From an uncultured Roseibium sp. (GTDB lineage: Bacteria > Pseudomonadota > Alphaproteobacteria > Rhizobiales > Stappiaceae), in NCBI RefSeq assembly GCF_947499295.1, contig NZ_CANMNP010000010.1, forward strand, positions 62,001-126,000: a DNA stretch of 64,000 nucleotides, given 5' to 3'. A program made the position numbers and the translations under genes. Shown here in pieces: positions 1 to 64,000 of the stretch. The notes beneath the pieces are model-generated. The model ran no database searches and was not told the origin of the DNA. It saw only the letters and a list, made by a program, of their open reading frames with translations. Positions within the stretch are counted from its first letter, which is position 1; every line of letters starts with the position of its first letter.

Positions 1-108
1 CCATCAGACGGACCGAACATGGTGCCGCTCAACAAGTTGGAAGCGTTGTTAAAACAGCTGCAGGCGATTGATGCCGTCGTGAAATCCCAGGCTGATGCAG
101 CCGAGTAA
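1..108 (+). CDS. kdsA: KdsA C-terminal end (3-deoxy-D-manno-octulosonate-8-phosphate synthase), 5' truncated by window
   Basis: Only the last 35 codons are present, in frame from base 1, ending at TAA 106-108. The peptide contains SDGPNMVPL followed by KLEALLKQL, which is the typical C-terminal end of KdsA. The enzyme condenses phosphoenolpyruvate with arabinose-5-phosphate to make KDO-8-phosphate for lipopolysaccharide. kdsA just upstream of eno is a common order in alphaproteobacteria, which supports the call. The fragment is short, so the family assignment rests on the tail motif and the neighbourhood. Confidence 0.82.
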   Translation, partial: PSDGPNMVPLNKLEALLKQLQAIDAVVKSQADAAE

Positions 109-199
109 TGTTTGGGCCGCACCGAAAAGTGCGGCCTTATCTTTGGAGCGTCGTTCCGACCCTTAAGCCTTTTATCAGGCGTCCAGCAGTGCCGGTTAA

Positions 200-1525
<1,326 letters not shown>

Positions 1526-1556
1526 GCCAATTAGGCCAGTTACGAACTCAAGAAAC

Positions 1557-1587
1557 AAAAAGCCCCGCTTGATCGCGGGGCTTTTTA
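1557..1587. terminator. Bidirectional rho-independent terminator after eno
   Basis: A perfect GCCCCGC/GCGGGGC stem with a short loop is flanked by an A-run on the left and a T-run on the right. It can therefore end both eno (+) and the convergent DsbA-like gene (-). Confidence 0.9.
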
Positions 1588-1601
1588 CGTCTTGCCGTAG
1601 A

Positions 1602-2276
1602 TCAGTTTACCGTTTCGGTTTCCGGAAACGTGCGGGTTTCTTCCGCATGCTTCAACGCTGCGGCAATCGTTTCAGCCTTTTCTGCCCCGGCCAACACGAA
1701 CCGCCCATCAATGATGAAACACGGAACGCCTGTAATCCCGGACTCTTGCGCCTTGCCGATTTGAGCGATGGTCTTGTCGAGATCGGAATCCGTTTCAAAC
1801 AGCTGTTCAACCAGATCAGATTCCATACCTGCCTCGTCGGAAATCCTAACGAGAGTTTCGGATTTCGTTAGATCTTCTCCATCAAGGAAATAAGCTTTGA
1901 AAAGCCGCTCGACGACTTCGTCCTGCAGATCATCCGCTCTCGACCAGAGAATGAGTCGATGGCAGTCCAGTGTATTTGGCGACAATTTGATGGCATCGAA
2001 CGCAAAGTCGATGCCTTCCTCAAGGCCAGCTGCCTTGATCTGGCTGTAAAAGGCATTTGCCTGGTCCAGGCTCCCAAACTTGTCACTAAGGTACTGTTGC
2101 CGGTCTTTTCCAGTCTTGGGAAGCGTGGCGTCGAGTTGAAACGGATGCCAGCGAACCAATACATCAAGATCCGGGACTGATCTGATCGCTGCCTCCAACC
2201 GTCTCTTGCCGATATAGCACCAGGGGCACATCACATCGGAGACCACATCGACGGTCAAAGGGGCAACATCGGTCAT
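1602..2276 (-). CDS. DsbA-family oxidoreductase, FrnE-like
   Basis: A 224-residue thioredoxin-fold protein with a CPWC active site at residues 17-20, followed by YIGKRR, the usual FrnE-subfamily pattern. The insert domain (helical, residues ~60-140) and the cis-Pro region GVPCFIIDGRFVLAGA are present. No signal peptide is visible, so it is probably a cytosolic dithiol/disulfide oxidoreductase rather than a periplasmic DsbA. The substrate cannot be read from the sequence. It lies alone, convergent with eno. Confidence 0.9.
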   Translation of the reverse strand: MTDVAPLTVDVVSDVMCPWCYIGKRRLEAAIRSVPDLDVLVRWHPFQLDATLPKTGKDRQQYLSDKFGSLDQANAFYSQIKAAGLEEGIDFAFDAIKLSPNTLDCHRLILWSRADDLQDEVVERLFKAYFLDGEDLTKSETLVRISDEAGMESDLVEQLFETDSDLDKTIAQIGKAQESGITGVPCFIIDGRFVLAGAEKAETIAAALKHAEETRTFPETETVN

Positions 2277-2369
2277 TCATCCATCCATCATGAGTGTCAT
2301 TCACAAAGCCTAACGCCTTAATCGGATATGCCAACCCCAATTTCGGGGCAATCTTGTGGCAAAAGAGCT

Positions 2370-3551
2370 TCAAAGAACGGTATGACTCAAGATCGAGTTA
2401 ATACGTTTTTGAAGCCTCTCCGTCCCTGCCTCATTTTTCAAGACGGCCACCGGGCCGAAATCTCGAACCAGACAAACCAGGTCCTCGTCCCGACTTGTTG
2501 CATCAGCAACCGACAGAAGGGTCGCATTGATCTCTTCAAGATTGAAATCACTGGACACGGTCAAACCGAAATTTTCCGGCTGAAGTCTCATTTCCCATAG
2601 ATCAAGACCTCGAACGGCCAAAGCGTTGCTACAGGATTCAAGATAATTGGTGTAATCCTCAACACCGAGACCACCGTGATTGACCTGCTGCCTCAACCAG
2701 ACGTGGCTTTCCGCGAGAACACGGTCAGCAAGACGGCGCCGTTTTCCAAACCGGATGGCAGCTTTCAGTCTCCTACTCAGGGTTTCCTTACGGTTCTCTC
2801 CCGCAAGCACATCCGACGCACCGTTTCGGAACAAAAGGACAAAGTCTTCTTCACGCTCGCAAACGGCCAAGACAGGCAGACCTGCAAAACGGGAATCTCT
2901 TCGAATTTGCTGCATGTAGTCGATCGCATCATCAAAGGGAGCATCCACTACAACCGCATCAAATGCACGTTGAGACATAAATTCCACAGCCATATTGCCG
3001 TCAAAGGCTCCGACAACTTCAACTTTGTCGTCACTGGCGTCCTGCCATTCCAGAAAACGGCCGCTGAGACCGACAACCATAAGGCTGCTCGTTCCGCTAT
3101 GGTGCGGGGCGGTTCCAAATCCTGGGATGCGGCCAAATACTCTTCTTCGTAGCTGAGCTTCTTCAGACCGCAGGATTGCGCGTTGATGAATGCAGATCAA
3201 CATGATCAGTACGTCATCGGGCACAACCCGATCAATAATCGCGGTTGCCGGCAGGTCCTCGGGTAAAACATCTTCGCTGCCGGTCAGAACATAAAAGGGA
3301 ACTTCGCACGGCAACTTGGCAATTTCATTTAGAAGCCAACTGAAAAACGGACCGCGTTCCGTGTCATCAAAACCAGCGATATCCACCACGATGGCGGCGG
3401 GTAGGGCTGTCGGTAGGGCATTGCCGCGCGCAAACATGTCGTGAAGGGACACATCCAGATCTTCCGGATCGTCCCCGACACTGGTTCGCCTTGGACGCCG
3501 CCCCGCATACCAATAGGGACCACGCCAGGAAAGCGAAGTTTCAACGTCCAT
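2370..3551 (-). CDS. Receiver-like regulatory protein of unknown role (two receiver-like segments)
   Basis: About 393 residues. The first third and the middle both have alternating strand/helix pattern of CheY-like domains. One segment has FDAVVVDAPFDDA followed by LPVLAVCEREE, resembling the phospho-acceptor loop and the next strand of a receiver, while the N-terminal segment keeps IVVDIAGFDD. The C-terminal ~130 residues (from GKRRRLADRVLAES) fit no output domain I recognise, though the position resembles a badly decayed GGDEF. ATG 3551 is preferred over GTG 3557 because GGGAG lies five bases before it. It follows the adenylate-forming gene by about nine bases, so they are co-transcribed. 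No histidine kinase is nearby. Confidence 0.6.
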   Translation of the reverse strand: MDVETSLSWRGPYWYAGRRPRRTSVGDDPEDLDVSLHDMFARGNALPTALPAAIVVDIAGFDDTERGPFFSWLLNEIAKLPCEVPFYVLTGSEDVLPEDLPATAIIDRVVPDDVLIMLICIHQRAILRSEEAQLRRRVFGRIPGFGTAPHHSGTSSLMVVGLSGRFLEWQDASDDKVEVVGAFDGNMAVEFMSQRAFDAVVVDAPFDDAIDYMQQIRRDSRFAGLPVLAVCEREEDFVLLFRNGASDVLAGENRKETLSRRLKAAIRFGKRRRLADRVLAESHVWLRQQVNHGGLGVEDYTNYLESCSNALAVRGLDLWEMRLQPENFGLTVSSDFNLEEINATLLSVADATSRDEDLVCLVRDFGPVAVLKNEAGTERLQKRINSILSHTVL

Positions 3552-3560
3552 TCCCACTCC

Positions 3561-5192
3561 CTATGCCACGGCAGCCGGCAGTCGCTGCGTCCGCATGGTC
3601 AGCCTATCCCTGCAAAGCGTGCCATCGGCATTTTGAGGCAAAGACTGCAAGATCAGCACGCGATGGGGAATCTTGGCCAGGTCGACGCCCTCAGCATCAA
3701 GATAGGCGAAAAAGGCGCCCGCATCAGGCACATTTCCCGGTTCTGGTACGAGCGCCGCATACATTCTGGCCCCCAAAACACTGTCTTCGACGACGAAAGC
3801 AGCAGCTTCCCTGATGCCTGGATACCTTGAATAGATCACGTCGATCGTTTCGAGATTTCCGGTTCCAAGCGCATACTGGCCCGGAATGCCGAATCCGGAG
3901 ATGCCACCTTCTGACATTTCGACCTTGATATTGGTATTCAGATAGCCGGTTCCCTCCCACCGCACACGTCGCAGCTCACTGTTGATCGTGCGCCAACCTA
4001 TCTCGGGAACCATGGCCCCTTTCACCAAAAGCGTGGGTGTCTGATCTTCCACTTCGTCAGTCACAGAGACTTCAAGGAGGGCTGGCCCGCTTTCGCACCC
4101 GTTCGACCCGCTATACTTTCCCAGCGCGGTCGCCTTCATTTTGGCAGACGGCCCTCGAGCCTTGGCCACAAGTGCAAACTCATCTGCAACATGAAGATCA
4201 ACAAGCCTGCGACGCGCCACAAATGTGGTTGGATGTGGCGCAGCTATGTTCCAGGCTGCGAGTACCGACGTGTTGTTGTTTTCAAGCTTCCGGTCCAAAG
4301 TTTGCGCAAGTGGACCAGGTGTCATGACAACATCAGCACCAACTTCATTCGCATGTGCTGCAAGGTTTGCCAGAGATGTCGGGTGGTGCAAATGCAACGT
4401 TCCGCCAGTCTGCAGCCAGGGAACGAGGCCGCCTCCAAGTCCGGTCAGCCCACTTAGAGAGTAGGGCACGAGGATGTTGCTGGCTTCCTTGATATGAGCT
4501 TCTTGAACGACCATCTGGCCAGCGGCCATCCAATGGTTGTGGCACCTGCTCACAGGAACATTTTCTTCGCCGCTTCTGCTCCAGCAGATCGTGGCAGTAT
4601 GATCAGCCGGATCCGGACGGTCGCTGGACGAAAACTCAAGGTCGTCTGCCATATCACGCAGCAACGGCCCGAGTTCAATCAGTCCATCCGGAACGTCCTT
4701 GCCGAGCCCAAAAACGAAACGCAGTGAAAAGAGGTCGGCGGCAACATCGCGGGCCGCGACACCAACATCTCTGGTTTCAACACGATCAGCCGCAACGAAG
4801 CCTTTTGCTCCTATTGAATTCAACGCCTCCAGCACATTCTTTTGGCGCCAATGCAGAGGTAATGGGGATACGATGAGGTTGGCCCTGAAAGCTGCCAAAA
4901 GAGCAATCACCGTATCGACCGTGTTGGGCGACTGAACGCCGATAACATGATCGGCGGACAAACCAACAGTACTGTAAAACGCAGCCAGCCGGTCGACTTC
5001 ACGATCGGCTTCAGCATAAGTCAGCGATCTTGGACCGCCTCCTGTCCAATCGGCCCGGTCGGGTGCGTCCACAAGGGCCAGTCTGTCTGGATGTTCGGAG
5101 GCTGTTTTCTTAAGGAGATCGTCAAGCGGCACATCGGACCAAGCTCCGCTTTCGTGGTACTCCTTTGCAAGGCTTTCTTGAGTGACTTTCAT
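3561..5192 (-). CDS. Degenerate class I adenylate-forming (acyl-CoA synthetase-like) protein
   Basis: A 543-residue protein with the layout of the ANL superfamily: an N-terminal domain with LTYAEADREVDRLAAF near residue 75 and a small C-terminal domain with AAAFVVEDSVLGARMYAALV. The catalytic motifs are eroded. The P-loop region that is usually TSGTTGxPK reads CWSRSGEENVPV, the YGxTE region is not recognisable, and the last motif reads DGTLCRD where a catalytic lysine (GK) is expected. It may therefore be a non-catalytic or altered homologue. It sits between a binding-protein gene (24 bases upstream) and the receiver-like gene (about nine bases downstream), an operon of three. Family membership is fairly secure; function is unknown. 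Confidence 0.7.
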   Translation of the reverse strand: MKVTQESLAKEYHESGAWSDVPLDDLLKKTASEHPDRLALVDAPDRADWTGGGPRSLTYAEADREVDRLAAFYSTVGLSADHVIGVQSPNTVDTVIALLAAFRANLIVSPLPLHWRQKNVLEALNSIGAKGFVAADRVETRDVGVAARDVAADLFSLRFVFGLGKDVPDGLIELGPLLRDMADDLEFSSSDRPDPADHTATICWSRSGEENVPVSRCHNHWMAAGQMVVQEAHIKEASNILVPYSLSGLTGLGGGLVPWLQTGGTLHLHHPTSLANLAAHANEVGADVVMTPGPLAQTLDRKLENNNTSVLAAWNIAAPHPTTFVARRRLVDLHVADEFALVAKARGPSAKMKATALGKYSGSNGCESGPALLEVSVTDEVEDQTPTLLVKGAMVPEIGWRTINSELRRVRWEGTGYLNTNIKVEMSEGGISGFGIPGQYALGTGNLETIDVIYSRYPGIREAAAFVVEDSVLGARMYAALVPEPGNVPDAGAFFAYLDAEGVDLAKIPHRVLILQSLPQNADGTLCRDRLTMRTQRLPAAVA

Positions 5193-5216
5193 ATTATCTT
5201 TCGTCCATAGGTCCGA

Positions 5217-7088
5217 TCATTGAGCGGTGGCTGACCACCAAGTGTCGAATTCATGCCCGTAAAGGGAGTGCGACTGCGGTGGGATGACCTTTTTCCAATG
5301 GGCAACCCAGTCATCTGAAACGTGATACAACGGAACGGCGTAAGCTCCTGAGATGAGCACACGGTCGAAGGCTCTGACGGCATCGACGAAATGCTCGCGG
5401 CTGCGTGCTCCAACGATCTCATTGATCAATGCATCAATTGCCGGCTCCCGAGCACCCACAAAATTGAAGGAACCTTCCTGATCCGCTGCTTTCGTCGACC
5501 AGCGTCCATATTGTTCTGCACCCGGTGACAACGATGCCCTCCAGGTGTTGAAAACCATATCGAACTCGCGCTTGGTCCGTCGGTCTTCAAACTGCGCCGG
5601 ATCAACACTTCGCACAGTTGCTTCAATGCCTAGAAGTTCGAGTGTACGGATATAGGCCAGTGCAAGCTTTTCTTCGTCTTCGTTCTTTGCGAGGATCTCA
5701 AACGATAGCGGCTTTCCGGTCGCCTTGTTCACGAGTTTCCGGTTATCCAGGCTATACCCTGCCTCGCCAAACGTTTCGAGCGCTTCACGCAGGACTTTCC
5801 TGTCCCGTCCGGAGCCGTCCGCATCTGCAGGCCTCCAGGTACCGGCCATGACTTCCGGGTCCACCGCATCAGGGAAGGGCGCCAGCAATTCCTTTTCGCG
5901 CTCGCTTGCAGGCCGTCCAATAGAAGACAGATCTGAATTGTCCCAATACCCAGCGGTGCGTTGATAGAGCCCGTAGTAGAGGTTCGCGTTCACCCACTTG
6001 AAATCGAAGAGCATGCTGAGGGCTTTGCGGACGTTTTTGTCCGTAAATTGCTCACGCCTGGTGTTAAACGCAATGCCTTGCATTTTGGCAGGGATACCGA
6101 ATGGAATAGCGAGCTTCTCAACGTCACCGTTTTCAGCCGCCGGAAAGTCAAATCCGGTCGCCCAACGTGCCGGGTCGCGGAACTGGAGCGCATTCACAAG
6201 GCCTTTCTTGAAGGCCTCCTGGAGTGTCGTTTCATCTCTGAAATATTCGACCCGGATCTCGTTGAAATTGTCGAAACCGGCTTTGACCGGCAGATCTTTC
6301 GCCCAGTAGTCAGGATTCTTTTCATAGACGACCAATCGACCCGCTTCGATCGTCTTGAAAGTATATGGGCCAGACCCGACTGGCGGGTTAAGTGAGGACT
6401 TGTCGAAATTCTCGGCATCTGTGTGTTTTTTGGAGAAGATCGGTGCCAGCGCAATGAGCAGAGGCAATTCGCGATTGTCTCCATTTTCAAACACAAGCTT
6501 TAGACGGTTTGGGGCGGTAACCTGCTTTTCCTTGATAGCTGCGTACCAGTTACGATAGGGCGGCCGCCCCTTTTCTTCGATGATTTCGAGCGAAAAAATG
6601 ATGTCGTCAACGGTTAAGGGTGTGCCGTCGGAAAACTTGGCGTTCGGGTTCAGCTCGAACTCGATCCATTCGCGGCTATCGGGCATGCGAACGCGCTGTG
6701 CGACGAGCCCATAAAGCGAAAAAGGTTCCGCATAGGAGCGAACGAGAAGGCTCTCCAAGATGTTGTTGCCAAACTGGCGTTCGCGCATCCCTCTTGCCGT
6801 TGTCCAACCACCTTGAACAATGAACTGATTCATGCTGTCGAAGGTTCCCTGAACGCCAAGCGTTATGGAGCCGCCCTTGGGAGCATCTGGATTGGCGTAG
6901 GGAAACGGTTCATCGGGTCCAAGGGCAGGGGATCCGTGCATGGATATGCCATGAACCCACGGCACGTCTTTATCATCGGCAAAAGCTGTTGAACCCGAAA
7001 ATGGCACCGCCGAAAGGGAAAGCGCAAGCGCAGCCCCAAGGACACCGTTCTTCAGAAGTGAATGCACAGTACTATCAATAAAACGCAT
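5217..7088 (-). CDS. Extracellular solute-binding protein family 5 (YejA-like)
   Basis: A 623-residue periplasmic binding protein. The N-terminus has a signal peptide ending around FADDKD. The family-5 signature is present: FELNPNAKFSDGTPLTVDDI, then NPPVGSGPYTFKTI, and ARWATGFDFPA further on. This length and the WVHGISMHGSPALGPD start fit the YejA branch, which binds peptides or similar ligands for an ABC importer. No yejB/E/F permease or ATPase genes are adjacent, so it either uses a transporter encoded elsewhere or serves another role with the two downstream genes. It is the first gene of the minus-strand operon. Confidence 0.9.
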   Translation of the reverse strand: MRFIDSTVHSLLKNGVLGAALALSLSAVPFSGSTAFADDKDVPWVHGISMHGSPALGPDEPFPYANPDAPKGGSITLGVQGTFDSMNQFIVQGGWTTARGMRERQFGNNILESLLVRSYAEPFSLYGLVAQRVRMPDSREWIEFELNPNAKFSDGTPLTVDDIIFSLEIIEEKGRPPYRNWYAAIKEKQVTAPNRLKLVFENGDNRELPLLIALAPIFSKKHTDAENFDKSSLNPPVGSGPYTFKTIEAGRLVVYEKNPDYWAKDLPVKAGFDNFNEIRVEYFRDETTLQEAFKKGLVNALQFRDPARWATGFDFPAAENGDVEKLAIPFGIPAKMQGIAFNTRREQFTDKNVRKALSMLFDFKWVNANLYYGLYQRTAGYWDNSDLSSIGRPASEREKELLAPFPDAVDPEVMAGTWRPADADGSGRDRKVLREALETFGEAGYSLDNRKLVNKATGKPLSFEILAKNEDEEKLALAYIRTLELLGIEATVRSVDPAQFEDRRTKREFDMVFNTWRASLSPGAEQYGRWSTKAADQEGSFNFVGAREPAIDALINEIVGARSREHFVDAVRAFDRVLISGAYAVPLYHVSDDWVAHWKKVIPPQSHSLYGHEFDTWWSATAQ

Positions 7089-7353
7089 GACAACCGCCCG
7101 AGATACCGTTGATTCTCACCCTTTAGCCTAACACAAGGATTGTTGAGACGCGCCCGACGCAAGAAATAAACACCAAGATATTCAGATTTGAATCCAGGAC
7201 AGGGCCTACGTTGCAAATCGGCCACCCTCTTGCCCTAATTAAGTGCGTTACCATGTTTTCACGGATCAAATGTTCTATCGGGTCTTGCGGTTACATCCGG
7301 AATGGCTCAGAACAACGCGAAAGTTTCGCACACGCACGATTGAGGACGTTTCG

Positions 7354-7965
7354 ATGAAGAGTGTTTTGAAAAGAGGATTGTTTGGATGCGCTGCAGGAGC
7401 GTTCCTGGCTGTGTCTTCTTTTGCAGGTGCTCCCGCAATCGCCCAGGAAGAAAATAGCCCTTGGACGAAGGCGTGTAACACCAATCCGAAGACGCAGAAG
7501 GAAATCTGCTTCATCTCGATTGAACTGCGCACCAACACAGGCCAATTCCTGAGCAACATCGCTATTCAGGAAACGGAAGGCGAAGCACGCAAGAAACTGC
7601 TTGTTGCCGTTCCGACGGGTGTTCTTATTCAGCCGGGCTTGCGCATTCAAATTGACGACAGCAAGCCCGTGCAAGGCAAATACAGCATCTGTGCACCCAA
7701 CGCCTGCTATGCTGAACTTGCTATCGATGAGACTTTCATCAACGCCATGAAGCAGGGCGGCGAAATGAGGGTTGCACCTTACAACCAGCAGGCCAAGGAA
7801 ATCGTCTTCAAAATGACGCTGATCGGTTTCACCAAGGTCTATGACGGTGATCCGATGAACATTGCAGAACTGCAAGAACGTCAGGAAGAATTGCAAAGCG
7901 AGCTGCAAAAACGCGCTGACGAGGCACGTCAGAAGCTGATTGACGCTCAAAAAGCCAGCGAATAG
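7354..7965 (+). CDS. Invasion-associated locus B (IalB) family protein
   Basis: About 203 residues from ATG 7354, which has GAGG upstream; the longer reading frame to 7243 adds no plausible signal. Residues 1-29 are a signal peptide ending APAIAQEE. The mature part has WTKAC and ICFISIELRT, then ICAPNACYAEL, a pair of cysteine pairs typical for IalB proteins. The last ~35 residues form a charged helix (ELQERQEELQSELQKR), probably a coiled coil. In alphaproteobacteria such proteins are periplasmic or envelope-linked; despite the name most are not virulence factors. Monocistronic, closed by a terminator. Confidence 0.85.
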   Translation: MKSVLKRGLFGCAAGAFLAVSSFAGAPAIAQEENSPWTKACNTNPKTQKEICFISIELRTNTGQFLSNIAIQETEGEARKKLLVAVPTGVLIQPGLRIQIDDSKPVQGKYSICAPNACYAELAIDETFINAMKQGGEMRVAPYNQQAKEIVFKMTLIGFTKVYDGDPMNIAELQERQEELQSELQKRADEARQKLIDAQKASE

Positions 7966-7990
7966 CCACAAGCTTCTGCTTGAATGCACA

Positions 7991-8020
7991 AAGGCCGGAA
8001 CAATCGTTCCGGCCTTTTTC
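7991..8020 (+). terminator. Rho-independent terminator after IalB gene
   Basis: A perfect nine-base stem GGCCGGAAC/GTTCCGGCC with a four-base loop, then TTTTT. The preceding A-run is short, so it mainly serves the plus-strand gene. Confidence 0.9.
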
Positions 8021-8048
8021 TTGTCATTTCACAATGACATAAATCTGT

Positions 8049-8372
8049 CTAGTGGATCTCGACGCTTCGCGGCAAATAGGAACCGTCGGTCTGTTCCTCA
8101 AATATCTCTTCCACCTGCGGGTGCCGCACCGGTTCACCGGTCATGTCAGGTTCGAGATTTTGCTCGCTCACATAGGCGACGTATTCAGTCTCTTCGTTCT
8201 CAGCAAGCAGGTGATAGAACGGCTGGTCGCGCTGCGGACGCACGTCCTCTGGAATTGCGTTCCACCATTCTTCCGTGTTGCTGAACGTTGGGTCGACATC
8301 GAATATTACGCCCCTGAAGGGATAGATCCGGTGTCGAACGACCTGTCCAATTCTGAATTTTGCCGTCCGCAT
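8049..8372 (-). CDS. hspQ: Heat-shock protein HspQ (hemimethylated-DNA-binding YccV family)
   Basis: About 107 residues from ATG 8372; the longer frame adds a poor N-terminus. The protein begins AKFRIGQVVRHRIYPFRGV and contains the family core GVIFDVDP, then DQPFYHLLAEN and YVSEQNLEPD. In enterics HspQ affects DnaA stability and acts as a specificity factor for Lon; the alphaproteobacterial role is presumed similar. Length equals the family norm. It is convergent with the IalB gene. Confidence 0.92.
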   Translation of the reverse strand: MRTAKFRIGQVVRHRIYPFRGVIFDVDPTFSNTEEWWNAIPEDVRPQRDQPFYHLLAENEETEYVAYVSEQNLEPDMTGEPVRHPQVEEIFEEQTDGSYLPRSVEIH

Positions 8373-8474
8373 GGTTACTCGTCCGCCTACTGCATGCAAT
8401 GCCGGGATACCGTGTCAGCAGCCTGCTTGCAAGCGTTGTGACATTAAACCTTAGACATCGAGCCTTGCGAAAGT

Positions 8475-9518
8475 CTAAAGACCATAGATTTCAGCAAGCT
8501 CACTGTCCTTCGATGACACAAGTTCCGCCAAATCTACAATCACCTTTGCTTGTTTCCATGTGGCATCGTCTTGCATCTTACCATCAATCATGACCGCACC
8601 CGTACCGTCTGGCATCGCATCTAGAATCTTCTTTGCAAATGCGACTTCAGCCGGATCGGGAGAGAACACCTTCTTGGCAATATCAATCTGGGTCGGGTGA
8701 AGGGACCAAGCGCCCAAACATCCCATCAGGAATGCATTTCGAAACTGGCTTTCGCAGGCTTGAGCATCGGAGAAATCGCCGAAGGGGCCATAGAAGGGTT
8801 TCAATCCATAGGACAGGCAGGCATCGACCATCTTGCCAACAGTGTAGTGCCACAAATCCTGCTGGTAGGCTGTCCGTGCATTGCCCGTTTCCTCCGGATC
8901 GGCCAGGACCGCATAATCGGGATGACCGCCACCGACACGCGTTGTTTTCATGCCGCGTGAAGCCGCCAGATCTGCCGGACCCAGGCTCATGCCATGCATT
9001 CTCGGGCTGGCAGCGGCAATTGCCTCAACGTTTTTTACGCCTTCTGCCGTCTCGAGAATGGCATGGATCATGATTGGCCTGGCAAGACCGGACTTGGCTT
9101 CGAGCTGAGCCAGCAGCTGATCCAGATAGTGGACGTCCCAAGGGCCTTCGACCTTAGGCAGCATGACGACATCAAGCTTATCGCCCACAGCAGGAACAAT
9201 TTCCAGGAGGTCATCCAGAAACCAGGGGCTGTTCAGGCAATTGACACGTGTCCACAATCCCGTTGAACCGAAGTCGTTGTCTTTCGCGAGCTGTATGAAG
9301 CCATTGCGGGCATCAGTTTTAGCGTCCGCAGGGATGGCATCTTCCAGGTTCCCAAGCACGACATCGACCTTCTTGATCAGGTCGGGCACTTTCGCACGCA
9401 TTTTCTCAATATGGGGCGGGACGAAATGAATCATCCGCTCAAGAGTGACCGGCAACTCCCTGAACGGCGACGGTGCGCCAATCGCAAGAGGTTGATAAAA
9501 CGCGCTCGGGGTCTTCAT
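8475..9518 (-). CDS. L-malyl-CoA / beta-methylmalyl-CoA lyase-like (HpcH/CitE family)
   Basis: A 347-residue TIM-barrel lyase of the CitE/malyl-CoA lyase family. Visible motifs are [13 protein letters not shown] (substrate and metal acidic region), [11 protein letters not shown] with the metal-ligand Glu, [14 protein letters not shown] with the metal Asp, and [16 protein letters not shown] near the end. The family cleaves malyl-CoA to glyoxylate and acetyl-CoA, or methylmalyl-CoA to propionyl-CoA and glyoxylate, as in the ethylmalonyl-CoA pathway and DMSP/propionate-type metabolism. Which acyl-CoA is used cannot be read. It stands between hspQ and a lipid acyltransferase gene, all on the minus strand with ~100-base gaps. 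Confidence 0.87.
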
Positions 9519-9610
9519 GTATCAGCATCCTCCACCAGTATGGGAGATAGCTATAGCGCCAATGCTGCGCTGCAACCATCCCCCGAAAGGCGAAAGGCTC
9601 AATCAGACGG

Positions 9611-10576
9611 TCAACCCAAATCTAGCTTGGCAATCGCAGCTTTGCGCGCCTGTTTTTGAGCAGAGGTCTTGCCGGGAGGCGCCCATTTCTTGTGGATCCA
9701 CATCCACTGATCGGGATATTCGCGAATCCAATCCTCAAACACCGCATGGATCTGTGCGGTTGCTGCCTCGATATCGGCCTGCCGGTTGTCAGTAACCGGG
9801 ACATGTATAGCCCGACCTTCGACACGAAAGTGAACGCCCTTCTTTCGGACAACTCTTCCAAGGACGATTGGAACATTGCAGGAGCGTGCAAGCGATGCCG
9901 GAACAGGATTGGCATAAGCCAATTGTCCGAAAAAGGGCACTTGTATGCCTCTTGTTTCCCGCAAATCTCCCATCATGGCGACGACACCACCCGATTTGAG
10001 CGTTGCAAGTATTTTACGCGCCGTCTGGTGGCTTTTGGAAAGCAGGCCTCCTTTATAGAGGTCCCGTCTGAGGGCCCGCAACGCCTTGTCAGCCTCCGGA
10101 TTTCGGAGAGCCTGATAAATTCCCGTAATTGAAAGTCCATTTTGGACAGCAGGCTGGACACACAGCTCCCAGTTTGCGCTGTGAAGCGAAACGAACATAC
10201 ATGCCTTGCCGCCTTTCAGCAGCTCTTGCGTCTCGTCGTCGGCGTCCGCTTCAAACCGGTTTTTCTTGCGCAAAAGCCTGTCGATATGGAACGTTTCTGC
10301 CGCGACCCGTCCTAGGTTTTCCCACATGCCACGAACAATTCTTTCACGCTCTTCTGGCGACATTTCCGGAAACGCCTTTTCCAGATGCCGAAGCGCACGC
10401 TTGTGCCTTGCATTCAAAGGAGCGAGCCGGCGCCAGGCCGTGCCCATAACGAAAGACGCAACATCGACCGGAATGAGTCGAAACACCCAAATTGCGGCAT
10501 GAAGGGCGAGACCTTCGACCCAATTCTGAAAAGCCGTCAGCTTGGGATGATTGCGCTGTCTTTTCTTCCGTGACAT
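9611..10576 (-). CDS. Lysophospholipid/lipid A acyltransferase (LpxL/HtrB-like)
   Basis: About 321 residues from ATG 10576; the frame can be extended to a TTG at 10633 but that is less likely. It has a basic N-terminus, one hydrophobic helix (WVEGLALHAAIWVFRLI), and the acyltransferase features SLHSANWE (catalytic His), MMGDLRETRGIQVPFFG and EYPDQWMWIHKKW. This family adds secondary acyl chains to lipid A (or acylates ornithine/phospholipid acceptors) at the inner membrane. The exact acceptor is not known. Confidence 0.85.
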   Translation of the reverse strand: MSRKKRQRNHPKLTAFQNWVEGLALHAAIWVFRLIPVDVASFVMGTAWRRLAPLNARHKRALRHLEKAFPEMSPEERERIVRGMWENLGRVAAETFHIDRLLRKKNRFEADADDETQELLKGGKACMFVSLHSANWELCVQPAVQNGLSITGIYQALRNPEADKALRALRRDLYKGGLLSKSHQTARKILATLKSGGVVAMMGDLRETRGIQVPFFGQLAYANPVPASLARSCNVPIVLGRVVRKKGVHFRVEGRAIHVPVTDNRQADIEAATAQIHAVFEDWIREYPDQWMWIHKKWAPPGKTSAQKQARKAAIAKLDLG

Positions 10577-10804
10577 TTCGGACAAGTGCTCTCGTTTTTT
10601 GCACCTCTTTAATTGGAAGAGGGCTTGTCCCAATCAGGTCCGCTTGAATGTGACCTTGCGATGTGGTTTCAGACCTGATTGGAATGCGGGTCAACGTGTT
10701 GACCTTTAAGTCACGCGTCCTAGCCAAGCCAGGCGCAAGATGCAAGCGCCTTCCGACTATTGCCCAGTATGAACCGTCACAGTCTATCGAACTCTGGAAG
10801 TTGA

Positions 10805-11755
10805 ATGCAGGACGTCGTTTCACTTGCCTTGCCGTTTTTCGGTCTGATTCTCCTTGGTTTCGGCGCAGGCAAGTTGCGCAACTTGCCCGAAGCTGGGTTG
10901 AGCTGGATGAATTTTTTCGTCGTCTATCTCGCCTTGCCTGCCTTGTTTTTTCGTCTTTTGTCGGAGACACCTTTCGAACAGTTGGCAAACGTCTCATTCG
11001 TCGCTGCCACAACCTTCACAACCTACATCGTCTTCGCAATTTCGTTCTGTATTGGCGTATTGGCAACTCGCGGAAATATTGGCGAATCCACCATTCTCGG
11101 CATCGCCGGAGCGTATTCGAACGTGGGTTACATGGGGCCGGGCCTGACACTTGCCGTTCTTGGTGAACAGGCAACCGTGCCTACAGCACTGATATTGGCA
11201 TTCGACAATGCTCTGATGTTCATCTTGGCCCCGCTCCTGATGGCACTTGCAGGCACCGAAAACGACAGTTTCCTGGGAACACTGAAGCAAATCGGCACAC
11301 GCATTTTCACCCATCCGTTCATTCTGGCCACCATCGCTGGCGTGTTGGCCGCAGCGTTGGAATTTCGCCCTCCTCAAGCGGTTGATACACTGTTGCGATA
11401 CCTCAGTAATGCGGCAGCACCCTGCGCATTGTTCGCAATGGGGGTGAGCATTGCGCTTCGCCCAGTTGGCAGAATTCCGCTGGAATTGCCGGTTGTATTG
11501 GCCATAAAGCTGGTTTTGCATCCGGTTCTGATTTTCTTGCTGCTGAGTTTTCTGGGTGGCTTCGACCCGAGCTGGGTTGCCACAGCTGTACTCATGTCGT
11601 GCCTGCCGCCAGCAACGAATGTTTTCGTGATTGCGCAACAATATGGAACCTATGTTCAAAGAGCCTCCAGTTTCGTACTGATAGGAACCGCAATTTCCAT
11701 TGCGACCGTCACTTTCTTCATTTGGGCGATTACGACGGGACTTTTGCCAACTTGA
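10805..11755 (+). CDS. AEC-family (auxin efflux carrier-like) permease
   Basis: A 316-residue membrane protein with about ten hydrophobic helices arranged as two halves. Family features include the N-terminal LPFFGLILLGFGAGK, YSNVGYMGPGL in the middle and CLPPATNVFVIAQQYGTY near the C-terminus. AEC proteins export or import organic acids such as malonate or malate; substrate here is unknown. GGAAG lies before ATG 10805. It is divergent from the acyltransferase gene across about 230 bases that contain no other convincing ORF. Confidence 0.88.
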   Translation: MQDVVSLALPFFGLILLGFGAGKLRNLPEAGLSWMNFFVVYLALPALFFRLLSETPFEQLANVSFVAATTFTTYIVFAISFCIGVLATRGNIGESTILGIAGAYSNVGYMGPGLTLAVLGEQATVPTALILAFDNALMFILAPLLMALAGTENDSFLGTLKQIGTRIFTHPFILATIAGVLAAALEFRPPQAVDTLLRYLSNAAAPCALFAMGVSIALRPVGRIPLELPVVLAIKLVLHPVLIFLLLSFLGGFDPSWVATAVLMSCLPPATNVFVIAQQYGTYVQRASSFVLIGTAISIATVTFFIWAITTGLLPT

Positions 11756-11782
11756 ACAAGCTGGACAACATCGGTGAATGAA

Positions 11783-12205
11783 ATGAAAGACAACCCGGAT
11801 GTCCTGGCGGTCATAGATCGCTATCCAGAAGAGGTGAGGGCTGCAATTCTGAGATTGAGAGCCCTCATTGCCGAAACCGCCAAGTCCAGCGAAGCCGTCG
11901 GTACGCTCGAAGAAACACTGAAATGGGGACAGCCCAGCTATCTGACAGTTCGTCCGAAGTCAGGAACCACTGTTCGTATCGACCGGGATACTTCGGATTC
12001 AGGTGATTACGCACTTTATGTCAATTGCCAGTCTTCACTTGTATCGGAATGGCGCGGGCTCTTTCCAAACATGACGTTCGGCGGAAATCGCAGCGTTCAT
12101 TTTCGACTGGATGCCAAGATGCCGGAAGACGAACTTCGGCAGATGATGCTTATGGCACTCACATACCACGCCAGCAAAAACAAACGGAAAGCACCTTCGC
12201 CGTGA
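11783..12205 (+). CDS. DUF1801-domain protein (YdhG-like)
   Basis: About 140 residues. The core EEVRAAILRLRALIAETA, then LEETLKWGQPSYLT and the FPNMTFGGNRSVHF stretch are typical for DUF1801/YdhG-like proteins, whose biochemical function is not established. GTG 11774 gives three extra residues; neither start has a strong ribosome site. It follows the AEC permease gene closely and may be co-transcribed with it. Confidence 0.75.
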   Translation: MKDNPDVLAVIDRYPEEVRAAILRLRALIAETAKSSEAVGTLEETLKWGQPSYLTVRPKSGTTVRIDRDTSDSGDYALYVNCQSSLVSEWRGLFPNMTFGGNRSVHFRLDAKMPEDELRQMMLMALTYHASKNKRKAPSP

Positions 12206-12220
12206 TCGGTTTGATTTCTG

Positions 12221-13423
12221 CTAACGACCGAACCTGAAGGCAGATCCTGGCGCTAGCCCCTCTCGCATAAGCATGCGGCGGAATGGTCCAACACGTTCAG
12301 CCAAATGCATACTTACACTTCGTGCAGCCTGAACTGGCAGGAAATCCGTTAAAAGAGATCGGTTCAGTGCATCAACTGCACTGGTGCGCGAACGAATATC
12401 TCTGACACGCTTTGTTTCATATGCCTTGAGCACCGCATCGCGTCCAAGATCCTGATGTTTCATGCGTGCAGACAAGAGGACACCGGAAAGGTCCATGACG
12501 TCCCGCAGCGACAGGTTTAGGCCTTGCGCCCCAATCGGCGGGAAGACATGCGCTGTTTCTCCAACAAGCGCCAGTCTGTCTTTGACCAATGTCTGCGCCG
12601 TAAGTCCGGACAGAGGAAAGCTCTGCGGTTTCGAAGCCAACGTGAAACGTCCCAGGATGGAGTGCGCGCGCCGCTCCAGCTCAAGCTCCAACTCATGGGT
12701 ATCAAGTGAAAGAAGGGTTTCAGCTCCTTCCGCCGTTTCGACGCAAACGAGCGAGGATTGCCTGCCAGGCAGTGGAACAAGCGTGTATGGACCGGTTGAT
12801 GTATGAAATTCAGTTGAAATGTGCTGATGCGGCAAACGGTGCTCTAGGTTCAACACAACGGCGACCTGAGGATAAGACCACCGGCGAACCTGGATCCCGG
12901 CGGTTTCTCTAAGGACGGAATTCCGCCCGTCTGCAGCGACAACCAGCTGTGCCTCAATGGCTTGCCCGGAGTTTGTAGTCAAAAGTGCAGTTTCGTCTCC
13001 GTATTCAACTTGAGCAACGCTGTCATCCAATTCGGCAACGTTGCTGTGCGCTTCACATTGTTTCTCAAGAACATTGTTAAGTTCGTGGTTCAAGATATTG
13101 AAACCAAAGACTTCCATTCCGAGTTCAGCACTGTCAAATACAACTTCCGGCGCACGAATGAGCCGACCTGTGTTGTCAATCATACGCATCTTTTTAAGCT
13201 CGCAAGCAGTGTCGGCAAGCTCGTGCCAGACACCGATTTCTTGCAACAACTCGATGGACTTTTGCCAAAGAGCGGTTGTGCGCCCATCCTTTTGCGTTGA
13301 TCGTGGAGCTACAAGAGCGCATGAAAAGCCATTTTGCGCCAATGTCAGCACAGCAATCCGTCCTGACGGTCCACCGCCTACGATCGCTATGTCAAAGATC
13401 TGGGACAAATTTGTTTTCGGCAT
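12221..13423 (-). CDS. FAD-dependent UbiH/COQ6-family hydroxylase
   Basis: A 400-residue flavoprotein monooxygenase. The nucleotide fold has GGGPSGRIAVLTLAQ, with Arg where an Ala is common, the ADGRNSVLRE (DG) motif near residue 175, and the second FAD motif ALVGETAHVFPPIGAQGLN near residue 290. The family hydroxylates the ubiquinone ring; C5, C6 or C1 specificity cannot be told from sequence alone. The annotation as a ubiquinone-type hydroxylase is by family, and the usual GDA of the second motif reads GET here. It stands alone, convergent with the DUF1801 gene. Confidence 0.85.
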   Translation of the reverse strand: MPKTNLSQIFDIAIVGGGPSGRIAVLTLAQNGFSCALVAPRSTQKDGRTTALWQKSIELLQEIGVWHELADTACELKKMRMIDNTGRLIRAPEVVFDSAELGMEVFGFNILNHELNNVLEKQCEAHSNVAELDDSVAQVEYGDETALLTTNSGQAIEAQLVVAADGRNSVLRETAGIQVRRWSYPQVAVVLNLEHRLPHQHISTEFHTSTGPYTLVPLPGRQSSLVCVETAEGAETLLSLDTHELELELERRAHSILGRFTLASKPQSFPLSGLTAQTLVKDRLALVGETAHVFPPIGAQGLNLSLRDVMDLSGVLLSARMKHQDLGRDAVLKAYETKRVRDIRSRTSAVDALNRSLLTDFLPVQAARSVSMHLAERVGPFRRMLMREGLAPGSAFRFGR

Positions 13424-13656
13424 GATCCAGGCTCACGTGAAAAGGATTGGCTTAAGATCGACCGCAGACAAAAGAAATTCAACGGGACGAAGTTACGCAG
13501 CCTGTTTGATACCGCGAACCGAGTTTTCAGCATATGTTGTCCTTGTGAGCGAAATCAAATTCTTCGCATCAAAGTGCTGCTATCCATTCTGACCAAGCAG
13601 GTGGCAAATTAGCAGGCTTGCGACAAGGCAAGATCAGCGGATTAAAGGAAGTGACA

Positions 13657-14577
13657 GTGCCATTGACCACGGCCAGCTACACTCAGATGGACAGTGGATT
13701 TCCGCGCGGCTGGCCAATGGTTTTGTTGTTCGTTGCGCTTCTAACGCTATCCGGTTGGGCATATCTGGTTGCCATGGTTGCTGAAATGGTCCCCGTGATG
13801 GACATGACCGAAGCTGGTCCCGGAATGGGATTGCTGAACCAATTCAATCTGTTCAAGGGTCTGTCTGCAGACGCAAGAGCCGCTCTCGCTGTCCTTTGTC
13901 TGCCAGCGGGCGCCACGTTTGGAATGCCAGGCCCTGAGATGGCTGCAGTAGACGTTTTGAAGATCTTCGTAATGTGGGCCATGATGGCGCTCGCAATGAT
14001 GTTGCCAAGTGCAATTCCCATGCTGAGGGCCTATCACTTCAAGTTGGGCCAAGAAACAAACTTTAAGACCAATCCGGCGCCTGCCGTCATCAGTGCATCG
14101 ATAGGCTATGTGCTTGTCTGGCTCGGCTATGCGGCATTGGCAACGTCAGCCCAATTGTTGCTATTCAAGATAGGTGCAGTCAGTGACATGATGGCACCGG
14201 CGACGCTTGCGTTGACCACAAGCGTCCTTTTCGCCGCAGGGCTCTACCAATTCACACCTGCCAAAAAGGCGTGCCTCGTGCGTTGCTGGTATCCACGCTG
14301 GGTCTTTGCTGAGTCGACTGTGGGCAACCGCATTGCAACCGGCATGAAAGAGGGCGTTGCCCAGGGCTGGGCCTGCCTTGGTTGTTGCTGGGCGGTGATG
14401 ACAGTGATGTTTGCGGTCGGCCTTATGAACGTCATATGGATCGCAGTGCTGGGTGCGGTGATGGCCTTGGAAAAAACATTCCCGAACCGCGTCTTTCCAT
14501 ATCTTCTTGGTGTTTTCTTCCTGGTGTGGGCAGCGTTCTTGACCACCGTCATCCTTCTTGGAGGCAAGGCTGCCTGA
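13657..14577 (+). CDS. DUF2182 integral membrane protein (predicted metal-binding)
   Basis: About 306 residues if translation begins at GTG 13657, which has AAGGA upstream; a longer frame opens with TTG 13618. There are roughly six to seven hydrophobic helices, with MMALAMMLPSAIPMLRAYHF, PAKKACLVRCWYP and GWACLGCCWAVM as DUF2182 hallmarks. The CxxCC and Met/His-rich helix ends suggest metal binding, which is the family prediction rather than a known function. The DUF1326 partner often found beside it is not adjacent here. Confidence 0.8.
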   Translation: MPLTTASYTQMDSGFPRGWPMVLLFVALLTLSGWAYLVAMVAEMVPVMDMTEAGPGMGLLNQFNLFKGLSADARAALAVLCLPAGATFGMPGPEMAAVDVLKIFVMWAMMALAMMLPSAIPMLRAYHFKLGQETNFKTNPAPAVISASIGYVLVWLGYAALATSAQLLLFKIGAVSDMMAPATLALTTSVLFAAGLYQFTPAKKACLVRCWYPRWVFAESTVGNRIATGMKEGVAQGWACLGCCWAVMTVMFAVGLMNVIWIAVLGAVMALEKTFPNRVFPYLLGVFFLVWAAFLTTVILLGGKAA

Positions 14578-14765
14578 AACCAAAACCTTTAACGACATCA
14601 AGATTGGCAATGAAAGTGAGCTGGGGCTGTTTTTTCGGTTCACACTGTCATACGATTGCAATAAAGGTTTCCAACCGCTCCAGCGTAGTGACAGGTTATT
14701 CCAACAATTGATCCAGTCCGACCGCTGTCAGCCTAATTCACCCTGGATTGGAGTGAGGACTTCGC

Positions 14766-15482
14766 GTGACGGACATTCCGACAGGTAAAGACAGAGCCGA
14801 ACCGGCCCTGTTTCTGATTCATATCCTGACGGCGTCCGGTGCGCCCATTGCCCTTGTAGCACTCTTGGCCGGGGCCCAGGGAAACTGGGCGGAAATGTTC
14901 GCATGGCTGGGCTTGGCCTTCTTTATCGACGGGATCGATGGCCCACTCGCTCGTCGATTTAACATAGCTGAAAAGCTGCCCCGCTGGTCTGGCGCTTCCC
15001 TTGATTTTGTCATCGATTACGCAACCTACGTTTTTCTGCCTGCGTTCGCGCTCTCCTGGAGCTTGATGTTGTCGCAGCCCTGGAACTGGATTTGCGGCGG
15101 TTTGATAGTCTTCACAGGAGCGCTTTATTTCGCTGACAACGGAATGAAAACGCCGGATGGATCCTTCAAGGGGTTCCCTGCCGGTTGGAACATGGTCATC
15201 TTCGGGTTGATGGTTCTCTCTCCGTCAGAAGGCTTCACCATCGGATTTATCTTGCTTTGCTGCGCTTTGACATTCGCGCCGGTCCGTTTCGTTCATCCGG
15301 TACGTGTGCGACGCTGGCGTGCGCTGACGCTCCCGGTGACACTCCTGTGGATGGGTCTGGCGGCGCTTGCCATTTTGGACAACATGACCTTGAACGCCCC
15401 GATGGCAATGCTTTTTACTGCTGCCAGCATTTACCTGTTCTTCGTTTCCGCAGTTCAGCAGGTGCTCGACCGGGTCGATTGA
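14766..15482 (+). CDS. pcs: Phosphatidylcholine synthase
   Basis: A 238-residue membrane enzyme with eight hydrophobic stretches. The CDP-alcohol phosphotransferase motif is intact: DGIDGPLARR, then G-x3-D-x3-D in SGASLDFVIDY. Bacterial Pcs condenses CDP-diacylglycerol with choline to make phosphatidylcholine in the inner membrane, a route typical for rhizobia, Roseibium-like and other host- or particle-associated alphaproteobacteria. The GTG start has GAGTGAGGA just before it. The upstream 188 bases after the DUF2182 gene show no other gene. Confidence 0.92.
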   Translation: MTDIPTGKDRAEPALFLIHILTASGAPIALVALLAGAQGNWAEMFAWLGLAFFIDGIDGPLARRFNIAEKLPRWSGASLDFVIDYATYVFLPAFALSWSLMLSQPWNWICGGLIVFTGALYFADNGMKTPDGSFKGFPAGWNMVIFGLMVLSPSEGFTIGFILLCCALTFAPVRFVHPVRVRRWRALTLPVTLLWMGLAALAILDNMTLNAPMAMLFTAASIYLFFVSAVQQVLDRVD

Positions 15483-15674
15483 ACTGTTCAGGATGAGCAC
15501 TTGTTGTTCGTCTATCAATTGATCCGTTCGCAAATCAGACTGGCCGGCAAAACGCCGATCAGTTGCTATGTGCCTAAGGTCTTTCCCGATACCATCCCAG
15601 TCACTAAGGTTCCCCAAAAAGAAAACCGCCGCGATGCCAACTGTGCTGACCGGCCTGAACGCTGAGGTTCTAAA

Positions 15675-16652
15675 ATGGTTCAAGCGATCTGCATTCACGA
15701 AACAGGTGGTCCCGAAGTCATGCGCTGGGAACATGTCGAGGTCGGAGAACCGGGAGCTGGAGAGGCCCGCATCAGACAGACTGCAATTGGCTTGAATTTC
15801 ATCGATACATATTTCCGGTCAGGTCTTTATCCATCGCCTGACGGAACACCGTTCAGTCCGGGCAATGAAGGTGCGGGGATCGTTCAAAGCGTTGGCGAAG
15901 GCGTAAACCATCTCCGTCCCGGTGATCGTGTGGCCTATGTCGGTCCAATTGGCGCCTATGCACAGGAAAGAGTGTTGCCCGCTGACAAGCTGGTTGTCCT
16001 GCCGGAAGGCATTGATGAGAAGACAGCCGCCGGAATGATGCTCAAGGGCATGACGGCGCAGTATCTTTTGCGCCAGACCTTTAAGGTTGACAGCAACACG
16101 GTACTCCTTTTCCACGCAGCCGCAGGCGGCGTCGGCCTGATCGCCGGGCAATGGGCCGCCCACCTTGGTGCAACCGTCATTGGGACTGCAGGGTCGGACG
16201 AAAAGATCGCACTGGCCAAAGATCATGGCTACCAGCACATGATCAACTACCGCACCCAGAATTTTGTTGAACGTGTTCAGGAGATCACCGACGGGAAGGG
16301 CTGTGATGTTGTCTACGATTCTGTGGGCAAGGACACGTATCCCGGCTCTCTTGACTGTTTGAAGTCGCGCGGGCTGTGGGTCAGCTTTGGACAGTCTTCC
16401 GGTCCGATTACAGATTTCAATCTTGGTCTATTGGCTCAAAAGGGCTCGCTTTTCGCAACAAGGCCGACGCTCTTTAACTACATCGCTACCCGAGAAGCCT
16501 TGGAAACGACGGCAGGTGAGCTTTTTGAAGTGGTTCAAAAAGGTATCGTCAAGATAAACGTCAACCAGGAATATCGGCTTGCTGACGCGGTCCAGGCCCA
16601 TCAGGATCTGGAAGGCAGAAAAACCACCGGGACCACCGTTCTGGTCCCTTGA
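15675..16652 (+). CDS. qor: NADPH:quinone oxidoreductase (zinc-independent MDR family)
   Basis: A 325-residue medium-chain dehydrogenase/reductase. Features: GNEGAGIVQSVGEGV, then LLFHAAAGGVGLIAGQWAAHLGA as the nucleotide-binding stretch, and YDSVGKDTYPGSLDCL. There are no structural zinc cysteines, which fits the quinone oxidoreductase branch. It reduces quinones with NADPH in one-electron steps or acts on enones. GAGG precedes ATG 15675. It ends 15 bases before the LysR gene, so the two may share a transcript. Confidence 0.9.
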   Translation: MVQAICIHETGGPEVMRWEHVEVGEPGAGEARIRQTAIGLNFIDTYFRSGLYPSPDGTPFSPGNEGAGIVQSVGEGVNHLRPGDRVAYVGPIGAYAQERVLPADKLVVLPEGIDEKTAAGMMLKGMTAQYLLRQTFKVDSNTVLLFHAAAGGVGLIAGQWAAHLGATVIGTAGSDEKIALAKDHGYQHMINYRTQNFVERVQEITDGKGCDVVYDSVGKDTYPGSLDCLKSRGLWVSFGQSSGPITDFNLGLLAQKGSLFATRPTLFNYIATREALETTAGELFEVVQKGIVKINVNQEYRLADAVQAHQDLEGRKTTGTTVLVP

Positions 16653-16667
16653 GGCATATCAGCATTC

Positions 16668-17618
16668 ATGCGATCGGTTAGGGCACAAGATCTATCCAGG
16701 AACCTATACAGTCCGGCGATGCGCTACTTTTTGGCGGTCGCCGAAGCTGGCTCCATGCGGGCGGCGTCACGGGAACTCAATGTCGCTTCTTCGGCGGTCA
16801 ATCGGCAAATTCTCTGGCTTGAAGAAGCGCTAGGATTGCAGCTGTTCGACCGGGTCGGTCGACGATTGAAACTGTCTCAGGCAGGCGAAGTTCTTCTGGC
16901 CCACATTCGCCGCACCTATTCGGACTTCGAAGGAACCGTTGCCGAACTTGATGCCCTGAAGGGTCTGCGGCGCGGCACCGTTTCAATAGCAAGCGTTGAA
17001 AGCGTTGCTGAAAAACTGCTGCCCGCGCTGATCAGCAGTTTCCGAAAGAGCTATCCGGGAATTCATGTAAACGTTTCCGTATCGTCTTCTCACGAGGCTG
17101 CCAGGAAAGTCGAGGCCGCGGAAGCGGACGTCGGTTTCACATTCGATCCGCCGGAAACATCCGCACTCTCTATCGCATTCCAACATGATCTGGGAATTGG
17201 CGCGTTGATGACGCCCGATCACCCGCTTGCTAAGTCAAAATCCCTCAGTTTGCAGGAGTGCCTGAAATATCCTGTCGCATTGCCGGCACAAGGGCTTTCA
17301 CTGCGCACGCGAATAGATCTTGTCAGAAACAGGATACCTGGCGCTTCAAGAACTTATGTCGAAGCCAATTCTTTGCGGTTGATGAGAGCTCTTGCGCGTG
17401 AAGAGCAGGTTATCGGGTTCCAAACCCTGATCGGTTGTGAAGATGACTTGGCGTCAGGGATTCTCGTGTTCAAACCCCTGTCGGATGCACCGCTTCAGGC
17501 TGACCGGCTTTGTGTGATAACCTCTTCCCTGCGTGCACTTGCCTTGGCACCCGGGATGTTCTTCGATCACGCTGTGCTCACACTTAAGGATCATTTGCCT
17601 ACTATTGATGCCAAATAG
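16668..17618 (+). CDS. LysR-family transcriptional regulator (upstream of purine catabolism genes)
   Basis: A 316-residue regulator. The winged helix spans residues ~15-75 with FLAVAEAGSMRAASRELN and SAVNRQILWLEEALG, then a substrate-binding domain (residues ~95-300). The start ATG 16668 leaves a short basic N-terminus; an internal ATG at 16719 is possible. It is encoded just before and in the same direction as uraH-xdhABC with an inverted repeat at its stop codon, so control of purine catabolism is a reasonable inference but not shown. Confidence 0.9.
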   Translation: MRSVRAQDLSRNLYSPAMRYFLAVAEAGSMRAASRELNVASSAVNRQILWLEEALGLQLFDRVGRRLKLSQAGEVLLAHIRRTYSDFEGTVAELDALKGLRRGTVSIASVESVAEKLLPALISSFRKSYPGIHVNVSVSSSHEAARKVEAAEADVGFTFDPPETSALSIAFQHDLGIGALMTPDHPLAKSKSLSLQECLKYPVALPAQGLSLRTRIDLVRNRIPGASRTYVEANSLRLMRALAREEQVIGFQTLIGCEDDLASGILVFKPLSDAPLQADRLCVITSSLRALALAPGMFFDHAVLTLKDHLPTIDAK

Positions 17619-17706
17619 GCATCATAAAGCTCTCAAATGAGCGCTTTGGTTCGGTGCATTTTTAAGGCACATTTTTTCTTGATGGATTTTGCGGCATTTT
17701 ACCGCA
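17607..17706. promoter_or_regulatory. Two short inverted repeats before uraH (candidate operators)
   Basis: A perfect repeat GATGCC-AAATA-GGCATC lies at 17607-17623 across the LysR stop codon, and a second repeat TGCGG-N7-CCGCA lies at 17690-17706 just upstream of the uraH ribosome site. Both fit protein-binding sites for a LysR- or GntR-type regulator of the purine operon. The first has no T-run, so it is unlikely to be a terminator. Function is inferred from place only. Confidence 0.45.
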
Positions 17707-17722
17707 GACAGGAGAGGTTTAG

Positions 17723-18073
17723 ATGGGGCGCCTGACTACGCATGTTCTGGACACAGCTCTGGGCAAACCAGCAAATGGTTTGAAAATCGAACTTTGGACA
17801 GCGGAAGACACACCCCGCCATATCTCGACGCACGAAACAAACAATGACGGGCGAGTAGACGCTCCGATTCTTGAAGGAGCGGCGTTCAAAACCGGTTCGT
17901 ATGAATTGCGGTTTCATGCAGGCGCGTATTTGAAATCCACGACACAGCAGCTCGCCGACCCGCTCTTCCTCGACGTTATTCCAATCCGCTTCGGTATGGC
18001 GGAACCCGATGGCCACTACCATGTGCCGCTTCTTTTATCGCCGTTTGGTTATTCGACTTACAGGGGAAGCTGA
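17723..18073 (+). CDS. uraH: 5-Hydroxyisourate hydrolase (transthyretin-like)
   Basis: A 116-residue transthyretin-fold protein ending in the family signature [18 protein letters not shown] carries the conserved catalytic His, and [14 protein letters not shown] the next conserved stretch. It hydrolyses 5-hydroxyisourate, the product of urate oxidation, in the purine-to-allantoin route. AGGAGAGG precedes ATG 17723. It is three bases before xdhA, so hydroxyisourate hydrolysis and xanthine oxidation are co-expressed. No urate oxidase or uraD gene is in this window. Confidence 0.95.
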
Positions 18074-18076
18074 ACC

Positions 18077-19561
18077 ATGCGCGACACCATTCGCTTCCTA
18101 AAAGGTGGACAAGTCGTCGAACTCGCCGATGTCGGGCCGAGCGAGACGTTGTTGGATTATCTCCGTCTGCGGCGTATGGAAACCGGCACTAAAGAAGGGT
18201 GCGGCGAGGGGGACTGTGGTGCCTGCACCGTGGCTCTCGGTCGTTTGCAGGGGGGACGTATTGTCTACCAACCGGTCAACAGCTGTATTCAGCTTTTGGG
18301 AATGATAGATGGAGCGGAGCTGGTAACCGTCGAAGACCTGATCGAAGACAAACGTCTGCATCCGGTTCAGAAGGCCATGGTTGACTTGCACGGATCGCAA
18401 TGCGGCTTCTGCACGCCCGGTTTTATCATGACACTTTTCACGCTTTACCATGCTGAGGGTGAACACAAGTCTCGTAAAACCGTTACGGAGTGGCTGGCCG
18501 GAAATCTTTGCCGCTGCACAGGGTACCGCCCTATCATCGATGCAGCCCTTCAAGCATGCTTCGAAGCGGCAGACGACGCATTTACCTGGCGTTCCAAGCA
18601 AACGCGCGAAAACCTCCAGATGCTCGCTGACAGCCGGGATGTTTTCCTGGGCGACAGCAATCAGTTCTTCTCATCACCCGCAACGCTTGACGGCCTTGCC
18701 GCGCTTTTCGGCCAGCATCCGGATGCGACCATTGTTTCCGGTGCAACAGACGTTGGCCTTTGGATTACCAAACAACTGCGCGACCTGAAAAAAATGATCT
18801 GGCTTGGCAGGATTGAAGGTCTCGATCGGGTTGAGGAGAGCCCTTCAGGCGTACTGATCGGCGCTACGGCAACCTACCAGGCGACTGAAAGCGCGATGAA
18901 TGCTCTTTCACCAAATCTTGGCGAGCTCTGGAGGAGAATTGGTTCTAAACAGGTTCGCGCCTCCGGCACTGTTGGTGGCAACATCGCCAATGGTTCTCCG
19001 ATCGGTGACACGCCGCCAGCCTTGATCGCACTCGGGACCACTTTGGAACTTCACTCCGCGGAAGGTTCGCGCGCATTGCCACTAGAAGATTTCTTCATCG
19101 ACTACGGCAAACAGGACCGGCGGCCCGGAGAATTTGTAACTGGCCTGTTCGTACCGCGCCTTTCGGCCAATCAGGCATTCCGTTGCTACAAGATTTCCAA
19201 ACGATTTGATCAGGACATCTCGTCAGTCATGGGGGCATTCAGACTAACAGTTGCACCCGATGCCACAATCATTGAAGCACGCGTAGCCTATGGCGGGATG
19301 GCTGGTACGCCGAAAAGAGCCCTTGAAACAGAAGCCGCTCTTGTGGGTGTGTCCCTCGAGGACCCGTCAACCTGGGGCACAGCAATGCAATCACTCTTGT
19401 CCGACTTCACACCTCTTACCGACATGAGGGCAAGTGCTGAGTACCGGATGGAAACCGCAAGAGCATTGTTGGCAAAAGCGCTGATGGAAATCAGCGGAAC
19501 TGCACCGGAAGACATTCGCGTTCTTGCAAGACGGGAGGCTGGTCATGACCGCGCCGCTTGA
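18077..19561 (+). CDS. xdhA: Xanthine dehydrogenase small subunit (2Fe-2S and FAD)
   Basis: A 494-residue protein with two parts. Residues ~1-165 hold two [2Fe-2S] clusters: CGEGDCGACTV and SQCGFCTPG with [11 protein letters not shown]. Residues ~190-480 are the FAD domain with ATIVSGATDVGLWI and SGTVGGNIANGSPIGDTPPAL. It passes electrons from the molybdenum subunit to NAD. It overlaps xdhB by 17 bases. Confidence 0.96.
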   Translation: MRDTIRFLKGGQVVELADVGPSETLLDYLRLRRMETGTKEGCGEGDCGACTVALGRLQGGRIVYQPVNSCIQLLGMIDGAELVTVEDLIEDKRLHPVQKAMVDLHGSQCGFCTPGFIMTLFTLYHAEGEHKSRKTVTEWLAGNLCRCTGYRPIIDAALQACFEAADDAFTWRSKQTRENLQMLADSRDVFLGDSNQFFSSPATLDGLAALFGQHPDATIVSGATDVGLWITKQLRDLKKMIWLGRIEGLDRVEESPSGVLIGATATYQATESAMNALSPNLGELWRRIGSKQVRASGTVGGNIANGSPIGDTPPALIALGTTLELHSAEGSRALPLEDFFIDYGKQDRRPGEFVTGLFVPRLSANQAFRCYKISKRFDQDISSVMGAFRLTVAPDATIIEARVAYGGMAGTPKRALETEAALVGVSLEDPSTWGTAMQSLLSDFTPLTDMRASAEYRMETARALLAKALMEISGTAPEDIRVLARREAGHDRAA

Positions 19562-21881
19562 CCAGACCAGCCTGGAGCAGCCGCTGAAACAAGTTCGCAG
19601 AGCGTTGCCGCACGACAGCGCCGAAAAGCATGTCTCTGGTACCGCCACCTATATCGACGACATGCCGGAAGCGGCCGGAACACTTCATGTCGTTCCTGGA
19701 TGGGAAAGGGGAGCAACACGGGCGCGCATCCAGTCGATTGACCTGGAAGACGTTCGAAACGCCCCCGGCGTGGTTGCGGTACTGACGGCGGATGATGTTC
19801 CGGGGATAAACGACTGCTCCTCCGCATTTGGCGATGATCCCGTTCTGGCATCGGGTGAGGTGCTGTTCTTTGGTCAGGTTATTTTTGCGGTTGTGGCAAC
19901 GACACGGGAAGCGGCGCGCCGGGCAACACTACTGGCCAAGATCGAAATCTCGCCTATCACGCCAATTTTGACGGTTGAAGATGCCGAAGACGCCGACACC
20001 ACCGTCTTGCCGGACTATCAGTTTCGCAGAGGGTCTCCGGAAACAGGCATGACGGCATCAGCGTCGCTTCTGGACGGATCCATGCGCATTGGCGGTCAGG
20101 AACACTTCTATCTGGAAGGCCAGGTGGCGATGGCCCTGCCGCAGGAAGATGGCGGCATGCTGGTCTACTCCTCTACGCAGCACCCGACCGAAATACAGCA
20201 CACGGTGGCAAAGGTTCTTGGTGTACCGGATGCACGTGTTACCGCTGAGGTGCGCCGTATGGGCGGCGGTTTTGGAGGCAAGGAATCACAGGCCAACCAA
20301 TGGGCAGCGCTCGCGTCGATCGCAGCTCAAAAAACCGGAAAGGCCTGCAAGCTTCGGCTCGACCGGGACGACGACATGATCATGACCGGAAAACGTCACG
20401 ATTTCCGGGTCGACTGGAAGGTCGGACACGACGGCACCGGCAAGATCCGGGCCGTTGAAATGGAATTCTTGTCGCGCTGTGGCTATTCGGTTGACCTGTC
20501 GCTTGGTGTCAACGACCGCACGCTGTTTCACGCGGATTCGAGCTACTTTTACCCAGACGCGCAGATCAGGTCGCGCCGGCTTCGTACCGACACGTGCTCC
20601 AATACGGCCTTCCGCGGCTTCGGCGGGCCACAAGGCATGTTGGCGGCAGAACGCATGATCGATGCCATCGCGATCAGTGTCGGAAAAGATCCCCTGGAAA
20701 TTCGAAAGCTGAATTTCTATGACGGTGAGCACAATCTGACACCGTTTGGCATGCCGGTCGAAGAATTCGAGGTCATGCATGATCTCATTGCGCAGCTCGA
20801 AGAAAGCTCCAACTACTGGGATCGGCGGGAGGTTGTCACGGCTTTCAATGCCGAAAACGCGGTCCTTAAGAAGGGCCTGGCGCTGACCCCCGTCAAGTTC
20901 GGTATTTCATTTACGCTCAAACACCTCAATCAGGCCGGAGCCTTGGTTCATCTCTATACCGACGGTTCAATCCATCTGAACCATGGCGGCACGGAAATGG
21001 GTCAGGGTCTCTATCAGAAAGTCGCTCAGGTCGTTGCCGAAGAATTTGGTGTCACTCTCGATAAGGTTCACATCACGGCAACCAACACATCCAAGGTTCC
21101 CAATACCGGTCCAACGGCAGCGTCTTCGGGCACGGACCTGAATGCCATGGCGGCAAAACTGGCAGCCAAGGAAATCAGGAACCGGCTCACCACATTCTTG
21201 TGCGAGCAACATCAGTGCGGCCAGGAAGCGATACATTTCGGAGACAACAAGGTTCTGGTCGGAGATCAGAGCTTCCCATTGGCAGACGTTGCCAAACAGG
21301 CCCATATGGCCAGAATCCAGATGTCTCATGCAGGCTTTTATGCAACGCCCGGAATCACTTGGGACAGAGACAGCGCAACGGGCCGGCCTTTCTATTATTT
21401 TGCATTTGGCGGAGCATGTGCCGAGGTTACGATCGACACCATGACCGGTGAAATGACCGTAGACCGGGTCGATATACTTCACGACGTCGGTCATTCTCTC
21501 AATCCGGCCATAGACCTTGGTCAGATTGAAGGTGGGTTCGTGCAAGGAATGGGTTGGCTGACCACGGAGGAGCTGATCTGGGACGAGGCCGGTCGCCTTA
21601 GAACTCATGCGCCTTCAACATACAAGATCCCGACAGCTTCCGACATTCCCGAAGACTTCACAGTCAACCTCTATCAAGGGTCGGGAAATCCTCAGTCAAC
21701 CGTGTACCGTTCCAAGGCGGTCGGAGAACCTCCGGTGATGCTGGCAAACGCGGTTTTCTGTGCCATCACGGATGCGGTTGCAAGTCTCAATCCGGGTGAA
21801 GTTCCGGCTCTCGATGCACCCGCAACGCCGGAAGCGATCATGAAAGCCGTCCAGGACATGCGCCGGAGAAGGGCAACTTGA
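19545..21881 (+). CDS. xdhB: Xanthine dehydrogenase large subunit (molybdopterin-binding)
   Basis: About 778 residues from ATG 19545, which has GGGAGG upstream; the seven residues before it are within xdhA coding. Signatures: RRMGGGFGGKESQ, the substrate/Moco region FRGFGGPQGML, GGTEMGQGLYQKVAQ, and SKAVGEPPVMLANAVF carrying the catalytic Glu area. It binds the molybdenum cofactor and hydroxylates hypoxanthine and xanthine to urate. It forms a heterotetramer or hexamer with XdhA and needs XdhC for Moco insertion. Confidence 0.96.
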   Translation: MTAPLDQTSLEQPLKQVRRALPHDSAEKHVSGTATYIDDMPEAAGTLHVVPGWERGATRARIQSIDLEDVRNAPGVVAVLTADDVPGINDCSSAFGDDPVLASGEVLFFGQVIFAVVATTREAARRATLLAKIEISPITPILTVEDAEDADTTVLPDYQFRRGSPETGMTASASLLDGSMRIGGQEHFYLEGQVAMALPQEDGGMLVYSSTQHPTEIQHTVAKVLGVPDARVTAEVRRMGGGFGGKESQANQWAALASIAAQKTGKACKLRLDRDDDMIMTGKRHDFRVDWKVGHDGTGKIRAVEMEFLSRCGYSVDLSLGVNDRTLFHADSSYFYPDAQIRSRRLRTDTCSNTAFRGFGGPQGMLAAERMIDAIAISVGKDPLEIRKLNFYDGEHNLTPFGMPVEEFEVMHDLIAQLEESSNYWDRREVVTAFNAENAVLKKGLALTPVKFGISFTLKHLNQAGALVHLYTDGSIHLNHGGTEMGQGLYQKVAQVVAEEFGVTLDKVHITATNTSKVPNTGPTAASSGTDLNAMAAKLAAKEIRNRLTTFLCEQHQCGQEAIHFGDNKVLVGDQSFPLADVAKQAHMARIQMSHAGFYATPGITWDRDSATGRPFYYFAFGGACAEVTIDTMTGEMTVDRVDILHDVGHSLNPAIDLGQIEGGFVQGMGWLTTEELIWDEAGRLRTHAPSTYKIPTASDIPEDFTVNLYQGSGNPQSTVYRSKAVGEPPVMLANAVFCAITDAVASLNPGEVPALDAPATPEAIMKAVQDMRRRRAT

Positions 21882-22888
21882 TGAAAACCTGGGCACAGAT
21901 TGCCAGTTTCCTGAAAGAAGGCGATGCCTGTGCCCTCGTTACCGTGTCCCGCGTTGACGGTTCCGCACCAAGGGAAGCTGGGGCAAGAATGGTTGTTGCC
22001 CCCGACATGAGGTTTTCCGGAACAATTGGAGGAGGCACGCTCGAATTCGAGACAATTCGGAATGCGGCCATGGCCGCTCGAGCAGGTATGGCCGTTTTCC
22101 GCCAGCAAAACGTGTCTCTGGGGCCTGATCTTGGCCAATGTTGTGGCGGCCGAGCACAGATCACGATTGAAGTTCTGACCAAAGAAAGCTTGGGCTTGTC
22201 CGAAACACTTGCAGCCCAGGAAGCTGAACTGGGCATGATTGCAACCCGGGCACCTCTTGACGACGAGAGCGTTGGTAACCGGCGGGTATCGTGCCAATCA
22301 CCTGAGTATCCTTTTGCCATTGAAACAGGCGCGGATGGCCTTCAGCAGCTTGTCGAAGTCTTTGGGCAGGTTCGGCGTCCTATTGTGCTCTTCGGCGCAG
22401 GCCACGTTGGAAAGGCGCTTGTGCTTGCGCTGGCACCGCTTCCCTTCGAAGTCTCATGGATTGACGGCCGTCCAGATCAGTTCCCGGGCGCTGTTCCGGC
22501 GAATGTCCGGAAAATCGCCATGACCGATCCGGCAAATGCATTGGAAAATGCCAGGGATGGCGCGTTTGTTCTGGCTATGACTCACTCGCACGCACTTGAT
22601 GAAGAGATCATGGCACGTGCTTTGCTTCATCAACGCTTCGGCTATTGTGGTGTTATCGGATCCAGAACCAAGAAAGTGCGGTTTCAAAAGAGGCTTAAAT
22701 CCAGAGGGATTGCCCCGTCGCTGATATCGCACATGGTCTGCCCGATCGGCAGCACGACAATAAAGTCTAAAGCCCCAGCTACCATCGCAGTCGGTATTGC
22801 CGCCGACCTGCTGGAACGGGACGAGGCACTTCATCAACAAGCCGCTGCAGGCGAGGGGCTTGCACAAAATATACCACATGGTCAATAA
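21881..22888 (+). CDS. xdhC: XdhC, molybdenum cofactor insertion/sulfuration chaperone
   Basis: A 336-residue member of the XdhC family. The N-terminal half has TVSRVDGSAPREAGARM and GTIGGGTLEF, and the C-terminal half a Rossmann-like fold with VLFGAGHVGKAL and GYCGVIGSRTKKVRF. It binds Moco, protects its sulfido form and loads XdhB. The stop of xdhB and the start of xdhC overlap by one base, so they are translationally coupled. Confidence 0.94.
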   Translation: MKTWAQIASFLKEGDACALVTVSRVDGSAPREAGARMVVAPDMRFSGTIGGGTLEFETIRNAAMAARAGMAVFRQQNVSLGPDLGQCCGGRAQITIEVLTKESLGLSETLAAQEAELGMIATRAPLDDESVGNRRVSCQSPEYPFAIETGADGLQQLVEVFGQVRRPIVLFGAGHVGKALVLALAPLPFEVSWIDGRPDQFPGAVPANVRKIAMTDPANALENARDGAFVLAMTHSHALDEEIMARALLHQRFGYCGVIGSRTKKVRFQKRLKSRGIAPSLISHMVCPIGSTTIKSKAPATIAVGIAADLLERDEALHQQAAAGEGLAQNIPHGQ

Positions 22889-22912
22889 AGCGGCATTCGC
22901 CTGGGGGACAGC

Positions 22913-24496
22913 GTGTCAGATAACAGCCTTTCACAGAACGGCAACAGCATGGTTCAGCAACCAAGATCCGGAAAGGACACCTTGTTGGACGCTCGCGGGC
23001 TTACGAAACGGTTTGGCGATATCCTGGCCAATGACCGCGTGGACCTTGTCATAAACAAGGGGGAGATCCACGCTCTTCTTGGCGAAAACGGTGCTGGAAA
23101 GTCGACACTCGTCAAGATGTTCTACGGGTCATTGGAACCCGACGGTGGCGACATTCTTTGGCAAGGCACACCAGTCACCATCGGCAACCCGGCCGCGGCA
23201 CGCGAATTGGGTATCGGTATGGTGTTCCAACACTTTTCGCTATTTGAAGCCCTGAGTGTCGTTGAAAACATTGCGCTCGCATTGCCGAACCCTGGACGGA
23301 TGACCGAACTTGCCAAACGGATCGAAAACGTTTCCCGGGATTACGGTCTGCCGCTCAACCCGGCAGACATTGTTGCCGACCTCCCGGTCGGTATTCGACA
23401 ACGGATCGAGATTGTCCGCTGCCTTCTTCAGGAACCCCAGCTCATTATCATGGATGAGCCAACTTCTGTGTTGACGCCCCAAGAGGCCGACCAGCTTTTC
23501 TTGACGCTTGATCGTCTGGCGAACGAAGGCTGTGCGGTCCTTTACATCAGCCACCGCCTGGAAGAAGTGAAGCGCATTTGCCATCACGCGACTATTCTGC
23601 GCCACGGCCAGGTGGTGCGTGAGTGCGACCCAACCAAAGAAACACCTGCATCACTTGCCAGCATGATGGTGGGTGCGGACGTTGCGTCGGTCAGCGCGAG
23701 CGAACAGAAGCCACAAGTCGGAGACGTACGCTTGGGGCTGAACGGTCTTTCCGCGAAGGCTGCAACACCATTTGCCACTGCGCTCAACAGTATTTCACTT
23801 GATCTGCGGGCAGGCGAGGTAGTTGCGATTGCCGGCGTTGCCGGGAACGGTCAGGGAGAACTCTTTGACGCGATTTCAGGTGAAATGCCGGTCGAGGCCT
23901 CAATGGTCCAGGTCGATGGGAAAGCTTGCGGCAAGAAAAATATCACCTGGCGGCGACGGCAGAACGCCGCGTTTGTTCCCGAAGAACGGCTGGGCCATGG
24001 CGCTGTTCCAGGCATGAAGCTTTCACAGAACATCGTGCTGACAAGGCATTCGACTGGAGACAAACTGGTTGGCAACGGCTTCGTCTCGAATGCTCAGGCC
24101 GGGGACATGGAAAAACGGATCAAGCAAAATTTTGATGTCCGCATGTCGCATGACGACCCTGAAGCGCGTTCACTCTCCGGCGGAAACCTACAGAAATTTG
24201 TGGTCGGGCGTGAGCTTGACCGCAAACCCGGTGTGCTTGTGGTCAATCAGCCGACATGGGGGGTTGATGCCGGTGCAGCTGCCCTTATTCGCCAGGCCCT
24301 TATCGACTTGGCCCGTGAAGGTTCCGCGGTCCTCGTGATCAGCCAGGATCTTGATGAAATCTTTGAAATTGCGGATCGGATTGCAGTGATCTCAAGAGGC
24401 TTTTTGTCTGAAGCAGAACCGGCAGAGGACATGACCCGCGAGAGGGTCGGACTTCTGATGGCAGGCGGCGCGGAAGCCCAAGGGGAGGTGGCATGA
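22913..24496 (+). CDS. Nucleoside/purine-type ABC transporter ATP-binding protein (two ABC domains)
   Basis: A 527-residue protein with two ATPase domains. Domain 1 has GENGAGKSTLVKM, an ABC signature region at DLPVGIRQRIEIVR, and LIIMDEPTSVL. Domain 2 has the weak loop GVAGNGQGELF and SLSGGNLQKFVVGREL. This layout is that of the BMP-family nucleoside importers (NupA/YufO-like). GTG 22913 is preceded by GGGGGA. It follows xdhC by 24 bases, and with two permeases and a BMP protein it completes an import system for purine nucleosides or bases. Confidence 0.93.
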   Translation: MSDNSLSQNGNSMVQQPRSGKDTLLDARGLTKRFGDILANDRVDLVINKGEIHALLGENGAGKSTLVKMFYGSLEPDGGDILWQGTPVTIGNPAAARELGIGMVFQHFSLFEALSVVENIALALPNPGRMTELAKRIENVSRDYGLPLNPADIVADLPVGIRQRIEIVRCLLQEPQLIIMDEPTSVLTPQEADQLFLTLDRLANEGCAVLYISHRLEEVKRICHHATILRHGQVVRECDPTKETPASLASMMVGADVASVSASEQKPQVGDVRLGLNGLSAKAATPFATALNSISLDLRAGEVVAIAGVAGNGQGELFDAISGEMPVEASMVQVDGKACGKKNITWRRRQNAAFVPEERLGHGAVPGMKLSQNIVLTRHSTGDKLVGNGFVSNAQAGDMEKRIKQNFDVRMSHDDPEARSLSGGNLQKFVVGRELDRKPGVLVVNQPTWGVDAGAAALIRQALIDLAREGSAVLVISQDLDEIFEIADRIAVISRGFLSEAEPAEDMTRERVGLLMAGGAEAQGEVA

Positions 24497-25584
24497 TGCG
24501 TATTGAGCTGGTCAAACGCAAAGAACACAGCCAGCTAATGGCTATGCTGTCCCCTCTCATTGCAGTGGCGCTAACCGCACTTGCCGCCGGAATCATTTTC
24601 TCAATTTCCGGTCACAACCCGTTGGTTGCTCTCTATAAATTCTTTATTGAGCCTTTAACACAGCAATGGTCATTTGAAGCCACCATCGACAAGGCGACAC
24701 CGCTCATCCTGATCGCTTGCGGACTATCGGTCTGCTACCTTTCCAACAATTGGAACATCGGGGCAGAAGGTCAGTTCGTGATCGGAGCCCTGTTCGGCTC
24801 GATCTTGCCTGTGCTCTTTCCTTCGTTCGAAAACGCAGCAACGTTACCGCTCATGCTCATCTTCGGTGCGATTGGCGGTGCTCTCTGGGCGCTTGTTCCG
24901 GCACTCTTGAAGACGCGCTTCAATACGAATGAAATTCTCACCAGCCTCATGCTCGTTTATGTCGCTAGCCTCATACTCGACTATCTTGTGCGCGGGCCCT
25001 GGCGTGACCCCGACGGATACAACTTTCCTGAATCCAGAATTTTCTCCGATGCGGCAACCCTGCCGGAGGTTTTTGGCGGCGCGATGAGCCTGTCAGCTCC
25101 CATCACCGTCCTGATTGCAATCATCTTGGCGATTGTTCTGGCGAAAACGCTTAAGGGTTTTGAAATTCGCGTTATGGGTGAAAGCCCGCGTGCGGGCGGT
25201 TTTGCGGGCTTTTCCGCCAAAGGGTTGACGCTTTTTTCCTTTGCGCTGGCCGGAGGCCTTGCCGGTCTCGCGGGCACAATGGAAGTGTCGGGCGCCTTGA
25301 ACCAGTTACTGCCCTCCATTTCACCCGGATATGGGTTCACGGCTATCATCGTTGCCTTTCTGGGACGCTTGAATCCTATCGGGATCATCATTGCTGGCTT
25401 CGTTCTCGCGCTGTCCTATATCGGAGGTGAAGGCGTTCAGTCAGCCATGGGTGTGACCAATGAAATAGCGAGCGTTATCCAGGGGTTGCTGTTGTTCTTC
25501 GTTCTCGCATGCGACACCCTCATTCTCTATCGGATCCGCTTCGTCTCCCGCCATGGTTCACAAGGGGAGGCGTCCCATGTTTGA
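24493..25584 (+). CDS. ABC transporter permease (BMP/nucleoside type)
   Basis: A 363-residue membrane protein with about ten hydrophobic helices, belonging to the branched-chain/ribose-type permease family. Motifs: CYLSNNWNIGAEGQFVIGA, then EILTSLMLVYVASLILDYL and the coupling-helix stretch ESPRAGGFAGFSAKG. GGAGG precedes the first ATG, and the start overlaps the ATPase stop by four bases. Partner of the next permease. Confidence 0.92.
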   Translation: MMRIELVKRKEHSQLMAMLSPLIAVALTALAAGIIFSISGHNPLVALYKFFIEPLTQQWSFEATIDKATPLILIACGLSVCYLSNNWNIGAEGQFVIGALFGSILPVLFPSFENAATLPLMLIFGAIGGALWALVPALLKTRFNTNEILTSLMLVYVASLILDYLVRGPWRDPDGYNFPESRIFSDAATLPEVFGGAMSLSAPITVLIAIILAIVLAKTLKGFEIRVMGESPRAGGFAGFSAKGLTLFSFALAGGLAGLAGTMEVSGALNQLLPSISPGYGFTAIIVAFLGRLNPIGIIIAGFVLALSYIGGEGVQSAMGVTNEIASVIQGLLLFFVLACDTLILYRIRFVSRHGSQGEASHV

Positions 25585-26491
25585 AGCCGTTCTTTTGACT
25601 GTCATCACCGCTGCAACACCGCTCCTGATTGCAGCTCTCGGCGAATTGGTCGTCGAAAGATCAGGCGTTCTCAATCTTGGCGTTGAGGGCATGATGATCA
25701 TGGGGGCTGTTGTCGGTTTTGCCGTCGCAAACCAGACAGGATCGGGCTTTCTGGGTGTGATTGCGGCAGTTGCTGCCGGTATGGCCATGTCCGCGCTGTT
25801 CGGCTTTCTGGTGTTGGTCCTGGTCACCAATCAGGTTGCAACAGGCCTGGCGCTGACAATTCTTGGTATCGGGTTTTCCGGCATGATCGGTGAAGCTTTT
25901 ATCGGCGTCCCTGGTTTGAAGATACCGGAACTCTATATTCCGATCCTGTCGGAGATACCCTTCTTCGGTCCGGTCTTTTTCCAGCAGGATTCGATTGTCT
26001 ATATAAGTTTCGTACTCGTTGCTGCCGTTGCCTATTTCCTGTTTCGGACAAGGCTCGGTTTGGTGCTGCGTGCGGTCGGTGACAATCACGGCTCCGCCCA
26101 TGCCCTTGGATACTCTGTCATTCGCATCCGCTTCTCCGCCGTGCTATTCGGCGGCGCCTGCGCAGGCCTTGCCGGAGCCTATATGTCTCTTGCCTACACG
26201 CCACAATGGGTAGAAAACATGACGGCGGGCAGGGGCTGGATAGCTTTAGCCCTGGTTGTTTTCTCATCCTGGCTGCCCTTGCGCGTTGTCGTCGGCGCCT
26301 ACCTTTTCGGAGCAGTGAGCGTCCTGAACCTTCACGCGCAAGCCGTCGAGCTGGACATCCCGTCCCAGCTGCTGTCCAGCTTGCCTTATCTTGCGACTAT
26401 TTTGGTGCTTGTGCTCATATCCGCAAACCGCAGACTGACACTTGTCAACACACCAGCTTGTCTGGGCAAACCATTCGTTCCAGACCGGTAG
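25577..26491 (+). CDS. ABC transporter permease, second subunit (BMP/nucleoside type)
   Basis: About 304 residues from ATG 25577, which has GGGGAGG upstream. It starts with TPLLIAALGELVVERSGVLNLGVEGMM, a standard opening for the second permease in these systems, and has RLGLVLRAVGDNHGSAHALGY as its coupling region. It overlaps the first permease by eight bases. The last 20 or so residues differ from the family core, which is unremarkable. Confidence 0.93.
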   Translation: MFEAVLLTVITAATPLLIAALGELVVERSGVLNLGVEGMMIMGAVVGFAVANQTGSGFLGVIAAVAAGMAMSALFGFLVLVLVTNQVATGLALTILGIGFSGMIGEAFIGVPGLKIPELYIPILSEIPFFGPVFFQQDSIVYISFVLVAAVAYFLFRTRLGLVLRAVGDNHGSAHALGYSVIRIRFSAVLFGGACAGLAGAYMSLAYTPQWVENMTAGRGWIALALVVFSSWLPLRVVVGAYLFGAVSVLNLHAQAVELDIPSQLLSSLPYLATILVLVLISANRRLTLVNTPACLGKPFVPDR

Positions 26492-26588
26492 CTTCGCCAT
26501 CCGGTCTCCGGGATCCAACGCGATCGGAACCCAATCCAATCAACAAGATCGCAAAACAGAGAGATCAAACAAGAGGGGAATGAACCAC

Positions 26589-27653
26589 ATGAAGTCTCTA
26601 TTGAAAGCAACCGTGGCAGCCCTTGCCTTTGCCGCAGCCGGTTCAACGGCTCAAGCGGCCGATGTCAAGGCTTGCTTCATCTATGTCGGTCCTGTCGGTG
26701 ATTTCGGCTGGTCTTATCAGCACGATCAGGGCCGGTTGGCCGTGGAAGAACATTTCGGTGACAAGGTCGAAACCGCCTATCTTGAAAGTGTGCCGGAGGG
26801 TCCTGATGCGGAACGCGCCATCGAGCGTTTCGCGCGGGAAGGCTGCAACGTCATCTTCACGACCTCTTTCGGCTACATGAACCCGACCATCAAAGTGGCC
26901 AAGAAATTTCCGGACGTGAAATTCGAACACGCCACGGGTTACAAGACCGCCGATAACGTTGCGACCTATAATTCAAAATTCCACCAGGGCCGCTACATCA
27001 TTGGTCAGATCGCCGCAAAGCAGTCCAAGTCCGGTGTTGCAGGCTACATCGCTTCGTTCCCGATCCCTGAAGTCGTATCCGGTATCAACGCCTTCCTTCT
27101 GGGCGCTCAGTCCGTCAACCCTGATTTCAAACTGAAGGTAGTTTGGGTGAACACCTGGTTTGACCCGGGCAAGGAAGCCGACGCCGCAAAAGCACTGATT
27201 GACCAGGGTGCTGACATCATCACCCAGCACACTGATTCCACAGCACCGCTTCAAGTGGCTCAGGAACGCGGAGTTCACGGCTTCGGTCAGGCGTCCGACA
27301 TGGTCAACTTCGCCAAGGACGCGCAATACACCGCCATCATCGATGACTGGGCACCTTACTACATTCACCGCGTACAAGACGTTCTTGATGGAAAGTGGGA
27401 AAGCGGCAGCTCCTGGGAAGGCCTTGCGGAAGGCCACGTCGTAATGGCGCCTTACACAAACCTTCCAGCGGATGTTGTCGAAATGGCAAAAGCCACAGAG
27501 GCCAAAATCAAAGACGGCTGGGAACCATTTACGGGCCCAATCACCAAGCAGGATGGCAGCGTCGCAGCTGAAGACGGTGTCAGGCTGGACGACGGCGCGA
27601 TCCTCGGCATGAACTGGTATGTCCAGGGTGTCGACGACAAACTGCCTCAGTAA
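26589..27653 (+). CDS. BMP-family periplasmic substrate-binding protein
   Basis: About 354 residues from ATG 26589; an ATG three codons upstream has too short a ribosome spacing. A signal peptide ends around AQAAD. The BMP/Med core reads KACFIYVGPVGDFGWSYQHDQGR, FTTSFGYMN, and GFGQASDMVNFAKDA. Such proteins bind purine nucleosides or related ligands. It is the last gene of the purine module and is followed by a terminator, with 97 bases between the permease and this start. Confidence 0.93.
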   Translation: MKSLLKATVAALAFAAAGSTAQAADVKACFIYVGPVGDFGWSYQHDQGRLAVEEHFGDKVETAYLESVPEGPDAERAIERFAREGCNVIFTTSFGYMNPTIKVAKKFPDVKFEHATGYKTADNVATYNSKFHQGRYIIGQIAAKQSKSGVAGYIASFPIPEVVSGINAFLLGAQSVNPDFKLKVVWVNTWFDPGKEADAAKALIDQGADIITQHTDSTAPLQVAQERGVHGFGQASDMVNFAKDAQYTAIIDDWAPYYIHRVQDVLDGKWESGSSWEGLAEGHVVMAPYTNLPADVVEMAKATEAKIKDGWEPFTGPITKQDGSVAAEDGVRLDDGAILGMNWYVQGVDDKLPQ

Positions 27654-27665
27654 GGCAACAGCGAT

Positions 27666-27698
27666 CGGGCCGGAGGATATCTTCCGGCCCGTTTTTTT
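27666..27698 (+). terminator. Rho-independent terminator after the purine ABC operon
   Basis: Stem CGGGCCGGA/TCCGGCCCG with a short loop followed by TTTTTTT. It closes the uraH-xdh-ABC cluster. Confidence 0.93.
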
Positions 27699-27797
27699 AA
27701 AAACGATTGACCTTCTCCGGTATCTCGGCACGCTGTTCGCTGCAAGTATTTCACTTGCTGAGCACAATCATACTGCTAAAAAGCAACCGGTGACCCC

Positions 27798-28739
27798 ATG
27801 ATCCAGAGAAGAGATTTGATGCTAGCCGCTGTCTCGGCGGGAACCGGCACACTGACTGGCATCGGAGCAGCGACAGCTCAAAGCTCATCTCGAACCACCG
27901 AAAAGATCCATCGAAAGTCCGAAGCCTTTGCGCTTGCTCTGGGTGGAGGTGCAGCCAAAGCTTTCGCCCATATTCCAATCCTTGAAGCGATGGATGAACT
28001 TGGCGTTCAGCCCGTCGAAATTGCCGGCACCTCCATGGGAGCAATTCTGGGCGGATTTTATGCCAGCGGAATGAGCGGTAAGGAAGTCAGGGAAATCACC
28101 GTCGACCTCTTCACGCGCAAGGCCCAACTGTTTCAGAAACTGTTCCTGAAGGACGGCCGGACCTGGTCTTCGTTGTTCAATGTCGTCCGTCCCGCCATCA
28201 TTGACCCAATTGTGCTCTTTGAAACGGTGTTTCCGGCAGGCCTTGCCTCGGATTTTGAGAATCTTCAAATTCCGCTGAAGATCATTGCCACTGACTTCTA
28301 TACCCAGTCCCAGGTCGTGTTGAGCGAAGGCGCTCTGCTTCCTGCAATTGCGGCGTCTTCAGCATTGCCGATGTTGCTGACCCCAGTCGAAATCGATGGA
28401 AGAGTTCTGATTGACGGCGGGTTCGTGAACCCGACTCCATTTGATGTGCTGGAAGCGGACGGGTTTCTCACCGTCGCAATAGATGTCACCGGCAGTGAGT
28501 TCGGTCAGGGCAAGGGGTTACCGAGCGGAATTGAGACCTGGATTGGCTCCTTTTCGATCACGCTGCATTCACTAGTCGCGGCAAAACTGGCTTGTTCGAA
28601 ACCTGATCTATTGATCGAGCCACCGATAGGTCGTTTCAAGACCATGGATTTCTTCAAGATCGAAGACCTGTTGCAAGCTGCAGAGCCTGCCAAAGACGAC
28701 TTCAAACGCGGATTGTCTGCATTGCTTGATGCCAACTGA
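27798..28739 (+). CDS. Patatin-like phospholipase with RR signal
   Basis: A 313-residue patatin-fold protein. The glycine loop reads LGGGAAKAFAH (an A where a second G-R is usual), the nucleophile elbow is GTSMG with Ser79, and the Asp of the dyad is in DGGFVNPTP. The first 29 residues begin MIQRRDLMLAAVSAG, a twin-arginine-like or lipid-free signal, so export by Tat is plausible. The substrate class (phospholipid, lysophospholipid or ester) cannot be read. It stands alone after the purine terminator. Confidence 0.85.
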   Translation: MIQRRDLMLAAVSAGTGTLTGIGAATAQSSSRTTEKIHRKSEAFALALGGGAAKAFAHIPILEAMDELGVQPVEIAGTSMGAILGGFYASGMSGKEVREITVDLFTRKAQLFQKLFLKDGRTWSSLFNVVRPAIIDPIVLFETVFPAGLASDFENLQIPLKIIATDFYTQSQVVLSEGALLPAIAASSALPMLLTPVEIDGRVLIDGGFVNPTPFDVLEADGFLTVAIDVTGSEFGQGKGLPSGIETWIGSFSITLHSLVAAKLACSKPDLLIEPPIGRFKTMDFFKIEDLLQAAEPAKDDFKRGLSALLDAN

Positions 28740-28757
28740 ATTCACACTGGTTCATTT

Positions 28758-30407
28758 TCAGAAAGGTGCAGGGCGGCGGGAAAAGATCTCCTTCAGTTCA
28801 GCTGCCCGGTCTTGTGACCAACCTTCGGGTTCGAGAACCGCGGCCCATCCGTCAATATAGTCCGGGGCAACGTAGTAATGACCAAACCTCTCGATATCGA
28901 GCGCGAACATGGAATCCAAGACCAACTGCAACATGGTGACAATCGGGAACCAGGAGAGCTTGTCTGAAACATCCGGTGCCCTCGGCTCCGCAAGCCATGC
29001 AGGCGCGCGGATAGCGCTGTCAAAGGTGAAATTGACGATCGGGTCGCTGCCGTAATTCAAGAACACCGCCCGGATCGGACCCCAAGGCAGGAAATCGCCT
29101 TCAAGACCGCCATATTGGTTCATGACCCGGATCAATGACCCATTGCCATAGTCGGGCCTCCAGGCAGGGCTTCCGGGGTTTCGTTGATCTCTGACCTCAG
29201 CCCAGTACCTGGAAAAGAAAGGAGACCCTGCCCAGAAAGCCCCATGTATCGGATCGCGGAGCATGTCCAGAAGAGGTAGGGTCGCCTGAGAGTTGAACGC
29301 CCCCTGACTGAGGCCGTGTACATAAAATCTAGGCCTTTGATCCTTGGGCAACGTTGTCCAGTGGTCATAGATGGCATTGAACAAGGCCCGGGCCTGATCG
29401 ACGCCGTCATCCGGATGTGCAACAAGCGCCAGCATACTGCTCAAATAAGAATATTGAACCGCGACCGTGGCCACATCGCCGGCAAGTATGAAGTCCAGAG
29501 TGTCCTGAGCCCCAGGGTCCATCCAGCCAGTACCTACGGGAACCATTACCACCAGCACCGACCGCTCGAAGCCACCGACACGGATCATTTCCTCCAGCGC
29601 CAGCTCAGCGCGGTCTTCCGCAGTGTCAGCAGATCTGCGTCCGACATAAACCCGAATGGGATCCTGGACTGGTCTTTTCTGAAACTCCGAGATCTCCTTG
29701 ACCGTGGGCGCAGTAGCAATGAACTGTCGTCCACGTCGCCCGATTTCGGTCCACTTGACCAGGGAAGCCGAACTGCCTGTTTTCAAGGGGTCTTCGGGTT
29801 GAACAACGTCTGGTTCCATCAAGATGTCGGCAGCAAGAAAAGACGCATCAGCAGCCTTAAACAGGGTTCTGACCAAAGCTCCATCGACCAACGCCCACAA
29901 GAGCCAACCAACAATCGCAACTGACAACACCACGCCTAGACGGCGCGGTATCATTCGCTCCAACTGCAAAGCAACAAATTGGCGAAGAACGCCCGCCAAC
30001 CGGAACAGCAGCCACAAGCCAAGGGCGATAATGGAGCCTGCAAGAAAGATATAGACAGGTGCCGCACTTTCCAGCGGCATCATGCCGATAGCTGCACGCG
30101 TCGCATCCTGCCAACTTGCTGCCTTGGTCAAAGAATATGCGATGATGGTCAGGCTTGAAGTTAGAGCCGCCCAATTCCACCAGGCAGCCGGTCTGCCGTC
30201 AATTTCCGGCAATTCCAGATAGCGCCACACAGCACGAAACAGAAGCACTGTTTCATACCCAAGAGCCGCTGCGAAACCACATAGCGCCGCCTGAACCAAC
30301 GGGTCTCTTGGCATCAGGGAAGGGGTCAGGGCTGCCCCAAAGAAACTGACAGCAAGCACCAGTGCAAAAGCCGACCATCCTGCCTTGGCAGTCTCCCAGA
30401 TCTTCAT
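28758..30407 (-). CDS. Integral-membrane alpha/beta-hydrolase (Abhydrolase_9/DUF2319-like)
   Basis: A 549-residue protein. Residues ~1-200 carry about five hydrophobic helices, and residues ~250-540 form a hydrolase domain with the nucleophile elbow VHGLSQGAF. The conserved IRVYVGRRSADTAEDRAELA block is typical of this family, whose physiological substrate is not known. GGAGCG precedes ATG 30407. Convergent with the patatin-like gene, so two predicted lipases or esterases lie next to each other. Confidence 0.82.
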   Translation of the reverse strand: MKIWETAKAGWSAFALVLAVSFFGAALTPSLMPRDPLVQAALCGFAAALGYETVLLFRAVWRYLELPEIDGRPAAWWNWAALTSSLTIIAYSLTKAASWQDATRAAIGMMPLESAAPVYIFLAGSIIALGLWLLFRLAGVLRQFVALQLERMIPRRLGVVLSVAIVGWLLWALVDGALVRTLFKAADASFLAADILMEPDVVQPEDPLKTGSSASLVKWTEIGRRGRQFIATAPTVKEISEFQKRPVQDPIRVYVGRRSADTAEDRAELALEEMIRVGGFERSVLVVMVPVGTGWMDPGAQDTLDFILAGDVATVAVQYSYLSSMLALVAHPDDGVDQARALFNAIYDHWTTLPKDQRPRFYVHGLSQGAFNSQATLPLLDMLRDPIHGAFWAGSPFFSRYWAEVRDQRNPGSPAWRPDYGNGSLIRVMNQYGGLEGDFLPWGPIRAVFLNYGSDPIVNFTFDSAIRAPAWLAEPRAPDVSDKLSWFPIVTMLQLVLDSMFALDIERFGHYYVAPDYIDGWAAVLEPEGWSQDRAAELKEIFSRRPAPF

Positions 30408-30859
30408 GAGTGCCGCTCCAAAAAATTTTCACCGACTTTATCTTCCGGTCAGCCATCGAGCAAAAAACTCATTTCAGTCAGAGCCTTGCCGGACGAGGAC
30501 GCCAAATCAACGCAATTTTCAACCAAAAACTGTTAGGTTTCCAGGTCTACAATTTAGACGGTTTTAACGGTTCCCCACCTAAATGCTGTGTTTGTGACGC
30601 ATGTGATTATTCTCAAGTGCGCGACGCTGAACTTCAACAGCTTCCATTCATACCTCATCGGTGAACAGGACCGTTCCGATGGTGAATAGGCAGCAGAGGA
30701 TCAGAAGATCTCATACCCGAATTTTTGATCGGGCTGAGTAGTCTTTATGAGACCAACCGGGGGGCGCCGGTTAGTCCGCGACTTTCAACCGGCGATATCA
30801 ACCGCGCATTTCCGAGCGATCGGAGATGCTCAATTGACCATGCGGGTGAACCGAGCGGT
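30408..30859. other. Intergenic region between divergent hydrolase and EAL genes
   Basis: About 450 bases with no convincing gene. Short open frames here are low-quality and lack ribosome sites. It should hold the promoters of both flanking genes; I see no clear operator or terminator. Confidence 0.5.
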
Positions 30860-32380
30860 ATGTTTGTTTTTCTGGAACGTTGGGGCCCCTTACTGTGCAT
30901 TGTTGTTGCACTGCTTTCCCTGTTGGCCAGCGGATTGGCTAACCCGTCGACTTACCTCCTACCTGTTTTGTGTTTGGTTATTCTATGCCTGTTTTTGCTG
31001 GTCCAAACAAAAAACAACTACTTCCGCAGTACAAGAGAAACTCTGGAGAGACAGTCTGATCGCCTGCACCTGCTCAACACTCGAGACCTGAACACCGGAC
31101 TGCTGAACCGTCAACAATTCATACAGCTTGTTAAGAAGGCCGCGTGTCGGTTGAATGAGGCCCAGACCCTCGCAGTCCTCAGGTTAAGGTTTAAACCAAC
31201 GAATACGGAAGTTCTTGTGGTGGAGAAATCGGCGGAAGATGCCATCCAGGCCGCCGCTGCAGATTTGCTTCGCCACTATACTCTTGGATCTGAGTTTGAG
31301 ACATATCTCGCGCACTTGAAGGGAAACGACCTCGTGCTCGGCGTCGCTCTAATCGAAAACCATGAACAAGCTGCGTTGGAGACCGCAAAGCAAATATCAG
31401 ATCTTTTCCGCCAGCCATTTTTAACCGCTTCAGGGTCGTTAGGGGCAAATCTCGCAATTGGAGTGGCGGTTGCTGATCCTTCCGATTGGAACCCGGAACT
31501 CATTCTAGAGAACGCAGAATTGGCGGTGGAAGACGCTTGCGAGAAGGAACTTCGCCAGATCTCCCTCTTTGTACCGTCAATGCGAGCAAAATACGAACAT
31601 CGGGAAAGGATCCGGTCATCTTTGACTGCGGCCTTTGAGAACGACGAATTCGTTCCGCATTTTCAACCTCAGTTCAATCTTAAGACGGGCAAGATCATCG
31701 GCATCGAAGCGCTTGCAAGATGGAAGCACAGTAGATTTGGCTGGATCAGTCCTGCCGAATTCATTTCAGCGGCCGAAAGTACGGGCGACATCAACAGACT
31801 GGGCCGCTCCATTCTTGAAAAATCGTGCATGCAATTGCGGAGACTGCCTGATGAAATGACGTTGTCCGTTAATCTCACTTTGTCTCAGATCCTGGACGAG
31901 AGCCTGCCCGAAATGCTGCTTGAGTGCCTCACCGACACCGGCATTAAGGGGTATCGGTTGAAGATCGAGATTTCCGAAACGCAGCTATCCAAGAATCTGG
32001 ACAAGATCTGGCGCGTACTTTCCGAAATTCAGGAATGTGGTATCGCCGTTTCATTGGACGATTTCGGCACGAAGTTCGCTGCGTTGCGCCATTTGACTGA
32101 ATTTGATTGGGATGAAATCAAGATCGACGGGAGTTTTGTGGACCGGGCCTTCAACAATGAAAAACATGCGGAAATGCTTCTCGCCACCCTAAACTTGATC
32201 GCTAATATGGGGATCAGCACGGTAATTGAGGGCGTCGAAACTGTTGAACAACGCGACGCACTCGTCGAACTTGGCTGCGGTCTTGGCCAGGGCTATTTGT
32301 TCAGCGGTCCACTCGATTTCGATGACTTGATGACGCTGTTCTTTTCACGTCCCCAGCTGGAAGAACTCGTGAGTGTATAA
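30860..32380 (+). CDS. EAL-domain c-di-GMP phosphodiesterase with degenerate GGDEF
   Basis: About 506 residues from ATG 30860; an upstream TTG at 30725 would add 45 residues and cannot be excluded. Two hydrophobic segments (residues ~8-55) are followed by a GGDEF-like region in which the signature is replaced by LKGNDLV, so cyclase activity is unlikely. The EAL domain keeps IEALARW, the SVNLTLSQ Asn, the EISET Glu, SLDDFGTKF, IKIDGSFV, VIEGVET and GLGQGYLFSGP. It should hydrolyse c-di-GMP at the membrane. Target process is not visible. Confidence 0.87.
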   Translation: MFVFLERWGPLLCIVVALLSLLASGLANPSTYLLPVLCLVILCLFLLVQTKNNYFRSTRETLERQSDRLHLLNTRDLNTGLLNRQQFIQLVKKAACRLNEAQTLAVLRLRFKPTNTEVLVVEKSAEDAIQAAAADLLRHYTLGSEFETYLAHLKGNDLVLGVALIENHEQAALETAKQISDLFRQPFLTASGSLGANLAIGVAVADPSDWNPELILENAELAVEDACEKELRQISLFVPSMRAKYEHRERIRSSLTAAFENDEFVPHFQPQFNLKTGKIIGIEALARWKHSRFGWISPAEFISAAESTGDINRLGRSILEKSCMQLRRLPDEMTLSVNLTLSQILDESLPEMLLECLTDTGIKGYRLKIEISETQLSKNLDKIWRVLSEIQECGIAVSLDDFGTKFAALRHLTEFDWDEIKIDGSFVDRAFNNEKHAEMLLATLNLIANMGISTVIEGVETVEQRDALVELGCGLGQGYLFSGPLDFDDLMTLFFSRPQLEELVSV

Positions 32381-32455
32381 ATTCCCGTTTCAAAAAGATC
32401 TTGTGAAAGAACAACGCCGCCAGACACGCTATAAAAATGCCGGCGGCGTATTGGT

Positions 32456-32665
32456 TCAATCCTGTGTCTTACGAGCGAAGAACAGGTAAAGCACTGCGGC
32501 AAATACCGAAAGAACGGTACCTGTAAACAATGCTGTATGGAATGGAGAGTCCAGGAGGTGGCGAACATAGGCGCTCAGACCATGCACATCATGGTGAGGG
32601 CCGGGATGCGCCAACGCAGATGATGTCAGCAGGCTGAAAAACAGCGCAGTCAGTAGGTGTCTCAT
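32456..32665 (-). CDS. Small exported His-rich membrane protein in the guanidine operon
   Basis: A 69-residue protein. Residues ~1-19 are a signal peptide ending SALA. The mature N-terminus starts HPGPHHDVHG, reminiscent of the N-terminal metal-binding end of HupE/UreJ nickel transporters but much shorter, and a single hydrophobic helix lies near residues 47-63. It overlaps the upstream His-rich gene by four bases, so it is translationally coupled to it. A role in nickel handling for the hydrolase is inferred from context; copper or cobalt binding is also possible. Confidence 0.72.
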   Translation of the reverse strand: MRHLLTALFFSLLTSSALAHPGPHHDVHGLSAYVRHLLDSPFHTALFTGTVLSVFAAVLYLFFARKTQD

Positions 32666-33132
32666 TCGGCAATGTCCCCTTGTTTTAGGCGGTCGGTCAG
32701 AATTTCGATTAGATCAACATCAGAGCGCTCGGTCAGCGACACGTATGTGAAAACCATCGTCTCCCGTGCCTGCACCATGGAGCCGGGAAAAGGCAGATAA
32801 GCCAGCTCCCGGGATGCGAAGGCAGGAGAGGCGGTTCCGATTTGCCAGTTGCTTTCTATTTTCGCATCAACGAGATGCTGCACCAGCCCGTCGGCACCGT
32901 GTCTGTGAAACGACACTCCTGCAAGGCGGAGATAGCTTGTCTTGTCTTCGGCAGACCGAAATCCGTCAATGAAGCTTGAACTAAGCGCTTGCAATTCATC
33001 AACTTTGTCCGCGTCAGAAATGCCGTGGACATGTGAATGCAGATGATCGTGACCACCGTGATTGTGTCCATGCATGTGAGCATGCACATGCTCGTGGTCA
33101 TGATGATGAGAATGAACGTGATCCGTATTCAT
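32662..33132 (-). CDS. Histidine-rich protein, candidate nickel chaperone for the guanidine hydrolase
   Basis: A 156-residue protein with 17 histidines among the first 37 residues, mainly HxH repeats. The remaining ~120 residues are a soluble alpha/beta-like part with no P-loop GTPase motif and no zinc-finger CxxC, so it is neither HypB/UreG nor HypA. No signal peptide is visible. It begins four bases after the hydrolase stop and overlaps the small membrane-protein gene by four. Known guanidine hydrolases need nickel and accessory proteins, so a nickel-storage or delivery role is likely but unproven. Confidence 0.78.
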   Translation of the reverse strand: MNTDHVHSHHHDHEHVHAHMHGHNHGGHDHLHSHVHGISDADKVDELQALSSSFIDGFRSAEDKTSYLRLAGVSFHRHGADGLVQHLVDAKIESNWQIGTASPAFASRELAYLPFPGSMVQARETMVFTYVSLTERSDVDLIEILTDRLKQGDIAE

Positions 33133-33136
33133 GCTG

Positions 33137-34375
33137 TCACTCCACTTCCGGACCAGCTGGGATGGATACCGGCTTATCTATGATCGACCGGTGAGAACCC
33201 ATTTTGCCATGTGAAACCAGCGTTCCTAAAACATCGACAATCACGCGGGTTGCAAGCAGTGCGGTGATGTCTGAACAGTCGTAGGGAGGTGACACCTCGA
33301 CCACTTCCAGACCGCAGATACCTTCTTTGGCGACGAGCGACACAAGTTCAAGCGCCTCGCGTGGCAGGAAGCCACCCGGTTCCGGCCAGCCCGTGCCAGG
33401 TACGAAGCCGCAGTCGACACTGTCGATGTCGAAGGAGATATAAACCGCATCGGCATCTTTCCAGGCCAGCTCAAGGGCGCGTGCCGCTGTTTCGGCCAGA
33501 CCAAGCTCTTCAACATCACGCATCGTGAAGATGTTGGTATTTCGCTCGCGGGCAACTTCCACCCCTTCGCGCGGGACCTGCCAGCCGCCAATGCCGATCT
33601 GAACAAGATTGACCGCCGGAACATTCACCAAATCCGTCGCATGGAACCACGGTGTTGTGTGCATGCGCTCGTCGAGGTCTTTCTCCTGAATATCTATGTG
33701 CCGATCGAAATGCACGATACCGATACGTTTGGATGTGCATTGCGCAATGCCGCGAACACACGGGAAACCGATAGAATGATCACCGCCGATCATGATCGGC
33801 AAGGCGCCAGAAGACGCCACATGTGAAACGGCCCGCGTTATCTGGTCGAACGTCTTTTCGATATTTGCTGGAATTGTGAAAATGTCTCCGACATCGCAAA
33901 GCGTCATCTGTTCACGAAGGTCGACACCCATTTCATAGTTGTAGGGCGTGTAAAGAGCTGAAATGCGGCGCACACCCTGAGGACCGAAGCGGGTACCCGG
34001 ACGATAAGTCGTTCCCCCATCGAAAGGAATTCCGATTACGGCAGCGTCATACGCGCCAACTTTCGTGACGTCTTCGATATAGGGAGCCTTCAGGAACGTG
34101 TTGATGCCAGCATAGTGGGGCAACTCACCGCGCGCGAATGTCGGGATAGACTTGTCAGTAAGGCTATCAGAACCGGTCAACCCCATTCTGAGAGCCCATG
34201 CCTTTTCTTTTTCCCAGGCAGCGCTTGGCAAAGCGCTTTCCTTTTCAGCGGACTTCCAGCCGCGCAACTGAAGCTTGTCGAAATCCGGATGGTGTTGCCT
34301 TGTCGTGGGGTCTCGCCGGACCGGACCTGCTGCTCTTTGCAGCGTTGCCGGGACAGATCGATCGAACAGGCTCAT
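33137..34375 (-). CDS. gdmH: Guanidine hydrolase-like ureohydrolase (agmatinase family)
   Basis: A 412-residue ureohydrolase with an N-terminal extension of about 100 residues, longer than agmatinase and like the Ni-dependent guanidine hydrolases of cyanobacteria. Metal ligands are intact: H200 in GGDHS, D224/H226/D228 in HFDRHIDIQ, D316 and D318 in FDIDSVD. PGTGWPEPGG follows, with a large aromatic substrate region ERMHTTPWFHA. It should split guanidine to urea and ammonia. It is the fourth gene of a transporter operon led by a guanidine-I riboswitch, overlapping the ATPase gene by four bases. An agmatinase or other guanidino-acid hydrolase is the alternative. Confidence 0.85.
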   Translation of the reverse strand: MSLFDRSVPATLQRAAGPVRRDPTTRQHHPDFDKLQLRGWKSAEKESALPSAAWEKEKAWALRMGLTGSDSLTDKSIPTFARGELPHYAGINTFLKAPYIEDVTKVGAYDAAVIGIPFDGGTTYRPGTRFGPQGVRRISALYTPYNYEMGVDLREQMTLCDVGDIFTIPANIEKTFDQITRAVSHVASSGALPIMIGGDHSIGFPCVRGIAQCTSKRIGIVHFDRHIDIQEKDLDERMHTTPWFHATDLVNVPAVNLVQIGIGGWQVPREGVEVARERNTNIFTMRDVEELGLAETAARALELAWKDADAVYISFDIDSVDCGFVPGTGWPEPGGFLPREALELVSLVAKEGICGLEVVEVSPPYDCSDITALLATRVIVDVLGTLVSHGKMGSHRSIIDKPVSIPAGPEVE

Positions 34376-35217
34376 GGGCGTTCCTCGTACGTTTTGGGTG
34401 TTTGAGTTTTTTGGGGGGTGTTTTGCGCAGGCTGACGGATCGCGCCTGCGATATCCTCCGGCAGTTTTTCCGGTGCGGTTTCCGGGGACGACAATGGCAG
34501 GTCGTAGGTGATGGTCGCACCATAGGCATCCGGAGCCTGAGGATCGTGACGAACCTTGTCGAATACCAGCAGACGGGTGCCAAGTTTGAAGGCTTCATGG
34601 ATGTCGTGTGTGACCATGAAGATGGTCATGCCCAGGTCTTTCCAAAGCCCCAATAGCAACTCGTGCATATCAACGCGGATGCCTGGATCCAGCGCGCCGA
34701 AAGGTTCATCGAGCAACAGGATATTGGGCTTCTTGATCAGCGCCTGTGCAATCGCCAGCCGTTGCTGCATACCTCCTGACAATTGCACAGGATAACGGTC
34801 TGCAGCTGCCTTCAGGCCAATACGATCCAGAATTTCATCAATGTCATCCTTCGCTCGACGGCGGGACTTGCCGAAAAGCCGGCCCGACAATGGAGCACCC
34901 GCGAATTCCGCTGCGAGGATAAGGTTCTCCGCGACGGTCAGATGTGAAAACACTGAATACTTTTGAAAAACGATCCCTCTGTCCGGTGTCGGTTCATCGG
35001 GAAGGGGGGCACCGTCAAGGAGAATTTGTCCGCGTGTGGGCAACTCCTGGGACAACAGCATGCGCAGGAACGTGGATTTGCCACAGCCGGATGCGCCGAC
35101 GATCGTGCAGAACGATCCGTCTTCGACCAGAAGGTCAACACGTTCCAGCACAGGTGTCCCGTCATATGACTTGGTAAGCCCTTGAACTGAAAGTTTGGGA
35201 GTTGCGACAATGCTCAT
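34372..35217 (-). CDS. Guanidine-associated ABC transporter ATP-binding protein
   Basis: A 281-residue ATPase of the nitrate/sulfonate/taurine type. Walker A GASGCGKSTFLRM, signature LSGGMQQRLAIAQAL, Walker B ILLLDEPFGALD and the H-loop MVTHDIHEAF are all intact. The last ~35 residues are Pro/Thr-rich and variable. Old annotations name such proteins urea carboxylase-linked transporters, but the riboswitch and the hydrolase point to guanidine as the ligand. Overlaps the permease by four bases. Confidence 0.9.
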   Translation of the reverse strand: MSIVATPKLSVQGLTKSYDGTPVLERVDLLVEDGSFCTIVGASGCGKSTFLRMLLSQELPTRGQILLDGAPLPDEPTPDRGIVFQKYSVFSHLTVAENLILAAEFAGAPLSGRLFGKSRRRAKDDIDEILDRIGLKAAADRYPVQLSGGMQQRLAIAQALIKKPNILLLDEPFGALDPGIRVDMHELLLGLWKDLGMTIFMVTHDIHEAFKLGTRLLVFDKVRHDPQAPDAYGATITYDLPLSSPETAPEKLPEDIAGAIRQPAQNTPQKTQTPKTYEERP

Positions 35218-36035
35218 AGCGCGTCACTCCCAAGATGGTTCCAGCGGAATGCTCGTCGTGACAGCAAAAGAAGCAGGCGGTCGAGCAGGAAAGCCAGGAG
35301 AGTAATCCACACGACATACGGGAGGATCACATCCATCGCCAAATACCTTCTGACGAGAAAGATCCGGTATCCGAGGCCGGTGGTCGACGCGATCGCCTCA
35401 GCTGAAATCAAAAAAATCCAGGCGGGCACCAGCCCCAATCGCAGCGCAGTGATGAGTTTTGGCAATACCTGAGGCAAAACCAGCCGTGTCACCATCTGCC
35501 ATACGGATGCTCCGAGCGTTTCGGCCTTGATGATCATTTCCCTTGGAATGTCGAGAACAGCTTGCGCGGTCGAGCGCACCATGATCGGTGCCGTACCGAT
35601 AACAATCAGGGCAATCTTCGAAACTTCTCCAAGTCCGAAGGTAATAAAGAGTATGGGCAGGATCGTAATCGGCGGAATTAGCGAAAATGTTGCGATATAG
35701 GGAGCCAGCGCGCTTCGAATGTGCGGTATGAACCCGATTGATATTCCGAGTATGAGTGCCAGGAGCGTTGAAACAGCCATACCGGTGCCCAATCGCCAAA
35801 GGCTGTCAAATGTATCCACCCACAAAAGAAGATCACCGGAACGCCTGTCCGGGACAGCTGCCATGCGCCAGAACGCCTGACCCATGCTGTCCAGGGACGG
35901 CAGCAATTTGTCGGCTGGATTTTCAAGCCGACGATAGTGGCTCGCCACGGCATAGACGAGAATTGTCGCGATGAAGGGCACAAGCCCGAGGGCAAGGGTA
36001 AGGAGCCTAGAAGGCCGCCGGTTGATAATGCGCAT
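35214..36035 (-). CDS. Guanidine-associated ABC transporter permease
   Basis: A 273-residue inner-membrane permease with about six helices and the EAA-type loop ETLGASVWQMVTRLVLPQVLPKLITALRLG-type region (residues ~180-210). Typical of the SsuC/TauC/NrtB family. It starts 71 bases after the binding-protein stop and is overlapped by the ATPase gene. Confidence 0.9.
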   Translation of the reverse strand: MRIINRRPSRLLTLALGLVPFIATILVYAVASHYRRLENPADKLLPSLDSMGQAFWRMAAVPDRRSGDLLLWVDTFDSLWRLGTGMAVSTLLALILGISIGFIPHIRSALAPYIATFSLIPPITILPILFITFGLGEVSKIALIVIGTAPIMVRSTAQAVLDIPREMIIKAETLGASVWQMVTRLVLPQVLPKLITALRLGLVPAWIFLISAEAIASTTGLGYRIFLVRRYLAMDVILPYVVWITLLAFLLDRLLLLLSRRAFRWNHLGSDAL

Positions 36036-36106
36036 GAAACGCCCCGCCTGATCCTGGAAGAAGGACCGGCACCAAAACGCCGGCCCACAAATGCAAAATC
36101 GGGAGT

Positions 36107-37174
36107 TTAGAGAGCGCCTTCAGCGGCCATCGCCATAAAACTCGGATCAAACCGGAGTTTCACGTTGTTCTGGTCGCCATAGACAGAACCATCGGCAAAT
36201 GCGACACCGACGAATTCAGGACTTGGGGCACCTTCGCCGAGTATCCCCTTGTCGAACAGAAACTCTGCGACGAATTTCATCGTGCTCGGGAGTTCTGCCG
36301 ATTTCGTGAATTCAACGGCATCAGCCGGTGTGAAGAACATCTTTGTTGTGGCAAGCTGAGCATCATATCCGGCAAGATCCGTGCCCGAGGCTTCAGCCAT
36401 GGCAGTACGTGCTGCAATGCCTTCGTCGCTGTCGGTCGACATAATCCCCATGAGTTCATACCAGGCGCCGACGAGCGCCTTGCCGAAGTCTGGATTGTCA
36501 GCCAGCGTTTCGGTATTCACCATCATCACATCAATGATCTCTCCTGGAATTCCGGAGCTGTCGAAGACCTTGGTGGCATTCGGCTGAGCTTCGATTTCAG
36601 ACAGAAGAGGGTTCCATGTGACCACAGACGTCACATCAGGTGTTGCATAGGCTGCAATCATATCCGCATCAGATGTGTTGACGACTGTCAGGTCCCTTTC
36701 ACTGAGGCCCACAGTGTCAAGAGCGCGCGCCAGCAGATAGTGGGAAACCGACAGCTCAACCAAGTTGACCGTCTGCCCTTTGATGTCCGCAAGACCAGTC
36801 TTGTCTTTCAAGATGATCCCGTCATTTCCGTTGGAATAGTCGCCGACAATCAGCGCCGTTGTATCAACACCGCCACCTGCAGGAATCGACAAGGCATCCA
36901 TGTTGGTCATGGAACAGCCGTCATACGCGCCTGCCGTATACTGGTTGATCGATTCCACGTAATCGTTGATCTGAACAATTTCGACATTGATGTCATATTT
37001 GTCGGCCCATTTTTTCATGATGCCGCTGTCTTGAAGGTATCCCCAGGGCATCCAACCGACATAGATGGACCAGCAGACTTTAAAGTCGGTTTTCTCCTCC
37101 GCCTGTGCGGAAAAGGATAGTGGCAGCGATAGTGCGGCTGCTAGGAGTGAAGCTCTAGCGAAGGATTTCAACAT
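36107..37174 (-). CDS. Guanidine-associated periplasmic binding protein (formerly urea carboxylase-linked)
   Basis: A 355-residue exported binding protein of the nitrate/taurine-like class. A signal peptide ends around SAQAEE; the mature start KVCWSIYVGWMPWGYLQDSG has aromatic residues likely to line a small cationic ligand pocket. Other features are YTAGAYDGCSMTNMDAL and VTSVVTWNPLLSEI. Family members are often labelled putative urea-binding proteins. AAGGAG stands before ATG 37174. It is the first gene after the guanidine-I riboswitch. Confidence 0.9.
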   Translation of the reverse strand: MLKSFARASLLAAALSLPLSFSAQAEEKTDFKVCWSIYVGWMPWGYLQDSGIMKKWADKYDINVEIVQINDYVESINQYTAGAYDGCSMTNMDALSIPAGGGVDTTALIVGDYSNGNDGIILKDKTGLADIKGQTVNLVELSVSHYLLARALDTVGLSERDLTVVNTSDADMIAAYATPDVTSVVTWNPLLSEIEAQPNATKVFDSSGIPGEIIDVMMVNTETLADNPDFGKALVGAWYELMGIMSTDSDEGIAARTAMAEASGTDLAGYDAQLATTKMFFTPADAVEFTKSAELPSTMKFVAEFLFDKGILGEGAPSPEFVGVAFADGSVYGDQNNVKLRFDPSFMAMAAEGAL

Positions 37175-37231
37175 CTGTGCGCGTCTCCTTAATTTCCCCC
37201 GACAGGGAAGTCCAATCGGGCGACCATCATT

Positions 37232-37276
37232 GAGGTTTGCGCACGTCCGGGAGCAGGTTCGCGCGCGCGAAACCTC
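37232..37276 (-). promoter_or_regulatory. Inverted repeat between riboswitch and binding-protein gene (possible expression platform)
   Basis: GAGGTTT-GCGC and GCGC-GAAACCTC pair almost perfectly across about 20 bases, just downstream of the aptamer in the transcript. No T-run follows, so it is not a classic intrinsic terminator. It could form a competing helix, an anti-RBS fold or a Rho-related structure. Confidence 0.5.
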
Positions 37277-37283
37277 GTGCAGT

Positions 37284-37395
37284 TGTCTCCCGGGCTTTTG
37301 TCCCGCCGTGTCACCGGATTATGTCGGCGGAAGCGCCAAATCATCCGGCTTGCACCTCTCGGTCCTGCGTCTTGTCAGACCGGATCCCTAGGCGC
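37284..37395 (-). ncRNA. Guanidine-I (ykkC) riboswitch
   Basis: Read on the minus strand, the aptamer has the conserved blocks in order: CTAGGGATCCGG, AGGACCGAGAG, then ACACGGCGGGACAAAAGCCC and GGGAGA. These match the ykkC/guanidine-I consensus, with one departure (CTAGGGA where CTAGGGT is common). It stands in the 5' leader of the binding-protein/permease/ATPase/hydrolase operon, the standard genetic place for this riboswitch. On guanidine binding it should raise expression. Confidence 0.93.
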
Positions 37396-37414
37396 GCTGC
37401 ACTGGATAGGTATT

Positions 37415-37430
37415 AGCAAGGTTGGTGCCA
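37415..37430 (-). promoter_or_regulatory. Sigma-54-type promoter of the guanidine operon
   Basis: Minus strand TGGCACCAACCTTGCT matches the -24/-12 consensus TGGCAC-N5-TTGCW with GG-N10-GC spacing exactly. Expected start of transcription is about 10-15 bases before the riboswitch begins. This suggests NtrC-type nitrogen control on top of riboswitch control. An AT-rich stretch (37445-37495) lies upstream, as is common between an activator site and a sigma-54 promoter. Confidence 0.72.
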
Positions 37431-37441
37431 GTCTCTGGCAC
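37425..37441. promoter_or_regulatory. Perfect dyad GTGCCA-GTCTC-TGGCAC over the -24 element
   Basis: A six-base perfect inverted repeat with a five-base spacer. Half of it is the -24 box itself. It could be a repressor site over the promoter or chance symmetry of the promoter element. Confidence 0.4.
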
Positions 37442-37733
37442 AGAGAGTATTTTAATTATAATTCAATTACTTATTAAAAATACCAATCCAGGCGCAGAAT
37501 GACACAGTTTGAAAGAAAGCTGAAAATGACTAAAAAAGCGGCAGGCCTGAACAGTTCGCAACCACATTTTGCAAGGCCTGTCTGGCAGGCATGCTCATCT
37601 TCATCACCTTGAGGATTGGAGAAAGGTGCGGGTTTTCAAAAGGACTGGAAACCGTATCTCAAAACGCTTGTAATCTTGCGAGCGCCAAAAAAACGCAGGG
37701 CGCTCGCCATTTGTCGGCGAAGTCAGTCCTGTG
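37442..37733. other. Intergenic region between cox and guanidine operons
   Basis: About 290 bases. Contains an AT-rich tract (37445-37495) near the sigma-54 promoter and an inverted repeat GCGAGCGCC (37678-37686)/GGCGCTCGC (37699-37707) downstream of the small cox-end ORF; its loop, not its end, holds the T-run on the minus strand, so it is at best an atypical terminator. No convincing gene. Confidence 0.5.
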
Positions 37734-37919
37734 TCAGCCTGCAAAGGAGCAAATCTGCAAAAGTGGCGCAAGGTGTTGATCGACCAGGCCAATGCAACAG
37801 GAATGGGCAACCAGCAGAAACGCTGTCAGCAGTGATCCTGTCCCGAGTGCCATCAGAAGAGACGGGTCCCGGGACAACTCTTGAAGACAGGTTTCTTCGC
37901 GAAGTTCAGCATTGGTCAT
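37734..37919 (-). CDS. Small membrane protein at the end of the cox cluster
   Basis: A 61-residue ORF with a very strong ribosome site (AGGAGG six to seven bases before ATG 37919), 35 bases after the coxG stop. A hydrophobic segment (LLMALGTGSLLTAFLLVAHS) spans residues ~21-40 and three cysteines lie in the protein. I do not recognise a family. The start signal and position argue that it is real, and its single helix could anchor something at the membrane. Confidence 0.55.
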   Translation of the reverse strand: MTNAELREETCLQELSRDPSLLMALGTGSLLTAFLLVAHSCCIGLVDQHLAPLLQICSFAG

Positions 37920-37954
37920 CTCAATTCCTCCTGCTTACTTGTTTGAGCCTAGGC

Positions 37955-38563
37955 TCATTCGGCCGCATTTTCGAGCTTGTCTTCATCGGTCTGTTGTTTT
38001 TTCTTGCCGCCGAACAGCCCCCCAAGCCATCCCTTTTTCTCTTCACCCGCAGATGGGTCTTGCGAAGCGTCTCCTAGAGTTTGATCTACCTCGTTAGAGG
38101 AAGCAGCCTCTGTTTCGGGGCTCGGAGCCACTTGCTGTGCAAAGGCAGCAAAGAACTCTCCAGCAAGTCTCTTTGACGTTGAATCGATCAGCCTGGCACC
38201 GAGTTGGGCGAGCTTGCCACCCACCTTCGCATCAACGTCGTAGTGAAGGATCGTTGCATCCGGCCCGTCTTCTTCCAATCGAACAGTCGCACCGCCGCGC
38301 GCAAAACCTGCAACACCGCCAGATCCTTCTCCTTCGATTTTGTAGCCGTTTGGCGGGTCGAGGTCGTTCAGAGTGACTTTTCCCCCAAACGTTGCCTTGA
38401 CCGGCCCAACCTTGAGCTTGACCTTCGCTTCCAGCTCCGTGTCAGAGTGTTTGATGAGTTCTTCACAGCCTGGGATCGAAGCTTTGAGAACGTCCGCGTC
38501 GTTGAGTGCTTCCCAGACTTTTTCACGCGAAGCTTCAATCCGCTGGCTATCTGTCATTTGCAT
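37955..38563 (-). CDS. coxG: CoxG, SRPBCC-family CO dehydrogenase accessory protein
   Basis: A 202-residue protein. Residues ~1-145 are the SRPBCC/CoxG domain with REKVWEALNDADVLKASIPGCEEL and KVGPVKATFGGKVTL, followed by VGGKLAQLGARLIDSTSKRLAGEFF. CoxG has been linked to membrane recruitment of CO dehydrogenase and to quinone binding. The C-terminal ~55 residues are acidic and low-complexity with a short GWLGGLFGG segment but no full membrane helix. GGAGA precedes ATG 38563. Confidence 0.92.
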   Translation of the reverse strand: MQMTDSQRIEASREKVWEALNDADVLKASIPGCEELIKHSDTELEAKVKLKVGPVKATFGGKVTLNDLDPPNGYKIEGEGSGGVAGFARGGATVRLEEDGPDATILHYDVDAKVGGKLAQLGARLIDSTSKRLAGEFFAAFAQQVAPSPETEAASSNEVDQTLGDASQDPSAGEEKKGWLGGLFGGKKKQQTDEDKLENAAE

Positions 38564-38585
38564 GAATTCGTCTCCATTCCTGGTC

Positions 38586-39458
38586 TTAAACGTGTTGTAT
38601 TCGGGACAGCCGTTGGTTCTTGCGACGGACCATCAAAAGTTCAGCGAGGATCGAAAGGGCGATCTCTTCAGGAGTGATTGCACCGAGATCCAGTCCTGCC
38701 GGGCCCTTGATGCGCTCCAGAGCGTCGAAACTGACGCCCTGATCCTTCAGCTTTGATTTCAGGGCTTCGATTTTCCGTCGGCTTCCAACAAAACCCACAT
38801 GCCGTGCTTTTGTTTTGACAGCAGCTTCCAGTGCCGCCAGGTCGCCTCGACCTTGTGTGGAGATGACGATATATGTGTCTGCACTGTTTGAAGTGATGAT
38901 ATTGAAACCGTTGTTCCTGCGCATTTCAGCAGGAAAACCATCTAAATCTTCAAGAGGCCCGCAAATGGTGACATCAAACCCTATTGTGGGCCCTTGATTT
39001 GCAAGAGCCAGAGCAACTGGACTGGCTCCGAAGACGGCAAGTTGCGGGCGAGGCAAAATTGGCTCGATAAATATGTCCATGGTGCCCTGGCTGGGGCACA
39101 TGTTTTTGGCAAACTGTACACCTTCGCGTTCTTCGCCAGGCTCAACACCGAGTTCAGACAAGAGATCTGCCGGCTGAATGGATATCAGCCGGGCTTCACC
39201 ATCATCAAATGCCGTCTTTGCTGCCTTGATCACTGCCGATTTTGCACAACCGCCACCGATCCATCCGCCGACAATCTCACCCTCGCTGGAAATGACCGCC
39301 TTGGCGCCTGCCTTTGCAGCCGTGACTGAGATTGTTCGGACCACAGTTGCCAGCACGAAGGGTTCCTTGCTGGATTGCATCTGGTGGATCAAATCCACCA
39401 GATCACCCGTCAAATCTTGTCCGGCTCTTGAACCTGAAATTGTGCCTGTATGCTTCAT
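38586..39458 (-). CDS. CoxF/CoxI-type XdhC-family maturation protein
   Basis: About 290 residues from ATG 39458, which has GGGGGA before it; ATG 39473 is an alternative. XdhC fold: FVLATVVRTISVTAAKAGAKAVI, GGWIGGGCAKSAV with the conserved Cys, then a Rossmann part with AVFGASPVALALANQGP and VGFVGSRRKIEALK. In CO dehydrogenase clusters this protein takes part in Mo/Cu active-site assembly. CoxI and CoxF are both XdhC-like, and only one copy is here. Confidence 0.88.
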   Translation of the reverse strand: MKHTGTISGSRAGQDLTGDLVDLIHQMQSSKEPFVLATVVRTISVTAAKAGAKAVISSEGEIVGGWIGGGCAKSAVIKAAKTAFDDGEARLISIQPADLLSELGVEPGEEREGVQFAKNMCPSQGTMDIFIEPILPRPQLAVFGASPVALALANQGPTIGFDVTICGPLEDLDGFPAEMRRNNGFNIITSNSADTYIVISTQGRGDLAALEAAVKTKARHVGFVGSRRKIEALKSKLKDQGVSFDALERIKGPAGLDLGAITPEEIALSILAELLMVRRKNQRLSRIQHV

Positions 39459-39476
39459 TGGTGCATCCCCCATGGA

Positions 39477-40676
39477 TCAAAGCCCGGCCAGGTAAGGTTC
39501 AAGCGCTGCAAGACTTTCAAGATTATGCGCAGGCGCAAAGAGATCGACATGCGGCAATGCTGCCTGCATACCGCCCGCTGAGGGCTCATAGCCCTCCCAA
39601 CCGATAAGCGGGTTGAGCCAGACGATCCGTCGACAACGGCGTCTGAGACGCGCCATTTCTTCTCCCAGAACATCGGGAGCGCCCGTGTCGTATCCATCCG
39701 ACAAGATCATCACGCAAGTTCGCGAATGAATAACCCGCGCAGCGTGCCAACGATTGAAGTCAGCCAATGCTTCACCGATTTTGGTACCACCGCCCACGCC
39801 TTGCGCCATCAGCCCCAGGCGATCCAACGCCCGACCGGCATCTCGCTCTGAAAGCGCAGACGAGACATGGACGAGGCGAGTGTGAAACAGGAATGCTTCG
39901 GCTTCGCGAAAATTGTCCAGGATACCGTGCACGAAACGGGTGAAGACGCCTGTATAGTTGTTCATGGATCCGGACGCATCCAACAGGACCACAAGCCTGA
40001 GCTGCTGCTGGCGCGGTCCTTTTCGGATCAGTTCGAGAGGCGTACCGCCATGAGCGATGGAATGGCGGATCGTCCGGCGCAAATCCAGGCGACGCGCCTT
40101 TCGTTTCTGACGGTCTCTCCGCGTGAGCCGCACACGCATGGACCGCGACAGTCTTTCCGCAAGTTCATGAGCCTGTTTCAAGGCTTCGGGATCTTCTATC
40201 TTCCTGAAGTCTATTTGCCCGAGATTTTCAGCGACGCTTGCACCTTCTCTCCGGCCAGAAGGCGTTTCACTGGTTTCTTCATCTTCCTCGCCGGGTTGAC
40301 GTTCGACATCTCCAGCGATTGTGTCCTGCCGACAGCCTTCCACATCAACCATCTCTCGGATGGTTTTCATACCTTTGCGCGGGCTGGAGCCACTGATTTT
40401 CACACCGGATTTCACGCCTCTGCCAACCCAGTATGCGTCGAACAGTTCGTCGAACTTTTTCCAATCCGAAAGACGTCCGCAAAAAAGTGTGCGGAACGAT
40501 GATTTCAACCTGTCTTGCCGGTGCACGAAAGGTGACTGAAGAAGACGCAATGCATCACTTGTCTCGGCCAATCCCACCTTGAAGCCGCTGTCGCGCAATG
40601 ACCGGACAAACCCCGCAAGCCGTGCACGCAAAACAGCTCCAACGTCTTCACGTGTTTCAAGGCGCAGAGCGTTCAT
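39477..40676 (-). CDS. coxE: CoxE, VWA-domain CO dehydrogenase maturation protein
   Basis: About 399 residues. The C-terminal half is a von Willebrand A domain with the MIDAS start LVVLLDASGSMNNYTG, plus TKIGEALADFN and ILSDGYDTG. The N-terminal part is basic and holds RRTIRHSIAHGGTPLEL. CoxE works with the AAA ATPase CoxD in placing copper/sulfur at the active site. GTG 40679 is an alternative start. It follows coxD with no gap. Confidence 0.93.
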   Translation of the reverse strand: MNALRLETREDVGAVLRARLAGFVRSLRDSGFKVGLAETSDALRLLQSPFVHRQDRLKSSFRTLFCGRLSDWKKFDELFDAYWVGRGVKSGVKISGSSPRKGMKTIREMVDVEGCRQDTIAGDVERQPGEEDEETSETPSGRREGASVAENLGQIDFRKIEDPEALKQAHELAERLSRSMRVRLTRRDRQKRKARRLDLRRTIRHSIAHGGTPLELIRKGPRQQQLRLVVLLDASGSMNNYTGVFTRFVHGILDNFREAEAFLFHTRLVHVSSALSERDAGRALDRLGLMAQGVGGGTKIGEALADFNRWHAARVIHSRTCVMILSDGYDTGAPDVLGEEMARLRRRCRRIVWLNPLIGWEGYEPSAGGMQAALPHVDLFAPAHNLESLAALEPYLAGL

Positions 40677-40679
40677 CAC

Positions 40680-41561
40680 TCAAGCCACCTTTCCAAGCAG
40701 CCTGTCGGTAACTTCAACTGTCACCCGAGACTTGTCTTCACGGGTTTTCAAGACACAGGTCAAGGTGTCGAAAACCAGCTCTCTGTTTTTGTGCAGGTCT
40801 TTCGCTCCCAGTCCCAGAAGCGCCGCCGCCCAATCGATCGTTTCCGCAACGCCGGGGATCTTGACCAGATCTTCCTTGCGCAGTTTGCCCATGAGTTCAG
40901 AAATCTGAAGTGCCAACCGGGCATCGAGGCCGTCGACCCTTGAAAGCAGAATTCGCGCTTCGCGGTCAGGCGTCGGATAGTCGACATAGTGATAAAGACA
41001 TCTGCGCCGCAGCGCATCTGACAATTCCCGCGTTCCATTTGAAGTCAGCACAACACGCGGGATCGTGACGGCCTCGACCGTTCCCAATTCGGGTATCGAG
41101 ACCTGATAATCCGAAAGAATTTCAAGAAGAAACGCTTCGAACTCTTCGTCAGCCCGATCTATTTCGTCGATCAGCAGAACAGGCGGTTCAGCCTGTCTTA
41201 TCGCCGAAAGGAGAGGGCGTTCCAGAAGATATTTTTCTGAAAAAACAGCTTCCTCGACACTGTTGGCGTCATCTCCAGATCCTTCCCTTGCCTTTATTGC
41301 AAGGAGCTGTCGCTGGTAGTTCCATTCGTAAATGGCATCGGACCGGTCGAGGCCTTCGTAACACTGCAGACGGATAAGGTCTGTTTCCTCCAGACGTGCC
41401 AGCGCCTTGGCGACCTCCGTTTTCCCGACGCCGGCTTCACCTTCAAGAAGCAAGGGGCGACCCAGCATTTCAGTCAAAACAAGAGCAGTCGCCAGTCCCT
41501 CATCGGCGACATAGCCCGTTTTTGCCAATGCCTCTGCAATTTGGTCTTTGGTCTTACTCAT
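40680..41561 (-). CDS. coxD: CoxD, MoxR-type AAA+ ATPase for CO dehydrogenase maturation
   Basis: A 293-residue AAA+ ATPase. Walker A GEAGVGKTEVAKAL, Walker B LLIDEIDRADEEFEAFLLE and sensor SNGTRELSDALRRRCLY are all present. In Oligotropha CoxD drives partial unfolding of apo-CoxL for Cu/S insertion. It is encoded after coxL with a 157-base gap and ahead of coxE. Confidence 0.94.
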   Translation of the reverse strand: MSKTKDQIAEALAKTGYVADEGLATALVLTEMLGRPLLLEGEAGVGKTEVAKALARLEETDLIRLQCYEGLDRSDAIYEWNYQRQLLAIKAREGSGDDANSVEEAVFSEKYLLERPLLSAIRQAEPPVLLIDEIDRADEEFEAFLLEILSDYQVSIPELGTVEAVTIPRVVLTSNGTRELSDALRRRCLYHYVDYPTPDREARILLSRVDGLDARLALQISELMGKLRKEDLVKIPGVAETIDWAAALLGLGAKDLHKNRELVFDTLTCVLKTREDKSRVTVEVTDRLLGKVA

Positions 41562-41718
41562 CCGATTGCACTTCGTTCGAGTTGAGGAGATGAGGAGCAG
41601 ACTTCACTGTCCTCGAGATCTTCCGGACAGTGAACTTGGTCGGAGGTTCGATCGGCAATATCCGATAAAAGCCTTCTTGGGCCGCATTCTTGCGATGCGG
41701 CCCAAGACGTCAGCAACC

Positions 41719-44139
41719 TCAGCCGTGAGCGCCGAGTTCTTTGGCAGCCTGCCAGATCCGCCACGCATCGTGCGGCATCTGGATATGGGTGCTCCCAAGA
41801 AACTGAAAGGCGTCGTTCACGGCGTTCGAGAAAGCCGGCACACCGCCGACATTGGGGCTTTCACCCACGCCCTTTGCGCCGATCGGATGATGCGGGCTGG
41901 GCGTTACCGTATGGTCGGTTTCCCAATGAGGTGTTTCAACAGCCGTTGGAATGAAGAAGTCCATGAAAGACGCCCCCATAACATTGCCGGTTTCGTCGTA
42001 GCGGATCTCCTGACCCATTGCGATCGCGAATGCCTCTGTCAGTCCGCCATGCACCTGGCCCTCGATAATCATCGGATTGATGCGCGTGCCGCAATCATCG
42101 AGTGCGTAGAAACGCCGGGTCTTGGCCACGCCTGTATCAACGTCGATATCCATGACGCAGAAGTAAGCGCCAAACGGATAGGTCATGTTGGGCGGATCAT
42201 AGTAGCTGACCGCTTCGAGACCCGGCTCAATTCCCTGAGGGGGTGCATGATAAGCAGCCCAGGCGATTTCCTTCATGGACTTACGGGCTTGCGGATTGCC
42301 TTTTACCTGAAAACCGTCGACATCCCATTCCAGATCATACTCGGACACTTCCAACATGTGCGCCGCGATCATTTGAGCCTTGTTGCGGATCTTGCGCGCT
42401 GCAAGAGCAATTGCCGCACCCGCAACAGGTGTCGACCGGGAGCCGTATGTTCCAAGGCCATAAGGTGCCGTGTCGGTGTCACCTTCTTCGACCATGATGT
42501 CATCAGCCGGAATGCCGATTTCCGTCGCGATGATCTGGGCCCAAGTTGTCTCATGACCTTGACCCTGCGACTTGGTCCCCATTCGCGAAATCACCGACCC
42601 CGTCGGGTGGACACGAATTTCTGCGCTGTCGAACATGGCAACGCCCAGAATATCGCAATTCTTGGATGGTCCAGCGCCGACTATCTCCGTGAAGAAAGAT
42701 ACGCCAATCCCCATGATTTCCCGGGTCTCGCCGCGCTTGAACGCTTCTTGCTTAGCCTTCTGTTCCGCGCGCAATTCTCGATAGCCGATCGTATCCATCG
42801 CCTTGTGCATGGCGGTATGATAATCGCCGCTGTCGTATTCCCAGCCGAGCGCCGACTGATAGGGGAACTGTTCCGGTTTGACGAAATTCTTGATCCGAAG
42901 GTCAGCAGGATCCATACCGAGCTTCTGGGCCAGAATATCCATGCCCCGTTCAATACAATAGGCTGCTTCCGTCACACGGAACGAGCACCGATAGGCAACG
43001 CCACCCGGTGCCTTGTTGGTATAGACCCCATCAACTTCAAGATGAGCTGTTGGAAAGTCATAGGACCCTGTGACGATGTTGAAGAAACCTGCCGGCCATT
43101 TGGACGGATCGGCACACGCATCGAAACCGCCGTGATCGGCAAGAACATGAACTTTCAGACCGGTCACCGTACCGTCGTTCTTTGCCGCGATTTCCGTTGT
43201 CATATGATAATCGCGGGCAAACGAGGTCGTGGAGAGGTTCTCCATTCGATCCTCGACCCATTTGACCGGAACGCCCGTTACGATTGAGGCAACGATCGAG
43301 CAGATGTAGCCAGGATAGGCGCCAACCTTGTTACCAAACCCCCCACCAATGTCCGGTGCAATCACGTGGATCTTGTGCTCAGGTATGGTGGACAGCAGCG
43401 ACGCGACCGTTCGAATGACGTGCGGTGCCTGGAACGTCCCCCAGACCGTCAATTCGCCCTTCACCTTGTCCATGGAGGCGACACACTGACAGGTCTCAAG
43501 CGGAGAGGGGTGCGTACGGTGATAGGAAATCATTTCCTTGACCGTGACATCCGCTTCCGTAAACGCTTTTGACGTTTCGTCCTTATCGCCGACTTCCCAC
43601 GTAAAGATATGGTTGTGATGTTTGCGCGGTCCGTGCGCACCTTCCATCTTGCCGTCCAGGTCCGGTCTGAGGACCGGCGCGTCTTCATCCAAGGACTTGA
43701 ATGGATCGGTCAGTACGGGAAGTTCCTCGTATTCGACTTCAACCAACTGTATTGCGTCGTCCGCAATGTAACGGTTTTCAGCCACGACAAAGGCAACTTC
43801 CTGGTTCTGATAAAGCACCTTGCCGTCTGCCAGCACCATCTGAACGTCACCGGCAAGCGTCGGCATCCAGGCCAGGTTGACACCCTTAAGGTCTTCAGCC
43901 GTTAGAACAGCAATGACGCCGGGCAATTTCAGAGCCTCGGACGCGTCGATCTTGGTGACCTTCGCGTGGGCATAGGGAGAACGAACGAAATCGCCAAACA
44001 CCATGCCGGGGAGTTTCAGATCGTCCACATACTGGCCTTTGCCTTGTGTGAACCGGATGTCTTCTACGCGTTTGCGTTTGCAGCCCATGCCTTCAAGTGC
44101 TGCTTCACGCTGTTCCCGTGTCGGGGTCATGTCGTTCAT
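41719..44139 (-). CDS. coxL: Aerobic CO dehydrogenase large subunit, form I
   Basis: An 806-residue molybdenum protein. The active-site loop reads AYRCSFR with Cys385 (the copper-bridging Cys388 position in Oligotropha), which marks form I, true CO-oxidising enzymes. Other Moco-binding stretches are [30 protein letters not shown] and [17 protein letters not shown] with the catalytic Glu. It oxidises CO to CO2 at the inner-membrane face with CoxM and CoxS. The start ATG has GGAGG before it and overlaps the coxS stop by four bases. A long open frame on the opposite strand is a shadow. Confidence 0.97.
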
Positions 44140-44645
44140 TCTGCAGCCTCCTGAATGTCAGTGCCGTTCAGCTTTGCTGCGGCGTACTGGATGGCCTTGA
44201 CGATGTTCTGATATCCGGTGCAACGGCATAGGTTGCCGGAAATTCCCATACGGATTTCGTCTTCCGTCGGGTTGGGATTTTCCTTCAAAAGCGTGTGGGC
44301 GCGCATAATCATTCCAGGGGTGCAAAAACCGCACTGAAGACCATGCATCTGGCGGAACCCTTCCTGGAGCGCAGAAAGCGTTCCATCCGGGTTGGCCATG
44401 CCTTCGATCGTGGTTAGCTCTGCACCATTTGCCTGGACGGCGAAAACAGTACAGGTCTTCACCGACATGCCGTTCATCTCCACAGTGCAGGCACCGCAAT
44501 GGGATGTTTCACAGCCGATATGCGGCCCCGTCAGATTTAGATCTTCGCGCAAAAAATGGATAAGAAGCGTGCGTGGCTCCACAAAGCGTTGCACTTTCTT
44601 GCCGTTCACGGTCAAGCTGACCGGGACCTGTTCAATATCACTCAT
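44136..44645 (-). CDS. coxS: Aerobic CO dehydrogenase small subunit (2Fe-2S)
   Basis: A 169-residue iron-sulfur subunit with two clusters: [14 protein letters not shown] and [12 protein letters not shown] with [11 protein letters not shown]. It passes electrons from CoxL to CoxM. GGGAG stands before ATG 44645. Length and motif order are standard. Confidence 0.97.
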
Positions 44646-44666
44646 TTGTCTCTCCCAAAATCCTGA

Positions 44667-45533
44667 TCAGCCCTGAGCCCGCTCGGCCGCACGTGCGAGC
44701 GCGCGCTCCAGCATGACACCAGCCATCTTGGTTCGATATTCGGCAGGTCCACGGCCATCTGAGGCCGGTTCCGTGATGGCTTCCGCGGCTGCGACCGCAC
44801 GCTTGATTGTGTCGCTGTCAAGCGATGAACCCGTCAGTATTTCGCCAGCTTCCTTCGCAAAAAGGGGCGTGTCGGCGACGTTGGTGAGCGCAACCGAACA
44901 AGTGCTTACTGCCCCGCCAGACATTGTAAGTACGACTGCAGCGGCAGCGGTCGCATAGTCTCCGACTTTCCGCTTGAGTTTCTCGTAGGCATAACCATGT
45001 CCGGACGGTGGTACCGGGATCCTGATGGATGTCAGGATCTCTTCGGGTGCAAGAGCGGTGAAATAGGCGGCTTCATAAAAATCCCGAGCCGGAACGCGCC
45101 TGTCCCCGTCCGGACCCGTCAATACGTAATCGGCGTTGAGGCACTGCATGAGTGCCGGCATGTCGTTACCCGGATCTCCATTGGCGACATTGCCGCCAAG
45201 CGTACCAAGATACCTGATTTGCGGATCGGCGATCAGTTCCGACGTCTCGCGGACAATCGGCAGTTTCGCAGCGAGCAACTCTGAGGCGATCAAGTCGCTC
45301 TGGGTGGTCATTGCCCCGACGGTGATCGTGTCGCCGTCTTCAGCCACACCCTTCAGATCAGCGATCCCGCCAAGATCGACTAAATGTTCAGGAGCAGCCA
45401 TCCGGAGCTTCATCATCGGAATGAGGCTATGCCCACCTGACAGCGGCCTTGCTTCATCTCCATGACTAACCAGGATTGCAACTGCTTCGGCCACCGATGA
45501 TGGCCGGTGATAGGTGAATTCACCAGGTATCAC
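44667..45533 (-). CDS. coxM: Aerobic CO dehydrogenase medium subunit (FAD)
   Basis: About 288 residues from GTG 45533, which has GGGAGG upstream; the reading frame continues upstream to 45680 but without family similarity. VIPGEFTYHRPSSVAEAV is the typical start. FAD-binding motifs: PLSGGHSLIPMMKLR and YLGTLGGNVANGDPGNDMPAL. It carries electrons toward the quinone pool. First structural gene of the operon, 21 bases from coxS. Confidence 0.96.
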   Translation of the reverse strand: MIPGEFTYHRPSSVAEAVAILVSHGDEARPLSGGHSLIPMMKLRMAAPEHLVDLGGIADLKGVAEDGDTITVGAMTTQSDLIASELLAAKLPIVRETSELIADPQIRYLGTLGGNVANGDPGNDMPALMQCLNADYVLTGPDGDRRVPARDFYEAAYFTALAPEEILTSIRIPVPPSGHGYAYEKLKRKVGDYATAAAAVVLTMSGGAVSTCSVALTNVADTPLFAKEAGEILTGSSLDSDTIKRAVAAAEAITEPASDGRGPAEYRTKMAGVMLERALARAAERAQG

Positions 45534-45955
45534 GTCCGTTTCCTCCCTCAACCGGTTCTGAAAGAGAACCGAAGCCGAACACCTCAACGCGTTAACAAAC
45601 GCCTGGGCCGGCCAGACCGTGCACCGCCTCCAGGAGTGGTGGCAGATTGTCACATGCTTGAAGGTTGGGAAAAGGTGCACCGCACACTCAAGGCACCATG
45701 CATTAACAGCACCAGCTTATGCACAAACGACGCAATCACTTGCACGAAATACGGCAATAACTCTTACGCATTTCATCGGACCGGCAATCCAATTTCCCAG
45801 GAAAGTGACATAAAATCTGAGCTTTAACGCAAGGAATACTATTCCTATAAACGATTGAGGAATTGACCATCCGTTCGTGCAGGCTTGCACGAACGGCGAC
45901 AATTTCGAGCGAAATTGCACTGCACAAATGTAGGCAAAATCTGAGGATTGACGAG
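45534..45955. promoter_or_regulatory. cox regulatory region between coxC and coxM, rich in repeats
   Basis: About 420 bases. It holds: an inverted repeat GGTTCT-GAAAG-AGAACC (45554-45570) just before the coxM ribosome site; two related direct repeats TGCACAAACGACGCAAT (45720-45736) and TGCACGAAATACGGCAAT (45741-45758), 21 bases apart; a repeated AAAATCTGAG (45812-45821, 45936-45945); a ten-base perfect stem CCGTTCGTGC/GCACGAACGG (45871-45896); and CAATTTCG-AG-CGAAATTG (45900-45917). LytTR regulators bind short direct repeats, so the 45720-45758 pair is a candidate CoxC operator. No gene is seen. Confidence 0.55.
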
Positions 45956-47209
45956 TTACTGAGCGACCGCAGTGTGTTCTGTTGCGGCTTCCGCCAATGC
46001 AGACAGGCGGGCTTTAACACGTCCCCAACGAGAACGGCTCACGGGCACAGTTTGTGCATCTTCTCCATCCAGAACAAGAACGCCGCCATCGCCAGCGCGT
46101 TTGTAACTCGCCACACGGCTGATGTTGACAATATGACTTCTGTGGACCCGGTTGAAGGTTTTGGGATCGAGCTGTTGTTCGGCTTCGCTGATGGACAGAG
46201 GACAGAAGAATTCGCGAGACCCGTCATAGAGCCGCGTGTAGTGCGCATCAGCATGAATGGCGTAGATTTCCTTTATGCCGATCTGGCTCTTCTGTCCGTC
46301 TTTCTCGATCGGGATCGTTCGTTTTGCCAATGCAGACTGGGCGCGCGCCGCAACTGTTGCAGATTGTAATCCGGCAGCGCTCTTTCGAACAAGTTGCGAC
46401 TTTTGTGATGAAGGCTCTTCAGAAAAATGCGCATTCGCAAACTCGGTTTCGTCTGGCAGGGAGGTATCTTTAACTGACTCCACTTCCTCAATTGAGGATT
46501 CAGCACCCTGCGCCGGAACCAGGGCAAGCAAAAAAAGACCCGAAACGAGAAACGCCACACAGCACACGACAATCGCCAGAACACCAGGACTGAAAGAAGG
46601 CCCGACGGTTCCAGCCAACGTCTGCTTCATTTCATAAGTCAGACCTGTCATCGCGGTGTAGTGCATGGCGGAAATTGCAAGCGCGAGCACAGCGGCTGAG
46701 AAGACGATCGGAGGACGACGTCCAAGGCCGAATAGAAGCCACATCGCCAGACCTGCCGCGTTAAAGGCGACCAGAAAACTTGCAAGCACATAGGCCGGTT
46801 CGTGAGCCATATTGAGCGATTCATGAAGGGCATACATACCCAGGTAATGCATCGTACAAATGCCGCTTCCCATCACGAAAGCGGCAAGTCCAAGCCTAAG
46901 GGGAGTCAGCCGCGAATTGCTGGCTGCAAAGACCGCAATCCCAACCACAAGAACACAAACAAGAAACGAAAGCAGCGTTGGCAGCACGAGGAAGTCGACG
47001 GCTATCGGCAATCGCGCCGCAAGCATGCCGACAAAGTGCATGGACCAGATGGCCAGGGCGAGTGTGAGTGCCGCTCCGGCCAAAAGAAACCGCCGACGCG
47101 GATCGACAGCGTTCCTGACTTGAACCGCCAGGCTTAGTCCGACAAAGCTTCCCTGAAAGGCCATCACAAGGGATAGCGCCACGAGCCAGGGCTCGTGCGT
47201 CACCGGCAT
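45956..47209 (-). CDS. coxC: CoxC-type MHYT-LytTR membrane-bound regulator
   Basis: About 417 residues from ATG 47209 (GGGAGG upstream); the frame continues to a TTG at 47281. Residues ~1-235 form a seven-helix MHYT sensor with MHFVGM, MHYLGM and MHYTAM motifs, proposed to bind metal and sense CO or O2. A linker of ~75 residues follows, then a LytTR DNA-binding domain with IYAIHADAHYTRLYDG and FNRVHRSHIVNISRV. CoxC/CoxH proteins have this layout in Oligotropha. It precedes coxM in the same direction and is the obvious candidate regulator of the operon. Confidence 0.88.
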   Translation of the reverse strand: MPVTHEPWLVALSLVMAFQGSFVGLSLAVQVRNAVDPRRRFLLAGAALTLALAIWSMHFVGMLAARLPIAVDFLVLPTLLSFLVCVLVVGIAVFAASNSRLTPLRLGLAAFVMGSGICTMHYLGMYALHESLNMAHEPAYVLASFLVAFNAAGLAMWLLFGLGRRPPIVFSAAVLALAISAMHYTAMTGLTYEMKQTLAGTVGPSFSPGVLAIVVCCVAFLVSGLFLLALVPAQGAESSIEEVESVKDTSLPDETEFANAHFSEEPSSQKSQLVRKSAAGLQSATVAARAQSALAKRTIPIEKDGQKSQIGIKEIYAIHADAHYTRLYDGSREFFCPLSISEAEQQLDPKTFNRVHRSHIVNISRVASYKRAGDGGVLVLDGEDAQTVPVSRSRWGRVKARLSALAEAATEHTAVAQ

Positions 47210-47342
47210 GTTGCTCTGAACCTCCCATAACATCCGGCGTTGAATCGCACCGGTCTCCTCATAGACGGGATGATATGCCAAAGGAGCGGGTGCGGCAAAT
47301 AGTCAAGGCAACGAGGTCCAATGCCGAACTCACGCAAGGTCT

Positions 47343-48269
47343 TCAAATTGCGGACTCATTGGGATTCACTAACACTGCGCGCAGCAGGTTCATCAAAACT
47401 TCGGCGGGCTTGCTGATTGAAACACCAGCTCTTGTCAAAAGACCGATCGCGCGTCTGACGTCGAAATCCACTATCGATTTGAAAGTCAGGTCCTGACCCA
47501 TATGAGACCGGATGGTCGATTGCGGCAACAACCCAACGCCAAGCCCACCAAGAACCAGCTCCATAGCCGTCGTTGACCGTCCCACCTCGAAGGTCCACTG
47601 AGCGGACAAGCGTCGACTGGCCAAAGCTTCATCGATCAACACCCGGTTTCCCGTGCCGCGTGCCGGAAGGATGAACCTTTCCGTTGCAATATCCCGCCAC
47701 CGGATGACTTCCCGCTCCGCGAGGTGATGATTTTCGGGCAGGGCAAGCACAATGGCGTCGTCGAGTAGAGGGTCAAAATTCGTGTTTGGGTCCAGCGCGC
47801 CTATGGAACAGACCCCAAAGTCCGCATCACCTTGAGAGACAGCTTCCGAGACTTCGTTGGCCGCCGCGTCAAAGATGCGAAATCGCGGCGAAAAGCCTTG
47901 TTCCTCAAACGCTCGAATGGCAGGCAGTACAAAATTCGGGATCACAGTCGGGATGGCGGCAACCGTTATCAACGTGCTGCGCTGATGAGCAAAGGCAACG
48001 CTCTCATCGCGCATTGCACGGGTGGTATCCGCTGCTGTAACCAGCATATCCGCGGCTCTAGCCTGCAACCTCTTGGCAGCAAGTGTCGGCCGCACCGCCC
48101 GGGTCGTGCGTTCAAAAAGCACTGACCCAAGTGCCTTTTCCAACTTTTGAACCCGTCGGGTAACTGCTGATTGTGAAAGGTTCAATCGATCAGCCGCATG
48201 ATGGAATGAGCCAGTTTCCAAAACCGCCAGAAAAACTTCAAGATCGCTGAAGTCGAATTTAATGCGCAT
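47343..48269 (-). CDS. LysR-family regulator, likely of tcuAB
   Basis: About 308 residues from ATG 48269; a TTG six codons upstream is less likely. The helix-turn-helix has FLAVLETGSFHHAADRLNLSQSAVTRRVQKLE, then a binding domain of ~200 residues. It is divergent from tcuA over about 80 bases that contain a LysR-type dyad, the usual arrangement for a TcuR-like activator of tricarballylate use. The effector is not known. Confidence 0.9.
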   Translation of the reverse strand: MRIKFDFSDLEVFLAVLETGSFHHAADRLNLSQSAVTRRVQKLEKALGSVLFERTTRAVRPTLAAKRLQARAADMLVTAADTTRAMRDESVAFAHQRSTLITVAAIPTVIPNFVLPAIRAFEEQGFSPRFRIFDAAANEVSEAVSQGDADFGVCSIGALDPNTNFDPLLDDAIVLALPENHHLAEREVIRWRDIATERFILPARGTGNRVLIDEALASRRLSAQWTFEVGRSTTAMELVLGGLGVGLLPQSTIRSHMGQDLTFKSIVDFDVRRAIGLLTRAGVSISKPAEVLMNLLRAVLVNPNESAI

Positions 48270-48289
48270 TACGCAACAATTATTCAAAA

Positions 48290-48304
48290 TTGATCATTGG
48301 TCAA
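48290..48304. promoter_or_regulatory. LysR-type operator between the regulator and tcuA
   Basis: The dyad TTGATCATTGGTCAA has matching TTGA/TCAA arms and T-N11-A spacing. It lies in the short divergent gap, about 45 bases before the tcuA start. Confidence 0.6.
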
Positions 48305-48348
48305 ATCAATAGGGTGCCTGATAGACGACACTCGAGAGGAAGCACCCC

Positions 48349-49734
48349 ATGACATCTGACATCGACATCGTCGTAATAGGCGGCGGCAACGCAGCTCTCT
48401 GCGCAGCGATGACTGCGGCGGAACAAGGGGCAAGTGTCTTTGTCCTTGAGACTGCACCCAAGTCTTATCGTGGTGGCAACTCCAGGCACACACGAAATTT
48501 TCGCTGTATGCACAAAGGGCCCCACGGGCCTCTTGTCGACGACTATTGCGAAGAAGAGTATTTCAACGATCTTTTGAAGGTCACCGGAGGCAAGACGGAT
48601 GAGGGATTGGCCCGTCTTACCATCCGAACCTCACAAGAGTGCCTGACCTGGATGCAGGATCATGGCGTGCACTTTCAGCCTTCACTCTCCGGCACCCTTT
48701 CGCTTGGCCGGACAAATGCGTTTTTCATGGGAGGAGGAAAATCCCTCGTAAACGCCTACTACCGCAGAGCTGAGAGTTTGGGCGTGAGAGTTTACTATGA
48801 GGCCCATGTTACTCATCTTGAACTGGTTGACGACAGGATCGCGTATGTGGACTTCACGCATGAGGGAACAAAAAAAAGGCTGGAGCCGAAAGCAGTCGTC
48901 GTCGCTTCCGGGGGGTTTCAGGCGGATACTGACTGGCTGACCCGCGCCTGGGGGCCGCCGGCGAAAAACTTCCTGATCCGCGGAACACCTTATAATCGAG
49001 GCGTCGTCCTCGCAGACCTTCTGGACCAGGGGGTCAGCTCCGTCGGCGATCCGACTCAGTGCCATGCCGTCGCCATCGATGGACGCGCTCCAAAATTCGA
49101 TGGTGGCATCGTGACCCGATTGGACTGTGTGCCGTTCTCCATTGTGGTCAATAGAGATGCGGAGCGTTTTTATGACGAAGGAGAAGACGTCTGGCCCAAG
49201 CGTTATGCAATCTGGGGCCGGTTGATTGCTCAACAGCCTGATCAGGTCGGGTATGTCATCATCGATGCAAAATCGCTGGAGCTCTTCATGCCATCGGTTT
49301 TCCCGCCGATCAAAGCCGACAGTTTGGAAGAACTTGCAGAAAAAATGGATCTGCCACCGGGCAAACTTCTGCACACGGTTGCAAATTTCAACCAGGCTTG
49401 TGGAAACACCTCACGTTTCCACCCGACCGAACTTGATGGTGTCGCAACTTCCGGTCTGACCCCCGCCAAAACCAACTGGGCACGCCCGATAGATGAACCA
49501 CCGTTCTATGGGTACAGCCTGAGAACCGGCGTGACTTTTACCTATCTCGGTTTGAAGGTGGATGAAAACGCCCAATGCAGCACCGGGCAGGGGCCTATTC
49601 ACAATTTGTGGGCAGCTGGAGAAACAATGGCCGGCTCAATTTTGGGACAAGGCTATCTTGCTGGGTTTGGCATGACCATTGGAACCGTCTTTGGCCGGAT
49701 CGCGGGCAGGGAGGCAGCAAATTATGCAAACTGA
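48349..49734 (+). CDS. tcuA: FAD-dependent tricarballylate dehydrogenase (TcuA)
   Basis: A 461-residue flavoprotein. FAD loop VVIGGGNAALCAAMTAAEQG at residues ~6-25, then GGNSRHTRNFR (a TcuA hallmark), and GEMTMAGSILGQGYLAGFG-like end stretch AGETMAGSILGQGYLAGFG. TcuA oxidises tricarballylate to cis-aconitate and passes electrons to TcuB. GAGGAAG precedes the start. It overlaps tcuB by 11 bases. Confidence 0.93.
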   Translation: MTSDIDIVVIGGGNAALCAAMTAAEQGASVFVLETAPKSYRGGNSRHTRNFRCMHKGPHGPLVDDYCEEEYFNDLLKVTGGKTDEGLARLTIRTSQECLTWMQDHGVHFQPSLSGTLSLGRTNAFFMGGGKSLVNAYYRRAESLGVRVYYEAHVTHLELVDDRIAYVDFTHEGTKKRLEPKAVVVASGGFQADTDWLTRAWGPPAKNFLIRGTPYNRGVVLADLLDQGVSSVGDPTQCHAVAIDGRAPKFDGGIVTRLDCVPFSIVVNRDAERFYDEGEDVWPKRYAIWGRLIAQQPDQVGYVIIDAKSLELFMPSVFPPIKADSLEELAEKMDLPPGKLLHTVANFNQACGNTSRFHPTELDGVATSGLTPAKTNWARPIDEPPFYGYSLRTGVTFTYLGLKVDENAQCSTGQGPIHNLWAAGETMAGSILGQGYLAGFGMTIGTVFGRIAGREAANYAN

Positions 49735-50791
49735 ATTCTTGCAGGAAGCCCGGCGCCAGGCCGAGATTTGCAACGCCTGCCGCTATTGCGAAGGCTATTG
49801 CTCCGTCTTTCCTGCACTTCACAGCGAACGATTTTTCAGTGACGGCAACCTCACCCAATTGGCCAATCTGTGTCACAACTGCCGCGGTTGTTACTACGCT
49901 TGTCAGTATACGTCCCCGCACGAATTTGATCTGAACTTACCCAAGGCCCTGGCAGAGGTGCGTCAAGACAGCTGGGATCGCTTCGCGTGGCCCATGGCGT
50001 TCGCGAAACATTTCCAAAACAGCGGTTTGATGATTGCACTTGCGTCCGTTCTTTGCTTCGCCGTCCTCTTTCTGACTATACGCGCGCTTGGATCGGCTGA
50101 CGGTGAAGGGTTCTATGCTGTCCTGTCCCATTCGGCCATGGTCTCGATCTTTCTTCCTGCCTTCCTGTTTCCCCTTTTCAGCCTCGCCATCAGCATGCGC
50201 CGATACTGGCGCGCAACGGACGGAGAACCTGTGCAATTCTCGCATATCGTCGAGGCTTTTGGTTCCGCCGGTAGAATGAAAAATCTGGCAGGCGGTCACG
50301 GCGATGGATGCAATTTTGAAGAGGAAGACCGGTTCAGCCAATCCCGCCGATTTGCCCACCAGGCAATCATGTACGGTTTTCTGCTCTGCTTCGCCTCAAC
50401 TTCGGTCGCGACCATCCTGCACTACGTATTTGATGTACCCGCACCTTATCCGATCTGGTCATTACCGAAACTTCTTGGAATACCCGGCGGTATTTTCATG
50501 GTCGCGGGATCCCTTTGGCTGATGGGCTTGAAGTTGAAAGCGGATAGGAACCTGGGTGCACCTTCCGCATGGGGTGGAGAAATGGCTTTTGTCGCCCTTC
50601 TATTTCTGGTCGCGTTGAGCGGACTGCTGCTCTACGCTCTGGGTAGCACAGGTCTGATGCCGCTGCTCCTCGCAGTTCACTTGGGTTCAGTTCTGAGTTT
50701 CTTCCTACTCACGCCATATACAAAGATGGTCCACGGGTTCTATCGATTGGCTGCACTGATCAGGGATGCGCAGCGCAAGCCAGCCATGTAA
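49724..50791 (+). CDS. tcuB: TcuB, membrane iron-sulfur electron-transfer protein
   Basis: About 355 residues from ATG 49724 (GGGAGG upstream). Two [4Fe-4S] motifs: CNACRYCEGYCSVFPAL near residue 17 and CHNCRGCYYAC near residue 50, then about six hydrophobic helices. It reoxidises TcuA and gives electrons to the quinone pool. The pair TcuA/TcuB is characteristic of tricarballylate use; no tcuC transporter follows, and the tct genes nearby may supply transport. Confidence 0.93.
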   Translation: MQTEFLQEARRQAEICNACRYCEGYCSVFPALHSERFFSDGNLTQLANLCHNCRGCYYACQYTSPHEFDLNLPKALAEVRQDSWDRFAWPMAFAKHFQNSGLMIALASVLCFAVLFLTIRALGSADGEGFYAVLSHSAMVSIFLPAFLFPLFSLAISMRRYWRATDGEPVQFSHIVEAFGSAGRMKNLAGGHGDGCNFEEEDRFSQSRRFAHQAIMYGFLLCFASTSVATILHYVFDVPAPYPIWSLPKLLGIPGGIFMVAGSLWLMGLKLKADRNLGAPSAWGGEMAFVALLFLVALSGLLLYALGSTGLMPLLLAVHLGSVLSFFLLTPYTKMVHGFYRLAALIRDAQRKPAM

Positions 50792-50800
50792 GGGCTCAAA

Positions 50801-52180
50801 CTATCTTTTGCCGGAAGGGCTGGCTGGCAGCGAAATTTGAGCCGTTAGTCCTGGCTGTCTCGCTGTCAGTTCCAATGATCCGCCATGCCGTTCAGCAACC
50901 CGCGACACAATTGGCAACCCAAGGCCGCTGCCGTCACTATTTGCAGACACCTGACCGAAGCGCTGCAACGCGGTCTGGATTTCTTCCGGGTTCAATCCTC
51001 TGCCATCGTCCTCGACAAAGATAGAAAGGAAACCTTCGTTCCTTTCGCAAGAAACCGATATCTTTGAGAGTTTTGGCCCGCCATGCTTCAACGCATTGTC
51101 GATCAGATTGGCAACTGCTTCCCGCACCATCGTCCTGTCTGCGGTGATTTCCAGGACTTCGTTGCCTGGTGAAGCTTCTAACTCAACGCCGCGATGCGGC
51201 ATTGACTGAAATTCCGAGACAAGTTCGGCGATCAGGTCCCGCAATGAAAAGTGTTCCTTTTCCGAAGCCGGGCTGATCGACTTCGTACGCTCGTAGGTCA
51301 GGAGTTTTTGCGCAAGCTGGCTTGTTTCCTTGGCCGCCTTTACGAGATCGTCAGCCCGCTCCCGCATGGCAACTTCTGATCTTGCCGAGCGGACCGACTC
51401 GGCCAGCGCGAGCACGCCGGCCAGGGGATTTCGAAGTTGATGGGCCGCATTTGAAATGAATTCACCTTGCGTCGCCATGGCATCGGAAACCTGCCCAAGC
51501 AGCCGGTTAAGTGTCCAAACAATACCCTTAACTTCCACTGGAACCGCGCGTTGGATAGGTTTCAGCTCATCGCCGGATCTAAGGTCAATTGCTTGTTGCA
51601 AATCGTTCAAAGGCCGCAGCCCGATCCTGACGCCGAACCAAACGATAAGAGTAAGCGACAGAATAATCGACGAAATGACAATCAGGGACCTTAAAATCAG
51701 CGCACGAACAAAGGTGGAGCGGATCTTGACATCCTGCCAGACGGTCGTAGTGAAGATCCCGCTAAAGCCATCCACTTGCATATGAGTACGCATGCGATAA
51801 CCGCGGACTTCACGCCCCAGATACACGCCGTTGAAATAAACGGCATTGAGATCTCCGTCTGCCGCGCTCGGAATGCCTGCTGGTGGTGTCGCATATCCGG
51901 CTACGATGACGCCGTCGGGTGCATAGACATGATAGTAAACGCGCCCACCGGACGTGTCGGCAAGGATCTTGCGCGTTTCGATCCCAAGCGCATCACCGCT
52001 GGAAAGAGCAACGTCATTGGATACGGCAAGAGCAGCCGATTGCAAGCTACGGTCGAAAACATCCCCGGCGGTAAGGCGTGCGTTGTTCAACTGCCAGAAA
52101 CTCGCTGCACCGGCAACGAAGAGGAGGGGGATGAGAATGATAAGGGTTAGGCGGATGCGAAGAGAATAAGACCTCTTCAT
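50801..52180 (-). CDS. tctE: TctE-like sensor histidine kinase
   Basis: A 459-residue two-helix membrane kinase. Helices near residues 10-30 and 160-185 flank a periplasmic sensor domain; then a HAMP-like link, the H-box FISNAAHQLRNPLAG, N-box NLIDNALKHG, and G-boxes VEDDGRGL and GSGLGLPIV. The sensor presumably detects tricarboxylates. It overlaps tctD by four bases and is divergent from the tct transporter genes. Confidence 0.92.
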   Translation of the reverse strand: MKRSYSLRIRLTLIILIPLLFVAGAASFWQLNNARLTAGDVFDRSLQSAALAVSNDVALSSGDALGIETRKILADTSGGRVYYHVYAPDGVIVAGYATPPAGIPSAADGDLNAVYFNGVYLGREVRGYRMRTHMQVDGFSGIFTTTVWQDVKIRSTFVRALILRSLIVISSIILSLTLIVWFGVRIGLRPLNDLQQAIDLRSGDELKPIQRAVPVEVKGIVWTLNRLLGQVSDAMATQGEFISNAAHQLRNPLAGVLALAESVRSARSEVAMRERADDLVKAAKETSQLAQKLLTYERTKSISPASEKEHFSLRDLIAELVSEFQSMPHRGVELEASPGNEVLEITADRTMVREAVANLIDNALKHGGPKLSKISVSCERNEGFLSIFVEDDGRGLNPEEIQTALQRFGQVSANSDGSGLGLPIVSRVAERHGGSLELTARQPGLTAQISLPASPSGKR

Positions 52181-52848
52181 GATGTGGTCCTGTTCAGGGA
52201 ATAGCCGATACCTCTGTGAACCTGGATATTGACACCGTGCGGGCTCAGCCTTTTGCGAAGTCTTGAAACATAAACCTCGATGACCTTTTCATCGGTTTCG
52301 CTTCCGGCTCCATAAAGCTGGTCGAGCAGGCTGGCTTTAGAGACGGTGCGGCCATTGGCGTTCAGGAGCGCGGCAAGTAACGCAAGCTCTCTTCTCGGAA
52401 CTTCCAGAACCTCGTCCCGATCGAGAAGCTGCATCGAGCCTATATCGAACTTGAGCGTACCGATATTTGCCAGTTGCCGAGGCGCCGTGGCTTTGCGCCG
52501 GCCAAGTGCGCGAATGCGGGCAGCGAGCTCTTCCATCTCAAATGGCTTGACGAGATAGTCATCCGCGCCCGCGTCAAGCCCCAGGACCCTGTCCTGTGTT
52601 TCAGAACGTGCAGTCAACAGGATGACGGGACGGGGGTCTTCCCGCTCTCGAAGTTCAGCCAGGAGCTCAAGCCCGCTCTTGCCTGGCAAATTGATATCAA
52701 GAATGATCAAGTCTCCATCTTCCTGTTTCAGGAAGAACTCGGCATCCTCTCCGTCATGGAGAATGTCCACAGAGTGCCCCGCATCCCTTAATTGGTAGGC
52801 TATGCCTTTGGCGAGGCTCACATTATCTTCGACCAACGCGATCCGCAT
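52177..52848 (-). CDS. tctD: TctD-like response regulator (OmpR family)
   Basis: About 223 residues from ATG 52848; an upstream in-frame ATG at 52908 adds 20 unlikely residues. Receiver domain MRIALVEDNVSLAKGIAYQL, phospho-acceptor in LIILDINLPGKSG, and KPFEMEELAARI. Winged helix (residues ~130-220) has EVYVSRLRKRLSPHGV. Likely activates the divergent tctC-tctAB genes. Confidence 0.93.
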   Translation of the reverse strand: MRIALVEDNVSLAKGIAYQLRDAGHSVDILHDGEDAEFFLKQEDGDLIILDINLPGKSGLELLAELREREDPRPVILLTARSETQDRVLGLDAGADDYLVKPFEMEELAARIRALGRRKATAPRQLANIGTLKFDIGSMQLLDRDEVLEVPRRELALLAALLNANGRTVSKASLLDQLYGAGSETDEKVIEVYVSRLRKRLSPHGVNIQVHRGIGYSLNRTTS

Positions 52849-52976
52849 ATTTTTTTCTTTTCGATGAAAGCTTGCTGCAAGCTTCGCAGGGAAATCTGGA
52901 TGCATCAAGCCGCCTTTAGGGCGGTCTGAACGCGCAGCAGTTCAAACCAGATTGACTGCGCCATTGGGAGGAGAAA

Positions 52977-54083
52977 ATGGTTCTTAAAAATCTAGCGCGC
53001 AAGCTCGCGCTGAGTGTCATGTGCGCAGCTGGTACTATGGTGCCAGCGCAAGCAATTGCCGAAGATCTTGATCTGTCAGGGAAAACTGTAGAATGGGTAA
53101 TCCCGTTCTCCGAGACAGGAGGTTCGGCAAAATGGGCAAACTTCTACGCCCCCTTGTTGAGTGAAGCGCTGCCAGGCACCCCGACAGTCGTTGTCAAATT
53201 CATGCCGGGCGCCGGTTCCACCAAGGGTGCCAACTGGTTCCAGAACCAGAAATTCGGCGACAGTGAAGGCACTGTGATATTCGGATCCTCCGGTTCGACG
53301 CAATTTCCCTATCTGCTCGGTGACCCCCGGGTCCGCTACGAGTACAAGGATTGGAATGTTGTCCTTGCATCAGGAACGGGCGGTGTAGCCTATCTCCCCC
53401 CGGACCTAGCCGGTAAAATGAATGGCAACGATGCCGGTGCGCTTCGTGAAACGGACTTCATCTACGGCTCTCAGGGAGCAACGCGGCTTGATCTTGTGCC
53501 TTTACTGGCGTGGGAAATGCTCGGTTTGAACGTGGAGCCTGTCTTCGGCATCAAAGGCCGGGGCGACGGACGGCTTATGTTTGAACGCGGTGAAGCGAAT
53601 ATCGACTACCAGACGTCTTCTTCCTATCTGAAAGGCGTTACACCATTGGTTGAAGCCGGAACTGCCGTCCCGATGATGAGCTGGGGTGCATTGGACGCAG
53701 AAGGCAACATTGTCCGCGATCCAACTTTTCCGGATATGCCGACATTCAAGGAAGTCTGTGAAGCGACAGATGGTTGCGAAACGTCTGGTGCCAAGTGGGA
53801 TGCCTGGAAAGCCTTCTTCATTGCCGGCTTCCCGGCTCAGAAAATGGTGTTTCTTCCAAACGGCGCTTCTCAGGACGCCATCGACACCTATTCAAAAGCC
53901 TTCGAAGCCGTCAAGGCACGTGGAGATTTCGCCGAAATATCGTCGGGTCGCCTCGGAAAATACCCGCAAATGACCGGTGCCGAAGCGGACGGGGCTCTGA
54001 AGAGCGCGACGGAAGTTCCAGATAGCGCCAAGGAATTTGTCGTTGGCTGGTTGCAGGAGCGCTACGGCGTCTCGCTGAAATAG
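52977..54083 (+). CDS. tctC: TctC, tripartite tricarboxylate transporter binding protein
   Basis: A 368-residue periplasmic protein of the Bug family. A signal peptide ends near AIAED. The binding fold starts KTVEWVIPFSETGGSAKWANFYAPLL, with PGTPTVVVKFMPGAGSTKGANW in the next conserved block. GGGAGGAG stands before the ATG. Longer than many Bug proteins (~300), in the middle of the citrate-type branch. Partner of the fused TctA-TctB. Confidence 0.9.
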   Translation: MVLKNLARKLALSVMCAAGTMVPAQAIAEDLDLSGKTVEWVIPFSETGGSAKWANFYAPLLSEALPGTPTVVVKFMPGAGSTKGANWFQNQKFGDSEGTVIFGSSGSTQFPYLLGDPRVRYEYKDWNVVLASGTGGVAYLPPDLAGKMNGNDAGALRETDFIYGSQGATRLDLVPLLAWEMLGLNVEPVFGIKGRGDGRLMFERGEANIDYQTSSSYLKGVTPLVEAGTAVPMMSWGALDAEGNIVRDPTFPDMPTFKEVCEATDGCETSGAKWDAWKAFFIAGFPAQKMVFLPNGASQDAIDTYSKAFEAVKARGDFAEISSGRLGKYPQMTGAEADGALKSATEVPDSAKEFVVGWLQERYGVSLK

Positions 54084-54099
54084 GCCGAACGGACCCTCA

Positions 54100-54125
54100 G
54101 CCCGCCCGGACTTGACCGGGCGGGC
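54100..54125 (+). promoter_or_regulatory. Strong intercistronic hairpin between tctC and tctAB
   Basis: A ten-base perfect stem GCCCGCCCGG/CCGGGCGGGC with a six-base loop. No T-run follows directly, so it is better read as an mRNA-stabilising or partial-attenuation structure that favours binding protein over permease expression. Confidence 0.65.
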
Positions 54126-54159
54126 ACTCCAGAATTTCTTTCAAATCAGAGACGATCCA

Positions 54160-56187
54160 GTGGACATTCTCGGTACCGCTATGCCGGCGCTCGCCCAGGC
54201 CTCAGCGATGATCTTTCAGCCAGCAGTTCTCGGATACCTCGTCCTTGGCGTGGTAATGGGCTTATGCATCGGTGTCTTTCCCGGGCTGGGGGGCATTGCC
54301 GGCTTGTCGCTGCTGCTTCCCTTCATGTTCGGCATGGACCCAGTTCTTGGCCTTGCGCTGATGATTGGCATGGTCGCGGTTGTGCCGACATCCGATACGT
54401 TTGCCTCCGTGCTTATGGGCATCCCCGGATCTTCCGCGTCTCAGGCAACAGTGCTTGACGGTTTTCCACTTGCGAAAAAGGGCGAAGCAGCACGCGCCCT
54501 GTCTGCAGCCTTTGCATCGTCCCTGTTCGGCGGTCTGGTTGGCGCTGCGTTCCTCACGGTTTTCATTTTGGTTGCAAGGCCCATTGTGCTTGAATTTCGC
54601 ACACCTGAGCTGTTGATGATCACATTGTTTGGTCTGTCGATGGTCGGCATTCTGGCCGGACAGGTGGCCATCAAAGGCATCGTCGCCGCCGGCCTAGGTT
54701 TGATGGTTGGCACGATCGGCGAGGGCGACAGCGCCGGTGCCCTGCGCATGGCCACGTATGACATGCCCTATCTCACTGATGGCCTGAAACTCGTCATCGT
54801 TGGCCTCGGTATTTTCGCCATCCCGGAAATTGTTGCTCTTCTTCGCCAGGACCGCGCGATTTCCGAGCGCTCAATGCTCGGCGGCGGCTGGCTGCACGGC
54901 GTGCGTGACTGGTTTGCCAATATCTGGCTCAGCGTGCGCTGCTCTCTCATAGGCGTCACGGTCGGCGTCATCCCGGGGCTCGGCGGTTCGGTGGTTGATT
55001 GGATCGCCTATGGCCACACCGTCCAGACGTCGAAAGACAAATCAAAATTCGGCAACGGTGATGTGAGGGGGGTCATCGGACCGGAAAGCTCCAACAACGC
55101 CAAGGAAGGCGGCGGTCTGGTGCCGACATTGCTCTTCGGAATACCCGGATCGGGATCAATGGCGGTTTTCATCGGTGCTGTTGCATTGCTCGGCTCAGGT
55201 CAGATCGAGGTAGGCCCCTCGATGCTGAAGAACAATCTTGACGTCACCTACGCGATTGTCTGGCTTCTGGCTCTGGCAAATGTAGTCGGCACGGTCATCT
55301 GCATTTTGGGATCCGGTGGCATAGCACGATTGACCACCATTCCCTTCGCTTTGCTTGCCCCATTCCTGTTCATGATCATTTCGTTCGCCGCGTTCCAGTC
55401 AGGTCAGAACCTGATGGATCTGGTCGCGCTTTTCGCCATAGGTCTTCTCGGCATCCTGATGCGGCGTTTCGACTGGTCACGGCCGGCGTTCCTGATTGGC
55501 TTTGTGCTCTCCAACCCTGCGGAAACCTATGCCAACCAGGCAGTGCAAATTGCCAGTTCGAGATTCCGCAAAGGGTTCGCAGAAGGCATGGAATATATTT
55601 TCTCGCCCATCGTGATCATTCTCATTCTGGTGACGATCGTGTCCGTCGTGGTCGGATTGCGCCAATCGAAGAACATCCGCGCCGAAGGTGATGTTTCGAC
55701 AGGCACGAAGCGCGCACCCCTGATCTTCCTGATGGCCATCCTTGGTTATCTCGCATTTGCCTTCACCAATGCATCGCTGATCCCGGATTACGCGTCAGCA
55801 GACAGGGTATTCCCGCAATTCATCGGACTGGTCTCAATCCTTGGATGCATCATTTTGCTGTTTCAAATGCGCGGTGCGAGCGAAAGACACGCGCTCTTCT
55901 GCGACAGTGAAGCAGGAAATTCGGAAGACAACCGACACGGGCTTTGGAGCACACTGGCATGGTTCGCCGGCCTGCTGATCCTGACTTCGCTCATTGGTTT
56001 TATTCTCGCACTTGCCGTTTTCCTGGTTGCCTTCATCCACTATCGCGCAAAACGCAGCTTTGCTTACGCCGCCACCTACGGCGCCTGCGGCATTGCATTC
56101 ATGTGCTGCATGGCCTGGCTTTTAAACCGCGATTTCCCGCCGGGCCTATTGCAGTCCTTCGCAAAACTTCCATGGCCACTGACGTGA
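54160..56187 (+). CDS. tctA: Fused TctA-TctB tripartite tricarboxylate transporter membrane protein
   Basis: About 675 residues from GTG 54160, where the family start VDILGTAMPAL begins; the frame continues upstream to TTG 54112, inside a hairpin. Residues ~1-500 are TctA: GVVMGLCIGVFPGLGGIAGL, MGIPGSSASQATVLDGFPLAKKG and GLVPTLLFGIPGSGSMAVF. Residues ~520-675 have four helices and fit TctB (DUF1468). TctA and TctB are usually separate proteins, so a fusion is notable but known in some genomes. It transports tricarboxylates with TctC. Confidence 0.9.
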   Translation: MDILGTAMPALAQASAMIFQPAVLGYLVLGVVMGLCIGVFPGLGGIAGLSLLLPFMFGMDPVLGLALMIGMVAVVPTSDTFASVLMGIPGSSASQATVLDGFPLAKKGEAARALSAAFASSLFGGLVGAAFLTVFILVARPIVLEFRTPELLMITLFGLSMVGILAGQVAIKGIVAAGLGLMVGTIGEGDSAGALRMATYDMPYLTDGLKLVIVGLGIFAIPEIVALLRQDRAISERSMLGGGWLHGVRDWFANIWLSVRCSLIGVTVGVIPGLGGSVVDWIAYGHTVQTSKDKSKFGNGDVRGVIGPESSNNAKEGGGLVPTLLFGIPGSGSMAVFIGAVALLGSGQIEVGPSMLKNNLDVTYAIVWLLALANVVGTVICILGSGGIARLTTIPFALLAPFLFMIISFAAFQSGQNLMDLVALFAIGLLGILMRRFDWSRPAFLIGFVLSNPAETYANQAVQIASSRFRKGFAEGMEYIFSPIVIILILVTIVSVVVGLRQSKNIRAEGDVSTGTKRAPLIFLMAILGYLAFAFTNASLIPDYASADRVFPQFIGLVSILGCIILLFQMRGASERHALFCDSEAGNSEDNRHGLWSTLAWFAGLLILTSLIGFILALAVFLVAFIHYRAKRSFAYAATYGACGIAFMCCMAWLLNRDFPPGLLQSFAKLPWPLT

Positions 56188-56252
56188 AGACGACCAGTCG
56201 ACACTCCGGTGCAACCGGCCAATGCAGTTGATCTGATCAGGGAGACGGCCGA

Positions 56253-57344
56253 ATGATCCAGACATCTACCCCTTTCATTTTCATGCGCGGCGGTTCTTCG
56301 CGCGGGCCTTACCTCAAGCGAAGCGATCTGCCACAGGATCTGGATGTCCTGTCGAAAGTGCTGACCTCAATTGTTGGGTCCGGACACCCATTCAACATCG
56401 ATGGGATTGGAGGAGGCACGGCCGTCACGACCAAGGTTGCCATGCTGTCAAAATCCGACGACGAGTGGGCAGATGTCGACTATTTTTTCGCACAGGTTGG
56501 TGTTGAAGAAGAGCTGGTCGATTTCAGACCCTCCTGCGGAAATATTCTGGTGGGTGTCGGCCCTGCAGCAATCGAAATGGGCCTGGTGGATCCGAGTGGC
56601 GACGTGACAGAAGTAAAGATCAGAGCCGTCAATACAGGAATGCTTGTTTCCGAAATCGTGCAAACCCCCGGTGGCGTCGTTCAGTACGACGGCGATGCTG
56701 CAATCGACGGTGTTCCGGGTACCGCAGCTCCGATCCAGCTTCAATTCATGAAGGTTGAAGGAAGCCTGACCGGAGCCTTGTTTCCGACAGGGCATGCACA
56801 GGAAATCATCAATGAGGTCCCGGTAACTTGCATGGATGTTGCCATGCCTATGGTCATCGGTCTCGCACGTGACTTCGGCCTGACAGGCGAAGAAAGCGCG
56901 GAAGATATCGACAAGAACACGGGCCTTTTTGAGAAGATGGAAGCCGTCCGGCTGATTGCCGGGGAGCGCATGGGTCTTGGAGATGTCCGAAAATCCGTGA
57001 CGCCGAAATTCGGATTGCTGTCGGAACCAAAGCACGGCGGAACGGCATCAGTACGCTACTTCATGCCCTGGAACTGCCACCCCACTTTGGCTGTCACCGG
57101 ATCCCAATGCCTGGCTTCCTGTCTGTTAGCTCCCGGCACGGTCGGCGAAAGGCTCCTCACTGAACGGCCGGCCACACCAGCAACATTGCAGCTTGAGCAT
57201 CCGATGGGCAAAATGGAAGTGCTCATAGACTACGAAATTCAGCAGGGGCGATTCAACGTCAAGTCGGCGGGATTGCTCAGAACCGCGCGCAAACTGGCGA
57301 CAGGTGAGGTGTTTGTGCCGGCAACTGTCTGGTCTCGAAACTGA
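56253..57344 (+). CDS. PrpF-family isomerase (aconitate isomerase / 4-oxalomesaconate tautomerase-like)
   Basis: A 363-residue protein of the PrpF fold. Signatures: FIFMRGGSSRGPYLKRSDLP, FNIDGIGGGTAVTTKVAML, and DFRPSCGNILVGVGPAAI with the catalytic Cys. Related enzymes isomerise cis- and trans-aconitate, 2-methylaconitate or 4-oxalomesaconate. In this context an aconitate delta- or cis-trans isomerase is the likely role; a gallate-pathway tautomerase would be expected beside GalB-type genes, which are absent. GGGAG precedes the start. Confidence 0.85.
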   Translation: MIQTSTPFIFMRGGSSRGPYLKRSDLPQDLDVLSKVLTSIVGSGHPFNIDGIGGGTAVTTKVAMLSKSDDEWADVDYFFAQVGVEEELVDFRPSCGNILVGVGPAAIEMGLVDPSGDVTEVKIRAVNTGMLVSEIVQTPGGVVQYDGDAAIDGVPGTAAPIQLQFMKVEGSLTGALFPTGHAQEIINEVPVTCMDVAMPMVIGLARDFGLTGEESAEDIDKNTGLFEKMEAVRLIAGERMGLGDVRKSVTPKFGLLSEPKHGGTASVRYFMPWNCHPTLAVTGSQCLASCLLAPGTVGERLLTERPATPATLQLEHPMGKMEVLIDYEIQQGRFNVKSAGLLRTARKLATGEVFVPATVWSRN

Positions 57345-57385
57345 CGAAATTGCCAATCATCGAGTTCCTCAAACGGGTGCACAGC

Positions 57386-57625
57386 ATGAAGACCGAATAT
57401 GATGCACATATCGAGGCCGCAACACTTGCACTTCAGATCGCGCGACAACAGATTACCGATGAAATCAAGAACTACCCAACGCCTGTTGCCGGTTGCGACC
57501 TTCAGTACAACGTTCTTTTGTCCAAACGGATGCAGGTGACAAGGGCGCTGCATGCCATGAGCTCCGAGGTGTTTGTTCCCACTCCAAGAACCCTTGTTGC
57601 AGGAGGCGGCGTGGAAAGTCGATGA
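57386..57625 (+). CDS. Small conserved-looking protein of unknown function
   Basis: A 79-residue protein from ATG 57386; a TTG at 57350 gives 12 more residues. No signal, no membrane helix and no known motif. MKTEYDAHIEAATLALQIAR is helical and charged. Its stop overlaps the start of the dehydrogenase gene (ATGA), which argues for real translation. It may form a complex with that enzyme or the PrpF-like one. Confidence 0.55.
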   Translation: MKTEYDAHIEAATLALQIARQQITDEIKNYPTPVAGCDLQYNVLLSKRMQVTRALHAMSSEVFVPTPRTLVAGGGVESR

Positions 57626-58593
57626 AAGTACATATTCTTGATGACTGGTTTGACACACTGAGCAGCTTGCCCTGTTTTGACAAACTTGACGGCCATGACG
57701 TCACTGTCTGGACCGATCATGTTGAAAACGCCTCAATCCTCGCTGACCGTCTTCAAGAGGCTGACTGTCTAATGCTCTTCCGCGAGAGAACCAGGATTAC
57801 CGAGGAGCTTCTAAACAAGCTCCCGAACTTGAAACTGATCTCCCAGCGAAGCGTTTACCCACATATCGATGTCTCCGCATGCACACAAAATGGCGTGCTT
57901 CTTTGCTCCAACATGCATTCAGACACCCCGTCTTATGCCGCGGCGGAACTGACGTTGGCCGTGATGCTTTCAAGCTTTCGCCAAATTCCGGAACAGGTTG
58001 CTTCCATACGCCGTGGAAACTGGCAAATGGGCGTTGGTCGAACCCTGCGCGGTCGCACGCTTGGGCTTTATGGGTATGGGCGTATAGCAAAGGCGGTCGC
58101 CACTTATGCGCAAGCCATTGGCATGAATGTTCAATGGTGGTCGTCCGAGAATGGCAGAGAGCGGGCTAGGACAGACGGTGTTCAACTCGCAGAAAGTCGG
58201 GAAATCTTTTTTTCAACGTCGGATATCGTTAGCCTGCATGTCAGGCTGAAACCTGAAACACGCGGGATCATTACAGAGCAAGATCTGGCATCCATGAAAC
58301 CGCGCTCGCTTCTGGTCAACACGTCCAGATCAGGCCTTATTGCACCGGGCAATCTGGAAACCGAGATTGCCAAAGGCCGCATCTTTGCGGCAGTTGACGT
58401 CTTTGACAGTGAACCGCTGACGGATATCGACAATCCGCTTTTGACCTCACCAAACGTATTGCCAACGCCACATATAGGCTACGTCACCGAAGATGAATTC
58501 GACCTTCAGTTTTCTGATATTTTCGATCAGATCGTCGCATATGCGGAAAACAAGCCCATTCACATGATCAACCCGGAAGTTTGGATATCCTGA
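57622..58593 (+). CDS. D-2-hydroxyacid dehydrogenase family protein
   Basis: A 323-residue dehydrogenase. The NAD-binding loop reads GLYGYGRIAKAVA, with Ala where the last Gly is common. Catalytic residues are in place: Arg in NTSRSGLI, Glu in DSEPL, His in PTPHIGYVTEDE. The start is the ATG overlapping the upstream stop. It could reduce or oxidise an aconitate- or isocitrate-derived keto acid; substrate is unknown. Last gene of the tct/prpF string. Confidence 0.87.
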   Translation: MKVHILDDWFDTLSSLPCFDKLDGHDVTVWTDHVENASILADRLQEADCLMLFRERTRITEELLNKLPNLKLISQRSVYPHIDVSACTQNGVLLCSNMHSDTPSYAAAELTLAVMLSSFRQIPEQVASIRRGNWQMGVGRTLRGRTLGLYGYGRIAKAVATYAQAIGMNVQWWSSENGRERARTDGVQLAESREIFFSTSDIVSLHVRLKPETRGIITEQDLASMKPRSLLVNTSRSGLIAPGNLETEIAKGRIFAAVDVFDSEPLTDIDNPLLTSPNVLPTPHIGYVTEDEFDLQFSDIFDQIVAYAENKPIHMINPEVWIS

Positions 58594-58799
58594 TGGTGTA
58601 AACGAGACTTCATTGGCCTCGAATTCCAATTCACAAGCTTCGATATTGGTCTCTTGCTGGATACCTGGCTTAGGATATCCCGTCCTGATTGCGGCACCCG
58701 AGGACTTTAGGCAAAATTCAAATCTACGGACTCGACTGATATATATTTTGAACCGGTTCGATTGCAGCAACTTGGTATGACCTGAGCAGAGGGCTTCCA

Positions 58800-59339
58800 G
58801 TGGAGTTTTTAATAAACGCGCGTGGCCGCGAAAGCGACATTTGCAATCTCTTCGGCAACGTTTTTGCAGAAGCAGAAGGGGCTGAAGAAGGCGAACTGAT
58901 CGGGCAACTGTCGCGTGATCTCATGCAGGAAACTGCCTCGGATGACCTCCATACGTTCTATGCCGTTCACAAAGAAGAAGTCGTCGCTGCTATCATGTTC
59001 TCCCGGATGGTCTTCGACCAGGATGAGCGCCATGTATTCGTGCTAGGGCCTGTCGCGGTTGCGACCGCACACCAAGGTGAGGGGATTGGTCAAAGTCTCA
59101 TAAGCTTTGGTCTAGAAACGCTCGCACAAGCCGGTGTTGAGGTTGCTTTGACCTACGGTGATCCGAAATTCTATTCTCGGGTCGGCTTCGAACCGATTAC
59201 CGAAGAAGATGTGGCTGCGCCATTCAAGCTGCAATATCCATTCGGTTGGCTTGGGCAATCCCTGACGGAAACACCTCTGACGTCCATCAAGGGATCTTCT
59301 CGGTGCGTTTCAGCGATTGGAAAGCCGATCTATTGGTGA
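58800..59339 (+). CDS. GNAT-family N-acetyltransferase
   Basis: About 179 residues from GTG 58800, with only a weak GAGG ahead. The acetyl-CoA-binding motif A is at VLGPVAVATAHQGEGIGQSLISFGLETLAQAG, then VALTYGDPKFYSRVGFEP, a common GNAT C-terminal pattern. Substrate not known. The ~200 bases upstream, after the dehydrogenase gene, hold no other gene that I can support. Confidence 0.78.
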   Translation: MEFLINARGRESDICNLFGNVFAEAEGAEEGELIGQLSRDLMQETASDDLHTFYAVHKEEVVAAIMFSRMVFDQDERHVFVLGPVAVATAHQGEGIGQSLISFGLETLAQAGVEVALTYGDPKFYSRVGFEPITEEDVAAPFKLQYPFGWLGQSLTETPLTSIKGSSRCVSAIGKPIYW

Positions 59340-59407
59340 ATCCCGGTCATTGAAGAGCGGTCCTGGCCAATTGGACCTCGTGAAACCGCAAGCCGATGTG
59401 ATGACAG

Positions 59408-59434
59408 CTTTGCCAGGCGCTTGGCCTGGCAAAG
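59408..59434. repeat. Perfect inverted repeat (stem 11) between GNAT and algD genes
   Basis: CTTTGCCAGGC and GCCTGGCAAAG with a five-base loop. It could act as a terminator for the convergent genes; no long T-run follows. Confidence 0.7.
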
Positions 59435-59437
59435 AGT

Positions 59438-59483
59438 ATCCGCTCCCTTTCTTAAGTGGGCGATGGGGCGAAAGGGAGCGGAT
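59438..59483. repeat. Second inverted repeat (stem 14) next to the first
   Basis: ATCCGCTCCCTTTC at 59438-59451 pairs perfectly with GAAAGGGAGCGGAT at 59470-59483, with an 18-base loop. Lies immediately after the 59408 repeat. Confidence 0.65.
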
Positions 59484-59497
59484 GGGAGTGTGCGGTC

Positions 59498-60907
59498 CTA
59501 CCAACCAATTCCCGTGTAATTGGAAGAGGCAGGGAGCGGAGCTGAAATGCGGACAAGGTCCACAATCACCGCGTCTTCTTTTTTGGACTCCAGCACACTC
59601 CGAAGACCTGGAATTTTTTGCGATACGATGATCGCATCAGCTTGTTCGACTGCTTCTGCGGCAGCCTCTTTCAAAAATTTCGGCAGGTCTTCAACGACGT
59701 CCTTAAGGTGAGGAGCTGCATATTGCATGTAGTCGAATTGCTGCTTGATATGCGCTCCCGGCTGAATTGCAGGATCAAAAGCAGTGACTTCGACGCCTCT
59801 GTTCTTGAGTTTCGCAATTACCTCAAGTGCCGGGCTTTCCCTTAGGTCGTCAGTGCCCGGCTTGAAAGCAACGCCCAGGATCGCAACCTTTTTCGCACCG
59901 CTTCGTTCAACAAGATCCACCGCTTCGTCGATTTGTTTCTGGTTGGAGGGCATCAACGCATCAATCATTGGCAGGTCCACACCAAGTTTGTTGGCCAGGT
60001 GACTGACTGCCCGAACCTCTTTGGGAAGGCAGGAACCGCCAAAAGCAAATCCCGGCTTCAGGTAGTAAGGAGAAAGGTTTAGCTTCGTATCCTGAACGAA
60101 AATGTCCATGACGGCGTGACTGTCGATGCCCATTGGTTTGCAAAGCCGGCCAACTTCGTTTGCGAAACACACTTTTGCAGCATGCCAGACGTTGTCGACG
60201 TATTTCACCAGCTCGGCGACTTCAACGGTTGTCACAATAGGGGACGTGTCGACCGGCTCGTAGATCTTCGACAGAACCGCTGCGGTCTTGGTATCCGTAA
60301 CCCCAATCACAGTTTTGGGCGGCTCATGAAAGTCTGCGACTGCCGTGCCTTCCCGCAAGAACTCCGGATTGAATCCTATTCCAAAGTCAATGCCGGCAAC
60401 CTTGCCCGAATGCCGCTCGATGATCGGCTTCATGATGTCCAGTGTGGTGCCAGGTGGAACCGAACATCGAAGAACCACCACATGAAACGCGGTTTTGTCA
60501 GCGAGTGCTTCACCAATCCCTTTTGCAACTGCCTCGATCGCTCGCGTATCGCAGCCACCGTCCTTGCTGGTCGGCGTGCCAACGGACACGAAGGTTACAT
60601 CCGTTTCACGAACAGCTCTTTGAAGGTTGGTCGTTGCAGACAGGAGGTCTTCAGAAACACCGCGCGTCAAGAGTTCGGAGAGGCGGTCTTCATGAATTGG
60701 GCTATTGCCCCAGGCTATTGAGTCGACTTTCTTCTGGTCGATATCGGCACCAACAACACGGTGTCCGAGAGAGCTGAGACAGGCGAGGGAAACCGCACCG
60801 ACATAACCAAGCCCAATCACACTGATCGAAGCTTTTGGCTCTGCAATGCTGAAAGGGAGGGTGTCGATTTTCTGAGCTGTGTTGAGGTTGCCGATATACA
60901 TGTTCAT
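59498..60907 (-). CDS. algD: GDP-mannose 6-dehydrogenase (AlgD-like)
   Basis: About 469 residues from ATG 60907, which has AGGAGA seven bases before it. The Rossmann motif VIGLGYVGAVSLACLSSLGH and the catalytic region KPGFAFGGSCLPKEVRAVSH (Cys) are those of GDP-mannose dehydrogenases; KLNLSPYYLKPGF is specific for this branch rather than UDP-glucose enzymes. It makes GDP-mannuronate, the alginate-type precursor. A sigma-54-like promoter stands 38 bases before the start, and divergent neighbours also touch mannose metabolism. The longer frame to 60961 runs through this promoter. Confidence 0.9.
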   Translation of the reverse strand: MNMYIGNLNTAQKIDTLPFSIAEPKASISVIGLGYVGAVSLACLSSLGHRVVGADIDQKKVDSIAWGNSPIHEDRLSELLTRGVSEDLLSATTNLQRAVRETDVTFVSVGTPTSKDGGCDTRAIEAVAKGIGEALADKTAFHVVVLRCSVPPGTTLDIMKPIIERHSGKVAGIDFGIGFNPEFLREGTAVADFHEPPKTVIGVTDTKTAAVLSKIYEPVDTSPIVTTVEVAELVKYVDNVWHAAKVCFANEVGRLCKPMGIDSHAVMDIFVQDTKLNLSPYYLKPGFAFGGSCLPKEVRAVSHLANKLGVDLPMIDALMPSNQKQIDEAVDLVERSGAKKVAILGVAFKPGTDDLRESPALEVIAKLKNRGVEVTAFDPAIQPGAHIKQQFDYMQYAAPHLKDVVEDLPKFLKEAAAEAVEQADAIIVSQKIPGLRSVLESKKEDAVIVDLVRISAPLPASSNYTGIGW

Positions 60908-60944
60908 CTGTTTTCTCCTGGAAACATCGTTCTGGGATACAGAG

Positions 60945-60960
60945 AACAAGGACCGTGCCA
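60945..60960 (-). promoter_or_regulatory. Sigma-54-like promoter of algD
   Basis: Minus strand TGGCACGGTCCTTGTT: the -24 box TGGCACG is perfect, the -12 box reads TTGT where TTGC is expected. Spacing is right. It shares the GTCCTTG core with the promoter of the divergent gene. Confidence 0.6.
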
Positions 60961-61334
60961 ATTCGAGTGAATCCTATTTTCATTCTTAAAAACAGATAGT
61001 TATATTTTTTCAAGATGATTGAATAGATGTTGGCACTTCCGAAAATCAAAAAATACGAATTCGATTTTGCGCAAATTGAAAACTTTTAAGGGCAGCCGAG
61101 TTCAGACGTCAGTACCGATCGATAAATAGGTCTTGTTCCACAGCCGCCATACACACGCGTATTTATAAAGAGCACCGCAAATGCATGCAGGCCGTTCGTG
61201 CTTTGCAAATTCAGATGACGCAATTGCCGTTTCGCAAAGTCAAAAATCATACGACCACAATAAACAAAAGCCAAAAACAGCTTAAATAATTGTTTTAATT
61301 TAGCTTTTTAGAATTTTTTTTCCAATCAAATAAC
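60961..61334. promoter_or_regulatory. Divergent regulatory gap with TTGC/GCAA dyads
   Basis: An AT-rich stretch. Palindromes are TTTGCGCAAA (61066-61075), TGCATGCA (61182-61189), TTTGCAAA (61202-61209) and GCAATTGC (61220-61227), with TTTCGCAAA nearby. They resemble half-sites of a LuxO/NtrC-type activator and lie between two sigma-54-like promoters. No gene is seen; short ORFs are weak. Confidence 0.5.
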
Positions 61335-61350
61335 TGGCCAAGTCCTTGCA
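61335..61350 (+). promoter_or_regulatory. Sigma-54 promoter of the HAD-like gene
   Basis: TGGCCAAGTCCTTGCA has the GG-N10-GC spacing and a perfect TTGCA -12 box; -24 is TGGC with a C in place of A. Predicted start near 61361, followed by a good ribosome site (AGAGGAGA) before ATG 61388. Confidence 0.7.
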
Positions 61351-61387
61351 ACTGCTTCAACAAACCCTTTCTAGAGGAGAAGCAAAC

Positions 61388-62227
61388 ATGTTTCCGAAAC
61401 CAGTATTCGCTCCAGTCGGCCGTGTGTCCGGACCGGTCACAGGCACCGCAAACCGACTGAATGATGTCTTTCTTTTGGATTTGGACGCGCTGGTAAGAAA
61501 CGATCAAGCGCACTTAGAGTACGGCCTGGCAAACTATCTCGATGATTTCGCAAAGTTGCGTCCTTGTTATCTGCTGAGCCGATCCAGCTACAACGATGTT
61601 TTGCTGCGCTTACCTGAAAGGCTTATCAGGTCATTGACCGGCGTCTTTGCCAACTCCGGCGCGGAACTCTGGTCTCAAAACGAAGTCATGATCAGGCATG
61701 AGCATGACTTTTCCGACGATCTCTTCGAATTCGTTGCGAAAGTTGTGCAGCAAAGCAATTATCCAGCCAAGAGAACGCCAACAATAGAATGCGGTCCGGC
61801 ATCACTCCGTATTTGCCTTGCGGGCACCAACAGCACTGCCAGGCAAATCGAGAATTACAGGATCTGGGAAAGCGAGCGCGGTGAACTGACGGTCATTTTG
61901 GACGAGTTCAGTGCCCGTTTCCCGAACTATGAAGTCTATAGGGATACAGACCACAGCCTATTGATCATGCCGGGCTCATTCAACAGCTCGATCGTTCGCA
62001 ATCATCTCATCAAGCGGCACAAATCAGCGCGCCTGATTGCTTATCTCAAGCATCGCTCCGTCAGCAGCTTTGCCCGGCCATTGCACAGCTCATTTTCCGG
62101 TGCAGACATCAGCACGGTCGTTGGTGGTCCCTGCGACGTCAGTCAGCTTTTGAGCTACGAAAAACGCTGTATGTCCGGACACGAATACCTCTGCAAGCTA
62201 CCGACTTCCATTCTCGAGGAGGCCTGA
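61388..62227 (+). CDS. Phosphomannomutase-like HAD-family protein with degenerate motif
   Basis: A 279-residue protein. DVFLLDLDALV (D31, D33) is the HAD nucleophile motif, but the usual Gly-Thr after the second Asp is lost. VFANSGAELWS fits the ENG-type loop of eukaryotic phosphomannomutases, and FPNYEVYRDTDHSLLIMPG fits the later substrate region. The metal-binding acidic motif IV cannot be found. It may be an altered phosphatase/mutase or a regulator. Placed divergent to algD with a shared sigma-54-type control region, it fits mannose-nucleotide metabolism. Family call is by resemblance. Confidence 0.5.
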   Translation: MFPKPVFAPVGRVSGPVTGTANRLNDVFLLDLDALVRNDQAHLEYGLANYLDDFAKLRPCYLLSRSSYNDVLLRLPERLIRSLTGVFANSGAELWSQNEVMIRHEHDFSDDLFEFVAKVVQQSNYPAKRTPTIECGPASLRICLAGTNSTARQIENYRIWESERGELTVILDEFSARFPNYEVYRDTDHSLLIMPGSFNSSIVRNHLIKRHKSARLIAYLKHRSVSSFARPLHSSFSGADISTVVGGPCDVSQLLSYEKRCMSGHEYLCKLPTSILEEA

Positions 62228-62228
62228 G

Positions 62229-62801
62229 ATGCGTGCCTTGCAGCCCAAAACCCGCGGCATGACCGGTTGGTCTATACTGGACAGCCGAAAGGTCTTTGAA
62301 GCCGGCGACCGCCTTCGCGTGCTACGCCAGACGATCAGTCTGCCGGACAGCCGCATCGTAGACGACTACTATCAGATCGATCTGCCGTCGTTTGCCAGCA
62401 TCTATGCTGTCACGGAACAAAATGAAGTACTCATCCTGAAGCAATACAAACACGGAGTGGGGGAGACATGTCTCACTTTGCCTGGCGGTCAAATTGATGC
62501 CTGTGAAGACCCTGAATTTTCGGCGCGACGGGAATTGCTTGAAGAGACCGGTTACGGTGGAGGAAAATGGGTTGCGGCGCCCACAATGGTGCTCCACGGC
62601 AATCAGAAGATCGCCAAATCGCATGTCTTCATAGCCAGTCACGTAATCAAATTGAGTGAGGCAAACTCGGGAGATCTGGAAACGTCGACATTGCTGACTG
62701 TTCCTCGCAAAGAAGTCAAACGGTCGATGCTGAGCGGAAAAACTCCAATCGCCTCACACGTCGCTGCAATCGGTCTGGCGGAAATGTATCTTGATGACTA
62801 G
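62229..62801 (+). CDS. Nudix hydrolase
   Basis: A 190-residue protein with a textbook Nudix box: G87-x5-E93-x7-REL-x-EE-x-GY (residues 87-109). The layout, with an N-terminal beta domain, fits ADP-ribose- or nucleotide-sugar-diphosphatases. Next to GDP-mannose genes, a GDP-mannose or related nucleotide-sugar substrate is possible. GGAGG precedes ATG 62229, one base after the HAD gene stop, so they are co-transcribed. Confidence 0.88.
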   Translation: MRALQPKTRGMTGWSILDSRKVFEAGDRLRVLRQTISLPDSRIVDDYYQIDLPSFASIYAVTEQNEVLILKQYKHGVGETCLTLPGGQIDACEDPEFSARRELLEETGYGGGKWVAAPTMVLHGNQKIAKSHVFIASHVIKLSEANSGDLETSTLLTVPRKEVKRSMLSGKTPIASHVAAIGLAEMYLDD

Positions 62802-62840
62802 CAATCAACGGCTAAACGGGAACTGACAGTCAACCGACAG

Positions 62841-64000
62841 TCAGTTCTCCATTTCCTGGGAGACTGAACCTTCGCCATCATTTGCAAGGGACTGAGTTTC
62901 CTCATCTTCCTGAGTTGCCCATATTTCCTTCTTCCTGTAGAGCGTTGACGGACTGACCTCAAGAACTCGAGCCGTTTTCGGCAAACTACCGCCACAAGCA
63001 TCAATTGTTGCTTCTATGAGCTGCCGCTCAAGAGTTTCGTAGGACTGCCCGAGCAAAAGCGTGATATTCGGCCAGTCGCCGGTTACGCCGTTTTCTGCAG
63101 TAAAGGACCGGTTTAGCAATTGTGGTGCCTGACGAGGAACGACGACAGTCTCACGAGCAGTATTGGGAACGCGGCCAGCCAACGTAGACAACATATCGGC
63201 TTCGACGATCGGTCCCTCGTTCAAAACAACGAGGTTGCGTATCGTGTTCTGCATTTCTCGAACATTCCCGGGCCAGGAATGACCCATGAGCATTTCTTCC
63301 GCTTCGACCGAAAATCCCTCGAATGCCTTCTGTTCTTCCTTGCCAAACTGCAGCAGGAAATGACGAGCGAGTTCCAATATGTCTGCGCCTCTTGCACGAA
63401 GCGGAGGCAGACCGATCGGCAACACGTGAAGCCGGTAGTAAAGATCTTCACGAAAGCGGCCTGCTTCGACCTCTTCCAATGGATCTCTGTTTGTTGCACA
63501 GACAATCCGCACATCAACCTTCTTCAGCGTGTCGCTACCGACTTTCTGCACCGTACCGCTCTGTAAGAACCGAAGAAGTTTCGCCTGGAGGTTCAGTTCC
63601 AGCTCGCAGATTTCATCCAGAAACAACGTTCCGCCATCAGCCCTTGCCGCGGCACCATCCCGGTCTGAGGTCGCGCCGGTGAACGCCCCTTTAACATGGC
63701 CGAAAATCTCGGACTCGATAAGATCCTTGGGAATTGCAGCGCAATTGAGAGGTACGAAAGGCCTTTTGGCACGTGGGCTGGACTTGTGGATGGCCTCGGC
63801 ACAAACTTCCTTGCCAGTTCCGCTTTCACCGGTGATGAAAACAGATGCGTTTGAGCGGGCAACACTCTCGATCATCTTGTAGACAGCCGTCATGGGCAGG
63901 GATGAGCCGACAAACCCGTGATTGGTTTTCTGGGTCGTTGGCTTCCGGACTTCTTCGACGACTTCGGTTAGCGTTTCACGCTCAAGCGCATTGCGTGTCG
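62841..64000 (-). CDS. Sigma-54-dependent activator, LuxO/NtrC-like (5' end beyond the window)
   Basis: About 386 codons in the window, running off the end. It has the AAA+ core with FITGESGTGKEVCAEAIH (Walker A), the GAFTGA loop that contacts sigma-54, and LFLDEICELEL. The C-terminus is a Fis-type helix-turn-helix (LPKTARVLEVSPSTLYRKK). The N-terminal receiver, expected in LuxO-type proteins, would lie outside. It is convergent with the Nudix gene and is the natural activator of the two sigma-54-like promoters nearby. Confidence 0.9.
   Translation of the reverse strand, partial: TRNALERETLTEVVEEVRKPTTQKTNHGFVGSSLPMTAVYKMIESVARSNASVFITGESGTGKEVCAEAIHKSSPRAKRPFVPLNCAAIPKDLIESEIFGHVKGAFTGATSDRDGAAARADGGTLFLDEICELELNLQAKLLRFLQSGTVQKVGSDTLKKVDVRIVCATNRDPLEEVEAGRFREDLYYRLHVLPIGLPPLRARGADILELARHFLLQFGKEEQKAFEGFSVEAEEMLMGHSWPGNVREMQNTIRNLVVLNEGPIVEADMLSTLAGRVPNTARETVVVPRQAPQLLNRSFTAENGVTGDWPNITLLLGQSYETLERQLIEATIDACGGSLPKTARVLEVSPSTLYRKKEIWATQEDEETQSLANDGEGSVSQEMEN

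Follow-up and report, generated by a model that had tools for sequence, protein, structure and literature searches.

How does a guanidine hydrolase (GdmH) obtain its metal when a His-rich protein is encoded in the place that hypA and hypB occupy in comparable operons? In the excerpts available of three reports on analogous systems, Synechocystis GdmH is nickel-dependent and activated by two nickel proteins, and a metformin hydrolase operon holds hypA, hypB and hupE (PMC12186494, PMC11271267 and PMC11399263, cited jointly). Activation of the metformin hydrolase depends on HypA/HypB according to an excerpt of one of them (PMC11399263). The window (the whole stretch of 64,000 nucleotides that was analyzed) carries the operon listed in Table 1. 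The name HisP was coined here for its 156-residue His-rich protein.

Table 1. Features of the guanidine operon, in order of transcription (positions are those of the window).
Feature	Position	Strand	Evidence
Guanidine-I (ykkC) riboswitch aptamer, operon leader	37285..37402	-	Rfam RF00442, 68.3 bits vs. gathering 63, full length 1-107
ABC transporter substrate-binding protein (SBP)	36107..37174	-	TIGR03427, 560 bits vs. cut-off 333.9
ABC transporter permease	35214..36035	-	PF00528 (BPD_transp_1), 72 bits
ABC transporter ATPase	34372..35217	-	PF00005 (ABC_tran), 115 bits
gdmH, guanidine hydrolase, ureohydrolase (arginase) family	33137..34375	-	Arginase Pfam, 259 bits
HisP, His-rich accessory protein of 156 aa, proposed to deliver nickel to GdmH	32662..33132	-	Immediately after gdmH in 112/112 distinct loci read
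HisP residues 1-39, His-rich disordered tail bearing the conserved GHN(H) motif	33016..33132	-	AlphaFold2 pLDDT about 57-65
HisP residues 40-156, folded core	32662..33015	-	AlphaFold2 pLDDT mostly above 90
69-aa mini-HupE-like protein	32456..32665	-	Start resembling a signal peptide, with AxA at its end; mature protein predicted to begin at His-20; a single hydrophobic helix

The operon and its hydrolase

Gene order on the minus strand was riboswitch, SBP, permease, ATPase, gdmH, HisP and the 69-aa ORF. The preliminary description had read a guanidine uptake and hydrolysis operon here, and every part of it was recovered, with guanidine as the presumed substrate. The SBP matched an NCBIfam model (TIGR03427) titled 'putative urea ABC transporter substrate-binding protein'; its ligand is very probably guanidine, and relatives of it were present at 78 of the 80 closest named loci. 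The ATPase gene overlaps both the permease gene and the hydrolase gene by 4 bases. Overlapping starts had also been described for the two small proteins, which holds for the 4 bases shared by the HisP stop and the start of the 69-aa ORF but not for HisP itself, as it begins 4 nt past the gdmH stop with no overlap.

The closest solved relatives of the window GdmH were Synechocystis GdmH (7ESR/7OI1, 545 bits, 65.4% identity over 350 residues) and the Nitrospira guanidinase (9FEK, 530 bits, 61.1% over 357 residues); the next scored 177 bits. Positions of the six di-metal ligands, which we take from ureohydrolase family motifs, were H200, D224, H226, D228, D316 and D318. All six were invariant in 133/133 aligned sequences (duplicates counted), which bears out the earlier remark that the ligand set is complete. 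The enzyme is a di-metal hydrolase with an expected need for nickel. Guanidinases share a conserved Trp, Trp305 and Trp313 in two structures, in an excerpt of PMC11410670. On our reading of the alignment, W330 of the window enzyme would be the same residue; Trp stood there in 127 of the 133 sequences, both PDB chains among them, and the six with T or S instead (L233-L237 and L170) all lacked HisP.

In the phylogenetic tree, the GdmHs that have HisP formed a single clade (support 100/99), adjoining the characterised Synechocystis and Nitrospira enzymes (support 93/88). Outside this clade, all nine GdmH relatives with loci read (9/9) had no HisP. Five distant GdmH-like genes from the same order (L233-L237, 52-57% identical) were considered as a test case for a GdmH lacking HisP and set aside as an unclean comparison. 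With T or S in place of W330 and no Guanidine-I riboswitch match at their loci, they may act on a substrate other than guanidine. Two of these genes are adjoined by HupE and one by a 62-aa His-rich exported protein.

HisP and its linkage to gdmH

Loci were read for 38 members of the order sample and for the 80 closest named loci, 118 in all and 112 of them distinct. HisP was the following same-strand gene behind gdmH in 118/118, with chosen starts at -13 to +454 bases from the gdmH end; the closest named loci contributed 80/80. HisP was likewise present in 40/40 order-sample genomes carrying a close GdmH, and the 7 plasmid records with HisP were the 7 alphaproteobacterial records with GdmH (7/7). 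Among marine and soil alphaproteobacteria, HisP thus follows gdmH in all the close relatives covered.

A single-sequence search of the order with HisP gave 43 matches in 397 genomes. The window's own match and the 37 others read all adjoin gdmH, and chance matching of His runs was rejected as an account of these. Five leftover matches (G012, G069, G136, G138 and G186) lay largely in the His tail, with E values of 6e-5 or higher, and GdmH was not found in these genomes at E 1e-80. In the class sample 12 matches were obtained, four of them (G403, G912, G942 and G999) with no GdmH in the ~3 kb around the match. When these four were compared with the HisP profile, three had no match at E 0.01 and G912 (L189) had a biased 12-bit match (E 0.0025); a tblastn match of 25% identity over 94 residues was left at L192. 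All four were treated as His-run matches and not as true HisP. The one GdmH-less genome with a clear HisP piece was G897, in which a remnant of ~86 residues lacks the N-terminal part. No intact HisP away from gdmH was found among the loci read, which in the order cover 38 of the 43 matches. Therefore, occurrence mainly away from gdmH, the outcome that the preliminary description had set against its own proposal, is not what was observed: the His-rich protein is tied to one gdmH lineage.

The AlphaFold2 core of HisP is predicted to comprise helices 40-60 and 64-70, strands, and a helix at 141-151. Across 74 sequences D63, P103 and P116 were invariant and L68, R69, Y112, P114 and R123 near-invariant. 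The tail motif read GHNH in 71/112 and HNH in 81/112 distinct proteins. Median His counts were 17 in the tail and 2 in the core, and 9/112 distinct proteins held 6-9 His overall. Codon-position differences from the counterpart in Labrenzia sp. THAF82 (L069) were 7/5/48.

HisP gave no match at E<0.001 to Pfam, NCBIfam or PDB sequences, and it is, as far as these libraries reach, an undescribed family. When 74 members were searched against Pfam profiles at E up to 1, eight families were matched by any member; HypA, the CobW/HypB GTPase domain and UreE domains were not among the eight. Weak matches to ZrgA zinc uptake (4/74, best E 0.0047), a nickel/cobalt efflux transporter (4/74, best E 0.0025) and DmeF (1/74, E 0.0044) were taken as common His runs. 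Foldseek returned a best E of 0.074 (COMMD-like) with the HisP model and 0.13 with a second member, and VIA a best Z of 3.3 over 69 residues with the first model. Among the Foldseek and VIA matches listed, all weak, there was neither a UreE fold nor another known nickel chaperone, and they point neither to a known nor to a new fold.

The small exported protein, HupE and the Hyp genes

Codon-position differences of the 69-aa ORF from its L069 counterpart were 12/7/28, so it behaves as a genuine gene. Ala-His stood at the predicted cleavage site in 36/36 aligned small proteins, a set picked by His content, and in 40/44 of an unfiltered list (ORFs with a hydrophobic start adjoining HisP, two loci appearing twice). 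The four without it were three out-of-frame readings and L040.

Behind HisP, this mini-HupE was found in 44/112 and full-length HupE in 18/112 distinct loci, never both; the small-protein tally varies with the rule, from 39/118 loci when His is required to 46/118 by the Ala-His pattern. One or the other thus followed in 62/112 distinct loci and neither in 49/112. The small protein had been called HupE-like, and this gains support because full-length HupE fills the same position in those 18 loci, among them rhizobial relatives with a complete permease in place of the 69-aa protein. The proposal of a fixed pair did not survive, as the small exported protein, present in 44 loci, is optional and absent from many gdmH-HisP loci.

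Alignment of the 69-aa family to the HupE N-terminus with hhalign gave a probability of 86.8, a value inflated by the signal peptide. The HupE_UreJ profile matched 3/36 small-protein members (best E 0.006), and the window protein had no PF04955 match at E up to 1. DUF6732 (PF20506) scored 13.4 bits on the window protein, below its gathering threshold of 27, and weakly matched 13/36 members (best E 0.0022). A urease link through DUF6732 was considered and rejected: six urease proteins of the window genome, searched by tblastn with no positive control, had no match within 1.5 kb at 30/30 DUF6732 loci, and the same six had none in 8 larger DUF6732 stretches. In Rhodobacterales, cobalamin-type genes were recognised by eye from ORF starts beside DUF6732 at 3/8 loci fetched.

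HypA was undetected at E 0.001 in 54/77 gdmH-HisP genomes (28/37 and 26/40), some of which are incomplete. This search covered HypA, and the evidence for HypB consists of matches of CobW type in the genome that holds the window, where hypA and hypB lie side by side on a different contig. Simple oversight of HypA/HypB was rejected, as 77 genomes and the window's own were searched for HypA and 54/77 had no match. The earlier claim that HisP has replaced these helpers accordingly does not hold for the window genome itself; across the lineage, replacement is no more than plausible, given that 54/77 genomes gave no HypA match. UreG was present in 53/54 HypA-less genomes, so a urease nickel route probably exists in those that have it. 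The remaining genome, G031, has GdmH (a reading frame of merely 320 aa) and HisP, with neither a HypA nor a UreG match.

Nickel delivery, rival readings and known systems

We consider it likely that HisP is a dedicated nickel-delivery protein of GdmH, standing in for HypA/HypB and fed by HupE or mini-HupE. This reading is drawn from the linkage of HisP to gdmH and to one GdmH clade, the failure to find HypA in 54/77 genomes, G031 with neither HypA nor UreG matched, the position of HupE or mini-HupE next in line, the His-rich tail, the truncated HisP of the GdmH-less G897 and the published analogues. Guanidine bound to the riboswitch would switch on import (SBP, permease, ATPase) and GdmH, which would split guanidine into urea and ammonia. 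The disordered His tail of HisP would gather cytosolic Ni2+, and the folded core would dock on apo-GdmH and pass the metal over without its own GTPase. The 69-aa protein would correspond to a cut-down HupE that is exported and sits in the membrane with one helix; the His cluster at its mature N-terminus may catch Ni2+ on the outer side of the inner membrane, which would aid supply. A complete HupE would take this role in rhizobial relatives. A bolder form, tentative and somewhat less likely than not, makes HisP a new nickel-delivery class: one polypeptide of possibly unseen fold, GTPase-free and with GdmH as single client, which would have replaced HypA/HypB once, in an alphaproteobacterial guanidinase ancestor, with the translationally coupled mini-HupE as a one-helix nickel receptor feeding it.

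Several observations were counted against nickel delivery, namely the low-His members (9/112), UreG in 53/54 HypA-less genomes, hypA/hypB in the window genome, the 49/112 loci with neither HupE nor mini-HupE, and the failure to find a fold link to a known nickel protein. The need for nickel chaperones, also counted against, is uneven across published enzymes of the GdmH family. Excerpts of the reports state that chaperone co-expression had no significant effect in E. coli extracts, yet a knockout strain was unable to grow (PMC11271267), and that the guanidinase of Nitrospira showed activity at partial nickel occupancy and with no nickel chaperones (PMC11410670). HisP could instead assist GdmH in structure or regulation, as its small subunit or as an activity modulator, with nickel arriving via UreE/UreG, or HypA/HypB where present, and the His tail being a mere metal buffer. 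Strict gdmH linkage suits any obligate partner, the core is kept even in HisPs with few His, and UreG occurs in nearly all HypA-less genomes; we nevertheless regard this as rather unlikely, given that the Nitrospira enzyme, in the excerpt available, forms a homohexamer without a HisP-like subunit (PMC11410670), that a nickel permease or mini-HupE stands behind HisP in 62/112 distinct loci, and that G031 keeps GdmH and HisP with no HypA or UreG match.

A His-rich tail and a co-located HupE would also fit a nickel store or detoxifier akin to Hpn or to the His tail of HypB, one that buffers HupE-imported metal and does not pass it directly to GdmH. A general store would be expected alone or with other nickel enzymes, whereas no intact HisP was found off gdmH in the loci read, and the conserved core together with the few-His members argues for a specific task; storage as the sole function is improbable. 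Since some ureohydrolases take other metals, the metal handled could be manganese or cobalt, for example, and DUF6732, the weak relative of the 69-aa protein, lies amid apparent cobalamin genes at the loci printed. This is very improbable, as the excerpts describe nickel dependence for Synechocystis GdmH, the nearest enzyme to have been characterised, and HupE is called a nickel uptake transporter in that of PMC11399263.

If HisP does deliver nickel, a GTPase-free route would be added to the few systems known for nickel insertion, and a practical co-expression partner for producing active guanidinases would be at hand. How the guanidinase of comammox Nitrospira obtains nickel without HypA/HypB is stated to be unclear in the excerpt of PMC11410670. 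HisP, from another lineage, is a defined and near-obligate nickel-supply candidate; loading by HisP may explain the metal supply of such enzymes where the usual helpers are missing. The analysis also gives a name to a family missing from the libraries searched.

The Synechocystis GdmH operon (sll1077, GhaA/GhaB), as described in the excerpts, likewise unites a Guanidine-I riboswitch, an ABC importer, GdmH and nickel accessory genes, but there the accessory genes are hypA and hypB, whereas none of the Pfam families HypA, CobW/HypB and UreE is matched by HisP. The metformin hydrolase operon (hypA, hypB, two hydrolase genes, hupE), from the same excerpts, similarly clusters a nickel-dependent ureohydrolase with chaperones and HupE; here HisP stands in the place of hypA/hypB, and HupE is complete in 18/112 and reduced in 44/112 loci. 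UreE, HypB and SlyD combine a folded core with a disordered His-rich tail, as HisP does in the AlphaFold2 model, although HisP has no sequence match to them at E<0.001 and no clear fold match. DUF6732 proteins are also small, exported and His-containing with one helix, but the window protein falls below the family cut-off and members lie among cobalamin-type genes (by eye, 3/8 loci). HupE/UreJ permeases (PF04955) share with the 69-aa protein a signal-peptide-like start, Ala and then a His-containing N-terminus (Ala-His in 6/6 aligned HupE); full-length members have several helices and 193-197 residues, against 69 in the window protein.

The guanidinase operon and its enzyme

Encoded on the minus strand, the operon reads, 5' to 3', riboswitch, substrate-binding protein, permease, ATPase, a 412-aa ureohydrolase (GdmH, guanidine hydrolase or guanidinase; gene gdmH), the 156-aa His-rich protein here labeled HisP, and a small putative exported protein of 69 aa (mini-HupE; HupE is a nickel permease). 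Genes overlap by 4 bases at three junctions (permease/ATPase, ATPase/hydrolase and HisP/69-aa protein), and 4 bases separate the hydrolase stop from the HisP start. The title of the binding protein's NCBIfam model, 'putative urea ABC transporter', may mislead in other genomes too; because the gene of this protein follows a guanidine riboswitch and neighbours a guanidinase gene, guanidine is more likely than urea to be its substrate. At gathering score, Guanidine-I was found at 7/9 scanned HisP loci (not at L091 or L094, the contig of the latter starting within the operon) and at 1/9 scanned loci without HisP (L167). The operon itself is ordinary for its kind, but the accessory protein is not.

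Coordinates of features in the window and in compared loci
Feature	Location	Coordinates	Strand	Remarks
Guanidine-I riboswitch	Window	37285-37402	minus	68.3 bits (gathering score 63)
Substrate-binding protein	Window	36107-37174	minus	560 bits with NCBIfam TIGR03427
Stretch upstream of the operon	Window	37955-40679		CoxG-family protein (PF06240); by eye, XdhC-like and VWA-domain-like proteins, as in CO dehydrogenase-type clusters
DUF6732 protein	L224	5610-5828		Rhodobacterales
HisP remnant	L238 (genome G897)	7103-7360		About 86 residues, N-terminal part gone

The closest solved relatives of the window hydrolase were Synechocystis GdmH (7ESR/7OI1; 545 bits, 65.4% identity) and Nitrospira guanidinase (9FEK; 530 bits, 61.1% identity), the next one reaching 177 bits only. 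Metal ligands H200, D224, H226, D228, D316 and D318 were identical in all 133 aligned sequences, comprising the window copy, two PDB chains and 130 loci (including six held twice and the window's own locus). The tryptophan discussed in PMC11410670 appears to be W330 of the window GdmH, which was retained in 127 of the 133. Distant GdmH-like hydrolases (L233-L237; 52–57% identical) carry T or S at this position, and Guanidine-I was not matched at their loci; HupE adjoins the hydrolase in L233 and L234, and a 62-aa His-rich exported protein does so in L235. These enzymes are possibly nickel ureohydrolases for another substrate.

Linkage of HisP to gdmH

We determined gene order around gdmH at 118 loci, of which the order search supplied 38 and the GdmH search 80 (the named loci); six pairs were the same locus found twice, giving 112 distinct HisP proteins. 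HisP was the next same-strand gene after gdmH in 112/112 distinct loci, starting −13 to +454 bases from the gdmH end by the start rule used. As the 80 named loci are closest GdmH matches only (identity at least 74%), independent samples matter. For the order sample (Rhizobiales), GdmH was matched at E up to 1e-80 in 45 of 397 genomes; HisP was present in all 40 with a close GdmH (E 1e-158 or better), in 38 by single-sequence search and in two more (G352, G358) by profile, and was absent from the stretches read around the other five GdmH, which were distant (52–57% identical). The phylum sample (Pseudomonadota) held GdmH at E up to 1e-100 in 7/398 genomes, all of the window's class and all seven with HisP. 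The HisP search of the class sample (Alphaproteobacteria) matched 12 of 289 genomes, namely the window's own, six with GdmH beside HisP, four weak or His-run matches with no GdmH in the stretch fetched around them, and one remnant. Eleven plasmid records had GdmH at E up to 1e-80; those with HisP were exactly the seven alphaproteobacterial ones, with HisP on the same strand as GdmH and at most a few hundred bases off, and none of the four actinobacterial records had it.

The genome with the remnant (G897) has no GdmH match, and its HisP looks as though it were decaying once GdmH is lost. Locus L094, on an Anaerolineae MAG contig, has a gdmH-HisP pair whose GdmH is 83% identical to that of the alphaproteobacterial window; either the locus was transferred across phyla or its contig was misbinned.

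Among 50 GdmH proteins placed in a tree, the 39 HisP-associated ones formed one clade (support 100/99) with two PDB guanidinases in sister position (93/88); nine without HisP, a count that excludes these two, fell outside it, where the tool warns of long branches. The HisP-associated GdmH proteins would, on this sequence tree, have one origin. One lineage of guanidinases has in HisP a new, near-obligate partner. Neither HisP nor the 69-aa protein was described among the matches listed in the open-licence literature; a description elsewhere is possible.

HisP and the gene that follows it

A tail and a core could be divided in 107 of the 112 HisP proteins, with a median of 17 His (range 4–31) in the tail and 2 in the core; total His was only 6–9 in 9/112. 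AlphaFold2 predicted the tail as disordered (pLDDT about 57–65) and the core confidently, as helices and strands. HLHSH marks one of two sequence types (Roseibium/Rhodobacter) and QWQTPH the other (rhizobial), and a Methylopila HisP of the latter (L148) had the same element order (mean pLDDT 78.7). The best Pfam and NCBIfam matches among 74 members, ZrgA (E 0.0047) and a nickel/cobalt efflux transporter (E 0.0025), were taken as shared His runs; a PDB sequence search returned a single chance row (E 7.7), and fold searches with HisP models nothing clear.

Full-length HupE was encoded in 20/118 loci, once upstream (L139) and 19 times directly after HisP (gap 4–163 bases; 18/112 distinct loci). 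A small protein (49–115 aa) with a signal-peptide-like start and Ala-His followed HisP in 46/118 loci (44/112 distinct), never together with HupE; by these rules 49/112 distinct loci had neither. Ala-His was the sole common feature of 36 aligned small proteins, which had been picked for His content, and was present in 40/44 hydrophobic-start ORFs after HisP in an unfiltered list (our count). Profile comparison with HupE gave a probability of 86.8 over 43 columns; because these include the signal peptide, homology of the small exported proteins to HupE is only likely. Rhodobacterales DUF6732 proteins (L224 and other loci, L193-L230) have a signal-peptide-like start, HPGH...GHDHW and one hydrophobic helix. 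Their genes stand directly before what we take to be a cobaltochelatase (CbiX-type), among presumed cobalamin-type genes (names from ORF starts, 3/8 loci), and the protein is possibly a cobalt counterpart of mini-HupE.

Proposed nickel loading

As published, the metformin hydrolase operon carries hypA, hypB and hupE along with the enzyme genes, and the recombinant enzyme required HypA and HypB for activation (PMC11399263); chaperone co-expression had no significant effect on activity in E. coli extracts, and a knockout strain was unable to grow on metformin (PMC11271267); and Nitrospira guanidinase made without chaperones was active, with partial nickel occupancy (PMC11410670). Further guanidinase and nickel-accessory sources are PMC12186494 and PMC8390497. 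Since the first three papers differ on the need for chaperones, a loader may matter most at low nickel.

The window's genome has HypA with an adjoining HypB-like gene, among ORFs that by eye resemble other hydrogenase-maturation genes. HypA was not found in 28/37 order genomes (26/33 of high quality) or in 26 of the 40 named genomes searched (of 80); as it went undetected in so many GdmH-HisP genomes, HypA/HypB could scarcely serve this lineage as its general loader. Loading of GdmH by urease proteins is possible, UreG being present in 53/54 HypA-less genomes; the exception, G031, has a GdmH frame of 320 aa. The best reading of HisP is as a candidate for nickel delivery, which we consider fairly probable. 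HisP would work as metallochaperones do; sequence tests did not place it in the known chaperone families.
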